Below are positions 1-43,423 of a stretch of DNA of 43,423 nt, in pieces. This stretch comes from Fragilaria crotonensis. Its lineage: Eukaryota > Bacillariophyta > Fragilariophyceae > Fragilariales > Fragilariaceae. The stretch spans positions 1 through 43,423 of the forward strand of contig JAKSYS010000534.1 in assembly GCA_022925895.1 (NCBI GenBank), in the 5' to 3' direction. The notes under the pieces are model-generated. The model saw nothing but the letters and a program-made list of their open reading frames with translations. It did not search any database and was not told the DNA's origin. The position numbers and the translations under genes were made by a program. How positions within the stretch are numbered: position 1 is the stretch's first letter; each line of letters begins with the position of its first letter.

Positions 1-114
1 GTAAAGTGTGGTGCTGCGAGTACTGTACTCGTAGAATCCGTATTAGCGCTGTTACAGTACGCGTGCCGTAGTACAGTATAAATTTCAAACTTTGTCGCAG
101 GTGCACATACATGA

Positions 115-152
115 GGCCGGTCCTTATAGAACGACAAAACAGAAACAAAACT
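115..152 (+). repeat. Left TIR of Harbinger element
   Basis: Begins GGCCGGTCCTTATAGAACGA and matches the reverse complement of 4179-4216 at 35 of 38 positions. It runs directly into a hairpin at 134-173. Confidence 0.88.
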
Positions 153-173
153 CCACTTTTGTTTCTGTTTTGT
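134..173. repeat. Subterminal hairpin, left end
   Basis: Perfect 17-bp inverted arms (134-150 and 157-173) around a 6-base loop. The left arm overlaps the TIR. A looser counterpart lies at the other end of the element (4146-4165 with 4180-4198). Such subterminal palindromes may be transposase binding sites; that role is inferred. Confidence 0.8.
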
Positions 174-480
174 TGAAAAGTCGTCCCTTATGGTCAACAG
201 AAACTCCGACATTTATTTATTTAGTTCTGTGGAGCCCAAAAAAATAACCCATTTCCGACAGAAAAGGTTTTTCGATCTGTCGGGATTTCACGACAACAAA
301 ACAGTAACAGAAAGGTTTCTGATGCCTGATTCCCTGATTACAATCAAGCCGCAACCATTCATCGGAAAATTGCCTCTGTCAATATCTTTTACAATTGTGT
401 GTTCTTTTTGTGAAGAAAGAACTTCGTGTTGTTCTGCTCGAGAAGATCTTTTTTATCGGAGACTCAAAAAAAAATGCATC

Positions 481-2166
481 ATGGCTTCTCCTTTCACCAC
501 CTATAGCTTTGCTGACATGTTGTTGTTGCATACTAAGCAGGGTCAAGAGGAGAGCGACAATAGCAGCAGTGATGAGGAAGGTGCCACCAAAACTAATGTT
601 GATTTTGTTGACCGATTGGTCAAGGCGATAATGACCAATTGTTCATCATTAAACACTAACAACAATTCAGTCATCCTCCCCAGGAACACACGCCGCATCA
701 CTACTAGACGCCGACGCCAAAAGCCGAAGAAGAGACGAAAGTATGGCTCTGGTGCAATGATATGGACAAACCCAGTCGATGGTATCTCGTGTCGGCTCAC
801 CCCATACATGTCGCAGTGGTACAATTACTACGTCAAGAACCCACCCCTTGATGATCATCGCTTTCTACGCAGGTTCCGCAGACGATTCAGAGTGCCCTAT
901 TCATACTTTGTTGAGCTTGCTGCTGAGCTTGAAGACACAGAAGATTTCCGAACCTGGAAGCAGGGTTCCACCAACTGCCATGGAGTACCAGCGACGCCAA
1001 TTCCGCTCCTTCTCCTTGCAGTTCTCCGTTACTTGGGGCGAGCCTGGACTCTGGATGATCTGTCCGAAAGTACTTGCACTAGTCAAGAGAGTGTGCGAAG
1101 GTTCCTTCACAAATTTCTTCACTTCGGCAGCACTACTTTGTACCAGAGATATGTCTTGAGTCCGTCTTGTGCCGATGAAGCTCAACAGCACATGGCCGAG
1201 TACTCTGATGCGGGCTTTCCAGGTGCGGTTGGTTCTACTGACGCCACCCACGTCATTCTTGAACGCATTCCAAACAAGCATAGACAATCGCATCTCGGTT
1301 TCAAGTCAACCCACACGGCAAGGGCCTATAACATCACAGTGAACCACCGTCGTCAAATATTGGCAACAACTACTGGCCACCCTGCCCGATGGAACGATAA
1401 GACCTTAGCCATCTTTGATCCATTCATGCAAGGATTGCATGAAGGTAAGATACTAGATGACCTTGAATTTGATCTCTACGAATATAATGACTCTGGTGAC
1501 ATTGTATTGCAGCGGTATCGCGGTGGGTGGTTGTTAGTTGACAACGGATATCTCGCTCGCCCAACAACTGTCCCTCCCATCAAGACAACCAACAGTCGCG
1601 CCGAGATTCGTTTCTCAGCATGGCTGGAGGCACTGAGAAAAGATGTAGAATGCACTTTCGGCATTCTAAAGGGACGTTGGCGTATTCTGAAGACCGGAAT
1701 ACGTATTCATGGCACCGACGGTCCCGACAAAGTTTTTTTTACTTGCTGTGCTTTGCACAACAAGCTGCTTCATATCGATGGATTGCATGCGCAATGGGAA
1801 GACGGTGTAAGGAGTGTTTGGGAAAATGAATACGATAACGATGATGGTGATAATGACATCGAGATGGAGGATGATGAGGATGAAGACATTCCAGATGCTA
1901 TTGTTCGCCTTCGGAATCCTGTATCAGAGCGAAACTACGGGATCGATGAACCCCACAGCAACACCAACCATCAGCAACAACAAGAAGAGCGGGCTCCAGC
2001 CATGAATACAACACCAAGAATTATACCAGCATCCGCTGACGACAACATCATTGTTGTTCGGAAACTTACTCTGGACAACTTCCGTCGTCGGTTGGTAGAG
2101 CACTTTTCCATCGCAGTCGCAAGAAACGAAGTAAAGTGGCCGCGGCGTTTCGGCAACCATAGGTAG
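481..2166 (+). CDS. PIF/Harbinger DDE transposase
   Basis: Transposase of the DDE_Tnp_4 / plant-transposon type, which would cut and rejoin the element's ends in the nucleus. The catalytic triad is visible: Asp in GSTDATHV (codon 1240-1242), Asp in LLVDNGYL (1540-1542) and Glu in DVECTFGILKGRW (1648-1650). Downstream are the family's FFTCCALHNK motif and an acidic low-complexity tail. A basic stretch near residues 68-85 (RRITTRRRRQKPKKRRK) looks like a nuclear localisation signal. The frame is open from an ATG at 190, but residues 1-97 from there read through terminal hairpin sequence and look non-coding, so I prefer the ATG at 481 (561 aa). The frame is unbroken. Confidence 0.88.
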   Translation: MASPFTTYSFADMLLLHTKQGQEESDNSSSDEEGATKTNVDFVDRLVKAIMTNCSSLNTNNNSVILPRNTRRITTRRRRQKPKKRRKYGSGAMIWTNPVDGISCRLTPYMSQWYNYYVKNPPLDDHRFLRRFRRRFRVPYSYFVELAAELEDTEDFRTWKQGSTNCHGVPATPIPLLLLAVLRYLGRAWTLDDLSESTCTSQESVRRFLHKFLHFGSTTLYQRYVLSPSCADEAQQHMAEYSDAGFPGAVGSTDATHVILERIPNKHRQSHLGFKSTHTARAYNITVNHRRQILATTTGHPARWNDKTLAIFDPFMQGLHEGKILDDLEFDLYEYNDSGDIVLQRYRGGWLLVDNGYLARPTTVPPIKTTNSRAEIRFSAWLEALRKDVECTFGILKGRWRILKTGIRIHGTDGPDKVFFTCCALHNKLLHIDGLHAQWEDGVRSVWENEYDNDDGDNDIEMEDDEDEDIPDAIVRLRNPVSERNYGIDEPHSNTNHQQQQEERAPAMNTTPRIIPASADDNIIVVRKLTLDNFRRRLVEHFSIAVARNEVKWPRRFGNHR

Positions 2167-2318
2167 TAGTGTCAATAATAGTAGAGCAGTGAAGCACCGA
2201 GAGTTCTCATACTAGCTTGAAGTTGCCACTTGTTGTACAACGCTCCTCGTCCTGCATCTACTAGTATTAGGAGTCTTCTACTAGGAGTACTACGAGTCTA
2301 AGGGGTAACGTAGTACTA

Positions 2319-3926
2319 CTACAATGCAAAAGACGATTCTACTACGTCATCCTCACCATCATCACCATCATCAGGTGCTTGATATGGTGGCATAGGCGAC
2401 ACTCGTGTCTCAGTCAACTGCTGCGGTGCCTTATCAAGAACACTGGCAATGGTGGCATCAATCAACAAGTCCACATTGTCTACATTCGAAGCCTCCGCTA
2501 CCTCATCATCAATGATCTGTTCTTCTGCAAATGCAAGGTCATCAATGGCTTTCGCCAATTCTTGATTGAGCTTTCGAAGCTCAATGATGTACAATGGTCT
2601 GTTTGGGTCGTCAGCATCAACGGAACTGATAAGGAACTTCTGTTCCTGAATCATTGTTTGTTTCCCGGTCACCTTTTTAAGGTGCATTGCCACAATTCGG
2701 TCATTGAGCTTCGCCTTTGCCTTTCCCTTGTGTGCAAGCCTTGACTGGGCAATGCCAGCAGCCTGAAGGCGTTCGCCAAGAGTTGCGATTGATGAAGTTC
2801 GTTTGCGGTCTTCAGGCACTGAACCGATAGTAGTCCTAGTAAGTCTGGAGGAGTTGTCGTCACCGTCATCGTCACCGTTGTTGTCTGGTGACAGACGATG
2901 ACGCTTGCGTTGAGCTTCTTCTTGCAGTTGCCTGGCTCTCCTTCGTCCAGCGAGCTTTTTTTCAGCGGTGCTGTTGAAAGCTGGAGTCGACGTCATTAGA
3001 AGATCGGATCGATGGCATAGCATGTCGAAGTCTTCAACAATCGGACCCATCAAGGTGAAGACAATGTATCCGGGAAACGTAAACATTTTCGCGGCATCTA
3101 GTATTGCCTGTTGCGCCTCGTTTTGATCTTGATTGTCACCACTACTTACGCCAGCATTTGTAGAACCCAGCATCGCCGTATCGGCTGGAGCAGCATTGTC
3201 AGCATTATGAGTACTACTAGTAGTATTTCTACTACTAGTATTTGCAGAAACGTCATCACATTGCTTTGAAGGATTCAAAACAAAGTACATTTTCTCTCGA
3301 ACAAATTGTAGATAATTGTCGTGGTTCATGCCCGAAGGAAGATTTCCCATTGTGATGTAGTCCCTGTAAGGACTGTCGGGTGCCATCACACAAGACAGTG
3401 CTTTCTTGCCGTTCTTGACAACCTCTTGTGCTCTCGTGTACAGAGTTCGGGGCTTTATATAATCATCGGGGTTTGAAGCAGTAGTATTCAGTTTACTTTG
3501 AAGGAGTAGCGGAAGTGAAATGCCATTGATGCCACCGATTGGAATCGTGATGTGTCCCCCAAGGCAGTGGAGGGATGGTTTCATTACCAAAGAGCTCCTG
3601 GTGGTAGTCGTATTTAATAGTGGTGGGGGGTAAGTAGTATGATAATCATTACGAACAGGAGTCAAATAATCAGAGGATGTTCCACTCCGATAGTAAAGAC
3701 CTCCGAAGATCCCAATTCCTCCAACCAGCTGTTCTGCAAGTCCGATTGAATCTCTGTCTCTCGCATTGCCGTACTACTGTTCTGCAATACTTGCCTCCAT
3801 CATGGTCTTTGTAACCGAATTGCCACTATGATGACACTCTTGATAAGCAACAAAGGCTGCAAAGCCTTGCAGCTCTTTGTGCACAAAGGCACCGCCAATG
3901 AATGGTTGCTGTTTGCTTGAACTCAT
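2319..3926 (-). CDS. Harbinger partner protein (second ORF), one in-frame stop
   Basis: Second gene of the transposon, convergent with the transposase and 152 bp from it. The open part from the ATG at 3584 encodes about 421 aa. The same frame continues upstream through one TAG (3776-3774) to an ATG at 3926, adding protein-like sequence (GGAFVHKELQGFAAFVAYQE), so the ancestral product was probably about 535 aa. It has a basic stretch (RRRARQLQEEAQRKRHR) resembling a bipartite NLS and, further on, a likely coiled coil (IELRKLNQELAKAIDDLAFAEEQ), then an acidic C-terminus. Harbinger partners are usually Myb/SANT DNA-binding proteins that help nuclear import and end recognition; I see no clear Myb repeat. 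Function is inferred from position only. Confidence 0.6.
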
Positions 3927-4178
3927 TGCGAGAACTTGAGCAACAGATTGTGAGAAGTATTGTACGCGCACTAATGTGTACGTATACTAGTGCAAGCAAG
4001 TATGTTCATACTTCGATGCGTAGGAATTTCTTTGTGTTCTTGGAATGCTCTCAACAAGATCTCGATCATTCTGAATTCCTCAATACTGTATATAATGAGT
4101 TTTTTGTTTATGTTGGCTACTGTGGGGGACGTAAATCACACCTCCGACAAAACAACAACGAAAACAGCGTGTCCGACC

Positions 4179-4216
4179 AGTTTTGTTTTTGTTTTGTCGT
4201 ACTATAAGGAACGGCC
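4179..4216 (-). repeat. Right TIR of Harbinger element
   Basis: Reverse complement begins GGCCGTTCCTTATAGTACGA and pairs with 115-152. It is followed immediately by TGA, the right copy of the target duplication. Confidence 0.88.
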
Positions 4217-4952
4217 TGATGTCATGATGTCATATACGGCTAGTATATCATCATATGTACAACGACGAACGGAGCTTCAAGCCTTCAGCACAACATCACT
4301 CGATATGTCACTTTCGGTATCACTGACTTGGGACATCATACTTTGATGCCCCTACCAACGAAACCGAAACGACTGCACTGGATCGAGAAAATAGGTACGT
4401 GACTGGATGGAAACCCATTGTCAATCCGCAAACCACCATGCATGAAATTTTCACTTTTGGTCCGCCGTTTCGTGGTCATGGGCGATTTTCAACTTGAGTG
4501 TCTGCGGTCTTGTTCAATTATTTTAGGGATACCTTTGCTCGTCTTATTCTGCGTATCCCTATTGTTCCGCTTTGTGTCATTTGGTGCACTGTGCACTGGC
4601 CACTGGAGTACTTTATGTAGTGCGGTACTAATACCTCCGCACTCCGCACTGGTGCAACTTTTCTGAGTACCAGTACTGTATACCGGGATACAGAATGCTG
4701 GATACTAATTGTATACGTGTTGCGTCCAAAGCTCTCCAGATGACAGAGAATGCATCATTCAAAATCCGGTCGTGCGCCTCCTCGTCATGCATGTGTAACT
4801 GGAGCTTGGAGTACTCGGAGTGTACTCGTGAATGTAACTGTGACCAACCCTACAATTCTCATTGAAGTACCAGGTATCATCGCATTATCGCTCACAATCG
4901 CCCTTCACCTTTCTGTCAGAGAGTCGCTTCTTTTCCAGTAACATCTGGCATC
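4217..4952. other. Intergenic, no gene seen
   Basis: From the transposon's right edge to the hydrolase start. Contains GTAC/AGTACT-rich patches (4600-4720) typical of this window's intergenic DNA. The open frames here have no recognisable protein character. Confidence 0.5.
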
Positions 4953-7487
4953 ATGTCAACAGCAACTCCCCAGTTGCATAGACAGAAAGAGTTGGAGATG
5001 CATGACGACGCGTCCACTCCTTTGCGTCGATATTTTTCCCGGAAAAGGAAAACAACAATTCGCTTTCGGGATTTGCCGACAGAGCCAGGTTACATTGGTC
5101 ACTATTCCGCCTGGGGTGTCGTTAACTCCCTCATTTTCCTCACCGTACCCGTTGTGTACATTTATATTGCATTCATCCTGCTGAGAGAACTCTGCATGGC
5201 GTTTCCCAACTCGCTCTACGCGAGTATTCACAAATACCTACCTCTCCTTTCGTGGTTGGTCCGAAACATGGAAAAATCATCGCTTCTCGTTGAAGTATGG
5301 TGCGTCATTGAAGGCATATTTTACATATTATTAAAATTGCAAATTCAATGGTTGCAAATGAAGGATCCTCTGGAGGCATCCCTATCTGCAGCTCCCATGA
5401 TGGATTTGACGGAACGCGCTTTGCTGTGGTCGCGCATGATGACTATGATGGACAACCACCAAGAGTCTGGTGACAATACAACAGCAGCGGGAGAAACAAA
5501 TAGTTCGGTGGAGTTTATATCTGGATGGTTCTTTGATGCACCGCTTGATGCCATATCGAGTTACGATGTTCGAGATTTTTTATGCTGGAGCCTGTTTGAA
5601 GGTCGCAATCAAGAGCACTTGACCGGAGAGGAATTGCAGCAATTGGGGGATTTTTGGAAGCTCTTGAACTGATGCTTAGTTTTCAAATCTATGGCGAAGA
5701 AGACGAATTTGATGTCGACGATTGGAAGGAAGAAAAAGAAGGTTGGAAGGAATCGACTCTTCGCCGCGACCTTAACAAGCAGAACGAAGTATTTCCTAAT
5801 GGGACCAAAGGCAAGCGACCCAAGAAAGGTAAGTCACCATCCATCCACAAACCATTGGATTTGGAATTTGTCTCTTACACGACGCCCTCTCCAACCTTTG
5901 TGGCGTAGTATTCAGATTCGACGAATCGTCCGGCGACGAAGAGCCCAATTTCTTTTCAACTCTCTACGAGAATTACAAGCAACGTTACGAACAAGCCCGT
6001 CAGATGCTAGACAATGCCCACCCCGTGCAAGAACTTTGTAACATGATGCTGGAAACCGAAAAGAAAACCATGGCGACCGCTTCCAATATGTATGAAAACG
6101 CCAGTACAACAGCGACACACATGGCAGCGAATGCATACGACACACTGATCGGTACTGGATCTAACATGGACAAGCAATTGTCTGCATTCGGGCATGCCAC
6201 ACAGCAGCAGTGGTCAGAAATCAGCTCCATGACACAACAACAACTGGCAGAGGCATGGAACACCGTAAAGGGTATGAAGGAACGCCTTGAGAAGGCAGAA
6301 TTTCTATCGGGACAGACCAAGCGTCTGAAACAACAGCTCAAGGGCTACCGCGTCTTACTGTTTCGCATGAGGGAAATGTCGTCGTCAGTTCCGTCCAAGC
6401 AGATGGCGAAGATGATGCGCACTATAACAGAATGTAACGAATCTATGGAAAAATTGGAATCGAGAGCGATGGACGTGTTCTTCATGGGTACTGGTTTCTT
6501 AAGGAAGAATATTTTGGGCCACGAGGAACCCAAACGTTATGCAAAATACTCGTCAGATCCTCTGTTAGGTGTGTCCACCTACCCCTTGGGTTGCCATTTG
6601 TTCGTCCTTGGCGCCACCGAGATTCCCTTGCGCATTATGATGGCGAACCGAGGATTTTCAAGACTGTCGACTGGACCGGTAGCGTACTACTATCATCCTG
6701 GCAAATCGCCGGACGACGAAGACAGGACACCGATTGTGTTTGTTCATGGAATTGGTATTGGCCTTATCGTCTACGTATCGCTCATTGATCAGCTGTTAAA
6801 GAGCGGTCGGCCCATCTTTTGTCCCGAAATTCCGTATGTATCAGGCTTTCGACCTTGGCAGTCTCCCAACTCGGTGCTCCCTCCAGCTGTGGTTTGCTCG
6901 ACGATGACGGAAATGCTCGCCAAACACGGTCATTTGAAGGGAACTTTTTGTGGTCATTCTTACGGTACCACGTGGTTGGCCTACATGTGCAAATATGCCC
7001 CTCATGCAATAGTTGCTGTCTGTTTCTTGGACCCAGTCTGCTTCTGCCTCCACATGCCTCGACTCACGAAACAATTTGTCTACCATCGACCGGATCCCGG
7101 CACCGTTGCCTACATGGTCCGAACGGATGTCATTGTTAGTTGGACGATTCAACGCTGCTTTCCTTGGGCATGGATTGCTCTGTTCGCAGAGCAAATTCAA
7201 GTACCTTGCTCCGTATTTCTGAGTGACTGCGACATGCTGGTGCCCTCTCAAAAGGTTGAAGAGTATTTGAGAGGAAGGGTGCTCCTGTTATGGATTTTGC
7301 TGATGTGACGAAGGAGCATTTCTCCTCCAGTGACTTGAATGTTACTGTCTTTCGAGGAGATGTTCATGGAGGGTGGACGGAACGATCAGATACGTGTCCA
7401 ACGATTGCCACATGTGTCGAAGTTCTGTGTGACAAAGCCGATATGCCTTGGTCTGGTCCCAATGCCACCACAGGTACGAACCAATGA
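4953..7487 (+). CDS. Membrane-anchored alpha/beta hydrolase, two 1-bp frame breaks
   Basis: Serine hydrolase of the alpha/beta fold, probably acting on lipid or ester substrates at a membrane. The N-terminal part has a hydrophobic segment near residues 55-80 and a second near 115-135, then an acidic linker. The C-terminal domain shows VFVHGIGIG (oxyanion region), the nucleophile elbow GHSYGT (6952-6969), an Asp in SDCDMLVP (7231-7233 or 7225-7227) and a His in GDVHGGW (7365-7367). An intron at 5829-5908 (GTAAG...GTAG) joins the frames in phase. Two breaks need one base each: at about 5652 in a T5 run (six T would restore the frame) and at about 7275 in GAGGAAGGG. The catalytic His lies beyond the second break, so the gene is either pseudogenised or, more likely, hit by assembly indels. 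Full length would be about 818 aa. Confidence 0.72.
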
Positions 7488-7917
7488 TCGATGTCATTTT
7501 GGCCAAAAATAGTGTACATGCGTTCTCTTTATACATAGAATACAATACTTGTGCCGCGTCGATAAAATATGCTATCTAAGTCAAATCTAGTAGCAACTGC
7601 TGTCTTCGTATTGAGGGCTCTGCAAGTGAATAGCTTCGTCTGGGAAGGGATTCAATCGGAGAGACCATCGATATCAAGTAGTGTATTTTTAACAACAAAA
7701 TGGGCTTTTGGATTGAAGGAGTGTCCTTCAATCCAAGAGGCCATTTATGATGCGGCATGATCGCCTTGAAGGTATCAGCGCAGTGTATCAGAAAAGAATA
7801 CTACAACGCTGAGCCCTAAAACGACAGAGTCCGAGTCTTCTTTGATACAACCCTTGTGTCTTCAAAGAACATTTCATGAAACAACGAAGGAGTACGTAGG
7901 GCAAAGTGAAAAGGAAA
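7488..7917. other. Convergent 3' intergenic region with hairpin
   Basis: Separates the 3' ends of the hydrolase (plus) and importin alpha (minus). Apart from the hairpin at 7705-7739 I see no feature. Confidence 0.5.
7705..7739. repeat. Strong 13-16 bp hairpin
   Basis: Arms TTGGATTGAAGGA (7708-7720) and TCCTTCAATCCAA (7724-7736) are perfect inverse complements around a GTG loop, extendable by three more pairs including one G-U. It sits between two convergent genes. It could form in either transcript's 3' end, or be a very short palindromic repeat. Confidence 0.8.
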
Positions 7918-9839
7918 CTACGGCAACGGCGAGAAGTCAAATCCGCCTTGGTTTTCTGCGCCATTACCCATGCCAAATTGAAATTGATCGCCATCGGATT
8001 GAGGCCGCAAATCAGTCATTTCTTCTTCATCTTCAACACCAAAGTACGTTTCCAAAATCTTGACGCACTTTTCGTAGATGTCGTTGTTCGAGTGCTGCTG
8101 CAATTCTTCAATCTTGTTGAGACCTTCAGCCTCAGAGATGAAGGTTGCCATTTGATTGACACCTGTAGTTTTGGCATCCTCTTCGCCAACCTTGAGGATA
8201 TTTTCCAACCCTTCCAAGGCGATGGTGATAATTTTCGTATCATTGACACCCAACAAGTCACAGAGGGGACGAATGCACCCCTGCTGGACCAAAAATTTGA
8301 TTTGATTCGGTGTCCCACCCGAGGTGGCATTCGAAATCGCCCAGGCTGCTTCCTTTCGAATATCGAATTCGGCGTTGGTCAATAATTGAATCAAAGGTGG
8401 CATAATGTTAGCGTCAATGACACCTTGAATCTGGTCTTTGTTACCGGCAGTGATGTTGGAAATCGTCCAGCAGGCTTCTTTTCGAATACCCTTTTTAGGG
8501 TTGGATAAGAGTGCCAACAGGCATGGAAGTGCATTTGTGTTTATGACAAACTGCGTTTGCAAATCATTTCCAGTAACAATATTTCCCACCGTCCTCAAGG
8601 CAGGAGTTTGCACTGCTGGGGATGGATTCAGCAATAGTTCGACCAATCGCCTGGTCACGCCAGCTTCCAAAACAGCTTGAATCTTATCGTTCGGACCATC
8701 GGATAGGTACGAGAGCGCCCAACATGCATCGGTCAAAACTTCCTCGTCCGGACTGAAAATGAGTTGTGCCAACGTTGGGAGCGCAGGACGGACCATTTCA
8801 AAGTCAGGTTGTGGCTTGCCGCGACAAAAGTTGGAGAGTGTCCAAGTGGCATTGCGGAGCATAGATAGCTTTGAATGATGCAACTGCTGCAGAAGCGGCG
8901 CCATAGCGCCAGCTGCAAAACCAAATCTCTACAAGGAGGAGAATCACCGGCAATGTTCCCCAACGCCCAGACAGCTTGCTCGCGGACATCGTCGTTCGGA
9001 GATGACAAGAGACGAACAAAGATAGGAACAGCACCAACTTCCATAACAACCTTGGTATGGTCCGATGTTCCGGAGGCGATGTTGGTGAGAGCCCAAGCCG
9101 CTTCAAATTGCAGTGCTGGATTATCATCACGACCCAAGAATTCCACAAATCTCGGAACCACGCCAGTGTCAATCACTTGCTGAATAGGCGGGTTCTTCTC
9201 TATCGACAAAAGACGACGAAATTGAGTAGTACATTCAACTTGTACTTGTGGGTCCTGGCCCATGACGCCCGCCACCATGTTCGGCAACTGTTCTAATTTG
9301 GTAACCGCCGCTCGTGAAAGTGGCATCGGGGAGGCTTGAGATCCCTCCCCGATCATGTCGGCATAAGTTCCATCGCCCGATGCCATCAGCATACTGGCAG
9401 CAGCCATACCAGCTGGTGTCATTGGCCCAGACGACACGGGCATTTGACGACGCTTGGCCAAACGATCATCCTTTTTGGTCTTGCGAATTTGCAGCGTTGT
9501 CTCTTCGCGACGGCGGCGGCCTTCTTCGGCATCGACGGTCTTCTTAAAGCCTTTAAGGCGCTGTTGCGGGAAACGAAACAAAGCAATTTGCGGAACGCGT
9601 CAGACCTCAAATAATGACGAAAAGGGAGCAAATAATCTCGGCCATATTCCGTTTTGTGCGTAGAATGATGTGGGGTGATACGATGAGGTGTGACCTAAGA
9701 AGCGTAGACTGCAGTATTCCAGGAGCGTAGAAAATTAAGGTCGAAGTCAACGACTGACTTTTGGTACTCCTACCGGTCCAGATATTGTGACGACGATAAC
9801 TGAATCCAAGGACTTACCTCTTCTTCTTTCGTGCTCATC
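7918..9839 (-). CDS. Importin subunit alpha (karyopherin alpha)
   Basis: Nuclear-import adaptor that binds NLS cargo through armadillo repeats and importin beta through its N-terminal IBB domain. A tiny first exon (9839-9819, MSTKEEE) ends at GTAAGT; a 258-bp intron (9818-9561) ends in CAG; exon 2 opens [14 protein letters not shown] and continues with the arginine-rich IBB ([25 protein letters not shown]). About ten ARM repeats follow with the typical W-A-L-x-N-I and A-W-x-x-S-N signatures, and an acidic C-terminus. Length about 554 aa, normal for the family. One base appears missing near 8912 (CAGCTGG where CAGGCTGG restores the frame), splitting the gene into two overlapping ORFs. For a single-copy housekeeping gene this is best read as a sequence error. 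Confidence 0.92.
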
Positions 9840-10338
9840 TTAATAGCGTTTAATTCAATATCACAATAACTCTGCAATAAGCACAAGGGAAATGAGGAGT
9901 GGCTGTTGCTAGTATCTCCAACGAACGAAAATGCGAAGGCCTTCAATGAGATACTACGAAGTGTGGCAGTTGTGCACCTTACGACTTCGAATACACTTGT
10001 GAGGGGAGAGGCTGTGTGGCAATCACGTAAAAGTCTGTCGTATTCGGTGTGTTTGCTGATTCCTTCCTTCAGATTCCGTATTCAGACTGTTTTCCAGGCA
10101 CTCTGGTAGTAAGCATACAGTACGAGTACTCGTATGTAGGAACTGGTACTCCGAGTACATGTATGTCATATCGTAGGGCTTCGCGTGAGAGCCTATGTTG
10201 CCTATTCTCACGATTGCCGACATGGTTGCTATTGTAGCATACGGACACACTCGGAGGATGAATGTAACGAGCATCACTCGGTAGACGAATGAAAGTACTC
10301 GCACCTCGGAGTGCAAATACGATGAACAAATGACGCCG
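9840..10338. other. Intergenic, GTAC-rich; no gene seen
   Basis: Upstream of importin alpha and of the decayed small-protein gene. Between 10110 and 10170 there are repeated GTAC and CTCGTA words. A short inverted repeat CGTGAGA/TCTCACG lies around 10173-10200. Confidence 0.5.
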
Positions 10339-10776
10339 ATGATTAATCTTTCCCTCCGCATGCCGAGACGTGCGCCTACGCTGTTGATGAGTTCCTTTTC
10401 GACGGGATGACTATTCATTGTGTATACTGCGTTGTGGTGTTGCCATCATGCCGAAGTGCAATCCACGCCTTGGTGGTACATGTGAAACGGTGCCACACAC
10501 AAATTTTCAAAATTCATTGAATTTACTTTAGTTTTGGTCGTCGATTCCTTTCCGCTGAACGAGTCTCCCAAGAAGATCGTTGTCCAACGCTGGGTCGGCG
10601 CTTCCATCGCTGAAAGCCTGACCAGCGTTGTGTTCGGTGCTGGCCTGACTGGGCTGGTTACACAATATTTCACTTTTCAAGACTCTACGCAGGGCAACCA
10701 AATCATGTTGACGAAACAAAAGGAGTTGGAAGAGAGGCTAACCAAGCAGGAGCAAAAAATAGTCACGTCAGGATAG
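10339..10776 (+). pseudogene. Decayed copy of small mitochondrial-type single-TM protein
   Basis: Homologous along its length to 16999-17424. Exon 1 (ATG at 10339) starts MINLSLRMPRRAP, but where the intact copy has the splice donor GT (17050-17051) this copy has AT (10387-10388), followed by the same GAGTTC. The acceptor AG (10530-10531) is kept. Exon 2 has two extra bases relative to the intact copy, one T just after the acceptor and one A near 10560, so the conserved C-terminal part (hydrophobic segment, then TKQKELEERLTKQEQK) is in a different frame. Changes at the donor and in frame together suggest true decay, although assembly indels could explain the frame changes. Confidence 0.65.
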
Positions 10777-10870
10777 TGTCGTTTTAATTACGTCTGGTAC
10801 AAATGTGTTGGTGTACGTTCAACGAGTTGTGACTTTCATCCAACCTGCCAATGAGAGTTACCATGACAAC

Positions 10871-11043
10871 CGCTCTTCCATTGTTCAAAGCATGTCGAGC
10901 TTTGTTGTTGGTGCTGTCTGGTGGCGCCGGTTACAAAACATCGCATCTTTGACGAACTTAGACATGGCAACCAAACCGTGCTGACTAAGCAAAGGGAATT
11001 GGAAGAGAGGCTGGCCAAGCTGGAGCATATGTCGCCACGTTAG
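10871..11043 (+). pseudogene. Third, truncated copy of the small-protein exon 2
   Basis: Begins at the region matching 'ASIVQRLSS' of the intact copy and runs to a TAG aligned with its stop. The sequence keeps the words for QGNQ, LTKQ-ELEERL and the final codons, but has frame changes in the membrane segment and no exon 1. It looks like a partial tandem duplication of the last exon, placed in the 3' flank of the copy at 10339. Confidence 0.6.
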
Positions 11044-11282
11044 GGTAGTGTTCTTCAAATAATGCTTGTGACCCTCATCAAACCTGCCTTGCACAGATAC
11101 CAAGACGAGCGCTCACCCTAGAAGGCTCCAAGGCAGTAGGCACTATGGATTTTTAGCGTAATCATTTTCGTTTTTCACCTCCCATCTCCTCAACAAGACA
11201 TGGACTTTGAGTGCGGCTTCCTCACACTTTGTCCGCGTTCTCCAAGATCCACCCCACACTGCAAAATGCCTGTCCGACTCAC

Positions 11283-12638
11283 CTAAATGGCATCTTCAAC
11301 GTTGTCTCTTGCACAAACGGCAGGATCTGTCTGAAGATCAACAAGACTGTCAGACGCTAGAAAGACAGGTTCGTTACATCCCAAAACTTGCGGCTCTTGG
11401 CGAGGTGTCGTTCTCGCTTCAGCTGGTGGATTCTTGTAAGTCAAGCACTGCATCAGTGCCCACAACCTTGATCTCGAAGGATTTAGTCGACGCCGTCGCA
11501 GATATCTGGGGCGAAGATAAATGAGAACATTCAGGAATCCCTGCAAAGGGAACGTGATGGCGACCAAGACAGCGAGCCAAAAAATGTCAGATTGTTGCTC
11601 GCGCTGGACAGGAGCTCGCTGCCGAACCCCCATGACAATGAGCCCCATCAAACTTATGAGACACGCCAATACGTATAGAGTCGCTTGTATTGCCACGGCT
11701 CTTGCTTGTTGATGTTCCCGACTTGAGCTCCGCAGAGCAGCAGCATCAGATGCATTCGATTTCTTGTGACAAGGCTGTAGCATCTTGAGGAATTCCCAGG
11801 AACGTTGAGCGAAACCGATTGAGCTCCCAATTTCAGAGTCACTTTGTTGCTCGCCACGACTCCCGGCGATGCTGAAGCTGCTGATGCTGCTGCTGTTGGT
11901 GACACGAGTGCCGTGCTCTTCGTGAGCCGAATTGCTTGCAATACCTACAGCAACATTTGTTGTTGAGGAGAACTTTGTATGACGATATTGTTCTGATTTT
12001 CGTCTCGTTGAGCAAACCTTCCAATAGATCATGCCGTTTGAAACGAGAAGAAATATAATTGACGCCCCAAGAGGAATGCCCCCGAAGATGAAAACGAAAA
12101 TTGGATCCAAACATGGTACCGAGGGATCCTCGCCGCATCCCTTTGGATAGTCTCCAATCCAGCAAATCAGTCCCAATCCTTTCGCAGAATAGAGGGAAAG
12201 GCCAGCTCCAATAGATGCCGTTACGAGAGGAAAGAGGATGGACATGACATGCAGAGACGGTTCCAGATACTTTCGGAATTTCAGCTCGCTGACTCCATAA
12301 ACGACAGTGGCAAGAAAGAAGGCGTTCAATGATATATTGTAGAGTGGGACAGAAGTGCCGAGTTGAGTGAAGAAGCCCATCATGGTGCAAGTTTGATCGT
12401 TCCCATGTGCCGATATTTGTCCCCCTTCAGCCGGCAACAGGAACGGATGAACAAACAAGCAAATTGCATTGAGGATGTCAAACATGGACATGCCAAGCAT
12501 CAATCGATTGTAGACTGACGACTTTTTCGTCATCAACACCAAGTAAACGATTATGCTGGATCCAGCAATGGATAACGAAGATGAGATGCAGGTCAATACG
12601 ACCAAAGCGATCACTTGTCCATCCGTCAAGGGCGCCAT
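11283..12638 (-). CDS. Seven-transmembrane receptor, cAMP-receptor-like, copy 1 (intact)
   Basis: Predicted G-protein-coupled receptor with class E / cAMP-receptor-like features. Counting from a TTG 15 codons upstream, hydrophobic segments lie near residues 23-50, 58-83, 100-125, 143-165, 193-215, 336-358 and 368-392. A conserved Cys starts TM3 (DQTCTMMGFF) and two Cys lie in the extracellular loop before TM5 (CWIGDYPKGCGED). The third intracellular loop is long (about 115 residues), Ser-rich and probably regulatory. TM7 ends FLNVLIYLRPRYL, equivalent to NPxxY. The first ATG of the conserved N-terminus is at 12638 (451 aa). No introns. Ligand unknown. It faces the small gene at 10339, as does its paralogue at 17498. 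Confidence 0.82.
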   Translation of the reverse strand: MAPLTDGQVIALVVLTCISSSLSIAGSSIIVYLVLMTKKSSVYNRLMLGMSMFDILNAICLFVHPFLLPAEGGQISAHGNDQTCTMMGFFTQLGTSVPLYNISLNAFFLATVVYGVSELKFRKYLEPSLHVMSILFPLVTASIGAGLSLYSAKGLGLICWIGDYPKGCGEDPSVPCLDPIFVFIFGGIPLGASIIFLLVSNGMIYWKVCSTRRKSEQYRHTKFSSTTNVAVGIASNSAHEEHGTRVTNSSSISSFSIAGSRGEQQSDSEIGSSIGFAQRSWEFLKMLQPCHKKSNASDAAALRSSSREHQQARAVAIQATLYVLACLISLMGLIVMGVRQRAPVQREQQSDIFWLAVLVAITFPLQGFLNVLIYLRPRYLRRRRLNPSRSRLWALMQCLTYKNPPAEARTTPRQEPQVLGCNEPVFLASDSLVDLQTDPAVCARDNVEDAI

Positions 12639-12958
12639 TGTGCTCAAGGCTCGCGGAGTTTGTGGTATTGTCAGCGTTTGCAACTATGTCATAATACCGG
12701 TAGAATATAAAAGCTTTGAGAAACACAGTTGAATGTGGCGAGTCGCGAGGCCCAGAGTCTGGTGCTATACCACGGGGTCATCGTAAGCTATGGCCTTGAT
12801 GTATGGGCGTGACAAAAGAGTACTATGTCATACCAGACAGGCTACCAGGTACTTATCGTAGTTTGTACTCTGAGTGCTGAGTGTGAATAGTGTCTCTCTA
12901 TGAGGTATTACTAGCATGCATATGGAATCGTAGTACTCCGTGCACCGTATTTCTCTGT

Positions 12959-12980
12959 AGTTTAAAGTTTAAAGTTTAAA
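12959..12980. repeat. 7-bp tandem repeat, 3 copies
   Basis: Unit AGTTTAA repeated three times. One of several heptamer arrays in this window (see 26486, 26630, 33599). Confidence 0.85.
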
Positions 12981-13032
12981 TCCGAACGCCGAGTGGTCTA
13001 CACTTCAACTTCAAACACACTGGAGAACTTGA

Positions 13033-13721
13033 GTACCACATAAAAATGGCTTGGAACCAATAGTTTCACAAGAGTTTTAAATTACTATATCTCCGTAGAA
13101 ACATAAATGTTCAACGAACAGTTCTTATATCATTGATCCTTCATCTGCTTGTCAACAGCAATGAGGAATGATCAAAGTACTGGAGCAAGATCCGAATTGC
13201 CTATCGATGATATACAAGTCTTCGTTTTTCATTTACTGGCTCAAAGTCGTGTATAAATATAAATACATATATATATAATATTTTATATTCCGTTCTTTAT
13301 ATTTTTTCACAAGAGTTTGATGAGTGAATCGTCAATCGAAATTCGTATTGGTACAGGGTTTTGTACGAGCTGTTTGTACCACACAGTGTAGAACGAACGC
13401 CAATTGGAATTCTCTCAAACGTATGAAAATATACAGAACTGTAGCTTGTAGAAATTGGGAGGGCATCCTCGACATGTGAAAAATGGTCGTGCAACAATGT
13501 TTTGACGTCTCATCTACAGTATGCGTTTTTTAGAGAATTGAGCATTTAAAATGCTTTTCTATCAGCAGAACATATCTCTATTGGTTATCTGAGGAGAGCT
13601 TTATAATAGGTCACGGTGTGAAATAATGGAAAATGGATTGTTTTTGTGTAGAGTTCCTTGAATTTCACAAGAGATTGGTTCAAAGCCAATTTATCGGGTC
13701 AAAGCCATTTTTATGTGGTAC
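13033..13721. mobile_element. GTAC-flanked TIR element A (689 bp, non-autonomous)
   Basis: Ends are inverted copies: left GTACCACATAAAAATGGCTT and the reverse complement of 13702-13721 the same. Roughly the first 280 bp and last 220 bp are clearly similar to the ends of element B at 30447-32433, while the transposase-bearing middle of B is absent. It codes for nothing recognisable. GTAC borders both ends, so the target duplication may be GTAC itself, but the palindrome makes the exact boundary ambiguous. Confidence 0.8.
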
Positions 13722-14700
13722 AGAAAAAAAATGCCCACACCAATGAAAAAACGGTGTCTGTAAATGAACGTGAAATGTCATCTGTTCATCTGTTGGGATT
13801 CGTGATTGAACTTAGTCCCCGGAAGCTACAGTAGCGTTCAGTAATGACCTGACGTTTTTAGGAAATGCCAGACGTTTCTCTGCCAACCAATCAGAATCGG
13901 ACTTACATTTTAGAATTGAGTGGTTCGATCATGCTAACGTCCTGCCGCTACGCCCAATACTAGCCGTACAAGAAGACATTCGACCCGCACGGATAGGCAC
14001 TGTACTGGAGTGTACAGTAGCTATCCAGTTCTGGTATGTAGTGTCCAACAATCCAATAGGGTAAATTAACCGTTGCTGGTTTGACAAACTCAGAAATGCC
14101 TCCACTTATCTTGGACAATGTCTCCTTGACTCAAAACTTGGCCAATCTCCCGGAACACTATAGGTCACATGGTTTGAATTTTGAATAGGCAAGTGCTCAA
14201 TCTTGGGGGGTATCAAACGCTAGCAATGAACATATGACTGAACCCAGGTCTCAAATGTCATTTCCAATCCCTACCACGAATGTCAGTCTAGTTCAAGTGC
14301 CTTTGAATTCTTGCTGTTCTTGCTGAGCAGAATATTCAAAAGGATGTAGAAGAACTCAAAAACACACTGTTGCATCGTCATCCATTGCTGCTGTTAGGGT
14401 TGTAATAAGCAGAAATGGATGTGAAGAGATGCCTTTCATTGTAATTTTAATGCCACATCTTCCAAATCTGGATCATCTGTTATTTAGTTGCTGGTGATGT
14501 CTTTAAGCAGTTGAATAAGGCAACAGCTCTTGCAATGTAGATGCTTTGCCTCTCAATTGCTCTCTTGCATCCTCTGAAGAACCTGACTGATGTGGTCCAC
14601 TCAACAGGTGGCTAGCTTAAAATGCTTCACAGCTGCATGAAAAACACCAGAATGTAGATGGCATTCTTGGGAAGGTTAATGCTGGCAATGAAGCTTGAGC
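13722..14700. other. Noncoding, no gene seen
   Basis: About 1 kb between TIR elements A and C. AT-rich, no ORF with protein character on either strand, no obvious repeat. Confidence 0.5.
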
Positions 14701-15420
14701 GTACCATTTAAAATGGGCTTAGAACCGATAAAATGGCTTAGGACCATTAATGCGTTAATTTTTTTCGTGCCTACACAGAAAGCTCGCAGTTTGTCGAATT
14801 CGACCCGTACTTGTATGCAAAAGTTGCTCGTATACCCATGCCACAGAAGTAAGTGCCTGGGTGCAAAACGGCATCTCAACTTTGTTTCAAAGGGAATTGA
14901 ACTGTCAGATTTGCTGAGAATTACAATGCACCTCGCAAAATTTCAGGCATCAAGTTGGGCCAGCCGTTTGATGATACATCAAAGGGCTCAATTTTTTCTA
15001 CTACACATGCGAAAAAAATATAGCGTCAATATTGATCCTAAACTCACTCATGTCCGTGGATCAAAAAATGCATGGATAGTTTGGTACAAATCTACCACAG
15101 AAGTAGCGTAGCAGTAAAAATTAATCATTCGGCAAATGCGTGAAAAAAATTCCCGCCAACATATAAGTTTTACCTCATGTACGTCTAAAATTGTATGTAT
15201 GGCTTTGAACCAATGCAGCGACAAACAAGTCAATCGAGAATGTGAATGAATCGACAACTATGACGTCCAGTACTTAAATGATTAACTTTTCGTGTGTAAA
15301 AGAAGCAAAAGAAGCTTTCCTAAATGAGCTGAAGAAGATGAAAAGGATGCATTTTGAGAAATATACTGTGAGTCGAAAAATGCGTTAAATTATTGGTTCT
15401 AAGCCCTTTTTAACTGGTAC
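14701..15420. mobile_element. GTAC-flanked TIR element C (720 bp, non-autonomous)
   Basis: Left end GTACCATTTAAAATGGGCTT and the reverse complement of the right end, GTACCAGTTAAAAAGGGCTT, are inverted copies that continue AGAACC(G/A)ATA. The pattern GTACCA..TAAAA.GGCTT..AACC is shared with elements A and B, but the interior differs, so it is a related subfamily. A 138-aa open frame inside (14695-15111) has no recognisable features. Confidence 0.7.
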
Positions 15421-16984
15421 CATAATTTCATTTCATCGTGGTGCAGAGGCCAATGGGTGTCATGAAAATTTGGACATGCCTGGACACCTAAGCACAATTT
15501 TGAAATCTTCTCCAATGCATGAGGTGAAATCTTTATGCATTCCTTTCTTGAATGCTGTAGTATACCAAGGAGTTGTATTGAAACTAAAGCCTCTGCATGT
15601 TGGAGTGGTGACAATGGCAAGGCAACAGCAGGCCAAGGGCATAATCTTCTTGAAAAGGCTTCTGGCAAACATCAAGTTCAAGAACCATTGAGACTGCCTT
15701 GCATGTTTTGGCATCACCTGCAATAAATCAGCTCTTTTTGTTATTAAGGTACATTGGCATCTCCAATAGTAGCTAATTGGTGTAACCATTCTTGAGTCAA
15801 CATTGACCCTCACCAACAAAATATGGCATTCTAGAATAGATAGCTACTACAGGTCTTGGGGAACGTGAAAGTGATTATCATGTTGACAGTCAGCCATGGT
15901 TGGTATAATTTTGAGCCGACCACTGTAGTTCATCTTCCCTATCTCGGGATACTAACTAACCCAATTGGTCCAGGTTGCTTTGATAGTCCGTACTACTGGT
16001 ACACTAGTAGCAGGTCATAGAAGTTAGGGCACCAGGTTTGTCACATGGCAGCATGCTGGACTCAAATGATGGATTTTTGAATGATCCCAACGCTACTTCC
16101 ACTAACACCTCCTCAGCCACTCACCAACCTGATGTACCACCAAAAGAGACACCCTCCACTATTACAAATGGAAATGACCTTAAACTTCCACAAGAGTATT
16201 GAATTTCCACCATTGTCAGTTGATCCAATCCACACAGTCATGCTCACCAATGAGGCTACTGACTGCCTCCTCATTAACCTCTTCTTCAATTGACCAAAAT
16301 AACTCCAGAAAGATGAATTTTTGTAATGATGAACTTTTTTGCATGAGATATGCAAGATACCAGAAGGCTTTTGCTTTGCAATATATAGCTGGTCATTAGG
16401 AGTTTGAAAATGAAAGTATGCCGGTACCTTAGTAGGTTTCGCACTATCAACTGAGATGATACTCTATCGTGGAAAGCAGTACTACAGTACCCAATACTGG
16501 ACGAATATCACTGTAGTGAAGGTTTCACAAGTACCGGTACTGGTAGTCGAGCTGGAATTTACTGTTGGGCGTCTCGATCGTATGTCGGTACGACGTAAGA
16601 AAGACAAACTCGGTAAACGTGCGAAAATCGACAAGCGGGAATCAATTTGACGCGTGTACTGTGTACTAGCAGTAATCGGACAGTTCGTGCAAAATTAAGT
16701 AGAGAAGGATTAGTCAGAGTCATGGATCTCCTTGCAGTTGAGGACCAGACAGTAGCAGTAGATCGATGGAATCGTGCTCCAGTGTAGAGCACAAAGTAAA
16801 TAGGTTTCAATTTCAGTGTATGTGTTGGTACAATTGTACGGTGTTGTCGAGTGAGATTTGGATCCTTGATCCCATTACTTGTACTACACCTGGTACTACC
16901 GATAGTAGTACTGAAGTAACATGATACGGCTGATAACAAAACCAACTCGACGATAGTTAGAATTGAAGCAACAATCAACAGATA
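15421..16984. other. Noncoding, possibly decayed sequence
   Basis: No convincing gene. A short frame starting near 16050 is Thr/Ser/Pro-rich and soon stops. 16480-16560 is rich in GTAC/GTACC words. The right end adjoins the duplicated block copy 2. Confidence 0.45.
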
Positions 16985-16998
16985 AACAGATGACTCTG

Positions 16999-17424
16999 AT
17001 GATTAATCTTTCCCTTCGCATCATGTCGAGACGTGTGCCTGCACTTTCGGTGAGTTCGGTTTTGGCGGGTTCAATAGTCACTGTGCATCACGCGTTGTGA
17101 TGTTGCCATCATGCCGACGGTGCGCAACCTATCTGTTGTGATGCAGTTCAAATGGTGCCGCTCACACATTTTCATAATTCGTTTCCTTAACTACAGTTTG
17201 GTCGTCGATTCCTTTCCTCTGACGAGGCTGCAAAGCAGGTTGTGGTGCAACGCAGGGGCGGCGCTTCCATCGTTCAACGCCTGTCGAGCTTTGTCGTTGG
17301 TGCTGGTCTGATGGCGCTAGTTACTCAATACTACATTTTTGAAGAACTCAGACAGGGCAACCAAATCATGCTGACGAAGCAAAAGGAATTGGAAGAGAGG
17401 CTGACCAAGGTGGAGAAAAAATAG
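16999..17424 (+). CDS. Small mitochondrial-type single-TM protein (intact copy)
   Basis: Two exons: 16999-17049 (MINLSLRIMSRRVPALS) and 17197-17424, with a GTGAGT donor and CTACAG acceptor, joining in phase 0 to give 92 aa. The N-terminus, rich in Arg, Ser and hydrophobics with no acids before FGRRFLSS, resembles a mitochondrial presequence. It is followed by one hydrophobic segment (FVVGAGLMALVTQYYIF) and a charged helix likely to form a coiled coil (TKQKELEERLTKVEKK). No known family recognised; a mitochondrial inner-membrane assembly or tether role is only a guess. The gene is convergent with a 7TM receptor, as at the other block. Confidence 0.68.
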
Positions 17425-17497
17425 TCACATAACGGTTGTGTCGTTTACATTAGGTCTGGAGCACTGGTGTCGGTTCACTTTCAGGACGTTGTGGCCC

Positions 17498-18989
17498 TCA
17501 TGCAACATAACAACAAGGGTTGCCATGACGACCGCGCGACCTAGAATCCTCAAATGCAGTAGGCACTGTAGATATTAACCATAAATCATTTTCAGTCCCC
17601 TCATCCCTCCGCGCCTCCAAAGGACGTCGAATTTGTGTGCTGTTCGTTCCCGCTTTGCGCGACTTCCCCAAGATCCCCCCCACAGGGCTCATGACATCTT
17701 CACTATTGTCTCCTGCACAAACGGCAGGGTCTGTCTGAAGGTCAGCAAGACTGTCAGAAGCTAGATTCCCAGGCTCATTACATCCCGGAATTTGCGACTC
17801 TATTCGAAGTGCCATTCTCGCTTCAATGGGCGGAATTTGATTTGTCAAACACTGCCATACTGCACACAGCCTCGATCTTGTAGGAAAGACTCGTCGCCAT
17901 CGCAGATATCTGGGGCGAATATATATTAGAAGGTTCAGGAATCCCTGCAAAGGGACTGTGATGCAGACCAAGACTATGAGCCAATAAATGTCAGATTCGT
18001 GTTCACGTTGGACCCGAGCGCTATCCTGAAGCGCCATGGCCACGATCCCCACCACACTTGTAAGACACGCCGATACGTAAAGAGACGCTTGAATTGCAAC
18101 GGCTCTTTCTTGTTGATATTCTCTACTTGCGCTCCGCAGAGCAGCTCGAGTTGCACAGGATTTCTTTTGAAAAGTCAAGATCGTCCTTAGGAATTCCCAG
18201 GGACGTCGAGCGATAGCCGTTGAGTTCCCACTTTCGCTGCTGCTGTTGGTGAAACTTGTGAACGGCTCTTCGTCTGCCGCATCGTTCACAACAGCTACAA
18301 CAACATTTGTTGTTGCGGACAACTTGGCCTCACGGTATTGTTCTGATTTTCGTCCCGTGGAGCGAACCTTCCAATAGATCATGCCATTTGAAACCAGAAG
18401 AAATATAATTGACGCTCCAAGAGGAATGCCCCCCAAAGATCAAAACGAAAATTGGATCCAAGCATGGTACCGAGGGATCCTCGCCACATCCCTTTGGATA
18501 GTCTCCAATCCAGCAAATCAGTCCCAATTCTTTCTCGGAGTAGAGAGAAAGACCAAGTCCAACAGATGCCGTTACAAGAGGAAAAAGAATGGACATGGCA
18601 TGCAGTGACGGTTCCAGATACTTTTGGAATTTCAGCTCGCTGACTCCATAAACGACGGTGGAAAGAAAGAAGGCGTTCAACGAAATATTGTAGAGAGGGA
18701 CAGTCGGGCAGAGTTGAGTGAAGAAGCCCATCATCGTGCAAGTCTGATCGTTCCCATGTGCTGATATTCGTCCCCCTTCCACCGGCAACAGAAACGGATG
18801 AACAAACATGAAAATCGCATTGAGGATGTCAAACATGGACATGCCAAGCATCATTCGATTGTAGACAGACGACTTTTTCGTCATCAACACCAAGTAAACG
18901 ATTATGCTTGACCCAGCAATGGATAACGAAGATGATATGCAGTTCACCACGACCAAAGCGATCACTTGTCCATCCGTCATGGGCGCCAT
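17498..18989 (-). CDS. Seven-transmembrane receptor, cAMP-receptor-like, copy 2 (1-bp break)
   Basis: Paralogue of 11283-12638, same 7TM layout: TM1 after MAPMTDGQ, Cys at TM3 (DQTCTMMGFF), CWIGDYPKGCGED loop, TM7 FLNLLIYIRPRYL. The third intracellular loop is shorter than in copy 1. A run of six C near 18430 stands where copy 1 has five (GCCCCCCAAAG against GCCCCCGAAG) and splits the frame; one base fewer restores it. The C-terminus runs about 60 residues past the copy-1 stop into sequence that looks non-conserved. ATG at 18989. Confidence 0.75.
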
Positions 18990-19468
18990 TGTGCTCAACG
19001 CTCGAGGACCTTGTGCTATTGTCAGTATGGAAGTATGTGTTGTTTTGTGACACGGTTTACGGCGCAGGGCCCGAAGTCTGTAGGCATAGTCAGAGACTCA
19101 GTCATTGGGAAACGAAACGCACTTTGACGTAAGCATGTGGTTGACTCTAGTACGTACCTATCTACCTACAGTACCGCATTTCTCTGACTTCGTATTCGAT
19201 TTTTACTCATGCACCTCAATTTACTATAGTACCTCCAAAATGTCCGAAGGGGGCAGCGGAAAGAGAAAAAAATTGAGCACTTCCAACTTCCAAAAGAAGA
19301 GAGGAAGCTTTATATAGATCGCTGTGTGTATCTTGATTTAAAAGACATATACTCCGGAGTATACTCAATAGCGACCAGAGGTCGCTTTTGCAAGAGTGCG
19401 CGAAGCGTAACGGTCGCGAACACCTTTAAGTAAAAAAAGGTTGTATGTAACTAGACTTGCGAATGGTG

Positions 19469-19571
19469 TTGCACCCAGATGAGTTGACTACCTGAGAATT
19501 TACATGGTGCATCCTTGATCGGTAAGGATCCCCCACTTAAATTTTGAGGTAGTCAACTTGTCTGGGTGCAA
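19469..19571. repeat. 103-bp inverted-repeat unit (MITE or hairpin)
   Basis: 25-bp arms at 19469-19493 and 19547-19571 (starting TTGCACCCAGATGAGTTGAC) are inverted copies with two mismatches, enclosing 53 bp. It lies in the leader of the plus-strand gene of the 5-kb element. No clear target duplication. Confidence 0.75.
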
Positions 19572-19599
19572 AAGTAGGTTTTAGGCTTCAAGTGGGTAG

Positions 19600-22595
19600 G
19601 TCATAATATTCCGACGAAAATGTCCGGCTCAAAACCTGATAGAGACGTGCAATGAACGTAGAGGTCATTTCAGAATTCTCACGGTTGCAGAGCAAAAAGA
19701 TTTTGTCGTTACCCTCCATCCATGGGACGAGATTACTTCTGAAGTGTGTGATTGTGATCATCTCCCCCACTCGTACCCTCATCCCCAAAAGCCGCTTCTG
19801 GTACCGTTACAATATCTTCAGCAGGCATCGCAAAAAGGGATGGTTCAAACACGATCTGGAAATGTTGTTATTCACACGGAAGCTTCGTATGGACGAGCAG
19901 CGAGGAGCGAATCGTCAAGGAAGCGCCGGAAAAGAAAGGCAGAAAATGATCAGAATGCAGCAAATGCGACAACACCAAGGAGACGGCACCTACAAGATCA
20001 CAAATTCAATATGATGAGGCATTAGCAACTCCTCCCGGTGCATCTGCTAGGGTTGGAAGCACCCCATCGCCCAACAAGACTGATCGAATTCTACGAGGTA
20101 CTACAAGAAAACCACGATGCTCCGACTTTGGAAAGACACGTCACTTTGCATTTCATGGTCAAGGATTCATGTTCTGCAATGCCTGTGATTTGTGGGATGC
20201 TCTCCCACCTGATGCAACCAATAAAGTGTCAATTGATTCGCTCAAGTTTGGTTGCACTGCCAATCATACCTACTTCTCGCATCCGACTACACTCCGGAAA
20301 CAAGACTGTTATATACGACGAAAGAGGAAAGTGGTGATCCCCATACTCAACGTGCAACGCAGGGTTGTACCAAACTATGGTGTTGCCTTCAACGAAGAAT
20401 CGGATTCTTCTTTCGCATCAAGTTTTGATGGTGAGGTTGTTGTAGTTGATCAAGGTAATGGCGGCAGCAGTGCACACCACAATAACAACAATTCTCGCAC
20501 GACGACAACAAGTTCAACCGATGACCCAAGTGACAACGACGACAATCAACCAATCCTTGGAAGCTCAACTACAAATGCGATGCCGATGGATGTGATAGCT
20601 ACTACCACAGCAGGTGTCGGCTCTTCTATCACTGATGTTGAGAGCAGTCTGCTGAATGTACAACAGCATGCACTAGTGGTCGAACAACTTAAAGGTAAGA
20701 TTGCGTTGCTGCAAGAAAGGAATGATCGGCTAGTCAGAGAAGTCAAAGCCCTACAATGCAAAGTAATGAAACATAACGCAACGACAACCGATGAGGGTGC
20801 TACTGTTGGTGCACTTTCCACCAGCAGTCGGAACGAGAGCTTCACGCAACAAGTTCTTGCAGCCTTGAATGGTGTCCTGCAAAAGCATCGACGCTGGAGT
20901 GCAAATCGAGTCGGTGCTTTAGTTGCAAAAGCTGTTTGGAATCATGACACGTATCTTCCACATCTGCTTCGGCATGCTCGCAAACATTTGCGAGAAAAGG
21001 TCTTCACTACTTACAATATCCTACGAGAAATGGATCTCGCTGGAGGCACGCTCTCCTACGAAGGAATCGAAGTGTTGAGACGTGTGGAGACATGCGGTGT
21101 GAAGAGATTCCGAGGCTCAATGATACCATCAAAGTCTGAGCTTAAACGAATGGCTGGAGTTGTCGAATGGATGAAGCAACTATTCCTCCCGAGATGGCAG
21201 GATTTCTACCTTTCTCGTGCATGACCAACTGTGACCTGTCAGCACAGTGGAAGGGTTTGTGCAAAGGTGGTGCGGCAAAGATTCATACACTTCCTTGCAC
21301 TGGGTGTGCAACGGAGTCAGATGAGTTAGCCACTCCAAACCCAGAACTTTGCACAAGATGGTGCATCGAGCATTCCATTGACCCAGATTGGCTTTGTTAT
21401 CACAAGCCTATGGCGACGCCCGAGAGAGTTGTTGCAATGCAGGCTGAAGTTGAGGAACTTGTATCGACACTAGAGAGGGCTCTCATTGAGATTCTTGCCG
21501 AGTCAAAAGTTACTCGCCACGATATTGAACTCGACACTCCACCAGAAAGTTCGGTCAACGACAATGCCTCCATCCACTTTTGCCCCAACAGCGCAAGTCA
21601 GAGGCACTCATTTTCTCGTTTACTAACAAATGAACTGATTCTGCGAGGGCTCGACATCAACGGAAGCTTGGAAATCAGGCGAGAAGGATTAAGAGTTGCT
21701 CTCAAAGGTGAAGCAACGATAGTTAGGCTTTCGAAAGAGATTGCTCATGGGGAGGTTAAGGAAGGAGCCTACTTTCTACTGATGCAGACTCTCCCGTGTG
21801 TGCTTCACATGGAGAATCGAAATGGCATAAAGATTCTCTCGATGCTGCTTGTTGAAGGAATGTCAAATGCAAAAAGCGGCTTATATACAATGATGTCAAG
21901 GCTGAGGGTACGAGTAACTCGTTTCGTTACAGACATGGAAGATATAATCAATCGATCAATATTAGGAACAGACGAAGACCCGTGTCAATGGATGTGCCCA
22001 TTTGATTTCCAGAAAAGGAGCTTGGTCCCATAACCATGGACAATGTTCGAACTCGACGTATCATCGATGCACTTGATCTGATTGTGGATCTTTGTGTGAT
22101 AGATGACGCTCGCAAAGCGCGATGGATGACAGGACTTAACCATTACAGGATTGCTATGGTACTACTAAGAAAGAAGGAGGATTTTACGAATGACATGATT
22201 GCATCGTATCAGAGTCATGCCGACAAATTCTACCAGGCATGGCTTCAGCTTTGGCAAAAGGAGGGTGTAACAAATTATCTTCATATGATGGGGTCCGGTC
22301 ACATCGCTGACTATCTCTACAAGTGGAAGAATCTCTATCGCTTCTCGCAGCAAGGCTGGGAGGCGATGAACTCACTCATCAAGACATTCTTCTTTCGACG
22401 AACTAGTCATGGTGGCGGCGTTCGGGAGCTGGCAACAAGAAGTCTCGGCTTATTCCAATAGCACGATGGTTACAAAGGCGGATGATATTTCTTTGTCGCA
22501 TCGACGAAAGTGTGATCCATCAATACACAGCAGATCATCCTATGCCCGAGGGTTTCTGCACACAAGCATCATCACAAGATGATGTATACGACTAA
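19600..22595 (+). CDS. Mobile-element gene 1, Cys/His-containing long protein, several frame breaks
   Basis: Composite of overlapping frames that together read as one protein. Frame 1 runs from about 19600 (start unresolved; ATG of another frame at 19620) with a basic region; a change near 19990 leads to 20169-21224, with Asn/Thr-rich linker, coiled coil (KGKIALLQERNDRLVREVKALQ) and a helical domain. A change at about 21170 enters 21167-22033, with CTGC...CTRWCIEH...WLCYH, a possible zinc-binding cluster, and a GTDEDPCQWMCP motif. Missing single G bases near 22027 and 22433 restore the C-terminal part: GHIADYLYKWKNLYRFSQQG, FFFRRTSHGGG and IPIARWLQRR, ending at 22595. I recall similar long ORFs with GWEA(M/L)NSL and RRT-HGG motifs as multicopy genes in diatoms and other algae or animals; catalytic function is unknown to me. 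The middle part looks shortened. Confidence 0.55.
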
Positions 22596-22623
22596 CGAGA
22601 AGCACTATACTTCTACCTGAATT

Positions 22624-24045
22624 TTATCTTAGCCTGAATTCAATCAACACCTTTGCAAGTTGTATGTCGAATTGTTTTTCTCGACCAAATAATGCGTTGT
22701 TGTGTTGCGGATAACAACACTTAGCGCAAACGTAAGTAGCATGTATGCTTACCACTCGGTAGAGACATCCGTCGTGATCCTCAAACTCACTCCCGTTCAT
22801 GATAATTCCTTGGTGATGATCCTCCTGCACCACATCCTCGGGATCACAGGGATATGGATTGCAACGATGAATCAATGAAGACAACAGTGGATCACATTCC
22901 TCAGTCGCAACAAGACCTCTTCTTGAAGAATACGTGAATCGCCTGTATCGAATGGTTATGAACAATTCATTACATCCGTCAAATTCCAGATCGATGCCAT
23001 CGCGAACAGTCTTGGAATTAAAGCCAGGTTCGTGGTCATCAGAACCACAGACCACGTTGATGATGTCATTCTGCCACAGGCTTTTAGGTGCTGATATTTT
23101 GGGCAGTCGACATCGCTGCCCTGCAGTTGTTGATTCTCCAAAAACATAACAGAGATGCTGAAGATGAGCCTTTGTCTCGAATCTTAGAATGGTGCAGCGC
23201 TTACTAACTTGAGCAGCTTTAACAACCAACCCACTTTCGATAACTCTATGCCGTCGGGTTCGAGATGAAACTCCACAGCCAGCAGCATCAAAAATGTTGT
23301 CGAACTGTAATCGAAGAAACCCCCATGCCTCGGCGGTGAAATTTGACAAGCGACAGACTTCTTTTCCATAAAGTCCTTGTTGGTGTGAATATCGTCCTAG
23401 TAACCTCGTCATCTCCAGCTTCACACAGATCACGCTATTCCACATCCTACTGGGAAAACAATCATGGTATCGTGAGTTTTGGTAGCTTGATGGAAAAGGA
23501 AGGCAGCAGTTGTCCGGCAGCTTGATTAGAATCGGTTGATCATTTCCGAGGTGGGACCGATACCTTACTACAAACGCGAATGTCATTCCCTGACAAGTGT
23601 AGAAAAGATTGCTGGTATCCTGCAGCGATGCCATGGTAAACACGAATGCCAGGTTCATTATCTCATCACTTGAAATTGTTCGAATCTCTTGTGTCTGCAC
23701 AATTTCGGCTAGATGCCGTAGATGATTTTCATCCAGCAATCTTGGATGCAAAAAGCCTTCTGTCGCTGAAAAGTCATTCAATCGCTTGAATATATTCACT
23801 TGGACTGAAGTTCTGCTTGATGGCAGGCTGGTTTCTGCACCAACAATTCTCGCCACTGTCATACAAGCATCCTGACTTCTGGTTTCAATGCTCGTGTTTC
23901 GTGGTGCCAGTAGCACAAATGTACCTGGCAGAAGATCCGCCTTGAGTGTTCGGCTGTAACATGCCATTGGAACTTCGTTTTGCTCGCAATGGGGCTCAAC
24001 CCTGTCCCAAGAAAAGGAGCCGGCTGGAACTGCTGCGGTGATCAT
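22624..24045 (-). CDS. Mobile-element gene 2, unknown 473-aa protein
   Basis: Uninterrupted ORF ending 28 bp from gene 1 of the same element, on the opposite strand. The N-terminal half is rich in hydrophobic strands (GTFVLLAPR, MTVARIVGAE, VQVNIFKRL) followed by HLRHLAEIVQTQEIRTISSDE; this alternation reminds me weakly of BAH-like reader domains. The C-terminal half has a cluster YVCAKCCYP. No membrane segment or signal peptide. Being intact while gene 1 is broken suggests it is either under selection or lacks homopolymer errors. Function not recognised; a DNA- or chromatin-binding accessory role is a guess from position. Confidence 0.6.
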   Translation of the reverse strand: MITAAVPAGSFSWDRVEPHCEQNEVPMACYSRTLKADLLPGTFVLLAPRNTSIETRSQDACMTVARIVGAETSLPSSRTSVQVNIFKRLNDFSATEGFLHPRLLDENHLRHLAEIVQTQEIRTISSDEIMNLAFVFTMASLQDTSNLFYTCQGMTFAFVVRYRSHLGNDQPILIKLPDNCCLPFPSSYQNSRYHDCFPSRMWNSVICVKLEMTRLLGRYSHQQGLYGKEVCRLSNFTAEAWGFLRLQFDNIFDAAGCGVSSRTRRHRVIESGLVVKAAQVSKRCTILRFETKAHLQHLCYVFGESTTAGQRCRLPKISAPKSLWQNDIINVVCGSDDHEPGFNSKTVRDGIDLEFDGCNELFITIRYRRFTYSSRRGLVATEECDPLLSSLIHRCNPYPCDPEDVVQEDHHQGIIMNGSEFEDHDGCLYRVVSIHATYVCAKCCYPQHNNALFGREKQFDIQLAKVLIEFRLR

Positions 24046-24352
24046 GATGGTGAGTAGCTGACACCTTCGACGTTCTCCTTGTTGGAGGTGAACTCGAGAA
24101 GGGTGCGATGGTCTCTATTATGTAACAGACCAGCACTTCATAAGAAAAGACGTTATCCATCTGAAAGAATTTACTTACGCAAAAACTGTTTACATGACGT
24201 TACAAATAATTCAGATTAAATAGTAAACCAGTAAGAAGTAAGTAAACACGACATCGATAATTATACAGATGCATAAATCAACATAGAGTGCCTAACCTGA
24301 AATGGTCGAGACATCCGGAAAAGTCATGAGGGCCCTTGGTCGCTATTGAGTA

Positions 24353-25088
24353 GCAAGTAATGCGATAGACCTACTCGACCCTACCGTCCTATATCCCTAT
24401 CCCTATGTCACTATGTCAAATTCTGCCGGTACTTGTACTTGTACCGAATACGGAAGGCATTCTGTACAAATTCCGGCAGACCACGTACGTTAACCGTAAA
24501 CCACCGGTACTTTAACAAACTTCCGTCCGCCGTTGCGTCATCGCGTAGTAAAACTACGAATCGTCCATTGTTTCCAGTTTCCAGAAATCCAAATTTTTGG
24601 CATGCTTCCGAAAAACCCTGGAACATAGCCTGCAGTGCGATTACTTCATTTTTTTCGTCCGTCTCATTTTGAGAGCAGCAGCACACGAAACAAAAAGCAG
24701 GATTTGGTGAGTGAATGTGTGCGAGCTCTTGACTGATAGCTGTGGACAGATGCTTCTCTTGATCGGTTGCGTTACAACCGCAACATGTAGTTCTTGCTCT
24801 TCACATCTAGTTCTTGTTGACATTGCCCACGGCGCAAAAGTTTCAAATTTTGTCGACACATTCTGTTACTCTTGTTCCGATCACCAGTGTTTTACGAAAT
24901 TGTATGCATACATACATGATGCCCTGTGCTGCGCTGGTTCGAGTACAAGTGCAAGTAGCATCCAATCTCATCTTCATTGTTCATCCTGCAGTCGACAGTT
25001 GATCAGATACACAACAGACAAACGCAACATCCGCAGTTCGCAACAACATATTTTCTCAGCGAAAAGCACACACCATTAACAAAGTAAC
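24353..25088. other. Upstream region of the TEX264-like gene
   Basis: No reliable gene. A minus frame at 24411-24686 begins with GTG and lacks recognisable features. Contains GTACTTGTAC/GTACCGGTAC words near 24425 and 24500. Confidence 0.45.
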
Positions 25089-26219
25089 ATGATGAATTAC
25101 CATGAAATGACAATGAATGAGCCGCGGAATTCACCGGCACGACGACAGCAATATCTCATCATTTGCACGGTCATGGCTGTGGCATTTTTGCATTCCGTCA
25201 TTACGGCGGGAGGTGTTTCAACCATTGACATTCGTGAGGGTATCTTTCCAGGTGGTGACTTTGTCTATCGATTGAGTCAAAGGTACGAAACTATATATAC
25301 TCTACTCGTTGTATAGATATTGCCATGGTATCTCTATTACTTACACCCTTTCTTCACACTCCATTTGCACAACAAAAAAAAGAGACTACGCCGCGGCATA
25401 TGGATTGATTGAGGACGTTGGTACGCATTACAACATTACCCCCGGAAATTACGTCGATCTCGTGTATACACTCTATCTCGACAATCCCTTTCTCCAGGGC
25501 GGACCGGACCAACGATTCGGAACTGGCATTCTCGTGGATGGTTCGAAGGAGGGCAAGGCACTCAAGCAGAAATTCTTACACGACAATGCTGCTATTGCCA
25601 AAATGTCACCATGGGGACAAAAGGAGGACCCAACTCCCTTGGCCAAATTTCAACGTGAACCATGGAAACATGTTAGTCTGCCATCGGTCGATGCAGCCGT
25701 TGTTCAATTTCCAGGTACCAATGGGTTCGTATCTCTATTGATTACATCGTATCGAGTGAGTCTTTTTTACCAAAAATGTGGTATTGTACTGTTTATGTGG
25801 AATTGACTGTGCTTGCCTTAATGATGTCTTCAATATTGTTGATCTGACACACCGATTGTTTCTACAGATAATTCCTGCTCTTCGCAAGTATGCTGCAGAA
25901 CGGGGTGAAAAGGGAAATGTGCCAGTGGTTATTTCAACTTGCAGTCCTAGACAATACATGTGCACTCATTATGCGGTACGTTCGTGTGTGTCTCTCTCCT
26001 GTTTCGCTTAGTCCAATCTGTGGTTGGAGAGTATCTCTCGTTTATTGAAATTGTAGGATGCTGTACTAACACCTTACACATAATTAGCCTCTGGTGCAAG
26101 GTAAAAAATTCTTACTTGGTCAAGAAGATAGCCAGACCTTTGCTGCATCCGTTCCGTATCATTTATCGGTCAACTGGGGAGGAGTCGTCAAGGATTTGAG
26201 GAGCTACCTTCCATTTTAA
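25089..26219 (+). CDS. TEX264 / GyrI-like ER membrane protein, four exons
   Basis: Exons 25089-25282, 25383-25755, 25868-25975 and 26088-26219; introns of 100, 112 and 112 bp, all GT-AG, join without frame breaks to 268 aa. The last intron has a consensus branch point TACTAAC near 26064-26070. An N-terminal hydrophobic segment (LIICTVMAVAFLHSVITAGG) is followed by a domain with FPGGDFVYRLSQRDYAAAYG, YLDNPFLQGG, RFGTGILVD and WGGVVKDLRSYLPF. This order resembles TEX264-type proteins, in which a membrane anchor precedes a GyrI-like ligand-binding fold; mammalian TEX264 is an ER-phagy receptor. That function is not shown here: I see no obvious LIR motif in the short tail. An alternative is a generic SOUL/GyrI-like binding protein. 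Confidence 0.68.
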
Positions 26220-27029
26220 ATGGCGAGGTTTGCAGTAAGTGTTTTTTGCACGTCTCACTGACGACATGAAAAATCAAAGTAACTTGCGATTTGCTTGCTT
26301 GGCAGTGATGCATACAGCCATCATTCCTCCTACTATAGACTATGATTTATCATATCGTGGATCCATAGTCTAGACTTTAGGGCAAGACTACAATCGTTCG
26401 TCGACAAGGTTGTCAAGCCCGCCATTATGCGCATGACTTGGGACTGCACGTATCTACTGTGTACTGGAGTACGTCAGTATTGTTTGTACGGTGTACGGTG
26501 TACGGTGTACAATGTACAATGTACAGTGCACAGTGCACAGTGCACAGTGCACAGTAGTGCCAGGTACTAGTACTACAGTATAGTCTCCGTCAGTCAAGCA
26601 ATTTGCTGGACTAAGCTATGTTCTCCTCACTCATAACTCATAACTCATAACCCAATATGCACAAATCACGACAAGTGTCATGAAAATCAAAGATTCGAGA
26701 TTCGAGAATCATACTGGTACGACCTACTAGGGGTGTAAGAATGACAACGGTGGCTCGTTGCCACTGGAGTATTCCAGTGCTGTATGAACGAAGACTCACC
26801 GGTTGCAGCGTCGTTTCTGTGCTCCCGTACGCTGTACAACGTAGTATACCAGTAGTATACAATTTCTGCATAGTCGTATGTATGTATGCAAGCAAACCTG
26901 CACATCACACACCAGTTGTTGTTGTCAAGTCCATTCAACATCATCGACTCATTGCGTTCCGTTCCCTCCGTTTGTGTTCTGTTCTCACAGTTACAAACAT
27001 TTCAAAACAACAAGAGCAACAAACACAAG
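26220..27029. other. Intergenic with heptamer repeats
   Basis: No gene seen. Holds the 10-copy heptamer array at 26486-26555, a 3-copy CTCATAA array at 26630-26650 and about two copies of GATTCGA at 26692-26705. An inverted repeat AGACTATG/CATAGTCT is at 26337-26371. Confidence 0.6.
26486..26555. repeat. 7-bp tandem array, 10 copies with graded variants
   Basis: Exactly ten heptamers in a row: GTACGGT three times, GTACAAT twice, GTACAGT once, GCACAGT four times. Neighbouring units are most alike, as expected from local slippage duplication. Confidence 0.9.
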
Positions 27030-28470
27030 ATGAGAAGAATAAGTAGTTGTCTGTCCATCTTTGTCATTCTTGGCAGCTTTTGTCTCGTCCATGGAGCTCA
27101 ACCACCATCACGACATGAACGCCAACATGTCGTCGTGCGGCGCAATCCCCGTGATTGACATCAGCAGGATGCAAGAATCTTGTCTTGGCTGTGATTGCTT
27201 CGTCATTCCTCGAGGTGGATCGACCGAAGATGTTGCGGAAGATTGCAGCGATACAACTTCCGATGTCATAACGATGCCACCCGCAGCGGCAACTGCTACA
27301 GCCACGGTGGTTGTTGGCGGGAATGTTGATGACGAGGAGGACGACGATGAGGATCAAAGGCAGCAGCAAAAGGAACATTTGGATGCCATTCTACAAGAAG
27401 CTACTCGATTGCGACAACAGGGAAAGGAACTTCATGACCGGGGAGATTGGTGGGAAGCCGCAAATGTCTTTGCCCAAGCGGCTGATTTGTTGCAACAGCA
27501 GCAGCAGGATGATCCATCCTCGGAATCACAATCATCACAGCAGACAAATGCCTACTTCAATCACAAGACTGATTATTACACCTGTCGTCTTCATGAGGCA
27601 CTCTGTCGATTGAAGTTGGAGGAATACGATGCCTGCGTTGACATTTGCACTCGCATCCTCGTCGATCCGGAACAAAGTAGTGGGGCCATTCGATCGAGAG
27701 CCCACCATCGCCGGGCCAAGGCATATTTGCATCTCGGACGAGACGACGAGGCCCTGCAAGATGCCAGAGCCGCAGCCTTTTTGGGAGATCGAAAGGCAGT
27801 GGCACTGTACGGAAAGTTAATGAGAGGCAACAGCAATAACAACAACAATTCCAACGGCAACATGAATAACGGTGGATTGTCAATCGGTGACATGGCATCG
27901 CCACCCATGCTAAACGACTTGCTGCAAGGGAGGAATCCTTTTCTATCCAATTCGAACGACCTATCGCAAGGAAATTCAATGCTACTCGAGTCGTTGCTGA
28001 GCAAGAGCAGTGGCATGGGCATGGCTGCAGAAACTCCATCGCTCCTGGGTCAAGGTGGAGCCGGCGGCACTCTTGCAAAATCCTTACTGTCGTCACTGAC
28101 CAAGCGACTCGAAACTGATTCCGATTCCATCTGTGCCTACCTACACAAGACGAACCCAACACAACTCCAACAACTGGGATCTCTCGCTGGCGTTCCGCTT
28201 TCGGAACAACAAGCAGAACGATTGGTCAAGTTTTGTCATTCCGTCACGCCCAAGGCCATTCGACGCACGGTCATTTTTGGAAAGCGCGGTTGGTATGGTC
28301 TCACCATACTGCGCAAGTCGCTCAAGGTATTTAACAAGTACAAACATCTATTGATACTGTGGGCATTGGCCGCGTGGATCCAAGCGGCCATTCGACGGCC
28401 CATTCCAATTTCGAAAAAGGCGGCAAAGGTAATGGCAGCAGCAGCCGCTGCTGCTGCGGCCAAGAAATAG
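27030..28470 (+). CDS. TPR-containing protein with C-terminal membrane segment
   Basis: The ATG at 27030 opens a good signal peptide (MRRISSCLSIFVILGSFCLVHG), but the long downstream frame is displaced by one base; the break lies between about 27090 and 27150. Without it, the first ATG of the main frame is 27091 and the protein has no signal. The main frame has acidic and Gln-rich linkers, then TPR-type helices (EATRLRQQGKELHDRGDWWE, LHEALCRLKLEEYDACVDIC, AHHRRAKAYLHLGRDDEALQ), an Asn-rich linker and a C-terminal domain with a hydrophobic stretch (LLILWALAAWIQAAI) and a tail of nine Ala ending AKK. TPRs usually bind chaperones or other partners; a membrane-bound co-chaperone is plausible. Confidence 0.72.
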
Positions 28471-29239
28471 GGTATTGTGGCTATACTGTCGAACTGATAC
28501 ATGAAAATACAAACTATGAACCATTCGAACGAAACGTGGTGTCATCGCCGTGCCACTGCGTAAGTATGGTTTATGGATTGAGGCAGATCTTGATTTTTCA
28601 CTGCGCCGTTTACCACGTACTGGCCTGACTGCTGTCGTGCCACCAAGAGGATCCATAGTTATAATCATTATACACGATTGGCTAATGAATGACAAAGTGC
28701 ATCACAACATTAATCTCTTCATAACTACCGATGGATGGAATCGTCCAGCACGCTGCTAATCAGGACATGGAACCACTCATCGCCGACTTCCACCATGGTG
28801 TAGAACATCAACCTCGGTGCCTGAATGACTCCTGACAATCTCAAACGCACCATGACCGCCAAGCCAACATGACCATTCATCATGATTTTGATGTTCGGCA
28901 GTTCGTACACGCAGGGATACATCAGGAGGTGTTGTTGTTGCTGCTGTTGTGAAGAGCTATGATTGTTTTCGTGTTCAGCATACAGATACCAGCATAGATA
29001 CCAGCAGCGGATGGGACTTTGATTGTTCACCCGGTGTCCTACGTGTAGTCAGTTCCGTACTCCATACACGTGTGAACAGATCCACACTATCAAGATACTC
29101 ATCAGTATTGAAATGGGCACAACAACTTGTGGTAAAGTCTGGAGTAGAAGGTAAAAAGGGCTCCTGTTTCTCTCCTGACGGAACTATCCTGCCAACCAAT
29201 CCGGATGGAAACTCCTCCGGAAGGTAATTTTAAAAGGCG
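28471..29239. other. Intergenic, no clear gene
   Basis: A minus frame (28725-29030) contains a protein-like stretch GLAVMVRLRLSGVIQAPRLM but no family could be recognised and it starts in a Gln run. I leave it uncalled. Confidence 0.4.
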
Positions 29240-29690
29240 ATTCAAGCCCTCTCTGGTCATCGTTGGTGGACGGGCTCAGGCAATGGTTGGATGGAGCGCC
29301 AACACCCTCTGAACTCAATCTTTCAACTTATCTGCCCCATGTTCTATGAGGATTTTGTGAGTCGCGACTGGCGCTCAGTTGCAGCTTTGGATATGTCTCA
29401 GCAACGAATGAACAACACGAGGAGCCCGGGAGGCATCGCCTTCGCAAAGTCATAACAGCGATCTATGAGTTTTCTTACAACGTCAGGAGCGAATGGAGGT
29501 AAAGTGCTTCACGAAAACGAAACTGACCAATCAAGAAAGGCAATGCGATCCACAGGCAAACGGCTGAAATTTCATGTTATCACCAACGCCCAGACCTACT
29601 TTGGTTTGATATTGAATGGAAATTTGGCTACACGACGCAGATGGCTGCGACTGGCGAAACGCTCATGGACCATGAACCCATAATTCTTTC
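29240..29690 (+). pseudogene. Possible decayed retroelement ORF fragment
   Basis: Shifting frames give pieces such as DGLRQWLDGAPTPSELNLST, FYEDFVSRDWRSV and KVLHENETDQSRKA. Their order and motifs (W-x-x-FVS-DWR, then VLHE) remind me of the C-terminal tail of reverse-transcriptase-type ORFs common in diatoms. Multiple stops and frame changes mean it is dead if real. Confidence 0.3.
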
Positions 29691-29829
29691 CCTGCGCTTG
29701 AGGACAGATCACCATAGTGACGATGTGACATGAGTTCTCGCTAGTAAACTGGCGGGAACGGGGCACATATCCTTCCAGGACTAGAATGGTGCTTACCCGA
29801 TTATATGTCCCTGATTTATAAATACATCA

Positions 29830-30069
29830 TTAGAAATGGCTCCTGTACCTGCTCCATTGCCGATCATTGTTGCTCCTCCCACCATGATTTTTGGAAGCCT
29901 TTCGGGAGACTTCCATGGCAATCAACCGCAGTCTCGACCTCAACGTAGAAATGTCCATATAGTCATCAAACGAACGGGCTTTCCGAAACAACGCAAGCTC
30001 CAAGTGTTTCGCTATTTCTGGGAGCCGTCTCAGCTGTTCGTCAGACACGTGTTTGTTTTTGTTCTTCAT
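29830..30069 (-). CDS. Short KIX-like domain ORF
   Basis: 79 aa from ATG at 30069. The segment LRRLPEIAKHLELALFRKAR plus SFDDYMDISTLRSRLRLIAM has the spacing of the KIX-like three-helix domain (LP-IA--LE--L---A-S---Y-D--TL--R---IA) found in MED15/CBP-type coactivators and several diatom proteins. A full protein would normally be longer; a possible acceptor CTGCAG lies at 30086-30081, so this may be the last exon of a longer gene, or a fragment carried by nearby mobile DNA. Confidence 0.42.
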   Translation of the reverse strand: MKNKNKHVSDEQLRRLPEIAKHLELALFRKARSFDDYMDISTLRSRLRLIAMEVSRKASKNHGGRSNNDRQWSRYRSHF

Positions 30070-30446
30070 AAGAAGTTCAATACTGCAGTGCAAGATACGA
30101 GTGAGACAAACAGACACAAGCGCAGCAAGGGTTCGCGAAATACATACATTTGCCGAATCATCTCTCTCCGATTATCCAAGTACTCATCACTTTGCCAGTT
30201 TCCGTTCATCGCTGCCGCTGCCGTCATTTTTCCTTTTCAATTAAACTTCCACTTGCAGAGGAAGAACGATCTCTTTGCTGCTCAAATCACTACAGCTGGA
30301 ACAGTGAAAGGACGATGTGTTAGCAAGATAGAACAATGGTCAGATGGGAATGTGTCAGTTTTAGAACAACTCGTTTCCGTCTCCGTTTCGACGTTACGAC
30401 GGGACACAGTCGCGCAACAGTCGATGTCGTGGACTTGATGGACCTG

Positions 30447-32433
30447 GTACCACATAAAAATGGCCTTGAACCGATAATTTCACAAGAGTTTCAACTTACA
30501 ATATCTCGGCAGAAACACGGATCTTGCACAAACAGTTCGGATCATAGACCCTTCATCACATTGTCAACAGGTATGTAGAATGATCAAAGTACTGGAGCAA
30601 GATCCAATTTACCTATCGATGATATTCAAGTCTTCGTTTTTGGTTTATTGGCTCAAAGTTGTGTATAAATTTGTATACGAATAGGGATAATATTTTATCT
30701 TCACTTCTTGATTTTTTTCACAAGACTTCGACCATTAAATCGCGAATCAAAATGCGAATGTTCTTTACTGGTACAGGGTTTTGAACGAGCTGTTTGTACC
30801 ACACGCCTAGAGTACATGAAGACCGTTCTAAGATTCATAACGCTGCCAGACACACGCCGCGTTCTCACTTCATACTCCGGCATTCTAAAAAACATTTCAT
30901 GCAACATATATTCCTAATTCATCTCTTTTACCATTCCTGGTTACTGGTGCTCATCTTGTTCAACAACATCAGCACCAGTATTCACTAGTACCACATGATC
31001 GGGTGGTGGTTCGGGGCGGGCATTTGGAAGTGGAGGTGCAACTTGATCACCGCGATTACAGGTCTCGAGAAGTCTAGCGAGAAGAAGTGATCGCGTCGTT
31101 GGCACTGGTGAGTCATTTGCCCGTTTATACCACATTGCCATTACCTTCAATTGGCTAACGTTCAGTTCTCTGCTAGCTATATTCAGCTCTTTGATTGCAG
31201 CAACCTTCCTTTCAAGAGATCGAAATGCTTGAAGTCGCTTCTCTTGCGCATCACACGCTTTGATTGCCTGTTCCCATTGACGCTGTTTCATATTCTTCAA
31301 GACCGTCGGGCCCAAGCCAAAGCAACTGTCCAGCAGCCAGATGCATGGAGCCCAGCGGTGTATCGTTTTTTTTTCGAATTGATATTTTCCTCCGCTGAAT
31401 CAATCCTTTTCTGCCTGTTTTCCTCCAAGTTCACTCCATTGCGAGCATCTTCACGAATCCTGCTTTCAAGAATTGTATCCATGTATTTCCCCGAGAGGCC
31501 TTGAGATAAATTCAGTTGCACGTCTTGATCAAGAGCAGAAATCACATCGCCGTTTGGAGCGTTGACGCTTCCAGCTTCTTCTGTTGCTGTTGTTCCAATT
31601 GCCTTGTTAGTGCGTGTCTGAAGGATTTCGGGGTGCAGCAAACAATTATAAGTAAGTGGTGTCCAGCCTCGTTCTGCAATCGCGTTTTGATTTTGTTTGA
31701 TGCGAGCAAAGGAGTCATTCCATGCTCTATGAACGAGGTGAATGACATCTTCTTTTTCGATTGCAAGAAATTCTGCTCCAACTGACGCCTTCTGTGCCAG
31801 CAGGTCTCGTTTATGTTTCGTAAGCGCCATCTTGAAGCATCCGTTCTGCTCCGTAGAGTCCCCAACCTGCCAGTAACTGGTACCGTAGGGGACTCCGATG
31901 CATGCTTTCCACATCGTGTCACGGCTGTTTATTTACTCAAGAAATTGAAGATCAAATCGACTTCCGTGACCGTCGAGCAGTAGAAATGGCGTTGCGTTGT
32001 TTGCTTTGATAGTCATGCTGGTCGTGGTGTGAAATTACGAGATATGTGATCGCATATCAGCCGTGCCGACAAGAAATGTGGAATCGGCATGTTTGGTTAC
32101 GGTTATAAAAAATTCCTATATTTCTCGCTTACATAGGAAAATATTCAGAACTACGGTTAATGAAAAGCTGGAGGGCATCCTCGACGTGTGAAAAAGCTTT
32201 CCTCCCCAATATTTTGACGTCTCATCTACTGTAGGCGTATGCGAGAGACTTGAGCAATTCAATTGCTTGTCTATAAGGGGAACATATCTCTATCTGTTAA
32301 CTTAGGAGAGCTCTATAATAGGTCATCGTGTGAAATTATGAAAATTGGAGTGTTTTTGTGTAGGGGTCCTAGAATTTCACAAGAGATTGGTTCAAAGCCA
32401 ATTTATCGGGTCAAAGCCATTTTTATGTGGTAC
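30447..32433. mobile_element. GTAC-flanked TIR element B (1987 bp) with broken transposase
   Basis: Begins GTACCACATAAAAATGGCCT and ends AAGCCATTTTTATGTGGTAC, the same termini as element A. Both ends align with element A; the extra 1.3 kb in the middle holds a DDE transposase pseudogene on the minus strand. This makes B the larger parent type and A its deletion derivative. The first catalytic part of the transposase is missing, so B itself is already defective. Confidence 0.8.
30941..32016 (-). pseudogene. DDE-superfamily transposase, 3' part, nonsense and frameshift
   Basis: From ATG at 32016 the frame reads FLLLDGHGSRFDLQFLE, then a TAA (31935-31933), then INSRDTMWKACIGVPYGTSY, WQVGDSTEQNGCFKMALTK and SFARIKQNQNAIAERGWTPL. 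LLLDGHGS matches the second-Asp motif of DDE_1-type (pogo/jerky-like) endonucleases, and the WQVGDS..QNG block is where that superfamily has its third acidic position; this reading is from memory of similar diatom ORFs. A missing G near 31308 shifts the C-terminal 124 residues into another frame. The N-terminal DNA-binding part and first Asp are not present. Confidence 0.65.
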
Positions 32434-32833
32434 CAGTACCAATCGATCCCATTCGTTGTTCGTGCTTGTAAACAGCGTGTTTTGAATAGATTTCAAAATC
32501 ATATGTTTCAAGCTTTTTTTAAGTCGATATATTAGCATAAAAGGGAAAAATTGATGAAAGTAGTAGCACAGTACAAGGTAGTACCAGGTACAACTGTATT
32601 CCTATTTATAGAGAGAGTGTATCATAAAAAAGGAAAAAAATTGATGAACAATAATCTACTACTAGAGTCCTACAACTGTTCCAGGTACTAGCTACTAGCT
32701 ACCAGGTACTTGGAACTTGGAGTACCTTGTAGCTAGCTATCATACTACTGTACTAGCTAGTAGTAGTACTCATTACCGGTATAGAGTGGGAAAAGAAATC
32801 GATTAAACAAAATGTGCATTATGATACGCTAGT
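32434..32833. other. GTAC/CTAG-rich intergenic patch
   Basis: Between element B and the MITE. 32560-32780 is crowded with GTAC, TAGCTAG and TACTAG palindromes and short mirrored blocks (for example CCAGGTACTAGCTACTAGCT). No gene. Confidence 0.6.
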
Positions 32834-33515
32834 GGAGCAGTTCAGAAAACACAAATACACATTTCTCAACGGCGGTTTAACACACGTAAATTTTCATGTG
32901 GTGTGATCCACATGAAAATTGTGTATTTGTGAATGTGCAAAAGCGTACTTTCAGAAAACATAAACACAAAAAAGAGATTTCTGGCAGGTTTTCATATAAA
33001 TGCTTGTCAGCGGGGGACCATTTCCACGATGACAACGATGCACTTAAACCAAAAAAGTCCGCTCATGTTGTACTTGATGCAGAGGTATAGAAATTGACGA
33101 GAAAGAGTTACAAGAGAATGCATTTTTCTGTATTTATGGGTACAAAACGAGGTTTCATCAGCGACTCGGTGCGTTGTGCAGTAGCACCGTCTCATACGAC
33201 AATGCTGTACTCCGAGACCTTCAGTACTTGTACTGTATCGGAACGCGATTTCAGAACAACGCACTATGTTCGACATGTAGAAATCACCGTAGGCACAAAA
33301 AGTGAAGTTGCACAAAAATGTGTAACGTTACACAAAAATGTCGAACACGAAATCGTGCTCGACAAATTTGTGTAAATGTGCAAGGTTTTTTTGAGCTTAT
33401 AACCCAATTATTAAGAATGGGTTACACATTTTTTTCCGCGCCCACATGCAAAAACGGATGAGATTTGTGTAAACCGGCGTTGAGAAATGTGTATTTGTGT
33501 TTTCTGAACTGCTCC
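32834..33515. mobile_element. 682-bp MITE with long TIRs and 3-bp target duplication
   Basis: Ends start GGAGCAGTTCAGAAAACACA on both sides in inverse orientation, and the inverted match continues for about 40 bp. AGT flanks both ends (32831-32833 and 33516-33518), fitting a 3-bp duplication as in PIF/Harbinger, though its TIR differs from the element at 115. It contains an internal perfect hairpin (AATTTTCATGTGG 32889-32901 with CCACATGAAAATT 32908-32920) and no coding gene. Confidence 0.78.
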
Positions 33516-33598
33516 AGTAGACAACTGCTTGTACCGGTACTTGTACCGGTAGCACTGTATCCATATCTACACATCATACTTGTACCAAAAAGGCGGAC

Positions 33599-33619
33599 GA
33601 CTCGAGACTCGAGACTCGA
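33599..33619. repeat. 7-bp tandem repeat, 3 copies
   Basis: Unit GACTCGA three times, directly upstream of the PhoD-like gene. Confidence 0.85.
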
Positions 33620-33643
33620 AAACACCCATGACTACAATTTACG

Positions 33644-35137
33644 ATGACCAGCATGTTGATGTTCCAATTGTCAGAAGCGACTCTGCAGCGACATCGTCAC
33701 CAGCATGGACAACAACGACTATTCATCATGATATGGTTACTGGTAGTACCAACCATGATCCATGCCGCCGCCGATATTAAAGTATGGAGTCATGTTCCAT
33801 TGACCAAGATTGCATTTGGATCGTGCCACAAGAACAAGTACGCTGGTAACATTGACGACGGCGGCGGCGGCGGCAAGACCACAATTTGGGATGCCGTTCG
33901 CAAGGAGGATCCACAAACGTTTCTTTGGACTGGTGATGCTGTATATCCACCAAGTCGACGAATCGCATCCTTGGAACAATTGGAACATGAATACAAACAA
34001 ATGCATACCAACAGCACTATTGGATATTCCAATTTTAAACCACCGCTGGGCATTTTTGGAACGTGGGACGATCATGATTATGGAGCCAATGATGCAGGCA
34101 AGGAACTCAATATCAAGCAGGATCGTCGCAGATTGTTCTTTAATTTTTGAACTACTCACAAGAAATCCAAACCAAACTTGCCAATCGAAGTGGTTTGTAT
34201 CACAGCATTGACTTTGTCCATGCCGAGACTGAGGACGTTGACCAATATCATCATCACCACAGTCATGCTGTTCTCAAGGTGATTGTATTGGATACTCGAT
34301 GGAATCGAGATCAGCATTGCATCCCATCCGTCGCCGCCATCATACCGTTCGGGTCGGTAATCTCATGTTTGACAAGGTGGTTCGTGGCGGGCACCTCGAG
34401 TGGAACGTCGTCAAGCTTGTTTTGCTCATCATTATCGTCGTCGTCCACTATACTTGGTGAAGAGCAGTGGACGTGGTTGGCCAAGGAGCTAGAAACATCA
34501 ACCGCTCAAGTGCACATTATCCTTAGCAGCATTCAAGTACTGAGCACCAATCCTGCCATGGAGGGATGGGGACATTTTCCGAAGGAACAACAACGTCTGC
34601 TGGAGTTGTTGAATTCAAAACGTCCATCGGGCTTGGTCCTTCTTGAGCGGCGACGTTCATCATGCGGAAATTCTGGATCCATCTCCCACGAATAAATCTA
34701 CATTTCTGGAAGTCACCTCGTCCGGCCTGACTCATTCCTGCCCCATGCCATTCTATGGAAAACTCTGCGAACCTCTATTGAAACGATTTTCTTCCCACCG
34801 CCGAAAGAAAGCAGACTACTTTTTGGGCCGTAACTTTGGGACACTGGACGTGGATTGGAGGAACCACCGATTCTCCGTCTCAGTGCATGACCATCATGTT
34901 GGTGGCGGCGAACCCGTGTTGACGACCGGGTGGAGATCGTTTTCGTGGGATCCATTAACACCCGAGGAACTCAACCATGTGGCACGAACTGTGGATGGTC
35001 ATTTGTTACCAACGCTAGTCCGGTGGGCATGGTTCGGTTTTATTCTGCTGGTAATTATGGCTGCCTTCATGTGGATCGCGGTGCGAAAGTACAATACTTG
35101 GTCTGTCAATTCAGGAACCAGAAAGAAAGACGACTAG
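33644..35137 (+). CDS. PhoD-like metallophosphatase, membrane-anchored, two 1-bp breaks
   Basis: Phosphodiesterase/alkaline phosphatase of the PhoD type, expected to release phosphate from organic esters outside the cell or in the secretory system. Order of features: N-terminal hydrophobic signal (LFIMIWLLVVPTMIHA), FGSCHKN, LWTGDAVYPPSR, GIFGTWDDHDYGANDAGKE, LDTRWNRD, SGDVHHAEI (metal and active-site motifs of the family), and a C-terminal membrane helix (FGFILLVIMAAFMWIAV) followed by a short charged tail. Frame breaks: a T5 run near 34140 (six T restores LFFNFLNYSQ) and an extra C near 34635 (removal gives VFLSGDVHH). All motifs survive, so the breaks are probably sequence errors. Length about 498 aa. 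The ATG at 33644 precedes the signal. Confidence 0.82.
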
Positions 35138-35301
35138 GCTGTTCACCGGGTGCTGACTATTGTACTGGCAAAGAAGACAAGTATGCCAGGCCATTAATAG
35201 GGGTGCATATTGCAGGGCTCTATCCTATCAAACTTGAAGGTGGAGAGAAGGGCGAAGGGCTCAAAGCGCGACGAGATCGCTACCAAAATTCCTGAGAGAA
35301 A

Positions 35302-37542
<2,241 letters not shown>

Positions 37543-39530
37543 ATGAGAATACCAATCCATCTCATCATGGCAACAACAATGGTGACAAGTCCAATTCCTG
37601 CTCGTGACATTACAAACAATATGGAGTCGGGACTGGCGGACCAAGCGTGGGTTGCAACACCACCGAAACCGGACCAAGCGAAACTAACCATCGTGCAGAT
37701 CACAGATGTCTACACATTGGAAAACTTTGCATCCTTAAAGACAATGCTCCAACAAACCAGAAACGAGTCCGGAGACAGCAAGGTCGTATCTGTCTTGACA
37801 GGTGACTTCCTAGCACCATATTTGCTCTCTAGTGTCGATCAAGGATACGGCATGATGAAAGCCCTCGCCCAAACACCCATCGACTACTTGATGTGGGGCA
37901 ATCACGAGGCAGACATTGATCACAAGATCGTTTGTAAGCATGTCAAGAACTTTCCAGGTACATTCATCAATACCAATATGCAAGATCATGATGCGATGAA
38001 GCATCAGGTACCGTTTGAAATCATTGAAGTGCCATCTCCGGACGGTTCTCACTGTCGCAGGGTGGGTCTGATTGCTGTCTTGTCGGATGACCCGGCCTTG
38101 TATCGTCAGTTTGATGCGCCGGGCGCGTTTGGAGGGGCCACGATTCGAAATCCATGGGAAGTGCTGAAAGAGTACAAGGAAATGCTTGAAGGTGCACCTA
38201 CAATTGTGATTTGGTCATTCCGCTGGAGCATTTGTATGTTCCCGATGACCACAGGACCTGTTCCGACTTCGACTTTCCGATCGTCTTGTCCGGTCATGAT
38301 CATCACCGAATCGACGAGACAGTGGACGGGACACGTTTGATCAAGCCTGGATGTGATGCTGAGTATGCTGCTGTCGTGGAGGTATGTTGGGACGGACAAG
38401 AATCAAGCAAGCCAACAATTACCTCTCGCTTCGTCAAGCCCAGTGATTGGGAACCATGCCCCGTGATGCAAGAATCAACAACGCGCGCCTACGATGCTCT
38501 GTTGCCGCTCCGAATGACAGAACTCGCACGCATTCCAAAAGACTTTGAACCACTCTCGTCGTCCAATTCGCGAGGCAGCGTCACGACGATGGGTACGTTT
38601 ATTTGCAGTCTATTGCGTTCTTCGTTGAACGTTAAGCGTGGACGGCATCGGTCAGACTTTGTGGATGCTGTGATTCTCATGGGTGGCAATATTCGGGGAA
38701 ATACAGATTACCCTGAAGGAAGCTACTTCTCGCTTGAAGCTCTCGAGGCAGAAATCGAGTCTGGTGAAGAAATAGGTGTGGTGGACATGCCAGGGTGGGT
38801 GCTTGCCAAGGGCATCCAAGAGACCCACGCAGGTGATCCTGTTCCTGGTTGGCTACAATACGACGGAGACATCAAGGAGTTATATCCGAGTGGTGAGGAT
38901 GGGCCTTCCATTATTGCTGAGGTTGCTGGACTGCCGTTTGATCCTACCCGAATGTATCGTGTTGCCACAAAGATTGGTGATTTGACAAATGGTCAGTCAA
39001 AGACATTCACGGAATACTACACAAAAAATCCCAAACTTCTGCCTGCTGAAGGGAGCTTCGTTAATATTTCGGTTGAGCTAATGGGATACTTCGCTCGCAA
39101 TTTGTGGAGAAAGATATGGGAGTCACTCGAGCCAACAATGCTCATTGAACCCCAACTTGATTCGGATTACAGCTATTACCGTGAGCGATTTGCAGATCTA
39201 GACTACGATCAAGATGGATTGATTAGTGTCGACGATATTCATGCAGCGTTTCGACACGTCCTTGGACTCAACGTCCACTGCGATGAAATGACACTTGCCG
39301 AATCTGTCCACGCCTATGCAGACGTGAACAGTGACGGTAGGGTTACTGTTGAAGATTTGGAGTTGTTCAGCATCGAGCTTCCTGCTTTGTACGAGAAGGA
39401 TCGATGGCGTCTTGCGTACGCGAAGAATGACAAACATCGCCTGACAAATCCTGCTGGTGCCTCATCACCCCGTTCCGTGGCATTCGCCCGCGAACCTGTT
39501 GCCTTTCACTTCAAGTTTCCATCCCTGTGA
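37543..39530 (+). CDS. 5'-nucleotidase-type metallophosphoesterase with EF-hands, copy 1 (1-bp break)
   Basis: Tandem paralogue of 40021-42003 with the same domain order: metallophosphoesterase (VQITDVYTLENF, GDFLAPYLL, WGNHEAD, LSGHDHH), 5'-nucleotidase C-terminal domain (MGGNIRGNTDYPEGSYFSLE), then two EF-hand loops (DYDQDGLISVDD and DVNSDGRVTVED). The frame is broken near 38198: GCACCTACAATT stands where copy 2 has GCTCCTTACAATT; one T restores it. All motifs lie outside the break. Corrected length is about 662 aa. Starts with MRIPIHLIMATTMV, a weak signal-like N-terminus. Confidence 0.8.
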
Positions 39531-40020
39531 AAGATGGGTTTTTTAATTTTGAATAAACGTTCATTTGCAATTGGTGTGCGTGATGCAGATAGTGGGCACG
39601 AAACAATTTACAAACTCAACTCACAACCAAGAATAGATCTTCCATGTACAAAAAAACACATAACGCGAAACAAGCTAAACAGTAGCCTTTCCTGATGTTC
39701 CCCGCCTACATAAATTGATTATCCTCTATTCATTTGGGGTACGTTGCACTGTATGGAAAGATGATAGATTGCTTTACGACATTGGTCGAAGGTAATCTAT
39801 GGACGCGGCAGCCTGTATAACATTCCTACCTGTATAACATTCCTACTGGTACTCAGAACCATATTAACGTGTTTTAACAGCCACAATTGATCTTGTGCAC
39901 AACTGTATCGTCACGATGGCCACAAGTCCTTCCACTTAAAATTTCAGTCACAGAAAGTCACAGAAAGCAAAGATCAGTACTCACAAGTCACAAGATTGAC
40001 TCATCAACCTCACAAAACCA

Positions 40021-42003
40021 ATGAAAATACCAATCCATCTCATCATGGCGACAACAATGGTGACAAATCCTATTCCTGCTCGTGACATTACAAACAACAT
40101 AGAGTCGGGACTGGCGGACCAAGCGTGGGTTGCAACACCACCAAAACCGGACCAAGCCAAGCTAACCATCGTACAGATCACAGATGTCTACACATTGGAA
40201 AACTTTGCATCCCTAAAGACGATGCTCCAACAAACCAGGAACAAATCAGGAGACAGCAAGGTCGTTTCTGTCTTGACAGGCGACTTCCTAGCACCATATT
40301 TGCTCTCCAGTGTCGATCAAGGATACGGCATGATGAAAGCACTCGCCCAAACTCCCATCGACTACTTGATGTGGGGCAATCACGAGGCAGACATTGATCA
40401 CAAGATCGTTTGTAAGCATGTCAAGAACTTTCCAGGTACATTCATCAATACCAATATGCAAGATCATGATGCGATGAAGCACCAGGTACCGTTTGAAATC
40501 ATTGAAGTGCCATCTCCAGATGGTTCTCACTGTCGCAGGGTGGGTCTGATTGCTGTCTTGTCGGATGACCCTGCCTTGTATCGTCAGTTTGATGCGCCGG
40601 GCGCGTTTGGAGGGGCCACGATTCGAAATCCATGGGAAGTGCTGAAGGAATATAAGGAAATGCTCGAAGGTGCTCCTTACAATTGTGATTTGGTCATTCC
40701 GCTGGAGCATGTATATGTTCCCGAGGACCATATTACGTGCTCCGACTTCGACTTCCCAATCGTCTTGTCCGGTCATGATCATCATAGAGTCGATGAGACC
40801 GTGGACGGTACACGTTTGATCAAGCCTGGATGTGATGCTGAGTATGCTGCTGTCGTGGAGGTATGTTGGGATGGACAAGAATCAAGCAAACCAACAGTGA
40901 CGTCTCGCTTCGTCAAGGCAACCGATTGGGAACCATGTCCGATTCTATTAGAGGTCAACATACGTGCCTATGATCCCTTGGTGTCACTCCGAATGACAGA
41001 ACTCGCTCGTGTTCCAAAAGTCTTTGAGCCACTTTCCTCCCACAATTCCCGCAGTGGCGTCACCAGCATGGGAACATTTATTTGCAGTCTCCTGCGGTCT
41101 TCGATGAATGCCAAGCGCGGGCGCCGCCGTTCTGACTTTGTGGATTCGGTGATTCTCATGGGTGGCAACCTTCGGGGAAATACAGACTACCCTGAAGGAA
41201 GCTACTTCTCACTTGAAGCTCTCGAGGCAGAAATCGAGTCTGGTGAAGAAATAGGTGTGGTGGACATGCCAGGGTGGGTGCTTGCCAAGGGCATCCAAGA
41301 GACCCACGCAGGTGATCCTGTTCCTGGTTGGCTTCAATACGACGGAGATATCAAGGAGGAATATCCGCAAGGTGAGGATGGGCCTTCCATTATTTCCGAG
41401 GTTGCTGGAAATCCCTTCGATCCAACCCGAACGTACCGTATTGCCACTAAGATCGGTGATTTGACGAATGGCCAGTCGACGGCTTTCACGGAATACTACA
41501 CAGCCAATCCGAAACTCTTACCTGCTGAAGGGAGTTTCATCAACATATCAGTTGAGCTAATGGGATACTTCGCTCGCAATCTGTGGAGGAAAATTTGGGA
41601 GTCGCTGGAGCCATCAATGCTAGTCGAACCCGGACTTGATTCCGATTACACCTATTTCCGTGAAAGGTTCGCAGACCTCGATAATAATCAAGATGGATTT
41701 ATTAGTGTCGATGATATTCATGCCGCGCTTCGCGACGTTCTTGGGCTCAACGTCCACTGCGATGAAATGACGCTTGCCGAATCTGTCCACGCCTATGCAG
41801 ACGTCAACAACGACGGCGACGTTACTGTGGATGATTTGGAGTTGTTCAGCAAGGAGCTTCCTGGTATATACGAGAGAGATCGATGGCGTCTTGCATACGC
41901 AAAAAATGATGCCCATCGTCTGATTCATCTTGCTTCTGTTGCTGCGTCGCCTCGCACCGTGGCATTGAATGGCGAATCTGTGGCAGTCACTCAACTTCCA
42001 TAA
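40021..42003 (+). CDS. 5'-nucleotidase-type metallophosphoesterase with EF-hands, copy 2 (intact)
   Basis: 660 aa. Predicted to hydrolyse nucleotides or related phosphate esters. Metal and active-site motifs: TDVY (54-57), GDF (87-89), GNHE (119-122), GHDHH (251-255). The usual first motif D-x-H is D-V-Y here, in both copies, so one metal ligand may be changed or supplied elsewhere. The C-terminal 5'-nucleotidase domain carries MGGNLRGNTDYPEGSYFSLE. Two canonical EF-hand loops (554-565 DNNQDGFISVDD, 594-605 DVNNDGDVTVDD) suggest calcium control. The gene lies 490 bp after copy 1; the start and first codons of the two copies are nearly identical. N-terminus weakly hydrophobic; secretion uncertain. 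Confidence 0.88.
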   Translation: MKIPIHLIMATTMVTNPIPARDITNNIESGLADQAWVATPPKPDQAKLTIVQITDVYTLENFASLKTMLQQTRNKSGDSKVVSVLTGDFLAPYLLSSVDQGYGMMKALAQTPIDYLMWGNHEADIDHKIVCKHVKNFPGTFINTNMQDHDAMKHQVPFEIIEVPSPDGSHCRRVGLIAVLSDDPALYRQFDAPGAFGGATIRNPWEVLKEYKEMLEGAPYNCDLVIPLEHVYVPEDHITCSDFDFPIVLSGHDHHRVDETVDGTRLIKPGCDAEYAAVVEVCWDGQESSKPTVTSRFVKATDWEPCPILLEVNIRAYDPLVSLRMTELARVPKVFEPLSSHNSRSGVTSMGTFICSLLRSSMNAKRGRRRSDFVDSVILMGGNLRGNTDYPEGSYFSLEALEAEIESGEEIGVVDMPGWVLAKGIQETHAGDPVPGWLQYDGDIKEEYPQGEDGPSIISEVAGNPFDPTRTYRIATKIGDLTNGQSTAFTEYYTANPKLLPAEGSFINISVELMGYFARNLWRKIWESLEPSMLVEPGLDSDYTYFRERFADLDNNQDGFISVDDIHAALRDVLGLNVHCDEMTLAESVHAYADVNNDGDVTVDDLELFSKELPGIYERDRWRLAYAKNDAHRLIHLASVAASPRTVALNGESVAVTQLP

Positions 42004-42565
42004 GCGTTGTGTTTGTGGGTTTGTCAAGAAGACAACGTCTTAAATTCATGTCAATGTCAACGGTACAAACTGACTCGAGCTGTTGGAGCAAAGCTAAGTA
42101 TGGTTCAACCAGATGCAAGAGTTAGATTTCATGGTTCAAATAGCAAAGAGTTTGGTGCATATTTCTGGAGCATATGAATCATACGAGTGCCTCGGACCCC
42201 GGACTCTCGACTAAAGCTCCAGAATGCTCATGGAAAATGTTTAGTTCCCATCTGGTTTGTTGAAGTTGTAGTTCACAAAAGACGCATGACCGTTTTGTAC
42301 GCGCTGCACTTTCCCAGCCGGTATGCATTCTACAACAGTTCCTGGTACTCTGAATACGTAGTACGAGCCTACCGTTGTATGGCCAGCAGGCTCGTGACTG
42401 GAGTACGCCTTTAAAGTTCTCTTGGTGGCAGTCGTACTATCAAGTGCGTATCGAGTACCGATTCGATGCAAGTATTTATTGTATATAGGAAAAGTACGAT
42501 GAGCTTCAAAACAGTTTCTGATTTGTCACAACGTTTTTTCTAAAGACTTCCCTCATTTTTATGGG
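42004..42565. other. Intergenic, no gene seen
   Basis: Downstream of the second 5'-nucleotidase. Only short frames without protein features; some GTAC words near 42295-42440. Confidence 0.5.
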
Positions 42566-42665
42566 ATGGGAATATTGAGTAGTAGTATACTGTCATCATC
42601 TATGGAGACCGGCGATGGTACGCCACACGAGTTGATGGATGGCACACAACAACGGCAAATAGCTA

Positions 42666-43091
42666 ATGATTGTATCCAAGAGACATCGCAGCTACATGCG
42701 CCTTCGATTGAATCATCTCCGGGACTTCATTGCTCTCCATGGAGATGATACAAACTTGCTTCGAACCAGAAGGTGCGGCTTCAAACACCGAGACTTCGAT
42801 ATTCTTTTCAGTTTTTCGGTGTGCGATTCTTCATCAACAATTCAAAGTATTGTGGTCTCTGCAGCTGTCTGCAACACGGACAAACATCGAAAACAGGCAT
42901 ACACTTTGATGACCAAAGTTATGAGGATAAACACTGAACTACGCGGTATGAAGATATCCAGAATTCTAGGCGAAATTGTCGCATTCCGATTGATTGATGC
43001 TTCTCTTCTTTATCGGAACGACGGGGAGGCGTTTCAACTGAGATTAATCGATTTCCTTATACATGTGGTGAGAATCGAGAAGGAACTTTAA
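42666..43091 (+). CDS. Small protein, possibly CesT/Tir-chaperone-like fold
   Basis: 141 aa from the first in-frame ATG; the start is uncertain because an overlapping frame (42566-42748) precedes it. The second half, with LMTKVMRINTELRGMKISRI then FRLIDASLLYRNDGEAF and a C-terminal helix, has the helix-strand-helix rhythm of CesT-like type III secretion chaperone folds, which occur as small multigene proteins in diatoms. Match is by pattern only. Function unknown. Confidence 0.4.
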   Translation: MIVSKRHRSYMRLRLNHLRDFIALHGDDTNLLRTRRCGFKHRDFDILFSFSVCDSSSTIQSIVVSAAVCNTDKHRKQAYTLMTKVMRINTELRGMKISRILGEIVAFRLIDASLLYRNDGEAFQLRLIDFLIHVVRIEKEL

Positions 43092-43095
43092 CCGC

Positions 43096-43423
43096 CTAGT
43101 CCGCACAACGTTGTGCCGGCACTTGCCTGATCATTGGATCGATGTCATGCTGAACCCACCAGAACCTTCCAGCCTGAAAACAAAGGTGATTGACGATCAA
43201 GCTGAATAGGACCTTTTGATCTGGGAGCAAATACGTGACGGGCATCGACGACGGCTCAATCCCCGTTTTGCAAGCTTGCAAGCCAAAGATTTCCACGCGC
43301 CAGAAGCGACGTAACTTCCGAAATCGATTATGATCGAGTCAGCGCCATGAAATTGAGAGATCCGCTGATTCGTCTGCAAGTTTACGGATTGCTTGTGAAG
43401 GTTCATGCTGGATTCCTCGTCTT
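43096..43423 (-). CDS. Unassigned ORF at window edge, possibly partial
   Basis: Two overlapping minus frames (43096-43296 and 43197-43406) have protein-like pieces (PVTYLLPDQKVLFSLIVNHL and RISQFHGADSIIIDFGSYVA). A one-base change would join them into one product running off the window. No family recognised; could be mobile-element sequence. Confidence 0.25.

Follow-up and report, generated by a model that had tools for sequence, protein, structure and literature searches.

The window analysed here, a stretch of 43,423 nucleotides of DNA from the diatom Fragilaria crotonensis, contains at 19366-24348 a DNA transposon with two genes, in a damaged copy, of a kind that has recently spread in the genome. 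Insertion of this element duplicates a single target base, which may be of any identity. The best reading is that it represents a new lineage of cut-and-paste transposon. We consider it highly probable that the element is a DNA transposon of the cut-and-paste type with a 1-bp target-site duplication (TSD), in which gene 1 would encode a DDE transposase and gene 2 an accessory protein. On the claim that it constitutes a lineage at the level of a superfamily, so far seen only in F. crotonensis, with a DDE transposase that acts with a one-nucleotide stagger at any base and depends on a second, convergent protein of an undescribed family, our judgment is evenly poised.

Element boundaries

The sequence-only reading had taken as the ends of the element a perfect 16-bp inverted pair, 19362-19377 and 24337-24352. 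The pair is indeed exact, and when up to three mismatches are allowed the 16-bp end has four matches in the window, including two exact ones, where shuffled sequence would give 0.15. The boundary was drawn 4 bp too wide on each side. What the window copy has in common with other copies is limited to the inner 12 bp, CAATAGCGACCA; the outer TACT and AGTA are absent from these copies and are therefore flanking DNA. The 16-bp end was rejected for this reason, and the true end is the 12-bp sequence. The perfect extension of the repeat to 16 bp in the window copy is most simply a matter of chance in the flanks. The features of the window copy are as follows.

19362-19365, no strand: flank TACT, absent from other copies
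19366-19377, plus strand: left terminal inverted repeat, CAATAGCGACCA; other copies have the same end and different flanks
19469-19571, no strand: 103-bp subterminal inverted repeat with 48-nt arms (83%), present in other family-1 copies
19840-22595, plus strand: gene 1, probable transposase, broken in the window copy; the C38 copy has a homologous open frame
21170-21171, no strand: junction of a 382-bp deletion in gene 1, found in the window copy only among the five aligned
21233-21235, plus strand: second candidate catalytic Asp, D673, in the motif CMTNCD; invariant in six of six gene-1 proteins
21812-21814, plus strand: candidate catalytic Glu, E866, in the motif HMENRNGIK; invariant in six of six
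22624-24045, minus strand: gene 2, an intact open frame of 473 amino acids convergent to gene 1, with homologues in other copies
24337-24348, minus strand: right terminal inverted repeat, the exact inverted partner of the left; the same end is found in other copies
24349-24352, no strand: flank AGTA, outside the element by copy comparison

Genome-wide, CAATAGCGACCA has 88 exact matches compared with 12 for the reversed pattern, and a second end pattern has 62 compared with none for its control. The first two positions of the ends are C in 51 of 52 and A in 52 of 52 cases in family 1, and C and A in 30 of 30 each in family 2, counts that are partly circular, since most of these ends were selected by the CA itself. 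That the element stops at its CA..TG ends follows from the empty sites described below, which show the boundary. The 103-bp repeat just inside the left end also occurs in diverged family-1 copies; a hairpin with a regulatory role and a nested insertion of some age are two possible readings of it.

Copies, derivatives and a second family

The 62-Mb assembly (881 contigs) was searched for other end pairs and for empty sites, and both were found. Near-identical copies of the window element, assigned to family 1, are present at five other loci (C58, C274, C38, C29 and C35). Their DNA identity is 98-100% by matched piece, except for the left-end piece of C29 (86%). Outside indels, the C58, C274, C38 and C35 copies are 99.84-99.96% identical to the window copy when aligned with it, and C58 and C38 have no substitutions over 5362 aligned bases. 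At all six loci, the window included, the ends are the same and the flanks unrelated, and for some loci an unfilled site exists; the proposal that the two genes belong to a mobile system has thus been borne out. A block of other DNA, about 4.9 kb long, interrupts the C29 copy (about 59216-64092) near its left end.

Open frames of each gene are present in copies elsewhere in the genome. The short indels that distinguish the window copy from C38 are located in homopolymer or dinucleotide runs, so that errors of assembly may account for some of the frame breaks they cause in gene 1. The 382-bp deletion (21170/21171) is a change of another kind.

Protein searches also revealed diverged family-1 copies and a second family, whose gene 1 is 35-38% identical to that of family 1 and whose ends are CACTASAGACCATTCGG. 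The two families have an identical two-gene layout and related ends (CAATAGCGACCA and CACTASAGACCA), with most of the first 12 bases in common. Internally deleted copies keep their ends, and derivatives of 105-494 bp, the size of miniature inverted-repeat elements (MITEs), retain little besides.

Target-site duplication

In 40 of 47 copies with paired ends, the base to the left of the element is the same as the base to the right. Ends that had no partner, whether exact or near, were dropped before this count, as were C728, with ends 15.7 kb apart, and C613, with three ends; C35, C722 and C120 were kept despite at least one imperfect end. Removal of six haplotype duplicates, judged by their flanks, left 41 unique copies, of which 34 have identical flanking bases (binomial p about 1e-14). 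When the right-hand bases were shuffled the mean was 10.5 matches and the maximum 23, and none of 100,000 shuffles reached 34. Identity never extends to two bases (0/41). The duplicated base is C or T or A in nine copies each and G in seven, and identity is seen in 23/26 copies of family 1 and 11/15 of family 2. The seven exceptions are the window copy, flanked by T on the left and A on the right, together with C35, C33, C764, C461, C489 and C853.

The duplication is established by the empty sites, because these lack one base that the filled sites have. The joined flanks of 24 loci (6 + 18) were used in the search, and an unfilled counterpart was found for eight, seven of them clear. In all seven (C38, C274, C58, C34, C87 and the MITEs at C131 and C72) the filled allele is exactly one base longer. 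The counterpart of C58 has further small indels a few bases from the site; that of C29 (C151) differs further at the site itself and was excluded from the seven. The C274, C87 and C72 insertions lie in repeats of which several copies are unfilled, and this speaks against excision as the source of the empty form. For the other 16 of the 24 loci no empty site was found; in the search with 18 loci, 40 of 163 candidates were scored and repeats filled the list, so that these negatives are no counter-evidence. A search of the genome with the flanks of the window copy likewise found no empty site.

Among the exceptions, C461 has a homologous unfilled sequence that shows no net duplication. Loss of one C beside a C would explain this, and single copies such as this one may have a TSD of 0. 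The family-2 element concerned, C461:41046-42562, lies within about 100 bp of sequence homologous to the site of the family-1 insertion at C38.

Gene 1

The two convergent genes recognized earlier between the inverted ends are present as described, gene 2 intact and gene 1 opposed to it and broken in the window. In the C38 copy gene 1 is a single open frame of 1127 codons. Its start was set at the Met at residue 81 of the open frame, which is common to the C1 relative, and the C38 protein probably begins there. In the window the gene is broken both by short indels and by the 382-bp deletion, which takes out the first candidate catalytic Asp, D576 (numbered in the C38 frame, P0001).

At its N terminus the gene-1 protein has a Cys/His stretch; coiled-coil models match weakly in its middle, and its C-terminal half is conserved. 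Judged from its sequence, it is probably a DDE transposase with the triad D576-D673-E866 and a zinc-binding insert. D576 (DGA), D673 (D..xQW), E866 (LHxEN) and E1050 (GWEAxN) are invariant in six of six aligned proteins, as are C694, C697, C716, C727 and H729, which include C(2)C and CxH motifs. H729 and H864 are the only His residues from D673 to E866 that are invariant. E1050, in GWEAMN, is an alternative third catalytic residue, and two invariant Glu therefore compete for this role. The sequence LHLENR in gene 1 resembles the motif MHIEKN of plant CACTA transposases.

Gene 1 is under purifying selection, with pN/pS between copies of 0.27-0.61 and synonymous differences mostly near saturation. 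Against PDB profiles it gave seven weak matches, the best with an E value of 0.0097 and none of them a transposase. Pfam gave no convincing match and none to Transposase_21, and a genome-wide profile search for Transposase_21, run without a positive control, had zero matches. A SAP-like stretch in gene 1 is an impression only.

Gene 2 and its pairing with gene 1

Gene 2 is matched over residues 1-473 by the C29 and C274 copies at about 100% (100 and 99.8%). It too is under purifying selection (pN/pS 0.29-0.70, synonymous differences again mostly near saturation). Profile searches found no recognized domain, with zero matches to PDB profiles, and a structure model from the single sequence was unusable (mean pLDDT 30.5). 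The suggestion of a BAH domain is an impression only.

The genes do not, as a rule, occur far apart. In protein searches gene 2 lies convergently downstream of gene 1 at 32 of the 34 gene-1 loci among the matches listed, which do not include the C16 copy; the loci without a listed gene 2 are C475, at a contig end, and C15. Gene 2 is found at at least 11 more places without gene 1 among the matches listed (C76, C38 at 81-83 kb, C290, C219, C603, C566, C113, C728 at 9.8 kb, C291, C859 and C23). At C76 and C38 (80-83 kb) the copies are 2.9 kb long and have both ends but no gene 1 among the matches listed, as expected from internal deletion. Pieces of gene-1 DNA were detected at C290, C113, C291 and C859.

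The sequence-only reading could place neither gene in a named family, and this still holds: there was no convincing match for either in Pfam, PDB, NCBIfam or PHROGs. Weak Pfam matches (Lipoprotein_6, a WRKY19 finger, NinF and others), one weak NCBIfam match and one PHROG of unassigned function (E 0.026) were set aside. No relatives of gene 1 or gene 2 were found in IMG/VR, a viral collection that says little on other eukaryotes, nor of gene 1 in GTDB or of family-2 gene 1 in a tblastn search of phages, collections of prokaryotes and viruses with little bearing on eukaryotes. In the open-access PMC literature, searches for a 1-bp TSD or one-base duplication gave no paper on a transposon family among those listed; one LINE-1 preprint matched. 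For a new superfamily in diatoms the match listed was a plant review.

Proposed mechanism

How many target bases are duplicated reflects how far apart the two active sites sit on the DNA. In the mechanism proposed here, the gene-1 transposase would bind the ends of the element and cut it out of the donor. The 3' ends of the transposon would then be joined to the two target strands with a stagger of one nucleotide, and host repair would fill the one-base gap to leave one duplicated base. The gene-2 product would bind DNA or chromatin in an accessory role on which transposition or targeting depends. Cut-and-paste is preferred to copy-out by analogy with the class to which the element would belong. 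The duplication itself is demonstrated by the empty sites; the action of gene 1, excision and the help of gene 2 are steps that we infer. The window copy would be a young one; with part of gene 1 gone, its movement would require help in trans.

A strict 1-bp duplication would fix an unusual geometry of strand transfer, and it offers a target for structural work. The paired genes, with short derivatives that have the same ends, would form a testable transposon system in a diatom, and they mark a group that protein-family annotation would miss.

Comparison with known transposon groups

The DNA transposons compared here have TSDs of 0, 2 or more bp. The nearest comparison is with the CMCT clade (CACTA/EnSpm), whose members are described as having TSDs of 2-5 bp, the motifs C(2)C and H(3-4)H and, for the most part, CA..TG ends (PMC12730594, 2025). 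It is a real possibility, rated a little below even, that the element belongs to this clade, its TSD having shrunk to 1 bp, and forms no separate superfamily. Like CMCT elements, it has 5'-CA..TG-3' ends, family 2 literally beginning with CACTA; it has a C(2)C (C694, C697) after the second Asp, D673, which with E866 is a predicted catalytic residue; and its deleted derivatives retain their ends. A change in TSD length has a precedent in hAT, of which lineages with 5, 6 and 7 bp are described (PMC12730594). In contrast, the 1-bp TSD falls outside the 2-5 bp range given there, a CxH takes the place of the H(3-4)H pair, no invariant H(3-4)H being found between D673 and E866, and there is no match to Transposase_21. 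The second, convergent gene has no recognized domain, and gene 1 has no Pfam match. The element plausibly works like CMCT elements, to which it may be deeply related; it is not filed in the clade because of its TSD and the missing H(3-4)H.

In the KDZ group, TSDs are 8 bp in Zisupton and Dileera and 7 bp in Kyakuja, two families of which have CA..TG ends without inverted repeats (PMC12730594). The present element shares with these eukaryotic DNA transposons the CA..TG ends and differs from them in its TSD of 1 rather than 7-8 bp and in having no Pfam match. TSDs in the PHIS group (PIF/Harbinger, ISL2EU, Spy) include very short ones of 0, 2 or 3 bp, and two genes are present in the Nuwa families of this group (PMC12730594). 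A very short duplication and two genes, as in Nuwa, are points of likeness, whereas the duplication here is of 1 bp and of any base, and there is no match to a transposase, Myb/SANT or other Pfam domain.

Alternative explanations

A site-specific recombinase, either a Crypton-like tyrosine recombinase or something similar, might insert a circular form through a short common core. Recombinases of this type leave an identical short sequence at both junctions, and a shared flanking base is what such an enzyme would give. We think this very unlikely. The common base differs among near-identical copies (C in C58, T in C274, G in C38 and C29), and it is present once in the empty site and twice in the filled one. 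No match to a recombinase family was found for the genes in Pfam, NCBIfam or PHROGs, and Crypton-type elements are not known to have inverted ends such as these.

It is still less probable that the element inserts without target duplication and that the common base is due to chance or to an artefact of how the ends were drawn. The seven of 41 copies without identity, and C461 with no net duplication, are what this explanation has in its favor. Against it are the 34 matches where shuffling gave 10.5, and the one extra base at every clear empty-site locus. Had bases of the inverted ends been mistaken for flanks, they would be complementary, and only 3 of the 41 unique copies have complementary flanking bases. 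As a general rule this explanation is refuted; it may hold for single copies.

That genes 1 and 2 belong to the host and came to lie between inverted repeats by accident, in keeping with the lack of a Pfam transposase domain in either, has a negligible probability and is refuted by their repeated association, convergent at 32 of the 34 gene-1 loci among the matches listed and in the same layout, with a related end, in two families at 35-38% gene-1 identity.

Other observations in the window and the genome

Searches of the window for tRNAs and for Rfam families gave no match. Two open frames that resemble each other and look like receptors lie at 11286-12683 and 17501-19097, the second of them broken near the left end of the transposon; there is a Git3 GPCR match at 18330-18998. 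Three related inverted-repeat pairs each contain GTACCA followed by an A/T-rich stretch (13033-13721, 14701-15420 and 30439-32441), and they look like the ends of another, non-autonomous family of DNA elements. At 32829-33520, inverted arms of 51 nt (96%) 590 bp apart mark a candidate short DNA element. The neighboring open frames 37405-39527 and 40000-42000 have in common a stretch near the start, M[KR]IPIHLIMATTMV, and may have arisen by tandem duplication of a gene. Elsewhere in the genome, the Pfam silicon-transporter family has 19 matches, 18 of them above the curated cut-off, and at C97:29749-33762 a single open frame, 1456 codons long, contains three silicon-transporter domains.
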